Below, piece after piece: positions 1 through 64,000 of a stretch of 64,000 nt of DNA; positions within the stretch are counted from its first letter, which is position 1, and the number at the start of each line of letters is the position of its first letter. The notes below the pieces were generated by a model. That model was not told where the DNA came from, did no database searches, and was given only the letters and a program-made list of their open reading frames with translations. The stretch comes from Bacillus sp. NP157 (lineage in GTDB: Bacteria > Pseudomonadota > Gammaproteobacteria > Xanthomonadales > Rhodanobacteraceae), in assembly GCA_018889975.1 (NCBI GenBank), contig CP076546.1, positions 310,001 to 374,000 on the forward strand, given 5' to 3'. Both the position numbers and the translations under genes were made by a program.

Positions 1-297
1 GGCAAGCTGATGCCCGATACCGACACGGCAGCCGCGTTGAACGCGCGCGGCCAGATCCGCGCCATCCGCATCGCGGTAGTGGTGCGTAGCCGGCAGCAGG
101 AACGCGCGCCGGCCGGTTCCGGCACGGTCGCGGGCAGGGCGTCGTACATCGGCTATAGCGGCCCGACCTCGCTAACGCTGTTCGGCGACCTGGACGCGAC
201 GCTGCAGTACACCGTCACCACGGATGCGTCCTATCGCTACAAGGTCTACGACTTCGTGGTGCCGGTCCGCAACAGCCTGATCACCAAATTCTTCTGA
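1..297 (+). CDS. pilW: Minor pilin PilW, C-terminal end (partial)
   Basis: The reading frame is open from base 1 and stops at 297, so only the last 98 codons are present. The fragment ends in a beta-rich stretch closing with VVPVRNSLITKFF, the kind of R-N motif seen at the C-terminus of PilW-type minor pseudopilins. The identification rests mainly on position: pilX and pilY1 follow in the usual order, with pilX starting 8 bp after this stop. PilW primes type IV pilus assembly together with PilV, PilX, PilE and PilY1 in the inner membrane. The N-terminal prepilin signal lies outside the window and cannot be checked. Confidence 0.75.
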   Translation, partial: GKLMPDTDTAAALNARGQIRAIRIAVVVRSRQQERAPAGSGTVAGRASYIGYSGPTSLTLFGDLDATLQYTVTTDASYRYKVYDFVVPVRNSLITKFF

Positions 298-305
298 GGC
301 CGGGC

Positions 306-917
306 ATGAATCGCATGTCTTATCGTTATCCACTGCCCGCCGCATCCCGCCAGCGTGGCGTCATCGCGACCCTGATCGCCGTGATCGTGCTGGTCGCCAC
401 CTTGCTCGCGGCAATGGCGCTGATGCGTTCGGTCGACACGGCCACGGCCATCGCCAGCAGCGTCACGTTCCGCCAGGCCGCGTTCCAGGAAGCCGAGCGT
501 GCGTACACCGACATCCGTACGAACCTCGACAGCACGTTCGCACCGCCGATCAGCGACACGGATGCGCCGTCCAAGGGTTACTACGCGTCGTTGCAGCCGC
601 ATACCTCGGTCCGTCCGGAAATCCCGGATGTACTCGTGAACCTGACGGCCGGCAAGATCGTCACCATGGCGCCGCTCAGCACGGGCGGCAACACCGTGTC
701 CTACGTCGTCGAGCGGCTCTGCCCGGCGGCGGGCGCGGCGTCGCTGAACACCTGCATCGTGCCGGGCACGGCGATCGGTGGCGGCACCAGCTCCAACCTC
801 ACGACCGATCCGGGCATCCCGTTCAACACCACCGGCTCGGCCGCGGCGTTCCGCCTGACCGTCCGCGTGGACGGTCCGCGCAACGCCATCGCCTACGTCC
901 AGACCATCATCCGTTGA
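306..917 (+). CDS. pilX: Type IV pilus minor pilin PilX
   Basis: 203 residues. A basic leader ending in RQRG is followed by a hydrophobic helix (VIATLIAVIVLVATLLAAMA), the prepilin-peptidase cleavage pattern of type IV pilins. The conserved Glu at mature position 5 is absent (L/I there), as is tolerated in some minor pilins. The rest is a soluble periplasmic domain with two cysteines near residues 139 and 149 that could form a disulfide. It sits 8 bp after pilW and 31 bp before pilY1, so the three are cotranscribed. Minor pilins prime pilus assembly and carry PilY1 to the tip. Confidence 0.85.
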   Translation: MNRMSYRYPLPAASRQRGVIATLIAVIVLVATLLAAMALMRSVDTATAIASSVTFRQAAFQEAERAYTDIRTNLDSTFAPPISDTDAPSKGYYASLQPHTSVRPEIPDVLVNLTAGKIVTMAPLSTGGNTVSYVVERLCPAAGAASLNTCIVPGTAIGGGTSSNLTTDPGIPFNTTGSAAAFRLTVRVDGPRNAIAYVQTIIR

Positions 918-948
918 CCCCTGACGCCACGACGCCACGGAACTTGCC

Positions 949-3900
949 ATGACCTCTCTTCGCCAGGCGCTCAACAAATCGTTCGCGGCGGCCGTGCTCG
1001 CCACGGCGCTGATCGTTCCCATGCCTTCGGTGGCGGACACCACGCTGTCCGACCTGCCGCTGTACAGCGCATCGAACGTACCCGCCAACCTCATGCTCGC
1101 GCTGTCGGTGGAGTTCCCCACCGGCACGGTGGCGGCCTATACGGACTCGGCAGGCTTCTCGATCACCAACACGTACCTGGGCTACTTCGATCCGCTCAAG
1201 TGCTACACCTACTCGGCCACCAACGGCTATTTCTCGCCGTCGACGCAGAAGCTGGCCGACACCACCGTTGCGTGCAGTTCGAACGGCTGGAGCGGCAACA
1301 TGCTGAACTGGGCGACGATGACCGCCCTGGACGAGTTCCGCAAAACGCTGACCGGCGGCACGCGTGACGCGGGTGAAACCGCGGCGCTGACCGTGCTGGT
1401 GCGCTCCAACCTCAACAGCCAGAGTAACAGCGGCAACTTCCCCGACAAGAACATCACGTTCGGGCCTCCGTTGTTCCCGGCATCGGCCCTGGTCGGCGAC
1501 AGCACCTTCAGCGGTTCTAGCCGCCTGTGGTTCCGCTCGTACCAGAAGGGCTACACATTCCAGGTTTCCGATAACAGCAGCTTCAGCACGAGTGGCACCG
1601 GTAAGGTCGTCACTTACAACGTCAAGGTGCAGGCCTGCTCGACGGCATCGACCACCGCGCTCGAAGACAACTGCACCAAGTACGGTTCCAACTACAAGCC
1701 GGAAGGCCTGATCCAGCAGAACTACAAGCGCATCCGCGTGGGCGCCGTGGCCTACGGCGCGGTCACCGGCGGCGCGAACCCGAACGGTGTCGTCCGCGCG
1801 CTGCTGCGCGATAACGGACCGACGACGTACAACGGCAACGCGACGCGCCAGACCAACACCTACGCGGAGTGGAGTGCAACCGACGGCACGCTGGTCGGCA
1901 ACCCGGCGGCGGGCGACGCGGCGCTTTACGGCGCGCGGACGCCCAGCGGTGCCGCGTTCACCCAGAGCGGCACGATCAACTACCTCAACTCGTTCGGTGC
2001 CAACGGGTACGAGACCTACGACACCATCGGAGAACTGTACTGGTCGGCGCTGGCGTACATGATGCGCCAACCGCTCAACCCCAATTACACGAACAACTAC
2101 GGCACGCTCGGCTCGCTCGACAACACCTTCCCGGTGTTCAAGGGCCTGAAGAACGACACCACCGACTCCAACGATCCGATGCAGTACAAGTGCGCGGCGA
2201 ACGCCATCGTGGTGATCGGCGACGCGCATACCCATTGCGACCAGCGCGTGCCCAGCAGCACGGCGCCGTCGGGCGGTTCGAACGGCTACTGCGCGATGCA
2301 GAGCCCGACGGCCCTTCAGGGCGGCCTCGATGCCGGCCTGTGGACGACCAAGCTCGGCAAGCTGCCGATGATCGAAGCCGACGGCAACGGCGGCACCGCG
2401 AGCGCGACCTTCTCCAATGCCAAGCTGGGCGGCGTCGATGCCGGCAAGGCCTACCAGAACGGCGGCAACCTCGCGACGTGGATGATTGCCGGCATGGCGT
2501 ACTACGCCCACGTCAACGACATCCGCGGCGACCTGACCGGCAAGCAGACCGTGGACACCTACGTGGTCGACGTGATGGAGCCGGGCGCGTTCGACGGCAG
2601 CTCCAGCAATCCGATCTATGGCTCCAGCGGCAATGCAGGCCCCAACCAGTACTGGCTCGCCGCAAAGTACGGTGGCTTCACCGATAGCAAGGGCGACGGT
2701 GTCCCGTCGTCGTACCTGACCTGGCACACCAATACGTCGTCGGGTTCGAGCCTGCGCCCGGACAACTATTTCGTCGGTAACCGCCCCGACCTGATCGCGT
2801 CCGGCCTCACCAGCATCTTCACCAACGTGGCCACGACGGCTTCGCTGAGCGCGTCCGGCCCCAGCGTGTCGCCGACCCGCGTGCTGACCGCCGTCGCGGC
2901 CAACACCGCCCCATACAACTCGCCGGTGGCGGGCTTTCCGATCTACACCACCTCGTATTTCCCGGGTACCTGGAGCGGTGAGGTGAACGGCTTCGTCGCC
3001 ACCGCCGCGCTCGGTGCCGACGTGACCGCCGCGACCGGTGCCAATACCTGGAGCGCGCAGACCAAACTCGACCAGCTGGGCGCCTACACCGATGCCCTCA
3101 ACGGCGTGCTCGGCTGGCGCGACCTGCGCCGCATCCTCACCATGAAGGGCACGACGGTGGTGCCGTTCCAGTGGGGCAACCTCAGCTCGGGGCAGCAGAC
3201 CGCACTGGGCAGCAGCGACATCCTGAATTTCCTGCGCGGCGATCGCAGCAAGGAAGGCTCGTCGTTCCGCATCCGTACCCACCTGCTCGGCGACATCGTG
3301 AACTCGCAGGCGAGCCTGGTGCAGGGTGCCCTGTCGACCAACTACAGCGACACCTACAACCCCGGTTACAGCGCCTTCGCCACGTCGGTGAAGACCCGCC
3401 TGCCGGTGGTCTATGTCGGTGCCAACGACGGCATGGTGCACGCGATCCAGGCCGACTTCTCCGCCGCGACCAACACGCTCAATGGCGGTGGCTCGGAGCT
3501 CTATGCCTACGTGCCGAGCTTCACCTTCAGCGGCCCGAACAACACGCCGACGGTCGATGGCCTGGCTGCGCTGGCCAACCTGAAGGGCGCAACCACGAAC
3601 GCGTTCGTCCATCACTTCTACGTGGACCAGACCCCGCAGGCCGCGGACGTCGATTTCAATCGCGCCGGCACCTCATCGACGCCAGGCACCTACGACTGGC
3701 GCACGGTGATCGTCGGTGGCATGGGCAAGGGCGGCAAGGGCATCTACGCGCTCGACGCCACCTCGGTCCCGACCGGCATGGGCACGACCAAGTCGACTAC
3801 GTTCGAAAGCAGCCTCACCAGCAAGGTGCTGTGGGAATTCACCAACAGCCACATGGGCTATTCGTTCTCGCGTCCGCTGATCGCGAAGACCCGCAAATAC

Positions 3901-4845
3901 GGCTGGGTGGTCCTGCTTACCTCGGGCTATAACAACGATGACGGCAAGGGCTACCTGTTCATCATCAACGTCAAGGACGGCACGCTGCTGGAGACGATGA
4001 CCACGACCTCGGGTACCACGGCCAACCCGGTCGGCCTGTCGCGTCCGTCGGGCTACGTGCAGAACACCTCCGACAATACGGTGGAACAGGTGTATGCGGG
4101 CGACCTGCAAGGCAACGTCTGGCGCTTCGACCTGTCTTCCGCGTCGAGCGGCTACCCCTCGCCGGTGGTCATCGCCCAGCTCACCGACCCGAGCGGGAAC
4201 CCGCAGCCGATCACCACGGCACCGCGCATCGAGCTGGACTTCGACACTTCGGGCCTGAACACGCGCCGTTGGGTGTTCGTCGGCACGGGCAAGTTCCTGG
4301 ATACCAGCGACCTGACCGATACCCAGCAGCAGACCATGTACGCGCTGCGCGACGGCACCGGCAGCACGCCGAAAACGTTCGCCACGCCGGTCAAGCGGGC
4401 CAACCTGAAGCAGAATGACCTCGTCACCGACCTGAACATGCAGGACACGGACGCAGGCTGGTACTACGACCTCACCGGCGTGGCGCCGAACACGAATGGT
4501 GCGACCGAGCGCATCGTGGTCGACCCGGATGCGGTGGCCGGTATCTTCTCGATCAACTGGGGCACGCTGATCCCGACGGCCGATCCGTGCTCGCTCAATG
4601 GCGCGGTGTATTCGGCGGCGTATGCCTCCGGCCAGAGCAACCTGCTGACGGCATCGGGTGCACCGGTACCGTTCCTGACCACCAACAGCGCCATCACCAA
4701 CCTGCAGATGGTGCAGTTGCCGGACAGCAACAAGTTCGTGCTGCTTTACGGCCAGACCGGCCAGGCGCCGCAGGTGGCGAACATGCTCCAGCCGGGCAGT
4801 TCCGCCCGCCTGCTGCGTACCAACTGGCGTGAGATCCTGGACTGA
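949..4845 (+). CDS. pilY1: Type IV pilus tip adhesin / assembly protein PilY1
   Basis: 1298 residues. The N-terminus is a Sec signal peptide (cleavage about residue 29, after PSVA). The C-terminal half has the repeated blades of the Neisseria PilC/PilY1 beta-propeller family, with motifs such as VVYVGANDGMVHA and VIVGGMGKGGKGIYALD that are typical of this family. An Asp/Asn-rich loop (YNNDDGKGY, near residue 990) is a candidate calcium site. PilY1 caps the pilus, antagonises retraction and mediates surface contact. It is the last gene of the minor-pilin operon here; a pilE gene, which often follows in relatives, is not present and a tRNA gene comes next. Confidence 0.92.
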   Translation: MTSLRQALNKSFAAAVLATALIVPMPSVADTTLSDLPLYSASNVPANLMLALSVEFPTGTVAAYTDSAGFSITNTYLGYFDPLKCYTYSATNGYFSPSTQKLADTTVACSSNGWSGNMLNWATMTALDEFRKTLTGGTRDAGETAALTVLVRSNLNSQSNSGNFPDKNITFGPPLFPASALVGDSTFSGSSRLWFRSYQKGYTFQVSDNSSFSTSGTGKVVTYNVKVQACSTASTTALEDNCTKYGSNYKPEGLIQQNYKRIRVGAVAYGAVTGGANPNGVVRALLRDNGPTTYNGNATRQTNTYAEWSATDGTLVGNPAAGDAALYGARTPSGAAFTQSGTINYLNSFGANGYETYDTIGELYWSALAYMMRQPLNPNYTNNYGTLGSLDNTFPVFKGLKNDTTDSNDPMQYKCAANAIVVIGDAHTHCDQRVPSSTAPSGGSNGYCAMQSPTALQGGLDAGLWTTKLGKLPMIEADGNGGTASATFSNAKLGGVDAGKAYQNGGNLATWMIAGMAYYAHVNDIRGDLTGKQTVDTYVVDVMEPGAFDGSSSNPIYGSSGNAGPNQYWLAAKYGGFTDSKGDGVPSSYLTWHTNTSSGSSLRPDNYFVGNRPDLIASGLTSIFTNVATTASLSASGPSVSPTRVLTAVAANTAPYNSPVAGFPIYTTSYFPGTWSGEVNGFVATAALGADVTAATGANTWSAQTKLDQLGAYTDALNGVLGWRDLRRILTMKGTTVVPFQWGNLSSGQQTALGSSDILNFLRGDRSKEGSSFRIRTHLLGDIVNSQASLVQGALSTNYSDTYNPGYSAFATSVKTRLPVVYVGANDGMVHAIQADFSAATNTLNGGGSELYAYVPSFTFSGPNNTPTVDGLAALANLKGATTNAFVHHFYVDQTPQAADVDFNRAGTSSTPGTYDWRTVIVGGMGKGGKGIYALDATSVPTGMGTTKSTTFESSLTSKVLWEFTNSHMGYSFSRPLIAKTRKYGWVVLLTSGYNNDDGKGYLFIINVKDGTLLETMTTTSGTTANPVGLSRPSGYVQNTSDNTVEQVYAGDLQGNVWRFDLSSASSGYPSPVVIAQLTDPSGNPQPITTAPRIELDFDTSGLNTRRWVFVGTGKFLDTSDLTDTQQQTMYALRDGTGSTPKTFATPVKRANLKQNDLVTDLNMQDTDAGWYYDLTGVAPNTNGATERIVVDPDAVAGIFSINWGTLIPTADPCSLNGAVYSAAYASGQSNLLTASGAPVPFLTTNSAITNLQMVQLPDSNKFVLLYGQTGQAPQVANMLQPGSSARLLRTNWREILD

Positions 4846-4852
4846 TCCGACC

Positions 4853-4888
4853 CCGGCCCGCCCCGTTGACCGGGGTGGGTCGGGCCGG
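4853..4888 (+). other. GC-rich hairpin after pilY1
   Basis: Arms CCGGCCCG (4853-4860) and CGGGCCGG (4881-4888) pair perfectly. An inner stem CCCCG/CGGGG closes a TTGAC loop, and a 5-nt TGGGT bulge separates the two stems. There is no T-run after it, so it is not a standard intrinsic terminator. It overlaps the tRNA-Val promoter. Confidence 0.5.
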
Positions 4889-4894
4889 TAGAAT
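4866..4894 (+). promoter_or_regulatory. Promoter of tRNA-Val
   Basis: TTGACC (4866-4871) and TAGAAT (4889-4894) are separated by exactly 17 bp, a near-consensus sigma70 promoter. The predicted start is about 5 bp before the mature tRNA 5' end at 4907. The -35 box lies in the loop of the hairpin that follows pilY1. Confidence 0.75.
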
Positions 4895-4906
4895 GCGCGG
4901 CTCGAT

Positions 4907-4981
4907 GGGCGGTTAGCTCAGCGGTAGAGCACTGCCTTCACACGGCAGGTGTCACAAGTTCGATCCTTGTACCGCCCACCA
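4907..4981 (+). tRNA. tRNA-Val (anticodon CAC)
   Basis: A complete cloverleaf: acceptor GGGCGGT/ACCGCCC, D-arm with TAGCTCAGCGGTAGAGC, anticodon stem CTGCC/GGCAG around TTCACAC, and T-arm with GTTCGATCC. The anticodon is CAC, reading GUG valine codons. The CCA end is encoded (4979-4981). It has its own promoter and is followed 11 bp later by an intrinsic terminator. Confidence 0.97.
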
Positions 4982-4992
4982 TCGATTCCTGG

Positions 4993-5021
4993 AAACCCGG
5001 CCTTGCGCCGGGTTTTCTTTT
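4993..5021 (+). terminator. Intrinsic terminator after tRNA-Val
   Basis: AAACCCGGC and GCCGGGTTTT form a strong stem with a short loop, followed by TTCTTTT. It ends the tRNA transcript. Confidence 0.85.
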
Positions 5022-5091
5022 GCCCGGGGTCGTAAACCGCCAGTAAGGCGCCGCGTTTAGAATGTCCTTTACGCTCGCCGGGATCAAAGCC

Positions 5092-5424
5092 ATGCACGAA
5101 GCCCTTGCCGAACTCCACATGATCACGCTCACGCCGTGGAAGATCATTGGCCTCATCGGCACCCTGTTGTTCACCGCGCGCTGGTTCGTGCAGTTCTACG
5201 CCACGAAGAAGAACAAGAAGGTGACCGTGCCGATGTCGTTCTGGTACCTGTCGGTGAGCGGCAGCGTGCTCACCCTGGCGTACTTCATCTGGGGCAAGAA
5301 CGATTCGGTCGGCATCATCCAGACCGCGTTCCCGATGCTGGTGTCGTTCTACAACGTGTTCGCGCACCTCAAGCACAAGGACGTGGCGGAGACGACCCGG
5401 CCGGGTGGCCCCGAAGACAACTGA
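5092..5424 (+). CDS. LAB_N (lipid-A-disaccharide synthase N-terminal-like) membrane protein
   Basis: 110 residues with about three hydrophobic segments (IIGLIGTLLFTARW; SFWYLSVSGSVLTLAYFIW; IIQTAFPMLVSFYNVF) and the motif WFVQFYATKKNKK, typical of the stand-alone LAB_N family (PF07578). Members sit in the inner membrane and are often encoded near envelope-lipid genes; the biochemical role is not established. An in-frame ATG at 5062 would give 120 residues. It overlaps a -10-like TAGAAT (5058-5063), and the ATG at 5092 has GGGA 8 nt upstream, so the shorter start is preferred. The stop abuts that of the convergent metH gene with no spacer. Confidence 0.8.
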   Translation: MHEALAELHMITLTPWKIIGLIGTLLFTARWFVQFYATKKNKKVTVPMSFWYLSVSGSVLTLAYFIWGKNDSVGIIQTAFPMLVSFYNVFAHLKHKDVAETTRPGGPEDN

Positions 5425-8124
5425 TCAGTCCGGATCGTAATCGAGCAACGTAGCCAGCCACCGCTCGGCCTCGCGCCGGTCCCAGCCCTTGCGCTTCGCG
5501 TAATCGTCGACCTGCTCGCGACCAAGCCGGCCGACCACGAAATACTGGCTGTCCGGGTGCGAGAAATACCAGCCTGACACGGCGGCGGTGGGGTACATCG
5601 CCATGCTTTCGGTCAGTTCCACCGTGGTGTGCTTCGTGGCGTCGAGCAGGGCGAACAACGTGCGCTTCTCGGTGTGTTCCGGGCAGGCCGGATAGCCCGG
5701 GGCAGGGCGGATACCGCGGTACGCTTCGTCGATCAGCGCGTCGTTATCCAGCACTTCGTCAGGCTGGTAACCCCAGAATTCCTTGCGCACGCGTTCGTGC
5801 AAGCGTTCGGCGAAGGCCTCGGCGAGGCGGTCGGCCAGGGCCTTGAGCAGGATGGCAGAGTAGTCGTCGTGGGCCGCTTCGAAGCGCGCCACGTGGGCGT
5901 CGATGCCGATGCCCGCGGTGACCGCGAAGCCGCCGACCCAGTCCTGCACGCCGCTGTCCCTGGGCGCCACGAAGTCGGAAAGGCAGAAGTCCGGGCGTTC
6001 CACCGGCTTGTCGACCTGCTGGCGCAGGTGGTGCAGCACGCAGACCGGCTTGCGCTTGCCGATGCCCGGCGCGTCGTAGAGCTCGATGTCGTCGCCCACC
6101 TGGGCGGCCGGCCAGAAGCCGATCACGCCCTTGGCGGTGAGCCATTTTTCAGCGATGACCTTGTCGAGCATCGCCTGCGCGTCGTTGAACAGTTCGCTGG
6201 CCTGGGCGCCCACTACCTCATCGGTGAGGATGGCCGGAAACTTCCCGGCCAGTTCCCACGCGTTGAAGAAGGGCGACCAGTCGATGTAGCGGCGAAGCTC
6301 GGCGAGGTCGTAATCGTCGAACACCGTGATGCCTGGCGCCTGCGGCGTGGGCGGCGTGTACGCCTGCCAGTCGCCCTGGAAGCGCTGCTCGCGGGCCTTT
6401 GCAAGCGGCACCAGCGTCTTGCCGGTCCCGCGGCCCTTGTGGCGCTCGCGGACCTCGGCGTACTCGGCACGGACCTTGGCCATGAACTCGTCGACCAGGT
6501 CCTTGCTCACCAGCGACTGGGCGACGCCGACCGCGCGCGACGCGTCCTTCACCCACACGGTGGGCGACTTGTAATGCGGTTCGATCCGCAGCGCCGTATG
6601 CGCGCGCGAGGTGGTGGCGCCACCGATCAGCAGCGGCAGGTAGAAGTCCTGGCGCTGCATCTCGCGCGCGACCTGGCTCATCTCTTCCAGCGACGGCGTG
6701 ATCAGGCCGGAGAGGCCGATGATGTCGGCGTTCTCGGCGCGGGCGGTGTCGAGGATCTTCTGCGTCGGCACCATCACGCCGAGGTCGATCACCTCGAAGT
6801 TATTGCACTGGAGCACCACGCCAACGATGTTCTTGCCGATGTCGTGGACATCGCCCTTTACCGTCGCCAGCACGATCTTGCCGTTGCTGCGCACGGCTTC
6901 GCCGGAGCGCTTCTTCTCTTCCTCGATGAAGGGGATGAGGTGTGCGACGGCCTTCTTCATCACGCGTGCGGATTTCACCACCTGCGGCAGGAACATCTTG
7001 CCGGCACCGAACAGGTCGCCGACCACGTTCATGCCGGACATCAACGGCCCTTCGATCACATCCAGCGGACGGGTGGAAAGCTGGCGGGCTTCCTCGGTGT
7101 CTTCCACCACGAACTGGTCGATGCCGTGCACGAGCGCATGGCTGAGCCGGTCCTGCACGTTCTTCTCGCGCCAGGCGGCGGATTCGACGACCGCGCCGCC
7201 CTTGCCGCCCTTGTACTTGTCGGCGATCTCGAGCAGGCGCTCGGTCGCGTCGGCGCGGCGGTTGAGCACCACGTCCTCGACGCGCTCGCGCAACTCGTCC
7301 GGCAGGTCGTCGTAGATGGACAGGCCACCGGCGTTGACGATGCCCATGTCCATGCCCGCGGCGATCGCGTGGAAAAGGAACACGGAATGGATCGCCTCGC
7401 GCACGGGGTTGTTGCCGCGGAACGAGAACGAGACGTTGGAGACGCCGCCGGAGATATGCGAAGCCGGGAAGCGTTTCTTCAGCTCGCGCGTGGCTTCGAT
7501 GAAGTCCACTGCGTAGTTGTTGTGCTCTTCGATGCCGGTACCGATGGCAAAAATATTCGGATCGAAGATGATGTCTTCCGGCGGGAAGCCGATGCCGTCC
7601 ACGAGCAGCTCATATGCCCGCGAGCAGATCTCGACCTTGCGATCCCTGGTGTCCGCCTGGCCCTGCTCGTCGAACGCCATGACCACCACGGCCGCGCCGT
7701 ACTGACGCACCTTGCGCGCATGTTCCAGGAACAGGGCCTCGCCTTCCTTCATGGAGATCGAGTTGACGATGCCCTTGCCCTGCATGCAGCGCAGCCCGGC
7801 TTCGATCACGCTCCACTTCGACGAATCGACCATCACCGGCACGCGGGCGATGTCCGGCTCGGAGGAGATCAGGTTCACGAAGCGCGTCATCGCGGCCTCG
7901 GAGTCGATCAGGCCCTCGTCCATGTTGATGTCGATGATCTGCGCGCCGTTCTCCACCTGCTGGCGGGCGACGTCGACGGCCTCTTCGTAGCGACCTTCCT
8001 TGATCAGCTTGCGAAACTGGGCCGAGCCGGTGACGTTGGTACGTTCGCCGACGTTGATGAAGTTCAGGTCCGGGGTGAGGACCAGCGGCTCCAGGCCGGA
8101 AAGGCGGGTGTAGCGAATGCTCAT
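5425..8124 (-). CDS. metH: Cobalamin-dependent methionine synthase, pterin/B12/activation part
   Basis: 899 residues covering the last three modules of MetH. The pterin-binding barrel is about 15-290 ([13 protein letters not shown]). Cap and cobalamin domains follow, with the B12 motif DxHxxG at Asp425/His427/Gly430. The C-terminal AdoMet reactivation domain is about 580-899 ([14 protein letters not shown]). It transfers a methyl group from 5-methyl-THF via cobalamin to homocysteine. The homocysteine/Zn module is encoded by the upstream gene; its TGA overlaps this ATG in ATGA, so the two are translationally coupled. Together they total 1259 residues, close to E. coli MetH (1227). An upstream in-frame extension to 8214 is rejected because it lies inside the partner gene. 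Confidence 0.95.
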
Positions 8125-9203
8125 GCGGCTTCGGCAGTGCTCTTGGGGGCGCGCGGCGCGTACGGCGCGACGGCGGCGGCGATCGCCGCGATATGGGCGG
8201 GCGTGGTGCCACAACAGCCGCCGACGATGTTGATCAGGCCACTGGCGGCGAAATCACGGATGGTCGCCGCCATCATCTCCGGGGTTTCGTCGTATTCGCC
8301 GAACGCGTTCGGCAGGCCGGCGTTCGGATGCGTGCTCACCGCCGCGTTGGCGATGCGCGCCAGCATCGCGACGTGCGGGCGCAGGTCTTCCGCGCCGAGC
8401 GCGCAGTTGAGGCCCACCGAGAGCGGCTGGATGTGTTCGACCGAGTAGAAGAAGGCCTCGGCGGTCTGGCCCGACAGGGTGCGGCCGGAGCGGTCCGTGA
8501 TCGTGCCGGAGATCATCACCGGCACGCGCGCACCCAGTTCGTCGAACAGTTCGGACAGGGCGAACAGCGCGGCCTTGGCATTGAGCGTGTCGAAGATGGT
8601 CTCGACCATGATCGTGTCGGCGCCGCCTTCGATCAGCGCGCGCGCCGACTCGATGTAGTTCGCCTTCAGCGTGTCGAAGTCGATGTTGCGGAAGCCGGGG
8701 TCGTTCACGTCCGGCGAAATCGACGCCGTGCGACTGGTCGGTCCGAGCACGCCAATGACGAAGCGCGGCTTTTCCGGTGTCTCCAGCGTCATTGCGTCGC
8801 AGACTTCGCGGGCGAGCCGAGCGCCTTCGCGGTTCAGTTCCGGCACCAGGTGTTCCAGGTGGTAATCGGCCTGGCTGACCCGCGTGGCGTTGAACGTGTT
8901 GGTTTCGACGAAGTCCGCACCGGCTTCGAGGTAGGCCCGGTGCACGCCCTTGATGATCTCCGGCTGGGTGATCAGCAACAGGTCGTTGTTGCCTTTCAGG
9001 TCGCACTCGCCCGGATGGTCATGGTCGTGCGCGTGCGTGCCATCGAGGCCCCCGGCGAAGCGTTCGCCGCGGTAGCCGGACTCGTCCAGCTGGTGGCCTT
9101 GCAGCATGGTGCCCATGCCGCCGTCGAGGATCATGATGCGTTCGGCCAGGCCTTTTTCGATCAGGGCCACGCGGTCGGGATGGAGCCAGGGAAGGTTGCT
9201 CAT
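8121..9203 (-). CDS. metH: Methionine synthase, homocysteine S-methyltransferase (Zn) part
   Basis: 360 residues matching MetH module 1. The start has the [11 protein letters not shown] signature. Predicted zinc ligands are Cys267 (GLNCALG) and Cys330-Cys331 (GGCCGTTP); the 63-residue spacing equals that of E. coli MetH Cys247/Cys310. It binds and activates homocysteine for methyl transfer from cobalamin in the separate C-terminal polypeptide. A short His/Asp-rich loop (residues 57-63) is unusual. It lies 14 bp downstream of the ArsR-methyltransferase gene and overlaps the next gene by 4 bp. Splitting metH at this boundary also occurs in Xanthomonas relatives. Confidence 0.93.
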
Positions 9204-9217
9204 GGGGTGGTCTCCGG

Positions 9218-10144
9218 TCAGGGCTTGCGCGCCAACAGGCTGATGACTTCGAAATGCGGGGCACGGCGCTCGCGGCTAAGGCGATCGCAGCTGACGACGT
9301 CAAGGCCGGCGGCACGCGCCATGTCGCCCAGCGCGTCGCAGCCAAAGCCCAGGTTGCGGTGATCGAACGGCTCCACCACGGCGCGGTGGTCGTGCTCGCC
9401 GAGGGTGACTGCGAGCACGCGACCACCGGGCTTGAGCACGCCGGCGACCTGGCCGAAGACCTCCGCCGGGCGCTCGGCGTAGGTGAGGGCGTGCATCATC
9501 AGCACAAGGTCGAAGCGGCGGTCGCCGACGTCGAGCGCATGCATGTCGCCCTGGCGGACTTCGACGTTCTTGAACGAGGCCACGCGCTGGCGGGCGGCCT
9601 CGACCACGCGGTCCGAGCTGTCGATGCAGAGGATGGAGTGGGCGTGCGGGGCCAGCAGCTCGGCGGTAACGCCGTCGCCCGATGCGATGTCCAGCACGTC
9701 GCCGGTTTCCAGCAGCTGGAGCAGCGAGCGGGCCAGGGTTTCCCAGGTGCGCCCGGGCGAGTAGTGGCGTTCCATGTCGCCCGCCACGGTGTCGGCCCAG
9801 CCCTCGTTGCTGGCGCGCTGGGCGAGCACGGCTGGCAGGCGCTCGGCGTCCTCGCGAAGCAGGGCGTCGCTCAGGGTGTCGCGCAGGGTGGCGACCAGCG
9901 CGACCAGGGTGGGGTCGGCTTCGGCGTTGGCCCGGTAATAAGCCGACACACCGGCACGGCGGTCCCGCACCAGTTCGGCTTCCTTGAGCTTGGCCAGGTG
10001 GGTGGAGACGCGCGGCTGGGCGAGGTGCAGCACCGCCGCCAGTTCGGCCACGGTAAGCTCTTCCCGGTCCAGCAGGGCCAGCAGGCGGACGCGGGTCGGG
10101 TCGGCCAGCAGCCGCAGGACGGCCGAGGCGGTCGACAGATCCAT
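9218..10144 (-). CDS. ArsR-type HTH regulator fused to SAM-dependent methyltransferase
   Basis: 308 residues. Residues 1-95 form an ArsR winged helix ([13 protein letters not shown]; recognition helix [17 protein letters not shown]) without an obvious Cys metal site. Residues about 135-300 form a class I methyltransferase domain with motif [10 protein letters not shown] at about 150-158. The gene is first in the operon with the two metH genes. ArsR proteins with such a domain include SahR, reported as S-adenosylhomocysteine-responsive regulators of methionine-cycle genes in Proteobacteria. The context fits a SahR-like repressor that senses SAH or SAM through the C-terminal domain; catalytic activity is uncertain. 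A TATCGCGATA palindrome lies 12 bp upstream of the start. Confidence 0.88.
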
Positions 10145-10156
10145 GCCACATCCTTA

Positions 10157-10166
10157 TATCGCGATA
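10157..10166. promoter_or_regulatory. Candidate operator of the ArsR-metH operon
   Basis: TATCGCGATA is a perfect 10-bp palindrome located 12 bp upstream of the regulator's ATG; a further GATA follows at 10171-10174. Its position suits autoregulation of the three-gene methionine operon. Binding is an inference. Confidence 0.5.
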
Positions 10167-10314
10167 CAGAGATACCAAGGATGCGGCCCAGTGGGCCCAA
10201 CGTCAAGGTCGCATGTTGCGGTGCACGGCGGCAAAGAGTCGAACGACCGTTAGAATGGGCGGATTGCTCCCCACCCAGACTTGCCGGCCCATCGGACCGG
10301 CCGAGGTATGACCC

Positions 10315-11475
10315 ATGGATTTCCGCTTTACCGACGACCAGCTGTCGATCCAGTCCATCGCACGCGATTTCGCGCAGAAGCGCATCGCCCCGGTGGCCGC
10401 CGAATTCGATGCCAGGGGTGAATTCCCCCTGGAGAACATCCAGGAAATGGGCCAGCTGGGCCTGATGGGCATCGAAGTGCCGGAAGAGTACGGCGGCGCG
10501 GGCATGGACCCGGTCGCTTACGTCCTGGCCATGGTCGAGATCGCCGCGGCCGATGCCGCCACCTCGACCATCATGTCGGTCAACAATTCGCTGTTCTGCA
10601 ACGGCATCCTGAAGAGCGGCACCGAAGAGCAGAAGCAGAAGTACGTCCGCGCCATCGCCTCGGGCGAGGCCATCGGCGCCTACGCGCTGACCGAGCCGCA
10701 GTCGGGTTCGGATGCTTCCAACATGCACACCCGCGCGGTGAAGAACGCCGACGGCGACTGGGTCATCAACGGCAAGAAGAGCTGGATCACCTCCGGCCCG
10801 GTGGCCCGCTACATCGTGCTGTTCGCCGTGACCACGCCGGGGATCGGCGCCAAGGGCGTGTCGGCTTTCATCATCGACACCCAGCGTCCGGGCTTCCTCG
10901 CCGGCAAGACCGAGCCGAAGCTCGGCATCCGCGCCTCGGCGACGTGCGAGATCGAATTCCACGACTATGTCTGCCCGAAGGAAGACATGCTCGGCACCGA
11001 AGGCAAGGGCTTCTCGATCGCGATGGGCGTGCTCGACGCCGGCCGCATCGGCATCGCGTCGCAGGCCATCGGCATCGCCCGTGCCGCTTACGAAGCCACC
11101 CTGCAGTGGTCGCGTGACCGCAAGGCGTTCGGTACGCCGATCGGCACGTTCCAGATGACCCAGGCCAAGATCGCCGACATGAAGTGCAAGCTGGACTCGG
11201 CCCTGCTGCTGACCCTGCGCGCCGCGTGGACGAAGGCCCAGGTCGAGAAGACCGGCGGCCGTTTCGGCACCGAAGCGTCCATGGCCAAGCTCGTCGCCTC
11301 CGAAGCCGCCATGTGGATCACCCACCAGGCCGTGCAGATCCACGGTGGCATGGGCTACTCGAAGGAAATGCCGCTGGAGCGGTACTTCCGCGATGCGAAG
11401 ATCACCGAGATCTACGAGGGCACGAGCGAGATCCAGCGTCTGGTGATTGCGCGTGCGGAGACGGGCTTGCGCTAA
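10315..11475 (+). CDS. Acyl-CoA dehydrogenase, short/branched-chain type
   Basis: 386 residues, the full length of the soluble FAD-dependent acyl-CoA dehydrogenase family. Signatures are GAYALTEPQSGSDA (FAD/substrate region, about 122-135), the QIHGGMGY stretch, and the catalytic base Glu368 in YEGTSEIQR. It oxidises an acyl-CoA to trans-2-enoyl-CoA and passes electrons to ETF. Overall similarity is to butyryl/short-branched-chain enzymes; the exact substrate cannot be read from the sequence. GAGG lies 8-9 nt before the ATG, and TAGAAT at 10251 is a possible -10. The gene is monocistronic, followed by its own terminator. Confidence 0.9.
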   Translation: MDFRFTDDQLSIQSIARDFAQKRIAPVAAEFDARGEFPLENIQEMGQLGLMGIEVPEEYGGAGMDPVAYVLAMVEIAAADAATSTIMSVNNSLFCNGILKSGTEEQKQKYVRAIASGEAIGAYALTEPQSGSDASNMHTRAVKNADGDWVINGKKSWITSGPVARYIVLFAVTTPGIGAKGVSAFIIDTQRPGFLAGKTEPKLGIRASATCEIEFHDYVCPKEDMLGTEGKGFSIAMGVLDAGRIGIASQAIGIARAAYEATLQWSRDRKAFGTPIGTFQMTQAKIADMKCKLDSALLLTLRAAWTKAQVEKTGGRFGTEASMAKLVASEAAMWITHQAVQIHGGMGYSKEMPLERYFRDAKITEIYEGTSEIQRLVIARAETGLR

Positions 11476-11500
11476 GCGCAGGTAGATCCGCCTTCCAACG

Positions 11501-11534
11501 AAAGCCCTGGCCGTGTGCCAGGGCTTTTTTGTTG
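11501..11534 (+). terminator. Intrinsic terminator of the acyl-CoA dehydrogenase gene
   Basis: AAAGCCCTGG and CCAGGGCTTT pair around a CCGTGTG loop and are followed by a run of T. The same hairpin lies just beyond the convergent antitoxin gene. Confidence 0.9.
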
Positions 11535-11546
11535 ACGAAAAAACGC

Positions 11547-11747
11547 TTATCCCTGCGATTCGCGTCGACCGATCTCGAGCGCCCATGCGGGGTGATACCA
11601 CGTCTCGTCAACGATCGTCCGCGGGATGTCGCTGTAGTCGATCGGCCGCCTTCGCAGCGCAGCGCGCTCAGCGGCGGTCATCGGCGGCGGCGGGTTATCG
11701 GGGTCAAGCGTAAAGTAAACGATCTTCCCAGTATCTTGCTGCTTCAT
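11547..11747 (-). CDS. Short BrnA-like antitoxin lacking the ribbon-helix-helix
   Basis: 66 residues. The N-terminal part (YFTLDPDNPPPPMTAAE) and the segment IDYSDIPRTIVDETWYHPAW resemble the N-terminal toxin-binding half of BrnA antitoxins. The protein stops where BrnA proteins normally carry a C-terminal ribbon-helix-helix (VTLRLD-type) DNA-binding domain. No continuation exists in another frame; a transcription terminator follows. The ATG lies inside the toxin gene, overlapping by 44 bp, so the two are translationally coupled. A start at the internal Met23 is also possible. The assignment rests on context and partial motif similarity. Confidence 0.6.
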   Translation of the reverse strand: MKQQDTGKIVYFTLDPDNPPPPMTAAERAALRRRPIDYSDIPRTIVDETWYHPAWALEIGRRESQG

Positions 11748-11994
11748 GCCGGGTAGCCCTCCGGGCTGATATGAGGCGGATGCGATCTCCGCGTAACGTA
11801 AAGACGACGAACAATGTTTCGCTGTCGACGATTCCGATCGTGAAATGGCGATGTTCGTCGTGCTCGTTTCTATCCAGCTCCTCCATGGCGGAACGGTCGA
11901 GAAATACCTTCGTGGCTTTGATGAACGAGATGCCGTGCTTTGACAAGTTGCCGGCGGCCTTCTCTTCGTCCCATTCGAACTGGATGCCGCTCAT
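11704..11994 (-). CDS. brnT: BrnT-family ribonuclease toxin
   Basis: 96 residues, the usual size of BrnT (PF04365). It shows the family pattern FEWDEEKAAGNLSKHGISF near the N-terminus, a central acidic/basic stretch, and the C-terminal arginine-rich strand RIRLISARRATRHE that carries predicted catalytic residues. BrnT is a RelE-like-fold RNase that blocks translation until bound by BrnA. The ATG at 11994 is chosen because the extension to 12093 is unrelated to the family. The partner overlaps downstream. Toxin-first order is typical of brnTA, but the antitoxin here is shortened. Confidence 0.82.
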   Translation of the reverse strand: MSGIQFEWDEEKAAGNLSKHGISFIKATKVFLDRSAMEELDRNEHDEHRHFTIGIVDSETLFVVFTLRGDRIRLISARRATRHEAARYWEDRLLYA

Positions 11995-12207
11995 GGCGAG
12001 CGGCGCCGCATGAACGCATGACGGTAGCGTCGATGTAAATGCTGGCGACGTACGATCTGCACGGCGGGAAGAAGCCTCGGAGACGGAAAACAAGCGTCTC
12101 CGAAGCGTCAGTCCAGCTATGCAGGGTATTTCCGCGGGCGGTGTAAGCTGCGCACTCGATGGTTGTCAGGCAAGGTCCAGGTTGCGAATCCCCTCAGGAA
12201 ATGGCGC
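11995..12207. other. Gap between the toxin and TonB receptor genes
   Basis: 213 bp upstream of the toxin and downstream of the receptor stop. No convincing gene, terminator or sigma70 promoter is seen. Confidence 0.4.
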
Positions 12208-14637
12208 TTACCAGCGGTACGCCACGCGCGTGTACAGGTAACGCCCGCTATACCCGAACGGCGAGTAATCCGGATACGGCCAGGTGCCACCGACGGCGCC
12301 GTCGCTTCCGGTCTTGTACTTCTGCGGATAGACGTTGGTGAGGTTGTCGACGCCCGCGGTGAAGGTCCATCCATCCACGGCGTAGCTGGTCGACAGGTCG
12401 AGCACCCAGCGCGCGGCGAACCACTGGTCGTAGCCCGGGTTGCTCACGGGATCCTGGTTCTGCAGGAAGGTGCCATAGCGGGTCAGCGTGCCGTGCGCGC
12501 TCCAGTTGCCTAGCGTGTAATCGGTGCCCAGGGCGATCTTGTCGCGCGGCGCGCCGTTGGTGATGTAGCCCTGCGCAATGTGGCCGACGCGTACGAGTTC
12601 GAGGCCGTTTTCCGCGAGTTGCGGTGGGTTCGGCGCGACGCTGAGGATCGAGGTGTGGTTGCGGTTGTACGCGGCGGTGAACTGGACGATGCCTGAGTTG
12701 CCCAGGTCGAGCCGATAGCCGCTGCTGAAGTCGACGCCGCGCGTGCGGGTCTTCAGCGCATTGGTGAAGTAGCTGCCACCCTGGATGTTCGCGTAGCCCT
12801 GGCTGGTCAGGTAGGCCCGCACGTCGTCGCCGACGAGGTTCTCCGACGGCACGACGCGATCGCCGATGGTGATCTGGTAAACATCCAGCGAGAAGGTCCA
12901 CGCGCCAGGCAGGTAGGTCGCGCCCAGCGTGTAGTTGTGCGATTTCTCGGCCTTGAGCGGCTCGGCACCGAGCGCCTGCGCGACCGGGTCGTTGACCGAA
13001 AAATTGCGGATCTGCGTCGGCACGCCGCCGATCACGTTGGTCGAGGTCGTGGTGTAGAACTGCTGCGCCAGCGACGGCGCGCGGAAGCCCGTTCCCGCCG
13101 TACCGCGCAGGGCGAACGTATCGGTGAAGTCGTAACGCGCGGACAGCGTGCCCGAGGTGGTGTTGCCGAAGTCCGTGTAGTCCTCGTGCCGCAGCGCGAG
13201 CGAGCCGCTCAGCTTGTCGGTGACCTGGTTCTCCAGGCTGACGTACTCGGCCACGTCGTGGCGCGAGTGATTGCCCGCATCGCCCGGTGTGAACCCCGGG
13301 AAGCCCTGCGAGCCGGTGCCGAAGTACGAGGCGGGATCGCCCGCTTCGATGCCGTAGCGCTGGTAAAGGTATTCCGCGCCGAATGCCAGCGTGACGGGAT
13401 TTTGCAGCCAGCCGACCGACAGGTCTTTCGCGACGTCGACATCGAACGCCTTCTGCGTGGAAATAAGTCGCCCGGCGTTGAAGCGGGTGGGGCTGGCCGC
13501 GCCCAGGTCCACGTTCAGGGTATGGATCGGGTCGATGCTGACGTGGTCGCGGCCGTAGTTACCGCTGATGTCCCAGCGCCAGCCGCTGGCGGTCGTACCG
13601 CGTACCCCGGCCACCAGCGCACTGTCGATCGAGCGAACGTCGTTGAGGGGAAGGAAGCCCTCGGGATAGATCGACGGCACGTTGCGCGCGCTGTCGTAGG
13701 GGCGAAACAGCGCCGGCGAGGTGCCTTCGCGGCTGCTGGTGCTGGCGAAGGCGTAGAAATCGATGTTCGACGCCAGCGCGTACTGCACGTTAAGCAGCGC
13801 CTGGTGGTTGGTGATGTCCGGCTCGCCGATGCGTTGCGTGAGCTGTCCATACACCGGTGAAGTGGGATCGCGGAAATCGCGGCCGCCGCGGTTGGTTGCG
13901 TCGGCATGGCCATCCACCACGCTAAGCCGTGCCCAGCCCTTGTCGCCACCCAGCGGCACGCCCAGGCTGGCCTCGCCCTGCCATTGCTTGCCGTCGCCCG
14001 CACTGTAGCGACCCGCGGTGATGCTGGCTTCGTTGCTGCCGGGCTTGGCCGCACCCTTCAGCACGATGTTGATCACGCCGGCGATCGCATCCGAGCCGTA
14101 CTGGGCAGACGCGCCGTCGCGTAGCACTTCGATGTGGTCGATGGCCGAGATCGGGATCGAATTCAGGTCGGCCGGCGCGGAGCCGCGTCCCAACGCGCCT
14201 TGCAGGTTGAGCAGCGCGGTGGTGTGCCAGCGCTTGCCGTTGACCAGCACCAGGGTCTGGTCGGGCGACAGGCCGCGCAGGGCGGCCGGGCGGACGATGC
14301 CCGAGCCATCGTTGCCGGGCGCGCGCGGGAAGTTCAGCGAGGGCACGAGGCGCGAGAGCACGGCGGCGAGCTGGGTGTCGCCGGCGGTCTGCAGGTCTTT
14401 GGCGGTCACGATGTCGATGGGTGACAGCGAACTTTCCTGGCTGCGGTTGACCGAGCGGGTGCCCGTGACGACGACCGTGTCGAGCTGGGTCGAGGCCTTG
14501 GTGAGAGCCTCGGCCGGGGCTGGGCCAGGCGATGCGGCTGCGGCAGGCTGTGTGTCCTGCGCACGCGCGGTGGGCGTGCCCAGGCTGGCGGCGACGAACA
14601 GGGGCAGGGCGAGGCGGCGGAGCGAAACGTGCGGCAT
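12208..14637 (-). CDS. TonB-dependent outer-membrane receptor
   Basis: 809 residues. It has a Sec signal peptide (MPHVSLRRLALPLFVAASLG, cleaved about after ARAQ), a TonB-box-like DTVVVTGTR, a plug domain (about 60-190, with GASAQYGSDAIAGVINI), and a beta-barrel ending in the terminal aromatic YTRVAYRW needed for outer-membrane insertion. It imports a siderophore, B12, carbohydrate or other large ligand using TonB energy; nothing nearby identifies the ligand. The ATG at 14637 is preferred over an upstream in-frame start because the signal peptide begins there and AGGA precedes it. The gene is monocistronic. Confidence 0.92.
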   Translation of the reverse strand: MPHVSLRRLALPLFVAASLGTPTARAQDTQPAAAASPGPAPAEALTKASTQLDTVVVTGTRSVNRSQESSLSPIDIVTAKDLQTAGDTQLAAVLSRLVPSLNFPRAPGNDGSGIVRPAALRGLSPDQTLVLVNGKRWHTTALLNLQGALGRGSAPADLNSIPISAIDHIEVLRDGASAQYGSDAIAGVINIVLKGAAKPGSNEASITAGRYSAGDGKQWQGEASLGVPLGGDKGWARLSVVDGHADATNRGGRDFRDPTSPVYGQLTQRIGEPDITNHQALLNVQYALASNIDFYAFASTSSREGTSPALFRPYDSARNVPSIYPEGFLPLNDVRSIDSALVAGVRGTTASGWRWDISGNYGRDHVSIDPIHTLNVDLGAASPTRFNAGRLISTQKAFDVDVAKDLSVGWLQNPVTLAFGAEYLYQRYGIEAGDPASYFGTGSQGFPGFTPGDAGNHSRHDVAEYVSLENQVTDKLSGSLALRHEDYTDFGNTTSGTLSARYDFTDTFALRGTAGTGFRAPSLAQQFYTTTSTNVIGGVPTQIRNFSVNDPVAQALGAEPLKAEKSHNYTLGATYLPGAWTFSLDVYQITIGDRVVPSENLVGDDVRAYLTSQGYANIQGGSYFTNALKTRTRGVDFSSGYRLDLGNSGIVQFTAAYNRNHTSILSVAPNPPQLAENGLELVRVGHIAQGYITNGAPRDKIALGTDYTLGNWSAHGTLTRYGTFLQNQDPVSNPGYDQWFAARWVLDLSTSYAVDGWTFTAGVDNLTNVYPQKYKTGSDGAVGGTWPYPDYSPFGYSGRYLYTRVAYRW

Positions 14638-15001
14638 GGTGCGGTCCTGGTGGGGGCGGACGGCGGCAGGCGCCGGTTCGCAAAAACGCACGCGAACGAC
14701 GCTAGCTCGCCGGTGGGGGCGATGGCTTGTATGGAATGGAGGGGGATTGGCGGAGGGTGGGGCCGTTAGGGGCCCGGATCGCGCGCAGGCGCGCTCCTAC
14801 TGGGGCGCGCGGGGTGTTACGCCATGCAGCGACAACACGCCTGGACCGGCAGGGCGGTCGACAGGGCGGGCGTGTTGTTGATGTGCTGCATGGTCGTGGT
14901 CACGTAAGCCTCGGTGTCTGGGCCGGTGAGACGTCTGGACGTCCAGATCGAAAAATCATGCTGTGGGATGACCGGACGAATGTCAACACCGGCGCAAAAA
15001 A
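14638..15001. other. Intergenic region between TonB receptor and RND pump
   Basis: About 390 bp between the stop of the RND gene and the receptor start. It contains one REP-like repeat (14778-14803) and the RND terminator at its right end. Short open frames here are GC-rich shadows. No Fur-box-like AT-rich palindrome is seen upstream of the receptor. Confidence 0.5.
14778..14803 (-). repeat. REP-like intergenic repeat, copy 1
   Basis: Read on the minus strand it is GTAGGAGCGCGCCTGCGCGC followed by GATC, containing an imperfect GCGCGCCTGCGCGC palindrome. Related copies occur at 25517-25540 and 27320-27343. This resembles REP elements common in Pseudomonas and Xanthomonadales. Confidence 0.75.
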
Positions 15002-15026
15002 AACCCGGCTTTCGCCGGGTTTTTCT
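14994..15026 (-). terminator. Intrinsic terminator of the RND operon
   Basis: On the minus strand AACCCGGC GAAA GCCGGGTT is followed by a run of eight T. It lies immediately after the RND pump stop codon. Confidence 0.92.
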
Positions 15027-15028
15027 CT

Positions 15029-18000
15029 TTACTGGCGTTCGACGCCGCGTCGGGGGTCGGAGTCGAAGGCCCTCACGTCACCGACGTTCGGTGCGTGCGG
15101 CTCGACGACGTTCACCGGCGAGTTACCGCCGCCACCGCCGTGCGGATCGGTACCGCCGCCCTGCGGACCGTCGTGGTCATCGTGCGGACCGTCGCCGTGG
15201 TGGCGAATCGTCTTCGATGCCTCGTCCAGCTTGTCGCCCAGCATGCGGCGCACGATCACGTAGAACACCGGGATCAGTAGCAGGCCGAGGAAGGTGGCGA
15301 ACAGCATGCCGCCGATCACGCCGGTACCGATCGCGTGGCGGGAGTTCGCACCCGCGCCGGTCGAGATCGCCAGGGGCATCACGCCGAGGATGAAGGCCAG
15401 CGAGGTCATCAGGATCGGGCGCAGTCGCAGGCGGGAAGCTTCGACCACCGAGTCCTTCAGCGTCTTGCCTTCGCCCTGCTTCTCCACCGCGAATTCCACG
15501 ATAAGGATCGCGTTCTTCGCGGCCAGGCCGATCACGGTGATCAGGCCGATCTTGAAGAAGATGTCGTTGGGCAGGCCACGCAGCTGCGAGAACACCACCG
15601 TGCCCAGCATGCCCAGCGGCACCACCAGCAGCACGGCCACCGGGATCGACCAGCTTTCGTACAGCGCGGCAAGGCAGAGGAACACGATGACGATGGACAG
15701 CACCATGAGCATGGTGGCCGAGTTGCCCGCCAGGATTTCCTGGTAGGACTGGCCGGTCCAGTCATAGCCGAAGCCCTTCGGCAGCTTGTCGTTCACCATG
15801 CCTTCCACGATCGACATGGCCTGGCCGGTCGAGAAGCCCGGTGCCTGGTTACCCACGATTTCCACGGCCGAGTAGCCGTTGTAGCGGGTCAGGCTGGGCG
15901 AAACGTTGGTCCACTTCGAGTGCACCACGGTCGACAACGGAATCATGTTGTCGGTCGAGGTCGACGAGCTGCTTACGCTGCTGCCGGTCGTCGAGCTTGA
16001 CGCGGACGACGCCGCGAGCGAGCTCGGGGTGAAGATGTGGTCGAACGCATCGGTACCCATGCGGTACGGGGCGTCGGCCTGCAACATCACGCGCTTCACG
16101 CGGCCGCCGTACTGGAAGTCATTGATGTACACCGGCGCCAGTGTGAGCTGGATGGCGGTGTAGATATCGCTGACCGACAGGCCCATCGTCTGTGCCTGCG
16201 TACGGTCCACGGCGAGCTGCAAGGTGGGCGCATCTTCCAGCGTGTTCGGGCGGATGCCGACCAGGCGCTTGTCCTGTGCGGCGGCGCCGAGCAGCTGGTT
16301 GCGTGCCTGGGTCAGTTCGGTGCGCGACTGTCCGGCACGTGCCTGCAGGTACATGTCGATGCCGCCGAACTGCGAGAGGCCGCGGATCGTCGGCAGGTTC
16401 ACCACGAAGATCGTGGCGTTGCGCACCGACTGCATCTTGCCGTTCATCTGCTGGATGAACTCGGCGGCCGTGGAATCACGGTCCGACCAGTCCTTCAGGC
16501 GGATGAAGTTCATGCCCACGTTCTCGCCCTGGCCGAGGAAGCTGAAGCCAGAGATCTGGAACACGCCATCCACGGCGGGATCCTTCAGGAGCACGGCGCG
16601 CATGTCTTCCTGGACCTTCTGCGTACGCGCGAGGCTGGCGCCCGGCGGCAGCTGCACGATGGCCAGCGCGTAGCCCTGGTCTTCGTCGGGGACGAAGCTG
16701 GTGGGCAGGCGCGTGAACAGGAATCCGCAGAGGATCGCGATCAGCACGAACACGATCATCCAGCGCGGGGCGTGGCGCACGGCGGAGGTTATGTGACCCG
16801 CGTAGGTGTGCGTCGTCCAGTCGAAGACGTCGTTGAACTTGCGATAGACGACGTTCTTCTTCTTGGTGCCGTGGTCGTCCTTGAGGATCGTGGCGCACAG
16901 GGCCGGCGTGAACGACAGCGCGAGGAAGGCCGAGAAGCCCATCGACACCGCGATCGTCAGCGCGAACTGCTTGTAGATGATGCCCGAGGCACCCGGCTGC
17001 AGTGCCGAAGGCACGAACACGGCCGCCAGCACCACGGTGATCGCGATGATCGCGCCGGTGATCTGGCCCATCGCCTTGCGCGTCGCTTCCTTCGGGGAAA
17101 GGTGCTCCTCCGACATGATGCGTTCGACGTTCTCGATCACGACGATCGCGTCATCCACCACGATGCCGATCGCCAGCACCATGCCGAACAGGGTCAGCTG
17201 GTTGATGGTGAAGCCCAGCGGCGACAAGCCCAGGAAGGTGCCCAGCAGGGCGACCGGGATGACCAGGGTGGGGATGATCGTGGCGCGGAAGTTCTGCAGG
17301 AACAGCAGCATCACGAGGAAGACGAGGATGATCGCCTCGACGAGGGTGTGGACCACTTCCTCGATCGAGATCACCACGAACTTCGTCGTGTCGTACGGGG
17401 CGAACCAGGTCACGCCATCCGGGAAGCTCTTGGCCAGGTCGGCCATCTTCGCGCGCACGGCGTTGGCCACGTCCAGCGCGTTCGCGCCGGGCAGGAGCTG
17501 GACACCGAAGGCGCCCGTCGGGGTGCCGTTCCACTCGGTGGCGAAACCGTAGCTCTGCGGGCCGAGTTCAACGCGGGCCACGTCCTTCAGCTTCACCACG
17601 GTGCCATCGTTGTTGGCACGCAGGATGATGTTGGAGAACTCTTCGGCCGAGGTGAAACGGCCTTCGGCGGACACGGTGGCGCTGAAGCCCTGGCCATCGC
17701 TGGCCGGGTCGGTACCGATGGAGCCGGCGGCGAACTGCACGTTCTGGCTCGACAGGGCGCTCTGCAGGTCGGTGGCCGAGAGGCCGTAACCGCGCAGCTT
17801 GTCCGGGTTGAGCCACACGCGCATGCCGTATTCGGCACCCAGCTGGCGGGTGCTACCCACGCCGGGGATACGTGCAACCTGGTCCAGCACCTGCGAGGAC
17901 ACGATGTCCATCAGGCGATGGCTGTCGATCGACGGGTTGGTCGAGGTCAGCGCGACGAACATCAGGAAGTCGGGGTTGGACTTCGCCACCACGACGCCCT

Positions 18001-18373
18001 GCTGGGTCACTTCGGACGGCAGGCGCGGGGTCGCCAGCGACACCTTGTTCTGGACCTGCACCTGCGCGATGTCAGGATCGGTACCGGTTTCGAAGGTGAG
18101 GGTGACCGTGGCCTGGCCCGACGAGCTGGACTGCGAGCTGAAGTAAAGCAGGTGATCGATACCGGTCAGCTGCTGCTCGATCACCTGCGTCACGGTGCTT
18201 TCGGTCGTATCCGCACTCGCACCCGGGTAGGTCGCCGTGACGACGACCTGCGGGGGCGCGATGTTCGGATACGACTCGATGCCCATGTTCAACAGCGAGA
18301 TCGTGCCGGTCAGGCTGATCAGGATCGCCACGACCCATGCAAAGATGGGGCGGTCGATGAAGAAACTCGGCAT
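15029..18373 (-). CDS. RND multidrug efflux pump, AcrB/MexB type
   Basis: 1114 residues against about 1049 for AcrB. The proton-relay pair is at Asp407-Asp408 (VVDDAIVVIENVER), the same numbers as in E. coli AcrB, and the relay Lys is Lys953 (GLAAKNAILIVEFA). Twelve transmembrane helices and two large periplasmic loops are recognisable. It exports hydrophobic drugs or toxins with the adaptor encoded upstream and an outer-membrane channel encoded elsewhere. Two oddities: a Ser/Thr-only insert at residues about 783-808, and a 60-residue cytoplasmic tail rich in His, Asp and Gly. Third gene of the TetR-adaptor-pump operon. Confidence 0.95.
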   Translation of the reverse strand: MPSFFIDRPIFAWVVAILISLTGTISLLNMGIESYPNIAPPQVVVTATYPGASADTTESTVTQVIEQQLTGIDHLLYFSSQSSSSGQATVTLTFETGTDPDIAQVQVQNKVSLATPRLPSEVTQQGVVVAKSNPDFLMFVALTSTNPSIDSHRLMDIVSSQVLDQVARIPGVGSTRQLGAEYGMRVWLNPDKLRGYGLSATDLQSALSSQNVQFAAGSIGTDPASDGQGFSATVSAEGRFTSAEEFSNIILRANNDGTVVKLKDVARVELGPQSYGFATEWNGTPTGAFGVQLLPGANALDVANAVRAKMADLAKSFPDGVTWFAPYDTTKFVVISIEEVVHTLVEAIILVFLVMLLFLQNFRATIIPTLVIPVALLGTFLGLSPLGFTINQLTLFGMVLAIGIVVDDAIVVIENVERIMSEEHLSPKEATRKAMGQITGAIIAITVVLAAVFVPSALQPGASGIIYKQFALTIAVSMGFSAFLALSFTPALCATILKDDHGTKKKNVVYRKFNDVFDWTTHTYAGHITSAVRHAPRWMIVFVLIAILCGFLFTRLPTSFVPDEDQGYALAIVQLPPGASLARTQKVQEDMRAVLLKDPAVDGVFQISGFSFLGQGENVGMNFIRLKDWSDRDSTAAEFIQQMNGKMQSVRNATIFVVNLPTIRGLSQFGGIDMYLQARAGQSRTELTQARNQLLGAAAQDKRLVGIRPNTLEDAPTLQLAVDRTQAQTMGLSVSDIYTAIQLTLAPVYINDFQYGGRVKRVMLQADAPYRMGTDAFDHIFTPSSLAASSASSSTTGSSVSSSSTSTDNMIPLSTVVHSKWTNVSPSLTRYNGYSAVEIVGNQAPGFSTGQAMSIVEGMVNDKLPKGFGYDWTGQSYQEILAGNSATMLMVLSIVIVFLCLAALYESWSIPVAVLLVVPLGMLGTVVFSQLRGLPNDIFFKIGLITVIGLAAKNAILIVEFAVEKQGEGKTLKDSVVEASRLRLRPILMTSLAFILGVMPLAISTGAGANSRHAIGTGVIGGMLFATFLGLLLIPVFYVIVRRMLGDKLDEASKTIRHHGDGPHDDHDGPQGGGTDPHGGGGGNSPVNVVEPHAPNVGDVRAFDSDPRRGVERQ

Positions 18374-18385
18374 GACGTGGCTCCC

Positions 18386-19621
18386 TTACTGCTTGCCGGC
18401 AGGGGCGGCCGAGGAGCCCGCCTGTGCCGGGGCCGCGCCAGCGGCAGGCTGCTGCTGGGCAGGCTGCGCGTTGACCGGCGCGTTGTCCTTCGCCTTGGGC
18501 ACGCCCTCGACGATGACCTTGTCGCCGGGCTGCAGGCCACCGGTCACGACCCAGTTAGAGCCGCTGATGCGGTCGGTCTGGATCGGGTGGCGGATGGCGG
18601 CCGACTCGATGGTCTTTTCCTGGCCGCTCTGCGGGTCCTTCACCTTGGCGGTGCCAACGACCATCACGTAGGCCGAGTTGGAATCGCGCAGCACCGCGGT
18701 CTGCGGCACAAGGTAGACGTTATGCAGGTCGCCCAGGGTGGCCTTCACGGTCACGAACTGGCCGGGCAGCAGGCGCTGGCCGGGGTTGGCGAGCAGTGCG
18801 CGCAGGTCGGTGGTGCCGGTCTGCGGGTTCACCGTGGCCGACGAGAAGTCGAGCTGGCCGGCTTCGCCGAAGTCCGAGCCGTCCGGCAACTGGATGCGCA
18901 CCTTCGACTGGTCGGTGGCCGACAGCGTGGCGGCGCCCTTGGCAGCGGCGGTGCGCAGCGTGTCCAGGTCCGACACGGACATGCTGAAGTTGATGTAGAC
19001 CTTGTCCAGCTCGTCCACCTGGGTGAGCAGGGTGGTGTCACCCTGGCCAACCAGTGCGCCTTCGGTCACCTGCTGCTTGCCGGCGCGGCCGTCGATCGGC
19101 GAGCGCACGTCGGTAAAGCCCAGGTTGATGCGGGCCGACTGCACGGCGGCATCGGCCTGCTTGACGGCGGCATTGGAGGTGCGTTCGGTCGCCTCGGCGG
19201 TGTCGAGGTCGGCGCGCGACACGTAGTTCTTGCCGATCAGGCCACGGGCACGGTCGGCCTGGGCCTTGCTGTTCACCGCCGTGGCCTTCGCCGAGGCGAG
19301 GTTGGCCAGCTGGGCGTCCAGTTCGGCCTGCAGCGGCGCCGGGTCGATCTTGAACAGCGACTGGCCGGCCTTCACGTCCGTGCCTTCGTCATACAGGCGA
19401 TGCAGGAGGATGCCCGGTACGCGTGCGCGGACGTCGGCCGTACGGTACGAAGACACGCGCCCGACCTGGTCCTGGACCAGCGGGACGTCCTGCGGCTGTA
19501 CGGTGATGACACCCACCTGCGGCGGGGGCGGTTGCTGCGGGGCTTCCTGCTTGTGGCAGGCGGCAAGCGCGACGATGAGGCCAGCGGCCAGCAGGGTGGT
19601 GCGCATGGGCAGGGGTTTCAT
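18386..19621 (-). CDS. RND periplasmic adaptor lipoprotein, AcrA/MexA type
   Basis: 411 residues. A lipoprotein signal peptide ends in the lipobox LAAC at Cys22, anchoring the mature protein to the inner membrane. The order barrel-sandwich / alpha-hairpin (about 95-170, heptad-rich) / beta-barrel matches membrane fusion proteins. The C-terminus is Ala/Gln/Pro-rich. It links the RND pump to the outer-membrane channel. Its start overlaps the TetR stop (ATGA), and the pump gene starts 12 bp downstream. No outer-membrane channel gene is in this operon. Confidence 0.94.
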   Translation of the reverse strand: MKPLPMRTTLLAAGLIVALAACHKQEAPQQPPPPQVGVITVQPQDVPLVQDQVGRVSSYRTADVRARVPGILLHRLYDEGTDVKAGQSLFKIDPAPLQAELDAQLANLASAKATAVNSKAQADRARGLIGKNYVSRADLDTAEATERTSNAAVKQADAAVQSARINLGFTDVRSPIDGRAGKQQVTEGALVGQGDTTLLTQVDELDKVYINFSMSVSDLDTLRTAAAKGAATLSATDQSKVRIQLPDGSDFGEAGQLDFSSATVNPQTGTTDLRALLANPGQRLLPGQFVTVKATLGDLHNVYLVPQTAVLRDSNSAYVMVVGTAKVKDPQSGQEKTIESAAIRHPIQTDRISGSNWVVTGGLQPGDKVIVEGVPKAKDNAPVNAQPAQQQPAAGAAPAQAGSSAAPAGKQ

Positions 19622-20274
19622 GAGAACTCCGTTCCTTTTCCAGGTTTCTTGTTCGTTCGCGGCCGGGCATCCGGGAGGATGTCGTACGCGTGCATAAATA
19701 CGGTGACGGCGTGGCGGGCCCAGTCGTCCTGCGCCTTGGGCCCCCTCGCGCGCAAGCCAAACAGGCGGCGGTCCCCTTCCAGCCCATGCAACATGGACAG
19801 GAACAGCTCCGCTGCCACGTCCGGGTCCTCCCGGCGCATCTCGCCGTTATCCATCGCCTCGGCCATGCAACTGGACAGCCGGGACGCCACGGTTTCGATC
19901 GCCGTACGGAAGAATGTCCGCGCGGCGCCTGGAAAACGGGGCGCCTCTGCGATCAGCATCCGCCCAAGGGCGACGTTGTCGTGGTCCATCACGTGGGTCT
20001 GGTGCGCCTGGGCCAACGCCAGTAGCGTGGCGGCCAGGCCGCGGCGCTCCGGGGAGAGGCTCGCGTGCAAGGGAAGGACAAGTTGTTCGACGGCAGCGTG
20101 GAAGAGGGTGTCCTTGTTTTCGAAATGCGCGTACACGGTCTGCTTGGATACCCCCGCCTCGCGGGCCACGGCCCCCATGCTGACGCGATATCCGTCGCGC
20201 AGGAACAGTGAGCACGCCGCCTGGAGCACCCGTTGTTGCCGGTTTGGCGCCGGGAGGTTATCCAGGTGAGACAT
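19618..20274 (-). CDS. TetR/AcrR-family repressor of the efflux operon
   Basis: 218 residues. The N-terminal TetR helix-turn-helix is at about 14-60 (QRVLQAACSLFLRDGYRVSM; VSKQTVYAHFENKDTLF), followed by an all-helical ligand-binding domain. It is first in the operon and overlaps the adaptor gene by 4 bp, so it probably represses its own operon and is released by pump substrates. A CTGGAC-N6-GTCCAG inverted repeat 12 bp upstream of the start is the likely operator. Confidence 0.9.
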   Translation of the reverse strand: MSHLDNLPAPNRQQRVLQAACSLFLRDGYRVSMGAVAREAGVSKQTVYAHFENKDTLFHAAVEQLVLPLHASLSPERRGLAATLLALAQAHQTHVMDHDNVALGRMLIAEAPRFPGAARTFFRTAIETVASRLSSCMAEAMDNGEMRREDPDVAAELFLSMLHGLEGDRRLFGLRARGPKAQDDWARHAVTVFMHAYDILPDARPRTNKKPGKGTEFS

Positions 20275-20285
20275 AGCTGTACCTG

Positions 20286-20303
20286 CTGGACTATACCGTC
20301 CAG
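20286..20303. promoter_or_regulatory. Candidate TetR operator overlapping the -10 of the efflux operon
   Basis: CTGGAC-TATACC-GTCCAG has perfect 6-bp arms. On the minus strand the centre reads GGTATAGT, giving a -10-like TATAGT inside the site. It is placed to block transcription of the tetR-adaptor-pump operon. Confidence 0.6.
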
Positions 20304-20540
20304 TTTAGAATCTCCCCCGGACCAGCGTCAACGGGCATGAGTGCCATTCGCACGCGAATTGTTGCGTCGCACATTCCGTGCCAGCCGTGTGGGCATGCAG
20401 CACCCGACGCCGGTTCCTTGATATATGCCGCGCTGCGGTGAATTTAGCTGCAATAAGCATCGCCGTTGGTGTGGCCCAATGACACGTGCGGGAGCTATCC
20501 TTTTACGGTTTTCCCAACTTCCCCACATCGATATCCGCCC

Positions 20541-23500
20541 ATGAATGCGATTCGCTCGGCCGAGAATGGCCAGTTCCAGACGCACGTTTTCGATGAACTG
20601 AAGAAAATCGACTACCCCGCGGAGCGCCTCAATGAAGCGCGCTTCTTCATCGACGCCTTCTTCGAGCGCATGGCGGAGGCTGACCATGCCCTGCACACGC
20701 CCGCTCGCTGGGCTGCCCTGATCGCCGACCTTCTGGCCTTCGCGCGCCAGCGCGCCCCCGGCAAGGCCAGCGTCCGGGTCTATAACCCGGGCGTCACCGG
20801 CACCCGTGCCGTGATCGAAGTCGTCACCGACGACATGCCGTTCCTGGTCGACACCGTGTCGATGGTGGCCGCGGCGCATGCCGACATCCACGCGATCATC
20901 CACCCGGTCGTCCCGGTGACGCGCTCGGCCGCCGGCCAGCTGGAAGCCATGGGGGTCGGCGAGCACGCCGAATCGATCATGCGTTTCGAGATCGACCGGA
21001 TCGACGACACCGAGCTGGACACCGTGAAGGCCAGCGTCGAAACCGCCCTCGCCGACGTTCGTGAGGCCGTGGTCGACTGGCGCGCGATGCGCGCGAAGAT
21101 GAACGAGGTCGCCGATGACCTCGGCAAGCGCGCCCTCCCGTATACCGCGGAAGAAGTGCACGAGGCTTCGGATTTCCTCCGCTGGGTCGCCGATAACCAC
21201 TTCACCTTCATGGGTTACCGTGAATACGAAGTGGCGGCCGACGCCGGCGACGAAGTGCTGAAGACCGTCGAAGGCTCGGGCCTTGGCATCCTGCGCACCG
21301 CGGAGCGTTCGCTCGCACCGCGTTCGCTGCGCACGCTGGTGGCCAGCGAGCTGCCGCGCTCGGGTTCCACCGACGCGATCATCCTGACCAAGACCAACGC
21401 CCGCTCGCCGATCCATCGCGCGGGCTACATGGACTACATCGGCGTGCTTCGCTTCGACGCCAACGGCCGCCCGGCCGCGGAGCAGCGCTTCCTGGGCCTG
21501 TTCTCGTCGAATGCCTACATGGCCCATCCGCAGCACGTCCCGCTGGTGCGCGACAAGTGCGAAGCCGTGATGACCCGCTCGGGCCTGAAGCGCGATTCGC
21601 ATTCGGGCAAGGCGCTGCAGCACATCCTCGATACCCTGCCGCGCGACGAACTGTTCCAGTGCAGCACCGACGAGCTGTTCGCGCTGGCCTCCGGCCTGCT
21701 CGAGCTGGCCCAGCGCACCCGCACCCGCCTGTTCATCCGCCGCGACAGCTACGGCCGGTTCTTCTCCTGCCTGGTCTACATCCCGCGCGATCGTTTCAAC
21801 ACCACGGTGCGCGAGCGCGTGGAAGCCGTGCTGCGCGAAGCGTTCCACGGCGAGCACGTGGATTCGGCCGTGTTGATGGGCGAATCGGCGCTGGTCCGCC
21901 TGCACGTCACCGTGCGTCCGCGCATCGGCGACCACCCGGCTTACGACGCGGCCGACATCGAGTCGAAGATCGTGTCGATCGCGCGTAACTGGTACGACGA
22001 ACTGCGCGACCAGCTGGTCGCGACCGCTGGCGAGCAGCCGGGCATCATCCTCGCCAATCGCTATGGCAAGGCGCTGCCGGCCGGTTACGTGGACGAAGTC
22101 TCGCCGGCCGTGGCCGCGGCCGACGTACGCGCGCTGGCTGGCCTGGATGGCCCCGACGCCATCAGCATGTCGTTCTACCACCCGCCGCATCGCCCGGAAG
22201 AGCTGCGCTTCAAGGTCTACCGTTCCGGCTCGGACATCGCCCTTTCCGAAGTGTTGCCGCAGCTGGAAAACCTCGGCCTGCGCGTGCTCACCGAGCACAT
22301 GTATGAAGTGAAGCTGGGCGACGCCGCCCTGTTCATCCAGGACTTCGAGGTGCAGCCGGTCGGCCGCCTCGCGTTCGACGTGGCGCAGGTTGGCAGCATC
22401 TTCGAAGATGCCTTCGAGCAGATCTGGCGTGGCAACGCCGAGAACGACGGCTTCAACCGCCTGGTGCTGGGCGCGAAGCTCAACTGGCGCCAGGTCGCCA
22501 TCCTGCGCGGCTACTGCAAGTACCTGCTGCAGACCGGCGTGGCGTTCTCGCAGGCGTACATGGAAGACGCCCTGAACCGCTACCCGGCCATTGCCGGCCT
22601 GATCATCGAGATGTTCAACGCGCGCTTCGATCCACGCCGCGAAAGCCTCGATGGCGACCAGCGCAAGCGTGCCGAGGAACTGCTCTCGCACGAAATGCAC
22701 GCGCTGATGGACCCGGAAACCCTGGCCGCGCACCCTGGCCTGATCGGCAACCTGATCGCCTCGCTGGCACTGCCGCGCGAGCAGCAGGCCACGGCCGTCG
22801 AGGAGGCCATCAACGCGCTGCTCGACAACGTGTCCAGCCTCGACGAAGACCGCATCCTGCGCAGCTTCATCTCGCTGGTCCACGCCACCCTGCGGACCAG
22901 CTTCTTCCAGGCCTGGGACGGCAGCTTCCGCGCCTACATCGCCTTCAAGTTCGATTCGCACAAGGTCCCCGAGCTGGCCAAGCCGGTGCCGTTCCGCGAA
23001 ATCTTCGTCTACGCCCCGCGCGTGGAAGGCATCCACCTGCGCTTCGGTTCCGTCGCCCGCGGCGGCCTGCGCTGGTCGGACCGCCGCGAAGATTTCCGCA
23101 CGGAAGTGCTCGGCCTGGTCAAGGCGCAGATGGTGAAGAACACCGTCATCGTGCCGGTCGGCTCGAAGGGCGGCTTCTTCGTCAAGCGTCCGCCCGTGGG
23201 CGGCGATCGCGACGCACAGCTGGCCGAGGGCATCGCGTGCTATCGCATGTTCATCAACGGCCTGCTCGACATCACCGACAACCTGGTCGAAGGCAAGGTC
23301 GTCCCGCCGCACGATGTGGTTCGCCATGACAACGACGACCCCTACCTGGTCGTTGCCGCGGACAAGGGCACGGCCACGTTCTCGGATATCGCCAACGCGA
23401 TCTCCACCGAGCACGGCTTCTGGCTGGACGACGCCTTCGCCTCGGGCGGCTCCAACGGTTACGACCACAAGGGCATGGGCATCACGGCCAATGGCGCGTG

Positions 23501-25463
23501 GGAGTCGGTCAAGCGCCACTTCCGTGCCATGGGCCGGGATAGCCAGACCCAGGACTTCACCACGGTGGGCGTGGGCGACATGTCCGGCGACGTGTTCGGC
23601 AACGGCATGCTGCTCTCTGAGCACATCCGCCTGCTGGCTGCGTTCGACCACCGGCACATCTTCCTCGACCCGAACCCGGATGCGGCGAAGAGCTTCGTCG
23701 AGCGCCAGCGCATGTTCGCGCTGCCGCGTTCCTCGTGGGAGGACTACGACAAGTCGCTGATCTCCGCCGGTGGCGGTGTCTATCCGCGCACCGCCAAGTC
23801 GATCCCCGTGTCAGCCGAGGCGAAGGCCGCGCTGGGCATCCGCTCGGAAGGCACGCACATGGCGCCGAACGACCTGCTGTCGGCGATCCTGAAGGCACCG
23901 GTCGACCTGCTGTGGAACGGCGGTATCGGTACCTACGTGAAGGCCACCAGCGAGACGCATGCGGAAGTCGGCGATCGCGCCAACAACGCGCTGCGTGTCA
24001 ACGGCAACGAGCTGCGCTGCAAGGTGGTGGGCGAGGGCGGCAACCTGGGCATGACGCAGAAGGGCCGCATCGAGGCCGCCCAGGCCGGCGTGCTGCTCAA
24101 CACCGACTTCATCGACAACTCCGCCGGCGTGGACACCTCCGACCACGAGGTGAACATCAAGATCCTGCTGAACGATGCCGTCCAGCGTGGCGAGCTCACC
24201 TTCGAAGGTCGCAACAAGCAGCTCGCCGAGATGACCGATGAAGTCGGCCGCCTCGTGCTGTGGGACAACTATCGCCAGAACCAGGCCATCACCGTGATGG
24301 AGCACCAGTCGGTGCGCCGCCTGGGTTCGATGGCGCACTTCATCAGCACGCTGGAAGCCGAAGGGCTGCTCGATCGCCAGGTGGAGTCGCTGCCGACCTC
24401 GGCCGAGCTGACCGAGCGCAAGCAGCGTGGCCAGGGCATGACCCGTCCGGAGCTGTCGGTGCTGCTGTCGTACGACAAGATCCGCCTGTTCCAGCAGTTG
24501 CTCGATTCGGACGTGCCGGAAGATCCGTACCTGTCGCGCGAGCTGGTCCGCTACTTCCCCGTGCCGCTGCACGAAAAGTACGCCGGGCACATGCAGCGCC
24601 ATCGCCTGAAGCGCGAGATCATCGCCACCGCCGTGACCAATTCCACGGTCAACCGCATGGGCGCGACGTTCATGATGCGCATGCAGGAAGACACCGGCCA
24701 CGGCCCGGCGGCGATCGCCAAGGCCTACACCGCCGCCCGCGAAATCCTCGACGCCCGCGACCTGTGGGCCGAACTGGAGGCGCTGGACGGCAAGGTGGCC
24801 GAGGACACGCAGATCGACGCGATCCTGCAGATCTGGTCGCTGCTGCGCCACCTCACCCGCTGGCTGCTCAACCGTCCGGGCGGCTCGCTGGACATCGCGG
24901 CCAACGTCGACCGCTATGCGGCCGAGGTGACCACGCTGCGCAAGGCGTTGCCGGATGCCCTGACCGACACCGGTCGCGGTGACTTCAGCGCGAGCCAGGA
25001 AAAGTGGGAAGGCCTGGACGTGCCGGCCGAGCTGGCCGTCCGCCTCGCCCGCATCCCGGTGCTGCGCGCAGCGCTGGACATGGTCGAGGTGTCCAAGCAG
25101 AGCGGCAAGGACATGGCCACCGTGGCGCGCGTGTTCTACGAACTGGGCGAGGCCCTGGACCTGGAGTGGCTGCGCGGCCAGATCGAAGCGCTGCCGGTGG
25201 AAGGTGCATGGCACGCCCAGGCCCGCGGTTCGCTGCTGGACGAGCTCAACGCCCAGCATCGTGCGCTGGCCCTGCAGGTGCTCGCCATCGCCGGCGATCG
25301 TTCCGACATCAGCCCGGTCAAGGCCTGGCTGGAACGCGACGACGCCACGCTGAAGTACACCCGCACGATGCTTGCCGAGATCCTGACCCAGAACGCCGAC
25401 TACCCGATCGCATCGGTCGCCGTCCGCCGCCTGGCCCAGCTGGCCCAGATCCCCGTCACCTGA
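20541..25463 (+). CDS. gdhB: NAD-specific glutamate dehydrogenase, large (about 180 kDa) type
   Basis: 1640 residues, the length class of the Pseudomonas/Xanthomonas NAD-GDH (PF05088). The N-terminal third carries ACT-like regulatory segments. The catalytic core is about 780-1180, with RGGLRWSDRREDFRTEVLGL and NTVIVPVGSKGGF around the substrate lysine, and a Rossmann region after it. It oxidises glutamate to 2-oxoglutarate and ammonia with NAD+, mainly for amino-acid catabolism. The ATG at 20541 is preferred; an in-frame start at 20466 adds 25 unrelated residues. The gene stands alone, divergent from the TetR gene. Confidence 0.95.
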   Translation: MNAIRSAENGQFQTHVFDELKKIDYPAERLNEARFFIDAFFERMAEADHALHTPARWAALIADLLAFARQRAPGKASVRVYNPGVTGTRAVIEVVTDDMPFLVDTVSMVAAAHADIHAIIHPVVPVTRSAAGQLEAMGVGEHAESIMRFEIDRIDDTELDTVKASVETALADVREAVVDWRAMRAKMNEVADDLGKRALPYTAEEVHEASDFLRWVADNHFTFMGYREYEVAADAGDEVLKTVEGSGLGILRTAERSLAPRSLRTLVASELPRSGSTDAIILTKTNARSPIHRAGYMDYIGVLRFDANGRPAAEQRFLGLFSSNAYMAHPQHVPLVRDKCEAVMTRSGLKRDSHSGKALQHILDTLPRDELFQCSTDELFALASGLLELAQRTRTRLFIRRDSYGRFFSCLVYIPRDRFNTTVRERVEAVLREAFHGEHVDSAVLMGESALVRLHVTVRPRIGDHPAYDAADIESKIVSIARNWYDELRDQLVATAGEQPGIILANRYGKALPAGYVDEVSPAVAAADVRALAGLDGPDAISMSFYHPPHRPEELRFKVYRSGSDIALSEVLPQLENLGLRVLTEHMYEVKLGDAALFIQDFEVQPVGRLAFDVAQVGSIFEDAFEQIWRGNAENDGFNRLVLGAKLNWRQVAILRGYCKYLLQTGVAFSQAYMEDALNRYPAIAGLIIEMFNARFDPRRESLDGDQRKRAEELLSHEMHALMDPETLAAHPGLIGNLIASLALPREQQATAVEEAINALLDNVSSLDEDRILRSFISLVHATLRTSFFQAWDGSFRAYIAFKFDSHKVPELAKPVPFREIFVYAPRVEGIHLRFGSVARGGLRWSDRREDFRTEVLGLVKAQMVKNTVIVPVGSKGGFFVKRPPVGGDRDAQLAEGIACYRMFINGLLDITDNLVEGKVVPPHDVVRHDNDDPYLVVAADKGTATFSDIANAISTEHGFWLDDAFASGGSNGYDHKGMGITANGAWESVKRHFRAMGRDSQTQDFTTVGVGDMSGDVFGNGMLLSEHIRLLAAFDHRHIFLDPNPDAAKSFVERQRMFALPRSSWEDYDKSLISAGGGVYPRTAKSIPVSAEAKAALGIRSEGTHMAPNDLLSAILKAPVDLLWNGGIGTYVKATSETHAEVGDRANNALRVNGNELRCKVVGEGGNLGMTQKGRIEAAQAGVLLNTDFIDNSAGVDTSDHEVNIKILLNDAVQRGELTFEGRNKQLAEMTDEVGRLVLWDNYRQNQAITVMEHQSVRRLGSMAHFISTLEAEGLLDRQVESLPTSAELTERKQRGQGMTRPELSVLLSYDKIRLFQQLLDSDVPEDPYLSRELVRYFPVPLHEKYAGHMQRHRLKREIIATAVTNSTVNRMGATFMMRMQEDTGHGPAAIAKAYTAAREILDARDLWAELEALDGKVAEDTQIDAILQIWSLLRHLTRWLLNRPGGSLDIAANVDRYAAEVTTLRKALPDALTDTGRGDFSASQEKWEGLDVPAELAVRLARIPVLRAALDMVEVSKQSGKDMATVARVFYELGEALDLEWLRGQIEALPVEGAWHAQARGSLLDELNAQHRALALQVLAIAGDRSDISPVKAWLERDDATLKYTRTMLAEILTQNADYPIASVAVRRLAQLAQIPVT

Positions 25464-25516
25464 CGGGGATCGATCCCGCGCCTGCCCCGATGCCGCTGCA
25501 CCTACGGGTGTCGGTG

Positions 25517-25540
25517 TCGCGCGCAGGCGCGCTCCTACAG
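25517..25540 (-). repeat. REP-like intergenic repeat, copy 2
   Basis: On the minus strand it reads CTGTAGGAGCGCGCCTGCGC followed by GCGA, the same core as copy 1. It lies between the glutamate dehydrogenase and NAD kinase genes. Confidence 0.78.
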
Positions 25541-25591
25541 TTTTGGCGGTTCGTGGGCTAAGCTGGCCGCTGGTCCTCCAAGCCGTCCTTC

Positions 25592-26350
25592 ATGCGCCTA
25601 GCCTTCGTAGCCAGCGAAACAGACGTCGCCCAACGCGCCCGCCATGCGCTGGTGAAGCTTTACGGTGGCGTGGAGCCGGCGGACGCGGAAATCATCGTGT
25701 CGCTCGGTGGTGACGGCTTCATGCTGCGCACGCTGCACGCGCACCGCACGCTTGGCATCCCGTTCTACGGCATGAAGCTGGGGCGCCTCGGCTTCCTCAT
25801 GAACAAGCACGACACCGAGAGCCTGGTCGAGCGAATCGAGCGGGCCCATCCCGCGGTGTTGCATCCGTTGGAAATGCACAGCACCTGCTGCGATGGCGTG
25901 GAACACCGCGCACTCGCGTTCAACGAAGTGGCCTTGCTGCGCCAGAGCAACCAGGCGGCGCACCTGCAGGTACGCCTCAACGGCGAGGTGAAACTCGACG
26001 AGCTGGTCTGCGACGGCATCCTCGTGGCCACGCCGGCAGGCTCCACGGCCTACAACCTCTCGGCCCACGGCCCGATCCTGCCGCTGGACGCCAATGTGCT
26101 GGCGCTGACGCCGATCAGCCCGTTCCGCCCACGCCGCTGGCGTGGCGCGATCCTGCCGCACGCGACGAAGGTCGGGTTCGACACGAAGGATCCGAACAAG
26201 CGCCCGATCAGCGCCACCGCGGATTTCCACGAGGTGCGCGACGTACGCAGCGTCGAGATCCGCCAGAGCCGCCGCCACGGCGTACGCCTCCTGTTCGATC
26301 CCGAACACAACCTGCAGCAACGCATCCTCGACGAACAGTTCGCAGGCTAA
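25592..26350 (+). CDS. nadK: NAD kinase
   Basis: 252 residues, at the short end of bacterial NadK. It has the family GGDG motif at 39-42 (SLGGDGFMLRTLH), an NE motif (AFNEVALLR), and the glycine-rich ATPAGSTAYNLSAHGPIL segment that shapes the NAD site. It phosphorylates NAD to NADP using ATP or polyphosphate in the cytosol. It starts 51 bp after the REP repeat and ends 12 bp before the 5'-nucleotidase gene, so the two are probably cotranscribed. Confidence 0.95.
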   Translation: MRLAFVASETDVAQRARHALVKLYGGVEPADAEIIVSLGGDGFMLRTLHAHRTLGIPFYGMKLGRLGFLMNKHDTESLVERIERAHPAVLHPLEMHSTCCDGVEHRALAFNEVALLRQSNQAAHLQVRLNGEVKLDELVCDGILVATPAGSTAYNLSAHGPILPLDANVLALTPISPFRPRRWRGAILPHATKVGFDTKDPNKRPISATADFHEVRDVRSVEIRQSRRHGVRLLFDPEHNLQQRILDEQFAG

Positions 26351-26362
26351 CCCCACGCCCCC

Positions 26363-27307
26363 ATGAATTCCCCTGACACCGACAACTCGTCCACCAACGC
26401 CCACGCCGACGCCTCCGTCCAGGACAACCGTCTCGTCGTCGCCATCTCCTCGCGCGCGCTGTTCGACATGGGCAGCAGCCACGAGCTGTTCGAACGGGAC
26501 GGGCTGGACGCCTACCGCGCCTTCCAGATCGAGCACGAAGACGAACTGCTGAAGCCCGGCGTGGCGTTCCCGCTGGTGCAGAAACTGCTCGACCTCAACA
26601 AGCTCTCCGGCGACCTGCCGGCCGTGGAAGTCATCCTGCTGTCGCGTAACTCAGGCGACACCGGCCTGCGCATCTTCAACGCCATCCAGCACTACGGCCT
26701 GGGCATCTCCCGCGCAGCCTTCACCAGTGGCGCGCCGACCTCCGATTACATCGCGCCGTTCAAGGCCGATCTGTTCCTCTCGGCGAACGCCGAAGACGTG
26801 GGCCGCGCCTTGCGCGCCGGCGTTGCCGCCGCGACGATCCTGCCGTCGACCGCGCCGCCGCGTTCCACCGAGCAGCTGCGCATCGCCTTCGACGGCGACG
26901 CGGTGATCTTCGGTGACGAAGGCGAGCGTGTCTCGAAAGAGCAGGGCCTCGACGCGTTCCATCGCAACGAGTCCGAGCTCTGGGCCGAACCGCTTTCCGG
27001 CGGTCCGTTCCGCGGCTTCCTGTCGGCATTGCATCGCCTGCAGGCCGCGTTCCCGGCCGAAACCTCGCCGATCCGCACGGCGCTGGTCACCGCGCGCTCC
27101 GCACCCGCGCACAAACGCGTGATCCTAACCCTGCGCCGCTGGGGCGTCCGCATCGACGAAGCGCTGTTCCTGGGTGGTCGCGACAAGGGCCCGTTCCTGG
27201 ACGCCTTCGGCGCCGACATCTTCTTCGACGACAGCCCGGCCAACGTCGAATCCGCCCGCCGCCACGTCGCCACCGGCCACGTCCCGCATGGCGTTAGCAA
27301 CACCTGA
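26363..27307 (+). CDS. Cytosolic 5'-nucleotidase, type 1A-like
   Basis: 314 residues matching the 5'-nucleotidase family PF06189 (NT5C1-like). Recognisable segments are SSRALFDM near residue 30, VILLSRNSGDTGLR at about 90-105, RIAFDGDAVIFGDE at about 172-186, and a HAD-like end with FFDDSPANVESAR. Members dephosphorylate AMP or other nucleoside monophosphates in the cytoplasm. It follows nadK after 12 bp. The first 20 or so residues are low-complexity and polar; a later start cannot be excluded. Confidence 0.88.
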   Translation: MNSPDTDNSSTNAHADASVQDNRLVVAISSRALFDMGSSHELFERDGLDAYRAFQIEHEDELLKPGVAFPLVQKLLDLNKLSGDLPAVEVILLSRNSGDTGLRIFNAIQHYGLGISRAAFTSGAPTSDYIAPFKADLFLSANAEDVGRALRAGVAAATILPSTAPPRSTEQLRIAFDGDAVIFGDEGERVSKEQGLDAFHRNESELWAEPLSGGPFRGFLSALHRLQAAFPAETSPIRTALVTARSAPAHKRVILTLRRWGVRIDEALFLGGRDKGPFLDAFGADIFFDDSPANVESARRHVATGHVPHGVSNT

Positions 27308-27319
27308 ACGATGATCCCA

Positions 27320-27343
27320 CTGTAGGAGCGGCCCTGGCCGCGA
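27320..27343 (+). repeat. REP-like intergenic repeat, copy 3
   Basis: CTGTAGGAGCGGCCCTGGCC followed by GCGA, a variant core (GCGGCCCTGGCCGC) in the opposite orientation to copies 1 and 2. It follows the 5'-nucleotidase stop. Confidence 0.72.
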
Positions 27344-27427
27344 CATCTCCTCGCGAGGCGTCAAACGATATGTCGACGTGCCACAAGCGACACGCTTGAG
27401 GTCCTTGGTATAGACTGACGCCTGGGC

Positions 27428-27443
27428 GCGTACTAAAGTACGC
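27428..27443. other. Short perfect inverted repeat before the 86-bp repeat
   Basis: GCGTACT-AA-AGTACGC, with 7-bp arms and a 2-bp centre, ends 3 bp before the first copy of the 86-bp repeat. It has no equivalent at the second copy. It could be an operator or a hairpin. Confidence 0.45.
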
Positions 27444-27446
27444 CTC

Positions 27447-27567
27447 AGACGCCAAAGCCGGATGGCCACAAGCCAGCGTCGCCTGCCACCCAGTGGCTCC
27501 GCCCGGTGCGGACGCAAGAGGTTTTCGGACTACGGAGCCCCGCACTGCGGGGCTTTCGCTTATCTAG
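27447..27567 (+). ncRNA. Structured 86-bp repeat plus hairpin, copy A (candidate small RNA)
   Basis: Bases 27447-27532 are identical to 28335-28420. Internal hairpins are possible (GCCAC-CCA-GTGGC and CCGC-CCGGT-GCGG). The unit ends in GGAGCCCCGC-ACT-GCGGGGCTTT (27534-27556), followed by CGCTTATCTAG. The polarity of the T-rich tail favours plus-strand transcription. The TAG stop of the minus-strand gene 27564-28124 lies inside the terminal TCTAG. Transcription is not proven; the same DNA could be a repeat flank of a mobile or duplicated cassette. Confidence 0.45.
27534..27560 (+). terminator. Terminator-like hairpin of repeat copy A
   Basis: A 10-bp stem GGAGCCCCGC/GCGGGGCTTT with ACT loop; the two outer pairs are G:U. 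It is followed by a modestly T-rich CGCTT. Copy B has the same stem with changed outer pairs and loop. Confidence 0.5.
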
Positions 27568-28124
27568 CGAGGCGGTTTTGGTCGCGTGCCCTTCAAGGCG
27601 TGGCGTACCAGTACGTCGAAGCCAATTCGACCGTTTGCCGGCAACTTCCTCTGCGTAGCAAGTGGATAGGCGCTCTGCACCACAAGGAGTACGGCTCGCG
27701 ATCCGTCTCTCGGCCATCGTTTCAGATTGAAGAAGACGGCGAGGCGGATCGGAATTCCTTCATCGTCGACAATGTCGACGGTTACGAAGTTGTCGTCTTT
27801 GCCAAACGAACACCGTCGATTGGCCAGATCTCGGACAATTTTGGGAAGGTGCCGAGACAATCGATAGCGTATGGCGTCGAATTCGCGTGTTTCGCGCGCA
27901 TCGCCATAACGGCCCTGCGAGTTTTCGTCTGTGCTCGGATGGCGGGTGAAGCAGTGGAGTCCGAATCCAACATGGATGAGCACATGCTCAGGTGCGGCAG
28001 CGCCGCGTTGCGCCATCGAGTGTACAAATCTAAACGGGTGAAGGTGGTTCAGTGGGTAGGCTCGCCCCCGTGGATCAACGTACGGAAGCCACCGCATCAG
28101 GCCTGCGTTCCAATGGACGCCCAT
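27564..28124 (-). CDS. Conserved-looking hypothetical protein between two repeats
   Basis: 186 residues, not confidently recognised. The composition is globular: HPFRFVHSMAQRG near the start, several His/Cys residues (LHCFTRHPS; NRRCSFGKDDNF), and a hydrophobic strand-rich end (RAVLLVVQSAYPLA) with a basic tail. No signal peptide or membrane segment is seen. Similar proteins in Xanthomonadales may be annotated as 'stationary phase growth adaptation protein'; that name is recalled, not demonstrated. The stop codon lies in the edge of repeat copy A and copy B lies 210 bp upstream, so the gene is framed by the repeats. The ATG at 28124 has no strong ribosome site. Confidence 0.6.
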   Translation of the reverse strand: MGVHWNAGLMRWLPYVDPRGRAYPLNHLHPFRFVHSMAQRGAAAPEHVLIHVGFGLHCFTRHPSTDENSQGRYGDARETREFDAIRYRLSRHLPKIVRDLANRRCSFGKDDNFVTVDIVDDEGIPIRLAVFFNLKRWPRDGSRAVLLVVQSAYPLATQRKLPANGRIGFDVLVRHALKGTRPKPPR

Positions 28125-28334
28125 GGTCGACCATTACCTTCGGGGCGTGCGGGAAAGCGCTGCCAGGATCTGGTGCTCGTGATGCATGACATGCTCCGTG
28201 TGAGGGAGTGCCGTCTTTTCGAATGAGGTAGCACGTAAAAATCGGTGCCTGCTGAGATGTGCGTCATCCCCGGAGCACAACGGCGTAGGCCGTGCGGCAT
28301 TGCTCGCATTCAAGAAAATCGATAGTCTCGACGA
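28125..28334. other. Leader region of the repeat-framed gene
   Basis: 210 bp between the hypothetical gene and repeat copy B. Short minus-strand open frames exist but overlap in different frames and lack ribosome sites. No clear promoter is seen. Confidence 0.4.
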
Positions 28335-28454
28335 AGACGCCAAAGCCGGATGGCCACAAGCCAGCGTCGCCTGCCACCCAGTGGCTCCGCCCGGTGCGGA
28401 CGCAAGAGGTTTTCGGACTAAGAAGCCCCGCTATGCGGGGCTTCGCTTTTCTAG
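28335..28454 (+). ncRNA. Structured 86-bp repeat plus hairpin, copy B (candidate small RNA)
   Basis: Bases 28335-28420 are identical to copy A over 86 bp. The following hairpin GAAGCCCCGC-TAT-GCGGGGCTTC (28422-28444) keeps the stem of copy A while changing the loop and the two outer pairs (G:U to A:U and G:C). It ends in GCTTTTCTAG. A weak -10-like GATAGT lies just upstream (28321). Function unknown. Confidence 0.45.
28422..28450 (+). terminator. Terminator-like hairpin of repeat copy B
   Basis: A perfect 10-bp stem GAAGCCCCGC/GCGGGGCTTC with TAT loop, then GCTTTT. It also lies downstream of the convergent DMT gene but has no T-run in that direction. Confidence 0.6.
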
Positions 28455-28492
28455 GCAGGTGCATGGACGCGCATTGCACGCGTCCAGCAACA

Positions 28493-29368
28493 TCAAACGA
28501 TGTTCGTCCACCGCCACCAGTCGGTTTTCTTCTCTTCGCGCACGAAGGTGAACAGGCCCGCGCCGAGGATCAGCACGATGCCGACCAGCATCGGCCAGTC
28601 GAGGTGGTCGTGGAAGATGAGATAGCCGAACAGGATCGCCCACAGCATCTGGCTGTACTGCGTGGGCGCCACGCGCGCCGCCGGCGCGTTCTGCGTCGCC
28701 AGCATCAGCAACACGGCGCCCACCGCGGCGAAGAGGCCGTAGCCAAGCACCAGGAACCACTGATGCGCGTCCGGCCAGACGAAGTGCGGCAGCATCATGA
28801 TGAAGCCGGCGATCATCGGGCCGATCACGCCGGCACCGTACAGCGTGATGCGCTTTTCGCTGGCGCCGGCCATGCGAAGCGCGATGATCGAGAGCGCGCC
28901 GGTGATGCCGCAGATGATCGCGGCGACATGGCCTGTGCCGAGGTGGCGGAAGCCCGGGCGCAGCACCACCAGCACGCCGAGGAAACCGACCACCACGGCC
29001 GACCAGCGCCGCCAGCCCACGTGCTCGCGCAGGAAGATCACCGAGAGGATGGTGACGAAGATCGGCAAGAGGAAGATCAGGCAGAACGCCTCGGCCATCG
29101 GCAATGCGGTGAATGCCATCACCGCGGTGACGTTGCCGATGGCACCGGCCATGGCACGCAACAGCCACAGGCCCGGCAGCTTCGACACGACGATTTCGCT
29201 CCAGCGGTCGCCGGGCTTTTTCAGGAAGGGCAGGGCGGCCAGGGCCAGCACGGCGCCGAAAAACACCGCCTCGTACGCGGGCAGCGTGCCCTCCAGGGAC
29301 TTCACGAAGGCGTCGCTCCACGCGTAGGCCGCGTAGCAGGCGAAGCCGAGCATCACACCCTTGAACAT
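28493..29368 (-). CDS. DMT-superfamily (EamA) transporter
   Basis: 291 residues with ten predicted transmembrane helices arranged as two EamA repeats (about 5-135 and 145-275). Hydrophobic stretches such as IFLLPIFVTILSVIFL and YGLFAAVGAVLLMLA, and the family-like FTALPMAEAFCL, support this. Members export small metabolites such as amino acids across the inner membrane; the substrate is not evident. The protein is close in style to RhaT/YdcZ-like permeases of Xanthomonadales. It is divergent from the glutaryl-CoA dehydrogenase gene, with a 209-bp shared upstream region. Confidence 0.88.
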   Translation of the reverse strand: MFKGVMLGFACYAAYAWSDAFVKSLEGTLPAYEAVFFGAVLALAALPFLKKPGDRWSEIVVSKLPGLWLLRAMAGAIGNVTAVMAFTALPMAEAFCLIFLLPIFVTILSVIFLREHVGWRRWSAVVVGFLGVLVVLRPGFRHLGTGHVAAIICGITGALSIIALRMAGASEKRITLYGAGVIGPMIAGFIMMLPHFVWPDAHQWFLVLGYGLFAAVGAVLLMLATQNAPAARVAPTQYSQMLWAILFGYLIFHDHLDWPMLVGIVLILGAGLFTFVREEKKTDWWRWTNIV

Positions 29369-29577
29369 GGGGAGGGGTCCGGTAGGGGGTAGGCAGGGCC
29401 ATTATGTAATCGTTTACCGGCCGGCACACCCTTCGCGGGCGCATGGTGGCTGGCGCGGCGCCCAGGCGGCGTGGCCGGAACGGCGCCAGCCACCGCCGAT
29501 GCTGCGGGACGCCATGACCCCGCCACCCCGGGATCGCTACAATCGGGGGCTCATCCAACGACGAAACGACTCCCCGC

Positions 29578-30747
29578 ATGGCAACCCGTCTCGACCCGCT
29601 CGATCTCTACGATGTTCGTTCGCTGCTCACGGAAGAAGAGCGCATGGTCCAGGACGCCGTCGGCCGCTTCGTCGACGAAAAGGTGCTCCCGATCATCGGT
29701 GACTGCTTCGACCAGGGCCGTTTCCCGGCCGAGCTGGTTCCCGAGATCGCCTCGCTGGGCCTGCTGGGCGCCACGCTGCCCGAGGAATACGGCTGCGCCG
29801 GCATGAACGGTGTCAGCTACGGCCTGATCTGCCAGGAACTGGAGCGCGGCGATTCCGGCCTGCGCAGCTTCGCTTCCGTGCAGAGCTCGCTGTGCATGTA
29901 CCCGATCTTCGCCTACGGCTCCGAGGAGCAGAAGAGCGAATACCTGCCGCGGATGGCCGCGGGCGAGGTCATCGGCTGCTTCGGCCTCACCGAGCCGCAC
30001 GGCGGTTCCGACCCGGCCAACATGAAGACCGTGGCCCGCAAGGACGGTGGCGACTGGGTGATCAACGGCGCCAAGATGTGGATCACCAACGGCAACCTCG
30101 CGCACATCGCCATCGTCTGGGCGCAGACCGACGAGGGCATCCAGGGCTTCATCGTGCCGACCGATACGAAGGGCTTCGCGGCGCAGGAAGTGCACAAGAA
30201 GATGAGCCTGCGTGCCTCGGTCACCTCGGGCCTGTTCTTCGACGACGTGCGCGTGCCCGACAGCGCTCGCCTGCCGAACGTGAAGGGCCTCAAAGGCCCG
30301 CTTGGCTGCCTCAACCAGGCCCGCTACGGCATCACCTGGGGCCCGATCGGCGCCGCCCAGGCCTGCCTGAAGGAAGTGCTGGACTACACCGAGCAGCGCA
30401 TCCTGTTCGGCCGCCCGCTGGCCGCGAACCAGGCCGTGCAGCTGCGCATGGCCGACATGGCCCGCCGCATCACCACGGCCCAGCTGCTGTCGCTGCAGCT
30501 CGGCCGGCTGAAGGATGCCGGCCGCCTGCAGCCGACCCAGGTGTCGCTGGCGAAGTGGAACAACGTGCGCATGGCGCTGGACATCGCGCGCGACTGCCGC
30601 GACATCCTCGGCGGCGCCGGCATCACCACCGAGCACTCGGCGATCCGGCACGCGCTGAACCTCGAGTCGGTCATCACCTACGAAGGCACCGAGACGGTGC
30701 ACCAGCTGGTGGTGGGCCGCGAGCTCACCGGCATCAACGCGTTCTGA
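29578..30747 (+). CDS. gcdH: Glutaryl-CoA dehydrogenase
   Basis: 389 residues. Signatures are SFASVQSSLCMYPI and FGLTEPHGGSDPANM, the RYGITWGPIGAA segment typical of GcdH rather than other acyl-CoA dehydrogenases, and the catalytic Glu369 in YEGTETVHQ. It oxidises and decarboxylates glutaryl-CoA to crotonyl-CoA in lysine/tryptophan catabolism, passing electrons to ETF. TACAAT at 29538-29543 is a plausible -10, 35 bp before the ATG. The GNAT gene follows after 10 bp and may be cotranscribed. Confidence 0.92.
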   Translation: MATRLDPLDLYDVRSLLTEEERMVQDAVGRFVDEKVLPIIGDCFDQGRFPAELVPEIASLGLLGATLPEEYGCAGMNGVSYGLICQELERGDSGLRSFASVQSSLCMYPIFAYGSEEQKSEYLPRMAAGEVIGCFGLTEPHGGSDPANMKTVARKDGGDWVINGAKMWITNGNLAHIAIVWAQTDEGIQGFIVPTDTKGFAAQEVHKKMSLRASVTSGLFFDDVRVPDSARLPNVKGLKGPLGCLNQARYGITWGPIGAAQACLKEVLDYTEQRILFGRPLAANQAVQLRMADMARRITTAQLLSLQLGRLKDAGRLQPTQVSLAKWNNVRMALDIARDCRDILGGAGITTEHSAIRHALNLESVITYEGTETVHQLVVGRELTGINAF

Positions 30748-30757
30748 TCGCGGCGCC

Positions 30758-31294
30758 ATGCACGGCCCGCGCATCGAAACGGATCGGCTGATCCTGCGTC
30801 CCACCGCGCCAGACGATTTTGGCGCATGGGCCGAGTGCATGGCCGATCCGGAAGTGAATCGCTTCCTCGGCGGCCCGCAACCGCGCGCGCTGGCATGGCG
30901 CAACTTCATGACCATGGCCGGTTCGTGGAGCATGCTCGGCTTTGGCATGTTCTCGGTGATCGAGCGCGCCACCGGCCGCTGGGTCGGCCGGCTTGGACCC
31001 TGGGAGCCCGAGGGCTGGCCCGGCCATGAAATCGGCTGGGGCCTGCTGCGCGAGACCTGGGGCAAGGGCTACGCTACCGAAGGCGCCGCGGCTTCCATGG
31101 ACTGGGCCTTCGAACACCTGGGCTGGACCGAGATCATCCACTCGATCAATACGGAAAACATCGCCTCGATCCGCGTCGCCGAAAAGCTGGGCTCCACCTG
31201 GCAGGGCAAGGGCGTGCTGCCCGCACCGTTCGAAGGCGATGTCATCGACCTCTGGGGCCAGACGCGCGAGCAGTGGCTCGCCCGTCGCCGCTGA
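30758..31294 (+). CDS. GNAT-family N-acetyltransferase (RimJ/RimL-like)
   Basis: 178 residues. It opens with IETDRLILRPTAPDDFGAWAE, the usual start of the RimJ/RimL/Acetyltransf_3 subgroup, and has the acetyl-CoA loop region GWGLLRETWGKGYATEGA at about 90-107. HSINTENIASIRVAEKLG is the following conserved helix. It transfers an acetyl group to an amine; protein N-terminal Ala/Ser or a small molecule are the common substrates in this subgroup. It lies in a plus-strand cluster with gcdH upstream and a GST downstream (22 bp). Confidence 0.88.
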   Translation: MHGPRIETDRLILRPTAPDDFGAWAECMADPEVNRFLGGPQPRALAWRNFMTMAGSWSMLGFGMFSVIERATGRWVGRLGPWEPEGWPGHEIGWGLLRETWGKGYATEGAAASMDWAFEHLGWTEIIHSINTENIASIRVAEKLGSTWQGKGVLPAPFEGDVIDLWGQTREQWLARRR

Positions 31295-31316
31295 TCCAAC
31301 CACTCCGGGATTCCGC

Positions 31317-31928
31317 ATGAGCCACCTGCCTACCGTGTACGGCCTGCGCTCGTCGGGCAACTGCTACAAGCTGCAGCTGCTGCTGGACCTGCTCGGCAAG
31401 CCCTACCGCTGGATCGACACCGACAGCTCCAAAGGCGCCACGCGCACGCCCGAATTCCTCGCGCTGAACCCCAACGGCAAGGTGCCGCTGCTGGTGCTCG
31501 AGGATGGCCGGCGGCTGGCGGAATCCAACGCGATCCTTTGCTACCTCGCCGAAGGCACGGCCTTCCTGCCTGCCGATGCGTGGGATCGCGCACGCACGCT
31601 GCAGTGGCTGTTCTTCGAGCAGTACAGCCACGAGCCGTACATCGCCGTCGCCCGTTTCGTCCGTCGCTGGCTGCCGGAAGACCACGAGCGCCAGGCCGAG
31701 ATCCCGCGCCTGCACGAACGCGGCGGCCACGCACTGGACGTCATGGAAGACCACCTCGGCACCGAATCGTTCTTCAGCGGCGGTACGTTCGGCGTCGCCG
31801 ACATCGCGCTGTTCGCCTACACCCATTGTGCCGCCGATGGCGGCTTCGACCTGTCCCGTTGGCCGCGCGTCGGCGCCTGGCTGGAGCGCGTGCGCGCCCA
31901 GCCGCGCTTCTCGCCGATGGCCGCCTGA
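31317..31928 (+). CDS. Glutathione S-transferase family protein
   Basis: 203 residues. A thioredoxin-fold N-terminal domain (VYGLRSSGNCYKLQLLLDLLG; NPNGKVPLLVLEDGRRLAES with the cis-Pro and the ES glutathione-binding pair) precedes the all-helical domain (about 85-203). The ATG at 31317 is used because the domain begins there; longer in-frame readings run into the GNAT gene. It probably conjugates glutathione to electrophiles in the cytosol. The E1 gene starts 17 bp downstream. Confidence 0.9.
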   Translation: MSHLPTVYGLRSSGNCYKLQLLLDLLGKPYRWIDTDSSKGATRTPEFLALNPNGKVPLLVLEDGRRLAESNAILCYLAEGTAFLPADAWDRARTLQWLFFEQYSHEPYIAVARFVRRWLPEDHERQAEIPRLHERGGHALDVMEDHLGTESFFSGGTFGVADIALFAYTHCAADGGFDLSRWPRVGAWLERVRAQPRFSPMAA

Positions 31929-31945
31929 CCTTTCCCGAGCACACC

Positions 31946-34210
31946 ATGTCCGTCCCGTACACCATCGCTGCCCGCCACAAGGGCTTCAACCGCGCCGAGA
32001 TCGTCGACCAGAACTTCGTCGAATTCGTGCAGTTCTGGCAGGGCGACGTGGCCCTGCCGCCGCGCGACGACGAGCCGGTGCTGCCCGGCAGCACGCTGGA
32101 TGCGCGGGGCTTCCGCGAGCTGCTCGAATCGCAGCTGATCAGCCGCCACCTCGACCTGATGGCGCGCGTGCTGCGCGTGCAGAACAAGGTGTTCTACACG
32201 ATCGGATCCTCGGGCCACGAAGGCAACGCGATGGTCGCGCGTGCCACGCGGCATACCGATCCGGCGTTCCTGCACTACCGCAGCGGCGGCTTCATGGCCG
32301 AGCGCTTCCGCAAGCTGCCCGGCATGGATCCGGTGATGGATTCCGCGCTGTCGTTCGCTGCCAGCAGCGAAGACCCGGCGTCCGGTGGCCGCCACAAGGT
32401 GTGGGGCAGCAAGCCGTTATGGGTGCTTCCGCAAACCTCGACCATCGCCTCGCACCTGCCCAAGGCGCTGGGCACGGCCATCGCGATCGAGCAGGGCAAG
32501 CGCATCCGTCATGCGTTGCCGATCCCCGATGATTCCATCGCGTTGTGCTCGTTCGGCGATGCCTCGTCGAACCACGCCACGGCGCAGACGGCATTCAACG
32601 CCGCGGCTTGGACGGCGTACCAGAAGCTCCCCGCGCCCGTGCTGTTCATCTGCGAAGACAACGGCATCGGCATCTCGGTGAAGACGCCGAGCGGTTGGGT
32701 GGCGAACAACTTCGAGCGTCGCTCCAACCTCGATTACTTCTACGCCGACGGCCTCGACCTCGCCGGTGGCTACGCCGGCGTGCAGCGCGCGGTGGAGCAC
32801 TGCCGGACGACGCGCCGGCCGACCTTCCTGCACCTGAATACGACGCGGGTGATGGGCCACGCGGGTACCGACTTCGAAATCGAGTGGCGCTCGGTCGAAG
32901 AGCTGGTCGCGCTGGAGGCGACCGACCCGTTGCTGCGCAGCGCGACGATCGCGCTTTCTTCGGGCCTGTACGACCGGGAAAGCCTGCTCGGCCTGTACGA
33001 CAGCATCCGCAAGCGCTGCTTCGACGCGGCGGACGAAGCCGATCGCCGCCCCAAGATCACCACGCTGGACGAGGTGGTCCGCCCGCTGGCGCCGTACACG
33101 CCCGCTGCGGTGCAGGCCGAAGCCGCGCGCGTGGCACCGGCCGAAGAGCGCGAGCGCGTGTTCGGCGGCGCGGCGAAATTGCCCGAAGCCCAGCCGCCGC
33201 GTCACCTGGCCATCCAGATTGGCCAGGCCCTGCACGATCTGATGGCGAAGTATCCGGAAAGCCTGCTGTTCGGCGAAGACGTCGCCCAGAAGGGCGGCGT
33301 GTACACGGTGACCAAGGGCCTGCACAAAGCCTTCCGCAACACGCGCGTGTTCAACACGCTGCTCGACGAGACAATGATCCTCGGCCTCGCCCAGGGCTAC
33401 GCCAACATGGGCATGTTGCCGCTCCCCGAGATCCAGTACCTCGCGTATTTCCACAACGCGTGCGACCAGATCCGTGGTGAAGCGGCATCGTTGCAGTTCT
33501 TCTCCAATGACCAGTACCGCAACCCCATGCTGATGCGCGTAGCGTCGCTCGGCTACCAGCGCGGCTTCGGTGGTCATTTCCATAACGACAACTCGATCAC
33601 GGCGCTGCGCGACATCCCGGGCCTCGTGGTGGGTTGCCCGAGCCGCGGCGATGACGCGGCGACGATGCTGCGCACGCTCGCTGCGCTGGCGAAGGTGGAT
33701 GGCCGCGTCACCGCGTTCCTCGAGCCGATCGCCTTGTACATGACCAAGGATCTGTACGAAGCCGGCGACGGCCAGTGGCAGTTCACCTATCCCGCGCCTG
33801 GCGAAGCGATGCCGCTGGGCGAAGGCCGGGTGTACCACGAAGACGCGGATGACCTGGTCATCTTCACCTTCGGCAACGGCGTGCCGATGAGCTTGCGCGC
33901 CGCACGCCGCATCGAGGCCACGCATGGCTGGAAGGTGCGCGTGGTCGACCTGCGCTGGCTGGTGCCGTTGAACGACGGCTTCATCGCCGCGCAGGCGAAG
34001 GGTGCGAAGCGGATCCTCGTGGTCGACGAAGGCCGGAAGAGCGCCGGCGTAGGCGAGGGCGTGATCACGGCGATCGTCGAGGGCGGGCACGGTGCGGTGC
34101 CGCTACGCCGGGTCGTCGGTGTCGATACGTTTACGCCGCTGGCGGGCGCGGCCTTCCTCGTGTTGCCAGGGGACGACGATATCGTCGCGGCGGCCGGGGA
34201 GTTGGCGTAA
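31946..34210 (+). CDS. 2-oxoacid dehydrogenase E1, alpha and beta subunits fused
   Basis: 754 residues joining both thiamine-dependent E1 halves. The alpha part is about 1-390, with the TPP motif starting GDASSNHATAQTAFNAAAW at 204 and EDN at 237-239. The beta part is about 410-754, starting around HLAIQIGQALHDL, with FNTLLDETMILGLAQGYANM and the C-terminal transketolase domain. It decarboxylates a 2-oxoacid and reductively acylates an E2 lipoyl domain; branched-chain 2-oxoacids are the likeliest substrates by family. No E2 or E3 gene is adjacent. The ATG at 31946 begins the family N-terminus. Confidence 0.88.
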   Translation: MSVPYTIAARHKGFNRAEIVDQNFVEFVQFWQGDVALPPRDDEPVLPGSTLDARGFRELLESQLISRHLDLMARVLRVQNKVFYTIGSSGHEGNAMVARATRHTDPAFLHYRSGGFMAERFRKLPGMDPVMDSALSFAASSEDPASGGRHKVWGSKPLWVLPQTSTIASHLPKALGTAIAIEQGKRIRHALPIPDDSIALCSFGDASSNHATAQTAFNAAAWTAYQKLPAPVLFICEDNGIGISVKTPSGWVANNFERRSNLDYFYADGLDLAGGYAGVQRAVEHCRTTRRPTFLHLNTTRVMGHAGTDFEIEWRSVEELVALEATDPLLRSATIALSSGLYDRESLLGLYDSIRKRCFDAADEADRRPKITTLDEVVRPLAPYTPAAVQAEAARVAPAEERERVFGGAAKLPEAQPPRHLAIQIGQALHDLMAKYPESLLFGEDVAQKGGVYTVTKGLHKAFRNTRVFNTLLDETMILGLAQGYANMGMLPLPEIQYLAYFHNACDQIRGEAASLQFFSNDQYRNPMLMRVASLGYQRGFGGHFHNDNSITALRDIPGLVVGCPSRGDDAATMLRTLAALAKVDGRVTAFLEPIALYMTKDLYEAGDGQWQFTYPAPGEAMPLGEGRVYHEDADDLVIFTFGNGVPMSLRAARRIEATHGWKVRVVDLRWLVPLNDGFIAAQAKGAKRILVVDEGRKSAGVGEGVITAIVEGGHGAVPLRRVVGVDTFTPLAGAAFLVLPGDDDIVAAAGELA

Positions 34211-34217
34211 CCGCCGA

Positions 34218-35915
34218 TCAGGCCTTGGGGGCGGCCTTGGCGCGGACCAGGGTCGGACCGGCGGGGCCGGAGCAGACGACGCGGTTGCGCCCACCGAGCT
34301 TGGCGGCGTACATCGCCGCGTCGGCGCGTTCGATCAGCGACTGCACCGTGTCGGCCGGGGTGCGGATGGCGATGCCGATGGAGACCGTGAGCATTTCGCG
34401 GCCGTCACCGACGTGCACGTCCAACCGGCTTACCCGGCGACACAGGCGCGTGGCGATCTGCACCGCATGCTCGCGTTCGGCACCCTGTAGCAAGGCGACG
34501 AACTCTTCGCCACCGAAGCGGCCGAGCAGGTCGTTAGGGCGCAGTTCGTGGCGCAGGGCACTGGCCACGGCGACCAGTGCACGATCGCCGGCGGCATGGC
34601 CGTGGCGGTCGTTCAACGTCTTGAAGTGATCGAGGTCCAGGAAGAGCAGGGCGATCGGCCGGCCGTTGCCGGCTTCCAGCGTCGCCAGCGCGCCGTCGGT
34701 CCACGCGCGGCGGTTCAGCACACCGGTCAGCGAGTCGGCATCCGCGAGCTGGCGCGCCTTGTCGCGGTCGTGGCGGATCGTCAGCGCACGGTCGGACAAA
34801 CCGATCGACAACACGATGGCCTCGAACGCGCCGATGGCGATCGCGGCGTCCGGTAGCCACGGCGCATCGGCGAGCATGCCCTGCAACTGCGCGCCGCACA
34901 GCGCGGTGAGCAACAGCAGCGGGGTCCAGCCGACCAGGAAGAACCAGGCGTGGCGCGAGCCGCGCACGGCGGCGATGGCGCCGGCGACGAGCAGCAGCAC
35001 CGCGCCCAGCAGGAGCAGGGGCTGCAACAGCAGGTGCGCCGTGCTTACCAGCAGCGCCACCCCGGAGACCTGGCAGGTGGCGATCACCGGCATGCCGATA
35101 GCGAAGGCCAGCACGGGCGTGCGCAGCAGCGGCACGTAGTCGTCGACCTTACAGAAGCGCAGCATGAACAGCGCCGCGAACGACACCGACAGCGCCGTGG
35201 CGGCCGTGCCCAGCGCATCGCCCATGCCGGCGAGCATCTGCAGTTCCAGCGGATGGAAGACGTAGCCGGAGCGCAGGCCCTGGATCAGCGCATAGCAGAC
35301 CAGGTAGGCGGCGTACCAGCCGAAGGTCATGTCCCGCAGGATGATGGTGAAGCACAGCGCCATCAGCGCCATGGTCAACATCACCGAGAAGCAGGCCGTG
35401 GCGAACACCAGCCAGCTCGCGTCATCGGCGAGGAAGTTCGGCCAGCTCTCCATGCTGATGGTGACCGCACCCGGGGCCTGGTCGGTCGGCTCGAATTTCA
35501 GCAGCAGCGGCCGGGACGCGGGCACGGACTCGGGGATGGCGAAGATCAGCCGCCCGTGGCCGTGCAGCGGTGGGCCGAAGTCGTCCAGCGCGGTCGTCGA
35601 CTTTTCCGTCGGTGAGTAATACAGGGTGACCTTGCCACCGCCCGGGTTGTGGATGCTGAGCACGCGCTCGTCAGCGGACCAGGGCGGCAACTGGCGCAGG
35701 ATCACCCAGGTGCCGGCGTCGCCGGTGTGAAAGACCTGCATCCGTGAGGGGTCGAACGAGGGCAGTGGCGACGTCCAGGATTCGGCCAGCACCCGCGCCG
35801 CGTCATCGCCCGGGCGTACTTCACGGTAATTGCCGGTCAACGAGGGCGCCGCCTGCGCGACGCCCGCCAGCAAAAGCATCGCGCACAGCATCACCGCCTG
35901 CGTAAGGCGGATCAC
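34218..35915 (-). CDS. Membrane diguanylate cyclase with 7TMR-DISM sensor
   Basis: 565 residues from the GTG at 35915, which gives a clean signal peptide (MIRLTQAVMLCAMLLLAGVA, cleaved after QA). A longer GTG start at 35972 is possible but would bury it. A periplasmic 7TMR-DISM-like domain (about 30-165) precedes seven hydrophobic helices (about 170-385). The cytoplasmic GGDEF domain is about 400-550, with an intact active-site GGEEF near 468 and an allosteric I-site RPND just upstream. It makes cyclic-di-GMP from GTP in response to an external cue and is product-inhibitable. It converges on the E1 gene with 7 bp between stops. Cyclic-di-GMP could affect the pili and exopolysaccharide encoded nearby. 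Confidence 0.88.
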   Translation of the reverse strand: MIRLTQAVMLCAMLLLAGVAQAAPSLTGNYREVRPGDDAARVLAESWTSPLPSFDPSRMQVFHTGDAGTWVILRQLPPWSADERVLSIHNPGGGKVTLYYSPTEKSTTALDDFGPPLHGHGRLIFAIPESVPASRPLLLKFEPTDQAPGAVTISMESWPNFLADDASWLVFATACFSVMLTMALMALCFTIILRDMTFGWYAAYLVCYALIQGLRSGYVFHPLELQMLAGMGDALGTAATALSVSFAALFMLRFCKVDDYVPLLRTPVLAFAIGMPVIATCQVSGVALLVSTAHLLLQPLLLLGAVLLLVAGAIAAVRGSRHAWFFLVGWTPLLLLTALCGAQLQGMLADAPWLPDAAIAIGAFEAIVLSIGLSDRALTIRHDRDKARQLADADSLTGVLNRRAWTDGALATLEAGNGRPIALLFLDLDHFKTLNDRHGHAAGDRALVAVASALRHELRPNDLLGRFGGEEFVALLQGAEREHAVQIATRLCRRVSRLDVHVGDGREMLTVSIGIAIRTPADTVQSLIERADAAMYAAKLGGRNRVVCSGPAGPTLVRAKAAPKA

Positions 35916-35972
35916 CCATGCGTATTGCCCCTGCTCACCCACGGTCGAATCCCTTGCAACGCTGCGGCGCAC

Positions 35973-36188
35973 CCTACTGGCGCGCGGCCTTGGATCCGAT
36001 GCGATCTACGAAAGCCCGTCTCCCCCAAAAGCAACTCCATTGTGCCTTTGCCGGGGGAGGTCCGCCATGTTCACTTTGTGAAATCCGCCCGGCCGAAGGG
36101 CCTGGGGCGGGCGGCACCGTCCGTGGCGGCAGGCCGGCGGGGCGCTTGCCCGTGGCGAGGCCCCCGTACAGCCGCTTGCGGGGCGCCC
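35973..36188. other. Gap between diguanylate cyclase and polyphosphate kinase
   Basis: 216 bp, GC-rich, downstream of ppk and upstream of the cyclase gene. I see no gene or clear terminator; a CCCGTCTCCC tract at 36017 is the only simple-sequence feature. Confidence 0.35.
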
Positions 36189-38360
36189 TCAGCGGGGCTT
36201 GGGCACCGCCACGGCCGCATAGCGCTCCAGCAACTGGGCCTGGGCGTCCCGCACCGGCGCACCGGGGGCCGGCTGGACCAGCACGTAGTTCCCGTTCGCC
36301 TGCTGCATCCACGCGGAGTGGTTGTCGGTCAGGTACAGGTCCAGCTCCTTGCGCACCCGCTGGCGGAGCTTCTTGCCTTCGATGGGGAAGCAGGTCTCGA
36401 CGCGACGGTCCAGGTTGCGCTCCATCATGTCCGCGCTGGCTAGGTAGAGGTCTGGCTCGCCGTCGTTATGGAACCAGTACACCCGGCTGTGCTCGAGGAA
36501 GCGGCCGACCACCGAGCGCACGCGGATGTTGTCGGAGACACCCGGCACGCCTGCGCGCAGGCAGCACATGCCACGCACGATCAGTTCGATCTTCACGCCG
36601 GCCTGGCTGGCGCGGTACAGCGCACGGATCATCTTCGGGTCGGTGATGGCGTTGAGCTTGCAGACGATCTCGGCCTTCTTTCCCGCCGCGGCGTTGCTTG
36701 CTTCGCGACCGATCAGTTCAAGCAGCGTCTTCTTCAGCGTGAACGGTGCATACAGCATGCGCTTCATCTTCAGCGCCTTGCCCATGCCCGTGAGCAGGCG
36801 GAACAGCTTGTGCACGTCGTCGCACAGCGCTTCGTCCGAGGTGAGCAGGCTGTAGTCGGTGTAAAGGCGGGCATTGCCCGAGTGGTAATTACCCGTGCCC
36901 AGGTGCGCGTAGCTGACCAGCTTGCCGTTCTCGCGCCGCTGCACGTAGGCCAGCTTCGCGTGCGTCTTTACGCCCACCACGCCGTAGGTCACCACGGCGC
37001 CGGCCTGCTGCAGGCGCGAGGCGAGGCTCAGGTTGGACTCTTCGTCGAATCGCGCGCGCAGTTCCACCACCGCGGTGACTTCCTTGCCCGCGCGCGCGGC
37101 TTCCACCAGCGCATCGACGATTTCGGAATTGGCACCGCTGCGATACAGCGTCTGCTTGATGGTCAGCACCTGCGGATCCTTCGCGGCCTGGCGCAGGAAA
37201 TCCACCACCGGCGAGAACGATTCGAACGGGTGGTAGAGCAGGATGTCCTGCTTGCCGATCACCGAGAACATGTCTTCGGCGTCGGCCAGCGCCTTCGGCA
37301 ATGCCGGCACGAACGGCGGGAACTGCAGGTGCGCGTAGTCCGACTTCACCGTCATTTCGAACAGGCGGGCGAGGTTCACCGGGCCATTCACTTCGTAAAG
37401 CGAATCGGCTTCCAGCGAGTATTGCTTGAGCAGGTAATCGACCAGCGGCTTGGGGCAGTTATCCGCCACTTCCAGGCGCACCGCATCGCCGTAGCGGCGC
37501 GAGAACAGTTCGCCGCGCAGCGTGCGGGCAAGATCCTCGACGTCTTCCGGATCGATCGAAAGGTCGGCGTTGCGGGTGAGGCGGAACTGATAAGAACCGA
37601 TGACGCTCATGCCCGGGAACAGGTCGTCGGCATGCGCGTGGATGATCGACGACAGCAGGACGTAGTTGTCGCCGTCCTCGCACACTTCCGGCGGCAGCCG
37701 GATGATGCGCGGGAGGATACGCGGCGCCGGCACGATCGCCAGGCCCGAGTCGCGGCCGAACGCATCGGTGCCTTCCAGCTGCACGATGAAGTTGAGGCTC
37801 TTGTTGACCAGGCGCGGGAACGGATGGGTGGGATCGAGGCCAATCGGCGTGATCAGCGGCGCGACTTCGTGGCGGAAGTAACGGCGCACCCACAGCTTCT
37901 GCTTCTGCGACCACTGGTTGCGGCGCACGATGCGGATGCCTTGTTCCGCCAGCGCCGGAAGAATTTTTTCATTGAGGATCGCGTACTGTCGTTCGATCTG
38001 GTGATGCGCAATCTCGGCGATTTCGGCGAGCACGCGGCGCGGCGGGATACCGTCGGCACCGATCACTTCATGGTCGAAGGCGATCTGCTGCTTGAGCCCG
38101 GCAACGCGGATCTCGAAGAACTCATCCATGTTGGACGAGAAGATCAGCAGGAATTTCAGGCGCTCGATCAGCGGCTTGGATTCATCCAGGGCCTGGTCGA
38201 GCACACGGATGTTGAATTGCAGCTGCGACAGTTCTCGATGGATGTAGAGCGACGGGTCGCTGACATCGGCCGCAGGCGCTTCCACAGGCGGCGCCGGGAC
38301 CTTCGTGGCCGGCGTTTTCGCCGTGGCGTTCGGTTCGGTGGCAGGCGTCATCGTATCCAA
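36189..38360 (-). CDS. ppk1: Polyphosphate kinase 1
   Basis: 723 residues. An Ala/Pro/Thr-rich leader of about 33 residues precedes the PPK1 N-domain ([21 protein letters not shown]). The phosphorylated histidine is predicted at His467 ([17 protein letters not shown]), and the PLD-like C-domains follow, with RNLDRRVE near the end. It reversibly polymerises ATP gamma-phosphate into inorganic polyphosphate. The start codon is taken as TTG at 38360 because GAGGA lies 7 nt upstream; an ATG at 38351 is three codons inside. A Pho-box-like site lies 68 bp upstream. The gene is monocistronic. Confidence 0.95.
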
Positions 38361-38414
38361 GCGTCAGTCCTCGTCGCGGCTCGCGACGCCCTGATGGTAC
38401 GCCGCCCGGGGAGC

Positions 38415-38445
38415 ATATGACCGCGTTTTGACACGCCCGTGACAT
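38415..38445 (-). promoter_or_regulatory. Pho-box-like site and -10 upstream of ppk1
   Basis: On the minus strand ATGTCAC-GGGC-GTGTCAA (38445-38428) is two TGTCA-type 7-mers with a 4-bp spacer, the geometry of the PhoB box (CTGTCAT-N4-CTGTCAT). A -10-like TCATAT (38420-38415) follows 7 bp later. PhoB control of ppk is known in other Gammaproteobacteria. Confidence 0.6.
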
Positions 38446-38477
38446 CCATCAAGGAAAACGGCAACGGGCCGTTCCGA

Positions 38478-39524
38478 TCAAACCACCAAAGGCTCCGGCT
38501 CCAAAACCACCCCAAACCGCCCCTGCACGCCCCCGATGACCTTCTGCGCAAAGGCCCAAAGCTCCGGCCCCGTCGCCTTGCCGTGGTTCACCAGCACCAA
38601 CGCATGCCGGTTCGACATCCCCGCATCACCCTCGCGCTGGCCCTTGAACCCCGCCGCCTCGATTAGCCAGCCCGCCGAGATCTTCGCCGTGTTGCCCGCA
38701 TGCGGCCACACCGGCAAGCCCGGATGGGCGAGGGCCAGTGCATCGGCCTGGGCCTGGCTGACGATCGGGTTCTTGAAGAAGCTACCCGCATTGCCGATCA
38801 CCGCAGGGTCGGGCAGCTTGCGCGAACGCAGGCGAACCACCGCTTCGGCCACGTGGTACGGGGTAGGACGCGCGATACCCATCTTTTCGACTTCGTCGCG
38901 GATGCCGGCGTAGTCGAGCGACAGCGGACGCTCACGCGGCAGGGCAAAGGTCACCGCCACGACGATCCAGCGGCCGGCCTGTTGCTTGAAACTGGAATCG
39001 CGATACGAGAAGGCGCACGCCGCCTTGTCGAGCAGCACGAACTCACCCGCATGGGTGTCGTAGGCTTCGACGGTGTCGATGAACTCCGACACTTCCACGC
39101 CATAGGCGCCGATGTTCTGGATCGGCGCGGCGCCGACGGTACCCGGGATCAGGATCAGGTTCTCCAGCCCCGCGTAGCCCTGGCCCAGCGACCAGCGCAC
39201 GAAATCGTCCCAGCGTTCGCCGGCCGCTACGCGGATCAGCACGCGATCGTCGCGCTGGAACGTCTCGACGCCCGCATTGGCCATCGCCAGCACGGTGCCC
39301 TCGATGTCGCCCTTGATCAGCAGGTTGCTGCCTTCGCCCAACACCAGCACCTTGCCGGCCTTCACGGCGGGATAGGCGAGGATGTCCGGAAGCTTCGTCG
39401 GGTCACGCACTTCCACCAGCATCGCGGCGCGCGCGTCCACGCGCAGCGTGTTGCGACCCGCCAGCGGCGCGTTGGAGGTGAGGGTGAAGCCGCCCATGTC
39501 GACGGGCGCGTTGTTAAGGGTCAT
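38478..39524 (-). CDS. murB: UDP-N-acetylenolpyruvoylglucosamine reductase, type I
   Basis: 348 residues, full length for type I MurB (E. coli 342). The FAD domain shows [11 protein letters not shown] (about 61-71) and [22 protein letters not shown] (about 121-142). The type I-specific YRDSSFK loop and the C-terminal NAGSFFKNP with the catalytic Ser follow. It reduces enolpyruvyl-UDP-GlcNAc to UDP-MurNAc with NADPH, the second step of peptidoglycan precursor synthesis. Its ATG overlaps the pyrD stop (ATGA). It is the last gene of the ALDH-methyltransferase-pyrD-murB operon. Confidence 0.96.
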
Positions 39525-40549
39525 GCGAGGATTCCGCGTCGACGGATTTCCGCGACCGCTTCGTTGATCAATCGGGGGCCACGATAGACGAGGCCGGAAT
39601 ACACCTGCACCAGCGAGGCACCCGCCTCGAGCTTGGTCGCGGCATCGTCGCCATCGAGGATGCCGCCCACGCCGATGATCGGCAGGCGGCCCGCGACGCG
39701 CGTCGCCATGCCACGTAGCACTGCGGTGGACTTTTCAAACAGCGGGCGACCGGACAGGCCACCGGTTTCATTCGCATGCGCATGGCCCGCGACGCCGCCG
39801 CGATCGATCGTCGTGTTGGTGCAGATCACGCCATCGATGCCGGAGGCGAGCAACACCTCGGCGATGCTGTCGAGTTCGGCCTCGGTAAGGTCCGGGGCGA
39901 TCTTCAGCAGCATCGGCTTGCGCGCACCGTGCTGGCTGGCCAAGCGCTCCTGCGCCTCGCGCAGAGTGCCGATGAAGCGGCGCAGCGTTTCTTCTTCCTG
40001 CAGGTCACGCAGGCCCTGCGTGTTCGGCGAGGAGATGTTCACGGTGATGTAGCTGGCCAGCGGATAGGCTCGTTCCAGGCACAGCAGGTAATCGTCGGTG
40101 GCACGCTCGTTGGGCGTGTCCTTGTTCTTGCCGATGTTGATGCCAAGCACGCCGCGGAAGCTGGCCTTTTCAACGTTGCGCACGAGCGCATCGATGCCGC
40201 CGTTGTTGAAGCCGAGGCGGTTGATCACGGCATCGTGTTCCGGCAGGCGGAACATGCGCGGCTTGTCGTTGCCCGCCTGCGGACGCGGCGTCACGGTGCC
40301 GATTTCGACAAAGCCGAAGCCCATCGCGGCCAGGCCGTCGAGGTGGTCGCCGTTCTTGTCCAGGCCGGCCGCGAGGCCCACCGGGTTGGGAAAGGTGATG
40401 CCAAACACGGTCACCGGGAGGTCGGCCGGCGGGGTGTTCAGCAAGTGCGAGAAACCACTGCGCTGGGCGACATCGCTGGCGTACAGGGTCAGGCCATGCG
40501 CCGTCTCGGCGTCCAGTTTGAACAGCAGGGGGCGGATCAGGTCGTACAT
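39521..40549 (-). CDS. pyrD: Dihydroorotate dehydrogenase, quinone-dependent (class 2)
   Basis: 342 residues. It has the class 2 N-terminal membrane-associating helix ([20 protein letters not shown]), followed by the FMN barrel with [16 protein letters not shown], the catalytic-base Ser in [15 protein letters not shown], and ICTNTTIDR. It oxidises dihydroorotate to orotate at the inner membrane and reduces ubiquinone, in pyrimidine synthesis. It starts inside the stop of the methyltransferase gene (TGATG) and overlaps murB by 4 bp. Confidence 0.96.
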
Positions 40550-41316
40550 CAGGCGTCCGGACGTCCCGCGAACACGCGGGTGTCGTAGTCAAAATCGATG
40601 GTGCCCTCGTCCTGCGTGGCGTCGAACAGCGAGCGCAGGGCGGCGAGCATGGATTCGTGGTTGGGGTGGCCAGGCTTGGGCGCGTACGACGACGACATCA
40701 GCCGGCCCTGCAGGGCATCGTAATCCAGCTTCTGGCCGTGCGGAAACGAGGCCATGCCGCGGTAGCCGTGGCCAAACCAGCGCGCCATGGCCTCATCGTC
40801 CGCGTAACGCTCAGCCACGCCGACATAGTCCACGCCATATTCGTGCAACAGGCGTTCGTAACCTTCGAGGAAGGGCGTGCCGACCAGCCGGCGGGTGTTC
40901 CAGAACACCGCGACCAGGCCGCGCGCGGATAGGATCCGCGCAAACTCCGCGCGGACCTTCACCAGGTCGAACCAGTGGAAGGCCTGCGCGGCGATGACCA
41001 GGTCCTGCGAGGCGTCCGCGAGCCCCGTGGCCTCGGCCGTGCCGTCGACCGCGTGGAAGCGGCCTTCGTCGCCCAGCCACTGGGTGGCGGCGGCGCGCAT
41101 GGCGGCATTCGGTTCCACGGCGGTGACGCGGTGGCCGTCGTCCAGGAACAGCTTGCTGGAGATGCCGGTGCCCGCGCCCACGTCGGCCACGGCCCAGTCG
41201 TGTTTCACGCCCAGGCCGTGCAGCCAGTCGACCAACGCCCGCGGGTAGTCTGGCCGGTAGCGGACGTAGTCCTCTACGCGATCAGAGAAGCGTTCCGTGG
41301 AGCGCAGGTCGGCCAT
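40549..41316 (-). CDS. Class I SAM-dependent methyltransferase
   Basis: 255 residues, Methyltransf_11/25 type. Motif I is [17 protein letters not shown] at about 41-57, motif II-like AVEPNAAMR follows, and [17 protein letters not shown] resembles a post-II helix seen in many small-molecule methyltransferases of this kind. The substrate is unknown. The ATG at 41316 is used; the upstream in-frame extension overlaps the ALDH gene. It lies 16 bp after the ALDH stop, with 1-nt overlap into pyrD. Confidence 0.85.
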
Positions 41317-41332
41317 GGCGTTGCCTCTTGGG

Positions 41333-42868
41333 TCAGAACTCGAACTTGATGCCCTGGGCCAGCGGCAGCGCGTCGGAGTAGTTGATGGTGTTGGTCTGGC
41401 GGCGCATGTACACCTTCCAGGCATCCGAGCCGGACTCGCGGCCACCGCCGGTTTCCTTCTCGCCACCGAAGGCGCCACCGATCTCCGCGCCCGAGGTGCC
41501 GATGTTCACGTTGGCGATGCCGCAATCCGAACCAGCTGCCGACAGATACTGTTCGGCGGCCTTCAAATCCTGCGTGAAGATGGCCGACGACAGGCCCTGC
41601 GGCACGGCGTTCTGCATCGCGATGGCTTCGTCCAGCGTGTCGAACGGCATCACGTAGAGGATCGGGGCGAAGGTTTCGGTCTGCACGCCCTCGTCGGTGT
41701 TCTTCAGGCCGGTGACAATGGTCGGCAGCACGAAGTTACCCTTGCGATCGTCCAGCGCCTTGCCGCCCGTGCGGACATTGCCGCCGGTGGCCTTCGCCTT
41801 CTCGACAGCGGCGAGGAAGCCCTGCACGGCTTCCGGGCTGTTCAGCGGGCCCATCAGCGTGGTGGCGAGGGTGGGGTCGCCGATCTTCTGCTCGACCTGG
41901 CCGTAGGCCTTCACCAGCGTGTCGACCACGGCATCGTGGATCGACGAATGGACGATCAGGCGACGGGTGGAGGTGCAACGCTGGCCGGCCGTGCCAACCG
42001 CGCCGAAGACGATCGCCGGGATGGCGAGCTTCAGGTCGGCCGACTTGTCCAGGACGATGGCGTTGTTGCCGCCCAGTTCGAGCAGGCTGCGGCCCATGCG
42101 GCGCGAGACGCGTTCGCCGACCATGCGGCCGACTTTGGTGGAGCCGGTGAAGCTGATCAGCGGGATGCGCTTGTCGTCGACGAACTTCTCGGCGATCTCG
42201 GTGCCGGCGTCGTTGAACAGGAAGAAGATGTCCGGGAAACCGGCTTCCTTCAGCGCGTCGTTGCAGATCTTCATCGTCGCGATGGCCGAGAGCGGGGTCT
42301 TCGGCGACGGCTTCCAGATGCAGATATCGCCGCAGATCGCCGCGAGGAACGCGTTCCATGCCCACACGGCGACCGGGAAGTTGAAGGCGCTGACGATGCC
42401 GACCAGGCCGACCGGGTGCCACTGCTCGTACATGCGGTGGCCCGGGCGCTCCGAGTGCATGGTGTAGCCGTAGAGCATGCGGCTCTGGCCGACGGCGAAA
42501 TCGGCAATGTCGATCATTTCCTGCACTTCGCCGTCGCCTTCCGGCTTGATCTTGCCCATTTCCAGGGCGACCAGCGAACCAAGGGCGTCCTTGTGCTTGC
42601 GCAGGGCCTCGCCGCAAAGGCGCACGGCTTCGCCACGGCGCGGAGCCGGGGTGGTGCGCCAGACTTCGAAGGCTTCCTGTGCGCGCTGGACGATGGTCTC
42701 GTAGTCCGCGGCGCTCGTGGCGTTCACCGTGGCGATGACCTCACCGGTAGCCGGATTGACGGGCGACAGGGTGCCGGCAGCCTTGGTGGCGGCCCATTCG
42801 CCGCGGCCGAGGTAGGTGCCGGATTCGGTTTCGGCGAGGCCGAGCGCTTGCAGGATCTTGGCGGACAT
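41333..42868 (-). CDS. amaB: ALDH7-type aldehyde dehydrogenase (aminoadipate-semialdehyde dehydrogenase-like)
   Basis: 511 residues. ALDH7 signatures are [10 protein letters not shown] and the catalytic Cys in [13 protein letters not shown] (about residue 303), with the general-base Glu in LLELGGN. ALDH7 family members oxidise alpha-aminoadipic semialdehyde in lysine catabolism and also betaine or other aldehydes. The GcdH gene 12 kb away acts later in lysine breakdown, which supports but does not prove this substrate. The ATG at 42868 is preferred over an upstream extension. It is the first gene of a four-gene minus-strand operon. Confidence 0.85.
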
Positions 42869-43128
42869 GAAGACTCCTTGGACGGGGGCGGACACGGCGT
42901 CCGCTACCCAGGGGAAAACCGCAATTCTAGCAAACGACCCCTTCACACCCCGTTGTGCGCCGCAGGACAGATGTCGCGGCCCTGTCTAGGCCGGAGGTTC
43001 TTGCGGTAACCGGGAGAAGACGCGCGGAAGCCTATGTTAGGACTGGAAAAGAGCTGAAGGCCTTGGTGCGCCTTGGCAGGGCCGGAAAACAGGCCGCCGC
43101 CGTACCTAATGAATTGCGGAGTGCCGAC
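42869..43128. other. Divergent upstream region of ALDH7 and DUF2188-like genes
   Basis: 260 bp. A GGAG 7 nt before the ATG at 43129 is the only clear signal; no convincing promoter, riboswitch or terminator is recognised. Confidence 0.4.
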
Positions 43129-43389
43129 ATGACGCGTATCTACGAGGTTCCCTACCGTTCTGAAGATGGCCTGGGCTGGCCCGTCCGGGTCGACGGGCGA
43201 ATCATGGCCCGGTACGACAGCCGATATGACGCGTTGGCCGCCGCCGTGAACAAGGCCGCGGCGGATGGCGGCGACTCGAGCATCGGGATCGAAGGCGCCG
43301 ACGGCGTCTGGCGGCCGTTTGGCAGCGATGCGAAGCGGCCGGCGAGGGTGCCGGCGATGCCGGCGCGGCGGTTTTCCGTAGTCCGCTGA
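43129..43389 (+). CDS. Small DUF2188-like protein
   Basis: 86 residues. The layout (VPYRSEDGLGWPVRVDGRIM; RYDALAAAVNKAAADGG; IGIEGADGVWRPFG) follows the strand-helix-strand pattern of DUF2188 proteins, small cytosolic proteins of unknown role. The C-terminus is a basic Ala/Pro/Arg tail. GGAG is placed 7 nt before the ATG. A longer in-frame reading from 42955 exists but is not supported by a ribosome site. It converges on the yjbH-like gene. Confidence 0.65.
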   Translation: MTRIYEVPYRSEDGLGWPVRVDGRIMARYDSRYDALAAAVNKAAADGGDSSIGIEGADGVWRPFGSDAKRPARVPAMPARRFSVVR

Positions 43390-43420
43390 TTCATCACGGA
43401 CGGGCGCATCGCGCGCGCCC

Positions 43421-45514
43421 TTATTCGGAAATCCTGCTCAGGTTCTTCTCGAAGTTGTCGCCGTCGCGCTCATCGGTTAACGAATAAAGGCTGTAGCGAC
43501 GGCCCAGTCGTGCACCGCCATCGCGGAAAAGGGGCTGCCAGACCACGTTCGCGCGTCCCGGCGACGAGCGCTGGGTCAGGAAGTCGAACGGCACCGAGAA
43601 GTAGATGCCCTTGTCGAAGCTACCTTCGCCGAACTGCCTGGCCGAGACGTTCGTCTTGGTGGCCCAGGCGCCCATCCGCACCCCGTTCGCGAAGCCTCGC
43701 GAAAGATCGAGCGTCACACCGATGTCTCCCGCCAGATACCTGCCTACGCTGGCGGACACGGTCACGTCATGGAAGCCGGTGTCGAGATACCCGGTGAGAT
43801 GGCCCGTCGCTACGTGATACCGGCGGAAGCCAAAATCCTGGTCGTAGTCGCGCTGTTTGACCCAGTTGGCATCCAGACCTATGGCGTAGTGCTCGCCCGT
43901 GGGCCTGTAAAGCACCTCGCCACCCGCACCGCCGTACATGGATTCCAGCATGCCACCGTAGACCATGCCGTACAGGTCGGTGTCGAGGCGTTCGACGTGC
44001 GTAACCTGGAACACGGGCAGGGTGAAACGCGACGACGTTACGTACTGGCGGATGTCCGTGCGGACGCGCGGCAGGTTGCTGGGTGCGTCGTACTTGAAGC
44101 GGTCGTAGTTATTCAGCAGGTTCGCGTAGATCGCGCCGCTCCACCACGTGTGTTTGGTGATCTGGAAGTCGGCGTCGTAGTTCGCGTAGATCTGGTACAG
44201 CACGAACGCATCGGGTCCGCCAAGCATCTGGCCATAGCCGATGCCGAAGGCCCCGTCCCAACGCTCGGGCGGATCGGTGAAGAGCACTTCCTCGCGCTGC
44301 GGCATCGGCGGCGTGCGCTGCGTGCCACGGCGGAAGGTCTCCACATCGATGCGCTGGTCGACCAGTTCGTTGAACGACTTGCGGCTGATCGACGTTTCCA
44401 CGATCGGCACGTCATGTCGATCGGTCAATACGGTGAACCAGTTGATGGTGCCGTCGAGCTGGTTGTCGAGCACCCGGGCGGCACGGCCGATTCCCTTCGC
44501 CTTGTAGAAATAGCGCGTCTGCGCCGCCGTGACGATCAGTTCGCTGCCACGCCGGGACACCCGGGTCACCTGGAAGCCGGCGTTGTCGCGCAGCTCCTTG
44601 CTGACCGACTTCCAGTCGACCTGTTCCGGCGCAAGGTTGGCAGGATGCCGTTCCGGGACCGGTGGGTCGAAGATCTTTACCGGAGGCACGTACTGGGCCA
44701 GGTTCGTGTGGAAGGTAAAGCCGGCCATGATCGCGCGCCCGCGCTCTAGCGCAAGGCTGAGGTCGACCGCGCTGGACGCGCGATACACCGCACCGAGGTT
44801 GACCGGCGTTCGCTGCGGCTGGTTATTCTTCAGCGGCTCGTGCTTGTAGTCGTTGCCTTCGTACTCGACCTTGACGACCAGCTTCTTCCAGGGTGTCTGC
44901 CAGGACACGCCACCGAACGCCGCCATGGGGCCGCGGAAGTAGTTGTTGCTATTGAACTCGCCGCCCGTCGTCGCGCCTCGGCCGGGTCGCGTGCGGAAGC
45001 GATCGTCGAGAACACCAAGCGGATTGCTGATGTTGCCGCGATTGCCGACGTAACCCCAGCCAAGTCCGAGCGAGACGTCGAACGGCCCGAAACGCTTGCT
45101 AGCTGCGACGTACTCGCCCGAGAACAAGCCGGTGCCGCCGATGTCGCGCGCGCCTACGGAGACGTCGGGAAGATAGTGGCTTTCTTCCCAGATCCGCAGC
45201 TTGAAGTCGATCGACTTGTCCTTATAGCTCTGGCCACCGCTGAGCGAAGCGGGTCCGTAAAGGCGATTGTCGACCGCTACATAGCGGAAAATCGTTTCGA
45301 GCCACGGCAGCGGCTGCAGGGTCACGTTGTAGCGCGTGTAAGGGCTTGTACGTGACGCCGTGAGGGATAGTTCGCCCTCGTCGGCCATTCGTGCCGTGGG
45401 CGTCTGCCACAGCCCGGCACCGCCGAAGTCGGACGTCGTCGGCGCATCGGCAGCGTGCAGTGTTACGCAGATAAGCGCCGCAAGCGGCGAGAGGCGCAAC
45501 GTCAGTCGCTTCAT
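43421..45514 (-). CDS. yjbH: YjbH/GfcD-like outer-membrane exopolysaccharide protein
   Basis: 697 residues. It has a signal peptide (cleaved about after LHAADA) and then a long beta-rich protein with many aromatic strand ends, matching the YjbH family (PF06082): GAGLWQTPTARMADEGELS near the start and RWDGAFGIGYGQMLGG in the middle. Members are predicted outer-membrane barrel proteins needed for group-4-capsule/colanic-like polysaccharide secretion. It is the last gene of the minus-strand secretion arm, 11 bp after the yjbG-like gene. Longer in-frame readings upstream overlap that gene and are rejected. Confidence 0.88.
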   Translation of the reverse strand: MKRLTLRLSPLAALICVTLHAADAPTTSDFGGAGLWQTPTARMADEGELSLTASRTSPYTRYNVTLQPLPWLETIFRYVAVDNRLYGPASLSGGQSYKDKSIDFKLRIWEESHYLPDVSVGARDIGGTGLFSGEYVAASKRFGPFDVSLGLGWGYVGNRGNISNPLGVLDDRFRTRPGRGATTGGEFNSNNYFRGPMAAFGGVSWQTPWKKLVVKVEYEGNDYKHEPLKNNQPQRTPVNLGAVYRASSAVDLSLALERGRAIMAGFTFHTNLAQYVPPVKIFDPPVPERHPANLAPEQVDWKSVSKELRDNAGFQVTRVSRRGSELIVTAAQTRYFYKAKGIGRAARVLDNQLDGTINWFTVLTDRHDVPIVETSISRKSFNELVDQRIDVETFRRGTQRTPPMPQREEVLFTDPPERWDGAFGIGYGQMLGGPDAFVLYQIYANYDADFQITKHTWWSGAIYANLLNNYDRFKYDAPSNLPRVRTDIRQYVTSSRFTLPVFQVTHVERLDTDLYGMVYGGMLESMYGGAGGEVLYRPTGEHYAIGLDANWVKQRDYDQDFGFRRYHVATGHLTGYLDTGFHDVTVSASVGRYLAGDIGVTLDLSRGFANGVRMGAWATKTNVSARQFGEGSFDKGIYFSVPFDFLTQRSSPGRANVVWQPLFRDGGARLGRRYSLYSLTDERDGDNFEKNLSRISE

Positions 45515-45525
45515 CCGGGAGCTCG

Positions 45526-46296
45526 TCACGGCAGCACCTGCGTTGCAAGGAATGCCGCGATGTCCTGGTCCAGTTCGGGGTCGACCTGCATCGTCGCCGA
45601 TGCCTTGACCGGCACATAGACGATCGCGCCCGGCGCGAGCGCCAGTGGCTCGGAGCGGTTCCACAGCGCGCGCCCCTGCTTGAAGACGGTGCCGTCGGGC
45701 TCGATCACGAAATAGGTCTCGTCGTCCGCCGCCCGGTCGGCGGTGCATCCGCGCAGATAGCGACGAGCATCCTGCAGCGGGATGAAGGCGGTTTCGCAGC
45801 TGGCGGGGACGGCGCCGACAATGCGTACCGTGCCAGGACGGACCGGGAAGTGCAGGCTGTCGCCGTCCGCCAGGTGTAGGTTCCTGGCGTGAGTGATTTC
45901 CGCTGCGCGAGGATCCAGGTAGGCGCCCGCGACACGGCCGGTAACCGGCAGGCCTTTGACCAGCGCGAGAACATGCATCGTCGCATCGATCACACGATCG
46001 TTTCCGGCCTTGCCCGCATCGGCTGCGACGAGGCTGAGGCTGTTGACGATGCCGGCCTTGAGGCGAACCTGTCGTTCGACCTGGTCCACCCGAATCAGCG
46101 AGGCCCCCATCGGATAGGCGTCGGGCGTGGGTGCGCCTGCGTTGCCAGCGTCGGCATATCGCGCGGATGCGGGAAACTCGAACTCGCCCGCGTGGCTGAC
46201 CTGGCCCTCGACGCGAACGCGAAGCCTGGCATCCGCGGCATGCGGCGCGCCGTTCAGCAGCAAGGTGGTGACGAGAACCGACAGGAAGGCGCGCAT
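45526..46296 (-). CDS. yjbG: YjbG/GfcC-like capsule biosynthesis protein
   Basis: 256 residues, periplasmic (signal peptide cleaved about after APHA). The GfcC family contains two beta-grasp domains; here RLRVRVEGQVSHAGEF and FPVRPGTVRIVGAVP probably correspond to them. The C-terminal segment (ALAPGAIVYVPV) is typical of SLBB/GfcC ends. It is required for polysaccharide export in E. coli O127. Start and preceding stop overlap as TGATG. Cys residues at about 184 and 197 might form a disulfide. Confidence 0.85.
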   Translation of the reverse strand: MRAFLSVLVTTLLLNGAPHAADARLRVRVEGQVSHAGEFEFPASARYADAGNAGAPTPDAYPMGASLIRVDQVERQVRLKAGIVNSLSLVAADAGKAGNDRVIDATMHVLALVKGLPVTGRVAGAYLDPRAAEITHARNLHLADGDSLHFPVRPGTVRIVGAVPASCETAFIPLQDARRYLRGCTADRAADDETYFVIEPDGTVFKQGRALWNRSEPLALAPGAIVYVPVKASATMQVDPELDQDIAAFLATQVLP

Positions 46297-46961
46297 CACG
46301 GACCACCCTGCAGGCGGGGTTTCAACTGCGTCACCTCGACCCGGAGGCCGGGCGCGAGGGTCTGTTGGCTTTTCCAGATGAAGCCCGTGTCGGGATCGAC
46401 CCAGTAATGGTTCTCGACAGACCAGCCAGCCGCAGCGCTATCGCGCCGCTCGTCGATGCGCAGCAAGGTTTTCGGTCGCTCCAGGATGGTGACGGTCTCT
46501 AGTGCGCCGCGCGTAAGGCGGCCGTGCACCGGTACGCCGAAGCGATATCCGGGCGACCAGTCATCCACACTGTCGTATTCCACCGCATCGGTAACGTGGT
46601 TCAGGCCGGCGGCGAATGGATCCATGCCGACGATGCGGCTGGCGACCAGGTCGCCATCGAGGTTAGCCGTCTTGGCGATGCGCCCGTGTTCAAGGAAGAC
46701 CGCCGTCTCGTGTGGGCCGTACCAGGCTTCGCGGGTCCCATCGACATTACCGAGGATCAGCAGGCCTTTGCCGTGTTGGGTTTCGGCGAGGGCCTGGAAT
46801 AGCGGTCGACTGGCCACTTCCGCGGGCGACACGGGCAGTGCATCCCCGCCAAGCACGCCGCCGCGCACGGTTTGCACGAGCGAGCGCGACAGATCGCTGC
46901 AGGCGCCCAGGCCGGCGATGGCCAGGCACAGCGCAGCGCTGGCGAACCTGCGCCAACCCAT
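46296..46961 (-). CDS. yjbF: YjbF/GfcB-like lipoprotein
   Basis: 221 residues. A lipoprotein signal ends with the lipobox LGAC (Cys21) followed by Ser, suggesting outer-membrane sorting. The rest matches the YjbF family layout, including TREAWYGPHETAVFLEHGRI and ENHYWVDPDTGFIWKSQQ near the end. GGAGG 8 nt before the ATG at 46961 fixes the start. It works with YjbG, YjbH and Wza in polysaccharide secretion. Confidence 0.87.
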   Translation of the reverse strand: MGWRRFASAALCLAIAGLGACSDLSRSLVQTVRGGVLGGDALPVSPAEVASRPLFQALAETQHGKGLLILGNVDGTREAWYGPHETAVFLEHGRIAKTANLDGDLVASRIVGMDPFAAGLNHVTDAVEYDSVDDWSPGYRFGVPVHGRLTRGALETVTILERPKTLLRIDERRDSAAAGWSVENHYWVDPDTGFIWKSQQTLAPGLRVEVTQLKPRLQGGP

Positions 46962-47051
46962 GCGTACAGCCTCCGACGTCCTGTCGGACGAGCGATCAGT
47001 GTCCAAGCGAATCCTTGAGCTGACGTCGCGTCTGGCGCGACGTCGCGTTCC

Positions 47052-48161
47052 TTACTGGGCGCGGTCGACGTTGTAGTTGGCGGCCGCGGCGTTGCTGATG
47101 ATGCCGGAGAGCGGCAACAGCTGGCTGATCAGTCGATTCCAGCGGGTGATGCCTGCTGCGCCGACAAAAACGACGTCGCCGGGCTGCACGTCGAAGTGAT
47201 CACCCAGGGCGTAAGCCGTCGGCGAGCGGGCGTCGAGCTGGTAGACAGATGCCGGGTCGTGATCCAGGTCTTTCATGCCGCGGATGACGTAAACCGCCTT
47301 GCCCTTCGACGTGCTCTGGTTGAGCCCGCCTGCCTGGCCGATAGCCTGGGTGAGCGTGAGGCTGTCGATCTTGAACTTCAGCGGGCCCGGGCGAAGCACT
47401 TCGCCGACCACGTAGACTTCCTGCCGGTCATTGAAGGGCAGGAACACGCGATCGCCGGCCTTGAGGTAGATGTCGCTCGCCGAGGTACCGCCACGGCGCA
47501 TGGCATCCAGGTTCAGATGGTAATCGTGGCCGTCGCGGGTAAGTACGAGGCCGGAAAGGTTCGCCATGTCCGGGTTCACGACCGCGGCGCCCATGGCGCG
47601 GCCGAGCGTGAGCGGCGCGGTGTCGAACACCTGTGCGTCGGTGCGTACGAAGGCACCTTCCATCACCACGCGCGAACTGCCGTAGGTAATGATCGAGATA
47701 TCGACCTGCGGGTCTTCGACGTACGGCGCGAGGCGCTGGGTGATCAGCGTACGCAGCTGCTCGACCGTCATGCCATCGACCTTGACCACGCCGGCGAACG
47801 GATAAAAAAGCGTGCCGTCCGAGCGCACTGCGCGCCCGTTGGCGGCCGCCACCTGCTGCGGACCGGCAGGGGAGGTCAGCTCGGGATGTTCCCAGACGGT
47901 GATGTACAGCGTATCGCCGACACCAATGTGGTACGGACCGGGCCGATAATCGAGCAGTTCCTGCGGAACCTGCGTGTGGTCGCGCGTCGCGCTGTCCATC
48001 GCCAGCAGCTTGCGCGTGATCGGGACGATCTCAACGGCGCCAGCGGTCGCATCGTCTTCGCGGAAGATTTTCGACGTGGAGACGTTCTGGCCAGGTACGA
48101 ATGCACAACCGTGCAACATGGCTGCGCCGAGAAGCAGCGCACTGAGGAAAACAACTTTCAT
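47052..48161 (-). CDS. wza: Outer-membrane polysaccharide export lipoprotein Wza/GfcE
   Basis: 369 residues. Lipoprotein signal with lipobox LHGC (Cys19). The Poly_export domain (YHIGVGDTLYITVWEHPEL, about 77-95) is followed by SLBB domains (RQEVYVVGEVLRPGPLKF), and the C-terminal segment WNRLISQLLPLSGIIS is the amphipathic helix that forms the outer-membrane alpha-barrel in Wza. It makes the exit channel for the polysaccharide and partners the tyrosine kinase encoded on the other arm. It lies between the gfcA-like gene (100 bp) and yjbF. Confidence 0.95.
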   Translation of the reverse strand: MKVVFLSALLLGAAMLHGCAFVPGQNVSTSKIFREDDATAGAVEIVPITRKLLAMDSATRDHTQVPQELLDYRPGPYHIGVGDTLYITVWEHPELTSPAGPQQVAAANGRAVRSDGTLFYPFAGVVKVDGMTVEQLRTLITQRLAPYVEDPQVDISIITYGSSRVVMEGAFVRTDAQVFDTAPLTLGRAMGAAVVNPDMANLSGLVLTRDGHDYHLNLDAMRRGGTSASDIYLKAGDRVFLPFNDRQEVYVVGEVLRPGPLKFKIDSLTLTQAIGQAGGLNQSTSKGKAVYVIRGMKDLDHDPASVYQLDARSPTAYALGDHFDVQPGDVVFVGAAGITRWNRLISQLLPLSGIISNAAAANYNVDRAQ

Positions 48162-48261
48162 TTGGCCCTGGGCCCCTGCATCGCCCGCAATCCAATTGCC
48201 GGCTCATGAAACGAAGCGTGCCGGGGAGGCCCGGCACGCTGACTACACGTTCAAGCGTGGA

Positions 48262-48639
48262 TTAGCGCGAGCCGGTGGTACCGGTCGAACCAGTCGAACC
48301 GGTGGTGCCGCCGGTCGAGCCACCCGTGCCCGGACCCGTACCGCCGCCCGTGTTGTCGTCGCCGCCGTGATGGTTGCTGCCACCGCCATTGGCTGCGCCA
48401 ACAGCCACCGCAGCGACTGCAACGGCGCCACCCACATAAAGAGCGGTCATCGTGCCAGCCGTCGCGGCACCAGCGCCCGAGGCGCCACCGGCAACTTCCG
48501 GCGTGGCATCAGCGTTGGTCGAGGTAGCGGTCTGTGCAGCCGGAGCGGCCGGTGCCACCGGGGTCGCCGGCGCGGTCTGCTGGGCAAACGCCGAGCCAAC
48601 CAGCGAGACGGAGATCAGGGCGGCAAAAAGCTTCTTCAT
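48262..48639 (-). CDS. GfcA/YjbE-like small secreted Thr/Gly-rich protein
   Basis: 125 residues. Signal peptide MKKLFAALISVSLVGSAFA, an Ala/Pro/Thr-rich stretch, a glycine-rich hydrophobic segment (LYVGGAVAVAAVAVGAAN), then a His/Asp patch and a Gly-Thr-Ser repeat tail. This is the same architecture as E. coli GfcA and YjbE, the first genes of the gfc and yjb operons. It is first in this operon, which supports the match more than sequence identity can. AGGGGA precedes the ATG at good distance. The precise role is unknown. Confidence 0.75.
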   Translation of the reverse strand: MKKLFAALISVSLVGSAFAQQTAPATPVAPAAPAAQTATSTNADATPEVAGGASGAGAATAGTMTALYVGGAVAVAAVAVGAANGGGSNHHGGDDNTGGGTGPGTGGSTGGTTGSTGSTGTTGSR

Positions 48640-48832
48640 GTAGTTCCCCTCCATGAGTTTCGGAAAATGATGCTGGTCGCGAGTATAGCGGGTGATCTCA
48701 AAAAAATGCGAGACCGACGGTCGGGCGTGCCCGGTTGCACGGTGCACGATGCGTGACGCTGGTCGGTCCTTCCATCGTGAGCTAGCCTTGCAGGCTTGGT
48801 TCGTAAGCCCGGACGGCTTGGGAGAGTGTCGC
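48640..48832. promoter_or_regulatory. Divergent control region of the two exopolysaccharide arms
   Basis: 193 bp between gfcA-like (-) and the phosphatase gene (+). It holds a minus-strand -10 TATACT at 48687-48682 (43 nt before the gfcA-like ATG) and two 11-bp palindromes, GACCGACGGTC (48712-48722) and TGCACGGTGCA (48736-48746). No clear plus-strand -10 is seen. Confidence 0.55.
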
Positions 48833-49264
48833 GTGTTCAAGCGCATCCTGACGGTATGCATCGGAAATATCTGTCGCAGTCCAACTGCCGAGTATGTGCT
48901 CAAGGCGCATCTGCCGGCAGACGTCATCGTCACGAGCGCCGGTATTTCGGCACTTGCCGGGAAACCGGCGGATCCGATGGCGCAGGCGCTCATGCTTGAA
49001 CACGGTATCGATGGCAGCGCCCACCTGGCACGCCAGCTGACCAGCAGGATGCTCCGGGAGGCCGACCTCGTCCTCGGGATGGAGAAGGCGCATGTCGCCG
49101 AGATGATTCGCATGGCGCCCGAGGCGAGCGGCAAGATCTTCCTGCTGGACAAGTGGACCGGTGGTCGTGACATCGCCGACCCCTACCGGCAACAGCGCGA
49201 AGCGTTCGAGCACGTGTACCTTCGGATCGAAGAGGCGGTGGAAGGCTGGCGTAAGTACCTCTGA
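48833..49264 (+). CDS. wzb: Low-molecular-weight protein tyrosine phosphatase (Etp/Wzb type)
   Basis: 143 residues. The active site CX5R is at Cys9-Arg15 (CIGNICRS), and the general-acid Asp is in DIADPYRQ near the C-terminus. It dephosphorylates the C-terminal tyrosine cluster of the cognate Wzc/Etk kinase, which cycles polysaccharide assembly. The GTG at 48833 is chosen because it gives the family N-terminus (FKRILTVCIG) and has GGGAG about 8 nt upstream; a longer reading from 48692 is not supported. Confidence 0.92.
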   Translation: MFKRILTVCIGNICRSPTAEYVLKAHLPADVIVTSAGISALAGKPADPMAQALMLEHGIDGSAHLARQLTSRMLREADLVLGMEKAHVAEMIRMAPEASGKIFLLDKWTGGRDIADPYRQQREAFEHVYLRIEEAVEGWRKYL

Positions 49265-49572
49265 TTCGATAATGGCCATGGCAGGGTAATTCTAACCAAG
49301 GGCCACTTCCGCTATCATCGACGGGTTGTGCGATCTGCGGCGCCCTGGATCATTCGATGCGGCGCGCGGAGGGGAAGGAAGCCGGTTCTGCCGGGCTTGG
49401 CAAGGTAATGCCATAGCGGTCGCCTGAATACCCATCTCTCCGTACCGTCACGTGGCGAAAGCTTGCGTGGCGCCGTTGGCGCGTTCTCAACCTCGCAGCG
49501 TCCCTTGCTGCGTGTCGTAGGTGCGCACAGGGTGCGCAGCAGTACTTTCCTTGGATGGGGCACGTGCCAACC
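49265..49572. other. Intergenic region upstream of the tyrosine kinase gene
   Basis: 308 bp. A possible promoter is TTCTAA (49290-49295), 17 bp, TATCAT (49313-49318). No ops/JUMPstart element (GGCGGTAG-type) is recognised. The remainder shows no gene. Confidence 0.45.
49290..49318 (+). promoter_or_regulatory. Possible promoter of the wzc operon
   Basis: TTCTAA and TATCAT with a 17-bp spacer; the -35 is weak. It lies about 250 bp before the kinase start, leaving a long leader. Confidence 0.35.
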
Positions 49573-51774
49573 ATGGCCGACACAAATTCTTCCAGTCAGC
49601 GCGACGACGACATCGACCTCAGCGAACTCGTCGGGGCGCTCCTTGACCAGCGCTGGCTGATCATCGGCATCACCGCGTTCTTTTTCGTCGTCAGCGTGGC
49701 GTACGCCATCCTCGCGACGCCGGTCTACCAGGCCAACGCCATCGTCCAGGTCGAGCAGAAGGTCCCGAACCTGCCGGGCCTGAGCGCGCTGACCCAGACG
49801 CTTGGCGCATCGAGCTCCGAGGCGACGACCGAAATCGCACTGGTCACCTCCCGCACGGTGATCGGCCAGGCGGTTGACGAGCTCGGCCTGACCACGGACG
49901 TCCAGCCCAAGCGCTTCCCGATGATCGGCGACTTCGTCGCCCGACACTTCTCGCCCGACCATGCCGGCGACGTGGCTTCGCCGTGGCTCGGCTTCAAGAG
50001 CTACGACTGGGGTGGTTCGGCGATCCGTGTTTCCGCCCTGGACGTGCCGCGCGGTTTTCTCGACCAGGCGCTCATCCTGGTCGCGGGAACGGGTGGCTCC
50101 TTTACCGTCCTGAATGGCGATGGCGACACGCTCGTCGCCGGCAAGGCTGGCGCACCGGCGTCGGGCCACGGCGTATCGATCACGGTGGAGTCGCTCAAGG
50201 CCAACGCCGGGACGCGGTTCGTCGTCGTCCGCCATCGTCCGCTGACGGTCATCAGCCAGCTGCAGATCGCCATCGCCGCGGCGGAGCAGGGCAAGGACTC
50301 GGGCATCATCGAGCTGACCTACAACGACACGAACCCGGAGCTCGCCGCCTCGTTGCTCGACCACGTGAGCCAGGGCTACGTCGAACAGAATATCAACCGT
50401 AATTCCGCCGAAGCAGCGAACAGCCTCAAATTCGTTCGCCAGCAGATGCCGATCGTTCGCGGTGACCTCGAAAAGGCGACGGCAGCCCTTTCGGCGTTCC
50501 AGTCGCGCGCGCATTCGGTCGACATTACCCTGCAGACCAAGGGCCTGCTGGACCAGGAAGTGGCGGTCGAGAGCGCGATCCAGGAACTGCGCACCCAGTT
50601 GCCCGACCTGGAGCGCCGCTTCACCGCCATACATCCGGCCTACCGTGCCCTCACGCAGCAGATCGGCCAGTTGGAAGCGAAGAAGGCCGTGCTCGAGAAG
50701 CAGGTGGGCACGCTGCCCGATACGCAGCAGGAGCTGCTCCGCCTGACCCGCGACGTCCAGGTCACGAACGAGACCTATACCGGCCTCCTCAACCAGGCGC
50801 AGCAGCTCGACATCGCGCGGGCCGGCACCGTCGGCAACGTCCGCATCATCGATCCAGCCGCCGTGGATACGACCCAGCCGGTCAAGCCCCGCAAGGCGGT
50901 GATCGTCATCGGCGGCACGTTCCTCGGTGGTGTGTTCGCGCTTGCGCTCGTGTTCCTGCGCCGCATGTTGAACAGGGGCGTGGAAGACCCGTCCGAGATC
51001 GAGCAACTGGGCTTGCCGATCTATGCCTCCATTCCGGTGAGCGACATCGAAAAAACCTCGTCCGTGCGCGGCAAGCGGATCAAGGGCGACGGCCACCAAC
51101 ACCTGCTGGTCGTTACCGACCCGGCCGACCTTGCGTCCGAGTCGCTGCGCAGCCTGCGCACGAGCCTGCATTTCGCGCGCATGGAGGCCAAGAACAACGT
51201 CTTGATGATCTCCGGTTCCAGCCCGGAGGCCGGCAAGACCTTCGTTTCGGCCAACCTTGCCGCCGTGATCGCCCAGGCGGGCCAGCGCGTCCTGCTCATC
51301 GACGGCGACATGCGCAAGGGTGCGCTGCACCGCGTGATGGGCGGCAAGCCCGAGCGTGGCCTGTCCGACGTCGTTTCGGGCCAGCTTTCGATCGAGGAAG
51401 TCACCCGTACCGTTCCCGGCGTGGACACGCTGCACTTCATCTCCCGTGGCAAGGTGCCGCCGAATCCGTCGGAATTGCTGATGGGCTCGCGCTTCACGGC
51501 GATGATCGAGGAAGCGCGGTCGCTGTATGACCTGGTGCTGATCGATACGCCGCCGATCCTGGCGGTTACCGATGCCGCCGTCATCGGCCAGCATGCAGGC
51601 ACCAGCCTGCTGGTGGTCCGCTTCGGCCTCAACCAGGCTCGTGAGATTGCCGTCGCGAAGCAGCGATTCGAACAGAATGGGGTTGCCCTGAAGGGCGCCA
51701 TCTTCAATGCCGTGGAGCGCAGGGCATCGGGTTACTACTCGTACGGTTATTACGAGTACAAATCCGCGACCTGA
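49573..51774 (+). CDS. wzc: Polysaccharide copolymerase tyrosine autokinase (Wzc/Etk)
   Basis: 733 residues. A Wzz domain with two transmembrane helices (about 27-47 and 440-460) brackets a large periplasmic coiled-coil region with [14 protein letters not shown]. The cytoplasmic BY-kinase domain has Walker A SSPEAGKT, Walker A' VLLIDGDMR and Walker B LVLIDTPP. The C-terminus is a tyrosine cluster (YYSYGYYEY) for autophosphorylation. It controls chain length and export together with Wza and the phosphatase. ATG at 49573 is preferred; 49555 would add six residues without a ribosome site. Confidence 0.95.
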
Positions 51775-51820
51775 TCCATGCCGTGGGCCTCGGCCCGCAC
51801 ACGAACAGTACGGAAACGAT

Positions 51821-53098
51821 ATGCACGCTCTTGATGACGCAAAAATCGCACTGATCGGCCTCGGGTACGTAGGCCTGCCGCTCGCCGTTGAGTTCGGCAA
51901 GCGTTATGCGACGGTCGGTTTCGACATCGATGCCGGGCGCATCGCGGAGCTGCGTGCCGGCACGGATCGCACCCTTGAAGTGGAGCCGGAACTGCTCGGC
52001 GAGGCCACCCACCTATCGTTCGAAAGCCAGCTTGAGGCGATCGCCGGCTGCAACGTCTTCATCGTGACGGTGCCTACCCCCATCGATTCGGCCAAGCGCC
52101 CCGACCTGACCCCGCTCGTGAAGGCGAGCGAGGCGCTCGGCAAGGTGCTCAAGCGTGGCGATATCGTCGTGTACGAGTCCACGGTCTACCCGGGTTGCAC
52201 GGAAGAGGTGTGCGTGCCGATCCTCGAGCGCGTCTCGGGCCTGTCGTACAACGAAGATTTCTTTGCCGGTTACAGTCCCGAGCGGATCAACCCGGGCGAC
52301 AAGGATCATCGGGTCACCAACATCCGCAAGGTCACCTCGGGCTCGAATCCCGGGATCGCCGACTTTGTCGACGCGCTCTACGCAAGCATCATCGAAGCTG
52401 GCACCTACAAGGCCAGCTGCATCAAGGTCGCCGAGGCGGCCAAGGTCATCGAGAACACGCAGCGCGACCTCAATATCGCCCTGGTCAATGACCTTGCGAT
52501 GCTGTTCAACAAGCTGGGCATCGACACCCTGGAAGTCCTCGAGGCCGCCGGGACCAAGTGGAACTTCCTGCCGTTCCGTCCGGGACTGGTCGGCGGCCAT
52601 TGCATCGGCGTCGATCCCTACTACCTGACCCACAAGGCCCAGGAAGTGGGGCACCACCCGGACGTGATCCTGGCAGGCCGTCGCACCAACGATGGCATGG
52701 GCGCGTACATCGCCGGCGAAGTGATCCGCCTCATGGTGACCAAGGGGCTCAACCCCGTCCGTGCCCGGATCCTGGTCATGGGCCTGGCGTTCAAGGAGAA
52801 CTGTCCGGACCTGCGCAATACGCGCGTCGTCGACATCGTGGCGGCGCTCCGTGGCTATAACACCGAGGTCGACGTGTTCGACCCGTGGGTCGACAAGGCC
52901 GAGGCGGTCCATGAATACGGTCTCGAGCCGGTGGCCGCCCCGGTGGCCGGCGGCTACGACGCGATCCTGCTGGCGGTGGCGCACAAGGAGTTCGCGGACC
53001 TGGGCGCGCCCGGCATCCGGGCTTTCGGTAAGCCCGGCGCCGTGGTCTATGATGTGAAATACGTGCTGCCGCGTGACGCGGTCGACGGTCGACTCTGA
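51821..53098 (+). CDS. tviB: UDP-N-acetyl-hexosamine 6-dehydrogenase (TviB/WbpA type)
   Basis: 425 residues, UDP-sugar dehydrogenase family. Rossmann start [18 protein letters not shown], the middle motif [16 protein letters not shown] typical of the TviB/WbpA branch, and the catalytic Cys in [16 protein letters not shown]. It oxidises UDP-GlcNAc (or UDP-GalNAc) twice to the uronate using NAD. UDP-glucose cannot be strictly excluded. It starts 46 bp after wzc and is followed in 18 bp by an epimerase gene, so the pair should make an acidic sugar nucleotide. Confidence 0.9.
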
Positions 53099-53116
53099 TT
53101 AAGAAGGCTTGTTCCT

Positions 53117-54136
53117 ATGAAAGTGCTGGTTACGGGTACGGCTGGGTTCATCGGGTCCCACGTGGCTATCAAGCTGCTGGAGCGGGGTGACGAGGTCATC
53201 GGGTTCGATAGCCTGAACGACTACTACGATGTCACCCTGAAGGAGGCCCGCCTGGCCCGCTTCATGGATCATCCGAACTACACCCACGTGAAGGGCGACC
53301 TCGCCGATCGCGAGGCGGTCGAGCGCGTGTTCGCCGAGCACAAGCCTGAGCGCGTCATCAATCTCGCCGCCCAGGCCGGTGTCCGCTACGCGGCGGAAAA
53401 CCCGCATGTCTATGTCACGAGTAACGTGACCGGTTTCCTGCATATCCTCGAGGGATGCCGGCACCACGGCGTGAAGCACCTTGTCTTCGCGTCCACGAGC
53501 TCGGTCTACGGGGCCAATCGCGACATGCCGTTCTCGGAGCACAGCTCGACCGAGCATCCGCTGACGCTTTACGCGGCCACCAAGAAGGCCAACGAACAGA
53601 TGGCGCATAGCTACGCCCATCTGTACGGCATCCCGTGCACGGGCCTGCGCTTCTTTACCGTGTATGGCCCCTGGGGCCGTCCGGACATGGCGCTGTTCCT
53701 GTTCACGAAGGCGATCCTGGAAGGCAAGCCGATCAACGTGTTCAATCACGGGCACCACAAGCGCAGCTTCACCTTCGTCGACGACATCGTCGAAGGCGTG
53801 GTGCTGGCGCTGGATAACGTTGCGACAGTCAACGAGGGTTGGGATGCGATGCATCCGGATCCGGCGGAAAGCGGTGTCGCGCCGTACCGGATTTTCAACA
53901 TCGGTAACGAGAACCCGGTTGAGCTGCTTACGTATATCAAGACGCTGGAGCAGTGCCTCGGTCGCGATGCCGTCATGAATCTCCTGCCGCTGCAGGCAGG
54001 CGACGTACCCGACACCGAAGCGGATATTGCCGACCTGAAGGAAACGCTCGGCTATCAGCCCAAAGTCTCGGTGGAAGAGGGCGTCGCCCGTTTCGTCGAG
54101 TGGTACAAATCCTATTACAAGGTCGCTGGCCACTAA
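53117..54136 (+). CDS. UDP-uronate 4-epimerase, CapI/GAE type
   Basis: 339 residues, short-chain-dehydrogenase fold. NAD motif TGTAGFIGS at 6-14, Tyr-x3-Lys in YAATKK near 155, and the CapI-specific [13 protein letters not shown] and [18 protein letters not shown]. This subgroup interconverts UDP-glucuronate and UDP-galacturonate; related enzymes act on N-acetylated uronates. Next to the TviB-like dehydrogenase the N-acetyl form is a reasonable alternative substrate. Confidence 0.88.
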
Positions 54137-54200
54137 CCAGGGATAGGGAGCCCGTCGGGATGCATTCCGGCGGTTCCGGGTCAGGGGACCTCGGTAGCAG

Positions 54201-55466
54201 ATGGTTTTCAGGAACGCGGCAATCTTCATGAGCGGCACGGTATTGGCGCAAGCGGTCACGCTTGCGGCCGTGCCCGTGCTTGCACGCCTGTACGATCCCC
54301 ATGACTTCGGTGCGTTCGGCCTTTACACCACGATTTTGAGCATCCTGGGGGGTATCGGCTGCCTACGTTATGAGCTGGCGATCGTGCTGCCGAGGACTCG
54401 CCATGGCGGTGCACAGGTATTCGCACTCGCTGCCTTGGTGGCGGTGGCGTTATCGTTCCTTGTACTCATCGCCGTTGCGCTCTGGCGTGTCGAACTGGCT
54501 GCGCTGTTCAAGCAACCCACGTTTCGTACTCTCCTGTGGTGGATGCCGCCGTCCATCCTCGGATTGGCGGCATACCAGGCGCTCAACTACTGGGCCACGC
54601 GATCGTCGCGATTCAAGACACTGTCAAGCTCGCAGGTGTTCCGGGCCGTTGCCGTAACGGCGACGCAGGTGGGAAGCGCGGGCCAGATGGCGGCCGGTGG
54701 CGGACTGGTCGTCGGCCAGTTGGTCGGGCAGTGGGTGGCCAACGTCACGCTGTTCCGGCAGGTCGTACGACATGACCTGGCTGTCGTCAGGACCGCCCTC
54801 AGGCCGTCGCGCATGTGGCGACAGGCGCAGCGATATGCCTCGTTCCCGTTGCATGGGGCACCGCAGGCCCTGTTGAATTCGGTATCGCAAGCCATTCCCG
54901 TCCTCATGCTGGGCATGTATTTCGCCCCGGCAGTCGTCGGCCTGTACGTCATGACGAATCGCGTCGTTGCCGCTCCGATGACGCTTATCTCGCAAGGTGC
55001 GCGGCAGGCGTTCATGCCGAGCTTCGCGCGCCAGCTCAACGCGGGCGACCGGTTGTTGCCGCCATTGCGCCGTTACACATTGATCCTTGCCGGGCTGGGT
55101 CTTCCGGCGACCGTTCTGTTCGCACTATTTGGCGGAGTGCTGTTCGGCTTCGTCCTCGGCGAGCGCTGGACGGAAGCCGGACACTACGCTGGGTGGGTCG
55201 GTGTGTGGCTCTGGCTGGGCATGGCCAATGTGCCGGCGATCACCGTGCTTACGGTGTTGGAGCGGCAGCGCACGCAGTTGATCTACGAGATCGTCCTGTT
55301 ACTGGGGCGCGTCGCCGCGCTGGCTTCCGCGGCATGGACCCACTCGGCGCTGACGACCATTGCGTTGTTCTCCGTTGTCGGCGCCGCCGCGAACGGCTCC
55401 CTGGTACTGATCGGCCTCAGCGCCGCGCGAAAGCACGATGCACGACTCACTCTCACGGAGGCCTGA
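54201..55466 (+). CDS. wzx: Polysaccharide flippase, Wzx-like (MOP superfamily)
   Basis: 421 residues with about twelve hydrophobic segments and the typical start VFRNAAIFMSGTVLAQAVTL, followed by VPVLARLYDPHDFGAFGLYT. It flips undecaprenyl-linked repeat units across the inner membrane. It starts 64 bp after the epimerase gene; the following gene starts 1 nt after its stop. Wzx sequences are diverse, so the assignment rests on topology and context. Confidence 0.85.
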   Translation: MVFRNAAIFMSGTVLAQAVTLAAVPVLARLYDPHDFGAFGLYTTILSILGGIGCLRYELAIVLPRTRHGGAQVFALAALVAVALSFLVLIAVALWRVELAALFKQPTFRTLLWWMPPSILGLAAYQALNYWATRSSRFKTLSSSQVFRAVAVTATQVGSAGQMAAGGGLVVGQLVGQWVANVTLFRQVVRHDLAVVRTALRPSRMWRQAQRYASFPLHGAPQALLNSVSQAIPVLMLGMYFAPAVVGLYVMTNRVVAAPMTLISQGARQAFMPSFARQLNAGDRLLPPLRRYTLILAGLGLPATVLFALFGGVLFGFVLGERWTEAGHYAGWVGVWLWLGMANVPAITVLTVLERQRTQLIYEIVLLLGRVAALASAAWTHSALTTIALFSVVGAAANGSLVLIGLSAARKHDARLTLTEA

Positions 55467-55467
55467 C

Positions 55468-56550
55468 GTGGCCCAGTCACTTTCCGGCGCGCGTGCGTCC
55501 GTCGCCCCGACCGTCGCGGTGCACGTGGCGGGCGAGCCAACGGGCTTTGCTCGCCGTTGGATTCCGCTGCTGGAGTCACGCGGGGTGAACGTCCTGCAGG
55601 TCAATTGCTTTGGTGACGATGCCATCGATCGGTTGAAGGGCGCTGACGCGCTGATGTGGCATTGGTCGCACTCCGATGCGCGTGCCGTGCTGATGGCACG
55701 GCAGCTGCTCGCATCGGTCGAAGCGGCAGGGAAGGTCGTTTTCCCCGCATTGAGCACCGGGTGGCATTTCGACGACAAAGTGGGTCAAAAATACTTGCTG
55801 GAGGCGATTGGTGCGCCGCTGGTTCCGACGCATGTCTTCGTCCAGCGCGAAAGCGCACTGGCGTGGATAGAACAGGTTGCGTATCCGCTTGTATCGAAAT
55901 TGCGTGGCGGCGCGGGCTCGCAGAATGTCCGGCTGGTGCGGGATGTCCGCAGCGCCCGTGCCTTCGTTCGCCGGGCGTTCGGTCGGGGCATTCCACCGCT
56001 TGATCGTACGGCGCTCCTGCGGGATCGGTTTGTGCGCCTGGCGAGAAAGCCAGCGATGGAACGGCCTGGCCTCGCCCTGCGCGCCATCGCACGATGGCTG
56101 GTACCCAGCGCCGTCGAACGGGTGAAAGGTCGTGAATCGGGTTACGTCTACTTCCAGGACTTCCTGCCGGGGAATCGCTTCGATACCCGCGTGGTCGTGA
56201 TCGGTGGCCGGGCATTCGGCCTCAGGCGCTTCAATCGCGACGGCGACTTCCGCGCGTCAGGTAGCGGAAAAATCGACTATGACGCCTCGGCAATAGACCC
56301 GAGGTGCGTCGAGATCGCATTTGCTGCGTCCCGAAAGCTGGGGGCCCAGTGCCTTGCTTACGATTTCGTTTTTGACCAGACCGGCGCGCCGCTCATCGTC
56401 GAGGTCAGCTACGGATTTACATCGGCAGCCTATGACGCATGCGAGGGTTTCTGGACGGAAGACCTGGCATGGCATGCAGGGCGTGTCGAGCCAGAGGCGT
56501 GGATGGTGGATGGAATAATGGCTCAAATAACGGAATCTGAGGTCGTTTGA
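55468..56550 (+). CDS. ATP-grasp-fold protein in the exopolysaccharide cluster
   Basis: 360 residues. The N-terminus has a preATP-grasp-like region (VAVHVAGEPTGFARRW). The middle has the lysine-bearing strand PLVSKLRGGAGSQNVRLV, and the C-terminal half has RFDTRVVVIGGRAFGLRRF and LAYDFVFDQTGAPLIVEVS, where D and E would bind Mg-ATP. It resembles RimK/TupA-type ligases. In a polysaccharide cluster it may amidate or aminoacylate a uronic acid; that is an inference. The GTG at 55468 has GGAGG 6-7 nt upstream. Confidence 0.78.
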   Translation: MAQSLSGARASVAPTVAVHVAGEPTGFARRWIPLLESRGVNVLQVNCFGDDAIDRLKGADALMWHWSHSDARAVLMARQLLASVEAAGKVVFPALSTGWHFDDKVGQKYLLEAIGAPLVPTHVFVQRESALAWIEQVAYPLVSKLRGGAGSQNVRLVRDVRSARAFVRRAFGRGIPPLDRTALLRDRFVRLARKPAMERPGLALRAIARWLVPSAVERVKGRESGYVYFQDFLPGNRFDTRVVVIGGRAFGLRRFNRDGDFRASGSGKIDYDASAIDPRCVEIAFAASRKLGAQCLAYDFVFDQTGAPLIVEVSYGFTSAAYDACEGFWTEDLAWHAGRVEPEAWMVDGIMAQITESEVV

Positions 56551-56555
56551 TCGTC

Positions 56556-57515
56556 ATGGTTTTGCCCTCTCTCAAGCGCGTGCTGACGATCTCGGGTGCA
56601 GTTGCGATCGCTCTCTTCCTGACGTTCGTTCCGTGGGAGTCGATCCGTCACGCCGACTTCGGCGATTTGCAGAACTATTACGCGCACGCCGAGGCTGCCA
56701 AGAGCTATCTGGATGGTAAGGACCTCGATACCGCAACTTCGTTTGTCACTAACGAGGTCATCTGGCACCTGCTAACCGAGTCCTGGATCCAGTATTATGG
56801 TATCCAGCCCGAGTACGCTTTTCTGGCGATCTCAGCTCTGACGCTGGTTTGTTTCTTCGTCTTCACAGCATCGCGGCTGGGTATCCGTTGGTCCGTGCTA
56901 CTGATAAATCCGCTGGTCATCGACCTTGCGTTTTCACAGTTGCGAATGGCGCTGGCGATTTCACTGCTTTTTATCGCGTATAGCGTGCGGAAACGCGTGA
57001 CGAAAGCTGCCGTTGGCATCTTGACTCCGCTCATCCACACAGCATCGCTTTTGTTCGTCATGTTTGGCGTCGGCGCGGCCCTGATCTCTCGCTGGTTAGA
57101 GCGTGGCCGTATTTCGCGACGCAAGGCGTTCCTTCTCCCAGCATCGCTCGGCGTTGCTACCGCGTTGGTGCTCGGTCCTCTCCGAACGATATTGCTCACG
57201 CTGGTGCACGACAGGCGCGCCGAATATGCCGACATGGGAAGTTCCGTCCTGTATTCATCGTACTGGGCTGTTCTCCTTATTGCGCTTTATTTCCAGCCCG
57301 CGCGGTACTTCAAGTCCGCGGAGAATTGCTTTGCGATCATCATCCTCGCGTTGGTGTCAGCGAATATGGTCGTTGGTGGTTACTCGACGCGTTTCCTCGC
57401 TGCATCGTTTCCGCTCTTGTTGGTATCGATGGCTAATATGCGTGGGCCCGTGAGGTACATCATGCTCTTCGCGTTCATCGTGTATGCGACGGTTCAATGG
57501 ATTGTATGGATTTGA
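56556..57515 (+). CDS. wzy: Polysaccharide polymerase, EpsG/Wzy-like
   Basis: 319 residues with about nine to ten hydrophobic helices and an EpsG-like beginning: a soluble loop with DLQNYYAHAEAAKSYL after the first helix. SVLLINPLVIDLAFSQLRMALAISL is the helix pattern around the conserved R in this family. It joins repeat units in the periplasm. Position between flippase and glycosyltransferases supports Wzy. The start is uncertain: ATG at 56556, or TTG at 56547, which is closer to GAGG. The DNA looks more AT-rich than its flanks. Confidence 0.75.
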   Translation: MVLPSLKRVLTISGAVAIALFLTFVPWESIRHADFGDLQNYYAHAEAAKSYLDGKDLDTATSFVTNEVIWHLLTESWIQYYGIQPEYAFLAISALTLVCFFVFTASRLGIRWSVLLINPLVIDLAFSQLRMALAISLLFIAYSVRKRVTKAAVGILTPLIHTASLLFVMFGVGAALISRWLERGRISRRKAFLLPASLGVATALVLGPLRTILLTLVHDRRAEYADMGSSVLYSSYWAVLLIALYFQPARYFKSAENCFAIIILALVSANMVVGGYSTRFLAASFPLLLVSMANMRGPVRYIMLFAFIVYATVQWIVWI

Positions 57516-58657
57516 CCGGAAGCATCGTCCAAGGCCACGAGCGCAGAGCTTTTATCCTCGTCCCATCAGACCGTTCTGGCGGCGCCGAGCGTGTGCAGAA
57601 GATCGTTGCGCTGGACCTCCTGGCCCGAGGCTGGCAAGTAGATATCGCTTGCCTTTCCGAAGGCATTCGCGCCGTATTCGCGCCGTTGGCAAGCGAGCGC
57701 TGCACGGTCACGATGCTTTCCAGGACGCGTGAGCTGCACGGTGTCGCTGGCATGTTCCGGCTTGCTTTCGGCACGCTGCGAAAGCGGAACTACGATCTGT
57801 ACTTTTCTTCGCATACGCACTGCAACGCGTTCCTGTCGTTCCTTCGCCTGATGCGACTGATCCGGACGGATCGTCTCGTCGCGCGTGAGTCGACCGTCGT
57901 GGGGCGTCGGTTCAAGGGTTTCACGCGCCTGTTCTACAAGACCTGCTACCTGTTCTACGGCGCCATCGACATGGTGGTTTGCCAGACGGAAGAGATGCGG
58001 CGGCTCTTGCCGGCTTTTGCGCCCCTGCTGGATTCGAAGCGGCTGGTAACGGTGCCGAATCCGGCACCGCGAGCCAACGTGGAACGCCGCGATGCACCGC
58101 TGCGCGACCCCATCGAACTTGTCGCCGTGGGTCGATTGATCCCCGAGAAGGGTGTTTCGGTGCTGCTGGAATCTGTCCGGCGCTTGCACGCGACAGGCCA
58201 GCGCGTTCGTCTGCGCGTGTATGGTGACGGCCCGCTGCGCGCCGAGCTTGAAGGTTTGGCTTCTTCGCTCGGGCTGGAGAGCGTCGTCCGGTTCGAAGGC
58301 GTGACGACGGAAGCACTGGCGCGCATGTCCGACGCCGATGTGTGCGTGGTGTCGTCCATCACGGAAGGGTTTCCGAACACGTTGCTGGAGATGATGCAGG
58401 CCAATGTCCGTGTCGTCTCCACCCTTTGCGCGGACGGCATTGATGCGATCGATGGACTGGTGACATGCCCGGTCGCTGATGCTCAGGCGCTTGCCGAGGC
58501 GATCCAGGCCGTGATCGCCGGGCCGACGGAGGGACGCGCGAGATTGTTCGACGAGGAGCTGGCGAAGCGTGACCCTCGCGCCTTCGTGGACCGATTGCTT
58601 CATGGACCCGCGAAAGGCGGCGTGCTGGATCTAAAGGAGTCACTCGACAGGCCATGA
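57497..58657 (+). CDS. GT4-family glycosyltransferase 1
   Basis: 386 residues, GT-B fold. The N-domain has SDRSGGAERVQKIVA (about 24-38) and the C-domain has ELVAVGRLIPEKGVSVLLESV and the E-x7-E region EGFPNTLLEMM near 295. It transfers a sugar from a nucleotide donor, by family usually with retention. It overlaps the polymerase gene by 19 bp. An internal Met at 57506 is an alternative start. Confidence 0.88.
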   Translation: MDCMDLTGSIVQGHERRAFILVPSDRSGGAERVQKIVALDLLARGWQVDIACLSEGIRAVFAPLASERCTVTMLSRTRELHGVAGMFRLAFGTLRKRNYDLYFSSHTHCNAFLSFLRLMRLIRTDRLVARESTVVGRRFKGFTRLFYKTCYLFYGAIDMVVCQTEEMRRLLPAFAPLLDSKRLVTVPNPAPRANVERRDAPLRDPIELVAVGRLIPEKGVSVLLESVRRLHATGQRVRLRVYGDGPLRAELEGLASSLGLESVVRFEGVTTEALARMSDADVCVVSSITEGFPNTLLEMMQANVRVVSTLCADGIDAIDGLVTCPVADAQALAEAIQAVIAGPTEGRARLFDEELAKRDPRAFVDRLLHGPAKGGVLDLKESLDRP

Positions 58658-59772
58658 AAGTCGTCTTGTTCGCCAACACGGATTGGTACCTGTTCAATTT
58701 TCGTCGATCGTTGATCGAGCGCCTCGTGGCCGACGGCCATGACGTGCTGCTGCTGACGCCCGACGGCCCCTACGGGCAGCGCCTGCGCGCCATGGGCGCT
58801 CGCTGGCATCCGCTGCCCATGAACCGTCGGAGCCTTAACCCGGTGTCCGAACTTCGGCTGGTCTGGTATATCCGCGGCGTCTTGCGTGCCGAGCGGCCCG
58901 ACGTGGTTCACGGGTTTACCGTGAAGGGCGCCGTTTACGGCGCGCTCGCCGCGCGACTCGCAGGCGTTCGCGGCCGGGTCAGCGCGATCACTGGCCTGGG
59001 ATACGTTTTCACCAGCCAGGACGCCATGGCACGCCTGCTTCGCTTGCCGGTGCGCGTCCTCATGCGGCTCGCCCTTGGCGGCAAACACGGGCGGGTCATC
59101 GTGCAGAATCCCGATGACCAAGGCCTGCTTGCCGCATCGGGACTGGTCAGCGAATCGAGCATTCGCCTCATCTATGGATCAGGCGTGGACTGCACGCGAT
59201 TCCACGCGGTGTCGCGTCAACGCGGAACGCGCACACGCGTCCTGATGGCCTCTCGCCTGCTCTGGGACAAGGGGATCCGGGAATACATCTCGGCTGCCGC
59301 GTCCCTTCGCGAGCGAGGCGAGAACGTCGATTTTCTCCTGGCAGGTACGCCCGATACCGGCAATCCTGCGTCCGTTTCCGATGCGGAGCTGCAAGGCTGG
59401 GTCGACCAGGGATTGATCACCTGGCTTGGGCACGTCGACGACATGCCCGCGCTATTCCGTGGCGTGGACATGGTGGTCTTGCCGAGTTACGGCGAAGGGT
59501 TGCCGAAGAGCCTCATCGAAGCGGCGGCCACCGCGTGTCCCATCGTGACCACGGATGTACCCGGATGCAGGGAAGTCGTGACGCACGAGGTGGAGGGTTT
59601 GCTCGTACCTGTACGTGAGGCCGTCGCCCTTGCCGATGCCATCAGTCGCCTGCATCGCGATGAGGTTCTTGCGGAACGGCTTGGCGCGGCAGCCCGGGAA
59701 AAGGCCATCAACCAGTTCGACCACGACATCGTGATTCGTGAAACGCTGAAGGTCTACGCGGAAGTGTGCTGA
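58654..59772 (+). CDS. GT4-family glycosyltransferase 2
   Basis: 372 residues. GT-B: N-domain MKVVLFANTDWYLFNFRRSL, and C-domain with RVLMASRLLWDKGIREYI and PSYGEGLPKSLIEAAATACP carrying the EX7E glutamates. Similar to Cap8J/WbpT-like enzymes that act on undecaprenyl-PP-linked acceptors. ATG overlaps the previous stop (ATGA). It is the last gene of the plus-strand arm and converges on the ydcF-like gene after 15 bp. Confidence 0.88.
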   Translation: MKVVLFANTDWYLFNFRRSLIERLVADGHDVLLLTPDGPYGQRLRAMGARWHPLPMNRRSLNPVSELRLVWYIRGVLRAERPDVVHGFTVKGAVYGALAARLAGVRGRVSAITGLGYVFTSQDAMARLLRLPVRVLMRLALGGKHGRVIVQNPDDQGLLAASGLVSESSIRLIYGSGVDCTRFHAVSRQRGTRTRVLMASRLLWDKGIREYISAAASLRERGENVDFLLAGTPDTGNPASVSDAELQGWVDQGLITWLGHVDDMPALFRGVDMVVLPSYGEGLPKSLIEAAATACPIVTTDVPGCREVVTHEVEGLLVPVREAVALADAISRLHRDEVLAERLGAAAREKAINQFDHDIVIRETLKVYAEVC

Positions 59773-59787
59773 CCTGTTCGTCGGCGC

Positions 59788-60501
59788 TCATGCCCAGCCT
59801 GCGAGGATGTATCCCCACAGGGCAAGGCGCTCGTGCATGGCCTTCCCGCTGACGTACCACGCCGTGCGCGTCCTCGAGAGCCAGTGCGACGACACGCGAT
59901 AGGGTGGTGGCGCTACCGCGGCTCCGTAGACGACAAATCCCTGTTTGGCGAATGCCCGCGTCGCGCGGGTGAGGTGCGCCGCTGACGTCACGACGATGAC
60001 CGAGCGCACGCCGAACTCGCGCAGGATCGGGCCGCTGTAAACGGCGTTTTCGTGCGTGCTGGTGCTGCGGGTCTCGAGCCGCAGCTGCGTACCCGTGGCA
60101 GCACGGCCGCCCATCGCTTGTGCCATCCTGGCCGCTTCGCCGTAGCCGCCCGAAAGAAGCATGACCCGTGGATGGCGTTCGCCGCTTAGTGCGACGCCAA
60201 GTTCGATCCGTGTGCTCGGGTCGGCGTCGGCATCATCGTTGCTATCGCCGACGCTCGCCGGTACGCGGTCCCCGCCGAGGACAATTACGGCATCGGGTTG
60301 CTGTCCCTTGGGCATGGCGTAGACCGTCGGGCCGACGATGAGGGCGTCCCTGAGCCAGCCGGCGAAAGAGGGCGTGCCGCAAAGGATCAACCACCCGAAA
60401 CCCGCGGCGATGGGGAGTAGTGCGATCCACTTTCGCGTAAACGCATACGCCGCGATGCCGACGAGGGCTAGAAGGACGGCCTGGATCAGCGGAAGTGCCA
60501 T
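59788..60501 (-). CDS. YdcF/DUF218 family membrane protein
   Basis: 237 residues. Two N-terminal transmembrane helices (LIQAVLLALVGIAAYAF; IALLPIAAGFGWLILC) precede a DUF218 domain with PDAVIVLGGDRVPA, VMLLSGGYGEAARM, STHENAVYS and VTSAAHLTRATRAF. DUF218 proteins such as SanA/ElyC/YdcF affect envelope integrity or undecaprenyl-linked sugars; the reaction is unknown. It follows the wecA-like gene after 20 bp. The ATG at 60501 is preferred to a long upstream extension. Confidence 0.85.
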   Translation of the reverse strand: MALPLIQAVLLALVGIAAYAFTRKWIALLPIAAGFGWLILCGTPSFAGWLRDALIVGPTVYAMPKGQQPDAVIVLGGDRVPASVGDSNDDADADPSTRIELGVALSGERHPRVMLLSGGYGEAARMAQAMGGRAATGTQLRLETRSTSTHENAVYSGPILREFGVRSVIVVTSAAHLTRATRAFAKQGFVVYGAAVAPPPYRVSSHWLSRTRTAWYVSGKAMHERLALWGYILAGWA

Positions 60502-60521
60502 GGCAAGCCATCGGCGCCGAC

Positions 60522-61637
60522 TCAGTCGGCGATGGCGGGCTCCGGCTCTTCCGTAAGCGGGATCTTCACAATCGCTTGCACGGGCGGAATCTCCACGACA
60601 GCGCTCTGGCTGCGCGGATGCGTCCGTCGATACTCTCGTACGACGATCAGTGTGTAGACGACGGTCACGGCGAGGAACGTCATCAGGTTCGTTTCGCCAG
60701 GCAGTCGGCGGGTGATCGAGCCGATGCACGAAAGGATCGTCGACAGGCCCACGAGGACGATGAGCGCCTGGCGCGGCGTGAGCCCACGTGCGAGCAGTAG
60801 GTGGTGGATGTGCCCGCGGTCTGGCTTGAACGGCGATGCACCGTGGCTGAGACGTCGCGTCATCACCGTGAGCGTGTCCAGGACCGGCAACGCGACGCAC
60901 CAGAGGACATCGGTAGGACTCACTGGAGAGTCGCTGGACTCGGCCATGCGGATCAAGGCCCACGCCAGCAGGTATCCGACGACCATGCTTCCTGCATCGC
61001 CGAGGAATACCTTGCGCCGGGTGAAGCCGAGGTTGACCAGCAGGTAGGGAAGGGCAGCCGAACCGAGCAGCGACAGCAGCACCACGATGCCAGGCAGATC
61101 GGCCTTGCCATGGAACGCGAGCAGGGTCACGACGCTGACGAGCGCCTGTGATCCGGCGAGGCCGTCGATGCCGTCCATCATGTTGAAGGCGTTGAGCAGT
61201 CCGATCACGGCAACGACGGTGAGGACGTAGCCGCCAGCGCCGAGTTCGACGGGCATGCCGAAGAGATGGCCGAGCGTGGTGATATGTACGCCGGTGGAGA
61301 ACATCACGCACACCACGCAGGCAACCTGTGCAACGAGTCGCACACGGACGCTGAGATCGTGACGATCGTCGAGGGCGCCGATGATGGCCATGACGGCGGC
61401 CGTCTCGATGACGACGGTGCGGAATGGCCCGAGCTGCCCGAAGTACAACGTGCCTGCGACAATGCCGCCATACATGGCGAGGCCGCCGATCAGCGGAACG
61501 GCACCCAGGTGACGCTTGCGGTCAGTGGGAATGTCCACGAGGCCGAGCGGGCCGGCGAGGGGGCGAAGGATTGCGATGAGAAGGCCGGTGATGGTCGCAG
61601 CACACAGGCAGGCCATCAGGAAGTGCGCGTTGATCAC
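60522..61637 (-). CDS. wecA: Undecaprenyl-phosphate HexNAc-1-phosphate transferase (WecA-like)
   Basis: 371 residues, polytopic. MraY/WecA-family motifs: IPTDRKRHLGAVPLIGG near the start, GALDDRHDL (DD), NAFNMMDGIDGLAGS, FLGDAGSMVVGYLLAW, and the HIHHLLLARGLTPRQ loop of the WecA group. It transfers GlcNAc-1-P (or GalNAc-1-P) to undecaprenyl phosphate, priming repeat-unit synthesis for the locus. GTG at 61637 has AGGGA 7 nt upstream. A weak promoter lies about 135 bp upstream (TTGTCC, 17 bp, GAAAAT on the minus strand, 61800-61772). Confidence 0.92.
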   Translation of the reverse strand: MINAHFLMACLCAATITGLLIAILRPLAGPLGLVDIPTDRKRHLGAVPLIGGLAMYGGIVAGTLYFGQLGPFRTVVIETAAVMAIIGALDDRHDLSVRVRLVAQVACVVCVMFSTGVHITTLGHLFGMPVELGAGGYVLTVVAVIGLLNAFNMMDGIDGLAGSQALVSVVTLLAFHGKADLPGIVVLLSLLGSAALPYLLVNLGFTRRKVFLGDAGSMVVGYLLAWALIRMAESSDSPVSPTDVLWCVALPVLDTLTVMTRRLSHGASPFKPDRGHIHHLLLARGLTPRQALIVLVGLSTILSCIGSITRRLPGETNLMTFLAVTVVYTLIVVREYRRTHPRSQSAVVEIPPVQAIVKIPLTEEPEPAIAD

Positions 61638-62056
61638 TCAGATATCCCTATCGACGAAGACGAGGACTCGCAAAGCCTGGGCGCAGCTAAGTCCTTAAGC
61701 GGCCCGCACTTGGCACGGAACAGCATTTGCAACGCGATGTGCAATGAATTTCCAGATTTCCCCTTCCTTTCATTTTCGCACGTATGAGAATTACGGACAA
61801 CGACCGCGTCGACATTCCGGCGGCTCGCTTACCGCGGTTGGCCGTACAAATGAGAGGCACGACACAACAAGTCAATTCTTTGGCGCGTGTCGTGATTAGG
61901 GTCAACTCGAATGCCTCACCGGCGCGAATCGTGCGCCTTCACCCCAAAGACTAAGTTCGCCTGCGCCACTCGTGTGTAGGGGAATGCCTCGGTGAACATG
62001 GGGCGTCGCCCGTTCTGGCCCATCAGCGCCCGCCCAAGGTATCCTTAGTGCCTGTC
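61638..62056. other. Intergenic region between wecA and the broken tRNA
   Basis: 419 bp, AT-richer than the flanks. It holds TTGCA-N8-TGCAA (61727-61744), an inverted repeat CACGACAC/GTGTCGTG with a 21-nt loop (61858-61894), and a hairpin GGCGC-N7-GCGCC (61921-61937). No gene is supported. A -10-like TATCCT (62039-62044) precedes the tRNA fragment. Confidence 0.5.
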
Positions 62057-62095
62057 GGCCCCGTAGCTCAGCTGGATAGAGCGTCCCCCTCCTAA
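62057..62095 (+). pseudogene. tRNA-Arg(CCU), 5' half only (integration edge)
   Basis: The sequence runs GGCCCCG, TAGCTCAGCTGGATAGAGC, then TCCCC-CTCCTAA: acceptor 5' strand, full D-arm, 5' anticodon stem and the complete 7-nt anticodon loop with anticodon CCT. The following bases (ACTTACGG) cannot pair with the stem, and no T-arm, acceptor 3' strand or CCA appears in the rest of the window. The break is exactly at the 3' end of the anticodon loop, a known crossover point for tyrosine integrases. Confidence 0.85.
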
Positions 62096-62265
62096 ACTTA
62101 CGGTCGGGCTTTTGGGCTCCAGGGTGGAAATGCGGAAATGGGCTTTGTTTATGGGGTTTGGTGTAGTTTCGAACAGGATTTCGACACGGGTTCTCACGGG
62201 TCTAGGTTGAGTTGTACGGGTACCCGGTGTCCCAGGGGTGTCCCAACTTTTTGACGGATTGGACG
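62096..62265. other. Putative attachment-site arm region
   Basis: 170 bp between the broken tRNA and the first island gene. It contains tandem GGTGTCCCA copies at 62226-62234 and 62237-62245 (11-bp period) that could be integrase or excisionase arm sites. No gene is seen. Confidence 0.45.
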
Positions 62266-62775
62266 ATGTCCCAGAAATCACTTGAGCACATCCGGGCCGC
62301 GTTCGGCCCCACGCAATACCTGTTTGGGGTGGATGAAGTTGCCGCGTTGCTGGGCAAGCAAACCGATGCGGAAAAGGACTACGTCCGTGTCCAGATGCGG
62401 CGGGGTGACATCCCGGGTGCGCGCAAGGACGGAAAGTCCTGGAAAATCCCCATCGACGACCTTGCCGACCTGCTCGACGGCCACCCGGTGCAACGGGCTC
62501 CGCCCATTATTCCGCTGTCCACCAGCAGGCCGATGAGCCGCCGCCGGTCGCTTCTGGGGGAGCGCTTGGGCGACATCCGTGCGCATGGCTTCTGGTCACG
62601 TGTCGCCGAGGCCCTGGGGTGGGCTCAGGAAGCCCAGCTCCTCGACCAGGGCGCGATGGACATCATCAATGAGCTCCGGCGGGAGTGGGCACTCAAAAAC
62701 ACCGCTCGGTTTGATGCCAGTTTTGCCCCCGCGAGCGCACCGGCGAGGGGAAGGGGGCCAGGGAACACGCTCTGA
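62266..62775 (+). CDS. Excisionase-like helix-turn-helix protein
   Basis: 169 residues. Residues about 17-70 (YLFGVDEVAALLGKQ; YVRVQMRRGDIPGARKDGKS; WKIPIDDLADLLDG) follow the HTH_17/excisionase winged-helix pattern: a helix pair, then a basic wing with W-x-I-P. The rest is an Arg-rich linker and a helical segment (GDIRAHGFWSRVAEALGW). Next to a broken tRNA it probably regulates excision or transcription of an integrated element. The ATG at 62266 starts just before the domain; a longer reading from 62212 would cross the candidate arm sites. Confidence 0.65.
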   Translation: MSQKSLEHIRAAFGPTQYLFGVDEVAALLGKQTDAEKDYVRVQMRRGDIPGARKDGKSWKIPIDDLADLLDGHPVQRAPPIIPLSTSRPMSRRRSLLGERLGDIRAHGFWSRVAEALGWAQEAQLLDQGAMDIINELRREWALKNTARFDASFAPASAPARGRGPGNTL

Positions 62776-62826
62776 CACCATGCACTGGGTTGACGACGAA
62801 AGGACCACCAGAGGGGAGCGAAGGAC

Positions 62827-63273
62827 ATGGCCGGCATCTTTGAGGCGTTTCTGAGAGGGCTGCTGGGCGGGGCATCGGGCAGCGCACGCAAGCGGGCAAA
62901 GAGCCCCGTTGCTAGGGCGGTCGCGAAGGCCGTTTACCCGCAAAAGCCAAAGGCAAAGCCAAGGGTAAAAGCGCCGGCACGCGGCCACGGCGATTACGCC
63001 CAGGAAGTGGTCGGGGAATCAAATTACCAGCCGGCACTGCGGGCCATCCAGGCCACCAAAGACAAACCCTTCCACCGCGCGCGCCTCGTGCCCGAGGACA
63101 GCAATCCCTACGATAACCTGGCCGTCCGCGTGGACGTCGCAGGACACACCGTGGGTTACCTTCCCAAGGCCGATGCCCGGCGATGGCGGAAGGGCGCAGG
63201 CCCGAAGACCTGCGATGCATTCATTGCTGACGCCGGACCCAGGACAAACCTCGGCGTCTGGCTCAGGCTCTGA
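62827..63273 (+). CDS. Stand-alone HIRAN-domain protein
   Basis: 148 residues. A basic, low-complexity N-terminal part (about 1-52, Lys/Arg/Ala/Pro-rich) precedes a HIRAN domain (PF08797): EVVGESNYQPALRAI, then RLVPEDSNPYDNLAVRV and HTVGYLPKADARRW. HIRAN domains bind DNA ends, for example in Rad5/HLTF helicases, and occur alone in phages and mobile elements. No helicase or nuclease domain is attached here. A GGGAG site 12 nt before the ATG is a weak ribosome site. Confidence 0.75.
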   Translation: MAGIFEAFLRGLLGGASGSARKRAKSPVARAVAKAVYPQKPKAKPRVKAPARGHGDYAQEVVGESNYQPALRAIQATKDKPFHRARLVPEDSNPYDNLAVRVDVAGHTVGYLPKADARRWRKGAGPKTCDAFIADAGPRTNLGVWLRL

Positions 63274-63281
63274 GCACAAAA

Positions 63282-63304
63282 AAAGGGGCATTGCCCCCTT
63301 TCTG
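63282..63304 (+). terminator. Possible terminator after the HIRAN gene
   Basis: GGGGC-ATT-GCCCC flanked by AAA and CTTTCT, starting 9 bp after the stop. The stem is short and the T-run weak. Confidence 0.55.
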
Positions 63305-63470
63305 CTTCCTTGGATGCGTGTCAGGCCTCAGCCTGCAATCGGTGCCACGACCTGCTCGACACGCGCCGCCAAGCTGGATAAGCGGTGCGCAGGAACTTGC
63401 CACTCGCCGTACAATTCCCCGGGAACACAGGGAACAATTGAATGGACACTTTGACTGACGGGCGTGCTCG

Positions 63471-64000
63471 ATGAGCGCGGCCGACCCTTCGGGCTATTAC
63501 AGGGTTCTGGAAGTTCCGCCGACCGCAACGGGTGCCGAGCTCAAGGCCGCCTTCCGCCGCAAGGCTCAGGAATATCACCCTGACCGCTGTAAGCGTCCGG
63601 ATGCACAGATGCTCTTCCAGCTGGTCAACACTGCATACCAAGTGCTGGGCGACCCGGTTGCGCGTGCGCACTACGACACGGCCACTGTTGAGCCCGCCCC
63701 GGATGCACGGGCCAACTCCAAGTCCAACTCCCCGGACCCAATCCGGTGCAGTGTCTGCGAGAAGGTCACTGCCCAGCCCCGATATGCCATCTTTTTCCGG
63801 GTCTACAGCGCTATCGTTGTGACCAATCGCCAGCCTGTCCAGGGCATTTTTTGTCGCCCGTGCGCGGACGCAAAATGCATGGAGGCGACATGGTTCACGT
63901 GGGCGCTCGCATGGTGGGGTGTCCCCTGGGGGCCCGTGTATGGGTTGTCTGCCATCTTCACCAACATGTTTGGCGGGAAACAGCCCGCCGACATCAACGC
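63471..64000 (+). CDS. J-domain protein with zinc motif and membrane segment (partial)
   Basis: The frame is open from ATG 63471 to the window end (176 codons visible). Residues 6-70 form a J domain (GYYRVLEVPPTATGAELKAA; HPD in QEYHPDRCK). After a linker, CSVC (about 94-97) and CRPC (about 128-131) form a candidate zinc site. A hydrophobic, Trp-rich stretch (WFTWALAWWGVPWGPVYGLS) looks like a membrane segment. It may recruit an Hsp70 to a membrane or phage component. The end of the protein lies outside the window. Confidence 0.75.
   Translation, partial: MSAADPSGYYRVLEVPPTATGAELKAAFRRKAQEYHPDRCKRPDAQMLFQLVNTAYQVLGDPVARAHYDTATVEPAPDARANSKSNSPDPIRCSVCEKVTAQPRYAIFFRVYSAIVVTNRQPVQGIFCRPCADAKCMEATWFTWALAWWGVPWGPVYGLSAIFTNMFGGKQPADIN

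What the first reader, a model, noticed from the sequence alone, without database searches (positions are those of the whole stretch)
62057..62096. tRNA-Arg(CCU) cut exactly after the anticodon loop
The tRNA matches perfectly up to the last loop base, then stops. Most islands restore the tRNA 3' end on the promoter side; here they do not. Either the host tRNA is inactivated and replaced by an element-borne or far-end copy, or this is the displaced junction. The anticodon-loop breakpoint marks the integrase crossover and sets the left boundary of an integrated element that extends beyond 64000.
Basis: partly seen in the sequence, partly recalled or inferred. Interest (0 to 1): 0.7.

Follow-up and report, generated by a model that had tools for sequence, protein, structure and literature searches.

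The report
Mobile element replaces its host's tRNA
A 50-kilobase mobile DNA element has cut this bacterium's only gene for one arginine tRNA in half and carries its own differently coded, complete copy as a substitute, an arrangement known from some phages but found here in a conjugation-type element and in six related elements with different cargo.

Summary
Window 62057-62095 is the 5' half of a tRNA-Arg(CCU), ending at the last anticodon-loop base (the reported end, 62096, is one base too far). The matching 3' half lies 49.6 kb downstream. The two halves joined give a 77-nt tRNA identical to the intact gene in 17 of 22 same-genus genomes, where most copies sit beside the same oxidoreductase gene. 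The insert carries an excisionase-like gene at its left end. At its right end are a tyrosine integrase and a complete, different tRNA-Arg(CCU), the only one among 45 tRNAs. Attachment-site identity is only the 7-bp loop CTCCTAA, so integration breaks the tRNA and does not rebuild it; the element-borne tRNA is the replacement. The same architecture occurs in six other elements in two families of the order, sharing the integration module but not the cargo. All seven replacement tRNAs keep the loop but use a different, paired anticodon stem, which plausibly hides them from their own integrase. The logic is that of 'tRNA-dependent lysogeny' in actinobacteriophages (PMC10865867), but this element is mobilizable-plasmid-like (MobF relaxase, coupling protein), not a phage. 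Expression and necessity of the replacement tRNA are inferred, not tested.

The parts
62057..62095 (+). 5' half of the host tRNA-Arg(CCU) gene, ending at the last anticodon-loop base (left junction)
   Evidence: Sequence, coordinates; identical to positions 1-39 of the intact tRNA in relatives
62089..62095 (+). 7-bp common core CTCCTAA (anticodon loop), repeated at genome 421731-421737 at the right end of the element
   Evidence: Junction comparison
62096..64000 (+). Left end of the integrated element (element core-to-core about 49.6 kb, genome 372089-421737; the rest lies beyond the window)
62228..62244 (+). Paired arm-type-like repeat TGTCCC-N5-TGTCCC (period 11) at +138/+149 from the core; the only other such pair in the 60 kb read is at the element's right end, at -81/-70 from that core
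   Evidence: equivalents at matching distances in the other elements
62266..62775 (+). Excisionase-like helix-turn-helix protein, conserved at the left end of G107, G019, G439 and G669 elements
   Evidence: PHROG 1840 excisionase E 1.7e-5, Pfam HTH_17 just under its cut-off, tblastn to the other elements E 1e-12 to 1e-20
62827..63273 (+). HIRAN-domain cargo gene next to the excisionase-like gene
   Evidence: Pfam HIRAN E 1.1e-5, 25.6 bits against cut-off 24.7
63471..64000 (+). Start of a DnaJ-domain cargo gene (genome 373471-374907), runs off the window
   Evidence: Pfam DnaJ E 3.6e-20
62024..62056 (+). Upstream region of the host tRNA with GTATCCTT 17 nt before the gene, probably its -10 region, now driving only a half gene
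   Evidence: Same motif at -15 to -17 in most same-genus intact copies

Best explanation
An integrative, mobilizable-plasmid-like element entered the chromosome by tyrosine-integrase recombination in the anticodon loop of the host's single tRNA-Arg(CCU) gene. Crossover took place within a 7-bp core (CTCCTAA). Because the element's attachment site carries no more of the tRNA than that loop, neither junction rebuilds the gene: the 5' half stays at the left end and the 3' half at the right end. Loss of the tRNA is made good by a complete, differently sequenced tRNA-Arg(CCU) carried between the integrase gene and its arm sites. Shown: the split gene, the empty sites, the integrase and excisionase-like genes, the single replacement tRNA, and recurrence of the module in seven elements. 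Inferred: that the replacement tRNA is transcribed and charged, that it is needed for the integrant to grow well, and that its altered anticodon stem protects it from the element's own integrase.
For: Both host halves and the insert between them. Empty sites: 17 of 22 same-genus genomes have the identical intact tRNA, most beside the same FAD oxidoreductase gene. Integrase P0001: Pfam Phage_integrase E 1.1e-13; invariant R-K-HxxR-H-Y residues in its subfamily. Replacement tRNA-Arg(CCT); the only one among 45 tRNAs. Same architecture in G106, G107, G439, G627, G578 and G669, with a core of 11-13 bp there (7 bp here) always containing CTCCTAA and each joined host site folding as tRNA-Arg(CCT). 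Arm-site pairs at regular distances on both sides. All replacement tRNAs keep fully paired acceptor, anticodon and T stems despite 7-19 differences from the host gene they replace. Excisionase-like gene shared by elements with unrelated cargo. Precedent with experiments in mycobacteriophages (PMC10865867).
Against: No expression, charging or excision data. A tRNA-Arg(UCU) is present and could read AGG by wobble, so tRNA-Arg(CCU) may not be strictly essential; AGG is rare in the host genes of the window (about 1.9 per 1000 codons, heuristic ORFs). The GTATCCTT box upstream of the replacement tRNA overlaps the integrase ribosome-binding region in some relatives, so it is weak evidence for a tRNA promoter. 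The right half of the G000 attachment site has little visible inverted symmetry.
Confidence: 0.9

Rival explanations
1. Classical tRNA-integrated island: the attachment site carries one tRNA half and rebuilds an intact tRNA at one junction; the fragment in the window is only the displaced half.
For: This is the rule for tRNA islands (PMC4383910), and more distant relatives of the integrase do it: G247 appears to rebuild at the 5' side, G156 in tRNA-Thr with a displaced 5' half.
Against: In G000 the complete tRNA and the host 3' half are separate, 140 bp apart core to core; the identity shared by the two junctions is 7 bp; the complete tRNA differs from the host gene at 12 positions including acceptor, anticodon and T stems.
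Confidence: 0.04
2. Split or intron-containing tRNA: the halves are joined at the RNA level (group I intron, trans-splicing), so the gene is still functional.
For: tRNA-Arg(CCU) carries group I introns in some bacteria (own knowledge), and the break is in the anticodon loop.
Against: No Rfam match of any kind in window 61600-64000 at E up to 10. The halves are 49.6 kb apart with an integrase, excisionase-like gene and mobilization genes between them. Relatives have the uninterrupted gene.
Confidence: 0.01
3. The element-borne tRNA is incidental cargo (for example supplying AGG for the AGG-richer element genes, or resisting anticodon nucleases), and loss of the host tRNA is harmless because tRNA-Arg(UCU) reads AGG.
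For: Element ORFs use AGG about four times more than host ORFs (7.2 against 1.9 per 1000); tRNA-Arg(UCU) is present.
Against: In seven of seven elements the carried tRNA has the same anticodon as the broken gene and occupies the same slot between int and the arm sites; incidental cargo would not track the target. No other tRNA was found in the element.
Confidence: 0.12

Closest known systems
tRNA-dependent lysogeny of actinobacteriophages (Fionnbharth, LeBron, Gaia, Cain; Guerrero-Bustamante and Hatfull 2024, PMC10865867)
   Same: Tyrosine integrase; attB in the tRNA anticodon region; short core (8-17 bp there, 7-13 bp here); host tRNA not rebuilt; [quoted passage not shown] arm-type sites on both sides; relatives of the integrase rebuild the tRNA instead.
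   Different: There temperate phages of Actinobacteria, mostly tRNA-Lys(UUU); here a mobilization-gene-bearing element and defence-carrying islands of Lysobacterales at tRNA-Arg(CCU); here the tRNA is fixed between int and attP; requirement for the tRNA not tested here.
Rhizobium phage vTRX32-1 group and Sinorhizobium prophages related to phage Lo5R7ANS (PMC8631192, PMC11476347, PMC12429752)
   Same: Short (12 bp) repeat inside a host tRNA and a phage tRNA thought to replace it; the authors note that the phage tRNA lacks the motif, which would prevent integration into itself.
   Different: Phages; tRNA-Leu in the Rhizobium group; there the core motif is absent from the phage tRNA, whereas here the loop core is kept and the flanking stem is changed.
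Classical tRNA-integrated genomic islands and ICEs (Islander, PMC4383910)
   Same: Tyrosine integrase, tRNA target, anticodon-loop sub-site, fragment of the tRNA left at one end.
   Different: They rebuild the tRNA from half a gene in attP; this element does not.

Membership tests
tRNA-dependent (non-restoring, tRNA-replacing) integration | Tyrosine-family integrase in the element | tested here: met
   Pfam PF00589 E 1.1e-13, catalytic residues invariant in the subfamily
tRNA-dependent (non-restoring, tRNA-replacing) integration | attB inside a host tRNA with a short core, so that no junction rebuilds the tRNA | tested here: met
   7-bp core; both host halves separate
tRNA-dependent (non-restoring, tRNA-replacing) integration | Element carries a complete tRNA of the same isotype and anticodon | tested here: met
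   tRNA-Arg(CCT) at genome 421559-421635
tRNA-dependent (non-restoring, tRNA-replacing) integration | The host has no other tRNA of that anticodon | tested here: met
   One tRNA-Arg(CCT) among 45 tRNAs in a one-contig genome
tRNA-dependent (non-restoring, tRNA-replacing) integration | The element tRNA is required for a viable integrant | not testable with these tools
   Needs a tRNA deletion; tRNA-Arg(UCU) present leaves it open
Temperate phage (tRNA-dependent lysogeny in the strict sense) | Phage structural, packaging and lysis genes | tested here: not met
   Ten proteins searched in PHROGs: only integrase, excisionase, helicase-type and unknown hits, plus a 21-bit terminase match to the conjugation coupling ATPase; MobF relaxase and TrwB coupling protein found. 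Small unannotated ORFs were not all searched
Integrative mobilizable or conjugative element | Relaxase and coupling protein | tested here: met
   TrwC relaxase with helicase E 3e-64, TrwB_AAD_bind E 7e-63, ArdC E 5e-33
Integrative mobilizable or conjugative element | Own mating-pair formation genes (would make it a self-transmissible ICE) | tested here: inconclusive
   None among about 30 ORFs searched in Pfam; not every small ORF searched. Most likely mobilizable rather than self-transmissible
Classical tRNA-restoring genomic island | Target tRNA regenerated at one junction | tested here: not met
Intron-containing tRNA | Recognisable self-splicing intron in the gene | tested here: not met
   No Rfam match at E up to 10

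The most novel reading that the evidence does not exclude
A family of non-phage integrative elements lives by swapping the host's single tRNA-Arg(CCU) for its own copy. The replacement tRNA has been chosen or has evolved to keep the anticodon loop but change the anticodon stem, so that it still decodes AGG while no longer being a substrate for the element's integrase. A tRNA would thus evolve under two constraints at once, function on the ribosome and immunity to a recombinase.
Probability: 0.5. Interest if true: 0.65.

Novelty: new variant of a known kind. Interest (0 to 1): 0.55.

Why it matters
tRNA-dependent integration was described in 2024 for actinobacteriophages, whose authors asked how common it is elsewhere (PMC10865867). 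Here the same logic appears in seven elements of Lysobacterales, at least one of them conjugation-type, with one shared integration module and exchanged cargo (mobilization genes, restriction-modification, CBASS-like genes). It makes the permanence of 'essential' tRNA genes questionable, explains fragment tRNA annotations, and offers paired host and replacement tRNAs as a natural experiment on how an integrase tells a target from its own copy. Island finders that rely on a regenerated tRNA would be expected to miss this class.

Tried and rejected
Group I intron or other structured RNA at the break: no Rfam match at E up to 10. Plasmid and phage collections: only about 27-29% identity over roughly 60% of the integrase, so no close relative there. 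Viral-contig scan: seven distant integrases at 30-36% identity, not followed. I first thought the odd tRNA-Arg(CCU) genes of G015 and G020 were domesticated replacement tRNAs because they match the replacement tRNAs of G439 and G107 at 76 of 77 bases; both lie in conserved chromosomal gene order with no element remnant detected, so capture of such host tRNAs by the elements is at least as likely. I also considered GTATCCTT as a diagnostic promoter of the replacement tRNA; in several relatives it coincides with the integrase ribosome-binding region, so I gave it little weight.

Full report
What is there. The window is G000:C1:310001-374000 of a one-contig 4.88-Mb genome. At window 62057-62095 lies GGCCCCGTAGCTCAGCTGGATAGAGCGTCCCCCTCCTAA, the 5' half of a tRNA-Arg(CCU) up to the last base of the anticodon loop. 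From 62096 on the sequence no longer fits a tRNA (the host would have GGGGA; the window has ACTTA). ARAGORN finds no tRNA here.

Where the other half is. A search of the genome found the missing 3' half (CTCCTAAGGGGAAGGTCGCCCGTTCGAATCGGGCCGGGGTCACCA) at genome 421727-421775. Joined to the 5' half it gives a 77-nt sequence that is 100% identical to an intact tRNA in 17 of 22 other genomes of the same genus. In most of those genomes the intact tRNA lies directly before the same FAD-oxidoreductase gene that follows the 3' half here. These are the empty sites. The insert is 49.6 kb, core to core (genome 372089 to 421737).

What the insert carries. Right end, reading outward: a 466-aa tyrosine integrase on the minus strand (genome 420106-421503; Pfam PF00589), a complete tRNA-Arg(CCT) at 421559-421635, a pair of arm-type-like repeats, and then the 7-bp core with the host 3' half. 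Left end, inside the window: the same kind of repeat pair at 62228-62244, an excisionase-like HTH gene (62266-62775; PHROG excisionase E 1.7e-5), a HIRAN-domain gene and a DnaJ-domain gene. In between: a TrwC/MobF relaxase-helicase, a TrwB-type coupling protein, a second TraG/TraD-like ATPase, ArdC, a YadA-like adhesin, an EAL protein and others. No phage structural gene was seen in the ten proteins scanned with PHROGs and no mating-pair genes in about 30 ORFs scanned with Pfam. The element therefore looks mobilizable rather than phage-like or self-transmissible; unscanned small ORFs leave this open.

The replacement tRNA. It differs from the host gene at 12 of 77 positions but keeps every stem paired. 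It is the only tRNA-Arg(CCT) among the 45 tRNAs of the genome. The two junctions share only CTCCTAA, the anticodon loop itself, so neither junction can rebuild the host tRNA.

The same thing elsewhere. Integrase searches of three sets of genomes, 233 from the family and samples of 398 from the order and 297 from a second family (the sets overlap), gave six more elements with the same right end: integrase, complete tRNA-Arg(CCU), arm repeats, core, host 3' half (G106, G107, G439, G627, G578, G669). For each the displaced 5' half was found, and each joined host site reads as tRNA-Arg(CCT). In G106 and G578 the two ends lie on different contigs. Core lengths are 7 (G000), 13 (G107), 13 (G106), 13 (G439), 13 (G627), 12 (G578) and 11 bp (G669). 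Element sizes run from about 10 kb (G439, G627) to about 51 kb (G669). The excisionase-like gene is shared by the G107, G439, G669 and G019 elements, while the cargo is unrelated: type III restriction-modification in G439, part of a type III methyltransferase in G107, and CBASS-like E1-E2 and phospholipase genes in G669. The integration module evidently travels with exchanged cargo. On the integrase tree the seven replacement-type elements fall into two groups, with a 5'-restoring relative (G156, in tRNA-Thr) and integrases beside a HAD-family gene (no tRNA nearby) among them; more distant relatives (G247, G058) appear 3'-restoring. The mode of integration has therefore changed more than once.

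Regularity of the attachment sites. The repeat pair TGTCCC-N5-TGTCCC occurs just twice, both on the + strand, in the 60 kb read across the element: 138 bp inside the left core and 81 bp inside the right core. In the relatives the same pair lies at +124 to +139 on the left and -71 or about -80 on the right, with an 11-bp period in nearly all. G669 has a diverged version (TTACCACA/TTGCCACA). This is what arm-type integrase sites would look like. No binding was tested.

A possible self-avoidance rule. All seven broken host genes have an anticodon stem of the form NCCCC-CTCCTAA-GGGGN. All seven replacement tRNAs keep the loop but have another, still paired stem: CGCCC/GGGTG, GTCGC/GCGGC (two), ACGCC/GGCGT (two), CACCC/GGGTG and CGTCC/GGACG. 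The stem flanks the core, where core-type integrase contacts are expected, so the pattern is what one would expect if the replacement must not be a target of its own integrase. Caveat: five independent replacement lineages are few, native tRNA-Arg(CCU) stems in the order also vary (for example G014, G015, G020, G156), and two replacement tRNAs are 76/77 identical to native tRNAs of other species (G015, G020), so capture from hosts that already had such stems could explain it. I rate this idea at about 0.5.

How it most likely works. Shown by sequence: site, core, split host gene, single replacement tRNA, conserved module. Inferred from lambda-type integrases and from experiments on mycobacteriophages with the same anatomy (PMC10865867): integrase crosses over in the loop; the integrant survives because the element's own tRNA-Arg(CCU) takes over; excision recombines the two cores and restores the host gene exactly. 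A consequence is that the element can leave cleanly, but deletions that remove its tRNA while it sits in the chromosome should be selected against. How strongly is open, because tRNA-Arg(UCU) may also read AGG, and AGG is rare in the host genes of the window (1.9 per 1000 codons; 7.2 in element ORFs; heuristic gene sets).

A decayed example. In G019 the related integrase is broken (one TGA and a frame break), the right arm sites are gone, and a tRNA with a replacement-type anticodon stem sits directly against the host gene, while the host 5' half is still 19.7 kb away. It looks like an element that lost its separate right end and is now fixed, leaving the host with an element-derived tRNA. A 5'-restoring origin is not excluded.

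Relation to the literature. The closest described system is tRNA-dependent lysogeny; rhizobial phages show similar arrangements. In the open-access papers searched I found no report of it in a conjugation-type element or in Lysobacterales; that is absence from a limited library, not proof of priority. Verdict: a new variant of a known kind, well supported as anatomy, with function inferred.

Noticed in passing
G019:C15:500989-520760 (L042, L059, L191): Related element with a broken integrase and no right arm sites; its tRNA with a replacement-type stem is fused directly to the host flank while the host 5' half remains at the other end. Looks like an element-derived tRNA now fixed in the chromosome.
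   Followed up: partly
G015:C1:73426-73502 (L183), G020:C2:490846-490920 (L184): Their only close match to the host tRNA-Arg(CCU), in conserved chromosomal context, is 76/77 identical to the replacement tRNA of the G439/G627 and G107/G106 elements respectively; direction of transfer unresolved.
   Followed up: partly
L187 5199-9474 (G439), L186 14473-15444 (G107), L188 5106-8943 (G669): Cargo of the related elements is rich in defence genes: type III restriction-modification in G439, a type III methyltransferase part in G107, CBASS-like E1-E2 and phospholipase in G669.
   Followed up: partly
Right ends of the seven elements (L038, L039, L040, L107, L172, L173, L174): Distance from the replacement-tRNA core to the attachment core is 130, 140 or 159 bp, and arm sites lie at -71 or about -80, suggesting spacing in steps of one helical turn.
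   Followed up: no
Element ORFs against window 1-62000: AGG codons are about four times more frequent in element ORFs (7.2 per 1000) than in host ORFs (1.9 per 1000) by a heuristic count.
   Followed up: no
G156:C8:260300-282300 (L117, L120): Related integrase (about 46%) in tRNA-Thr(TGT) with a displaced 5' half: a 5'-restoring element with its own upstream region for the tRNA.
   Followed up: partly
G023:C108:13914-13956 and C140:6146-6222 (L051, L060): A displaced 5' half of tRNA-Arg(CCU) and an intact copy preceded by TTGGCACAG-type repeats, probably another 5'-restoring element with different arm sites.
   Followed up: no
G001:C1:1716011-1716059 and 1763383-1763459: Intact tRNA-Arg(CCU) and a 3' half 47 kb apart: apparently a classical restoring island at the same tRNA in the same genus.
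   Followed up: no
window 60000-62056: The host side upstream of the broken tRNA (next to a polysaccharide-type gene cluster with a WecA/MraY-like gene) has no nucleotide match next to the tRNA in the 3-kb loci of relatives, so this flank is variable.
   Followed up: no
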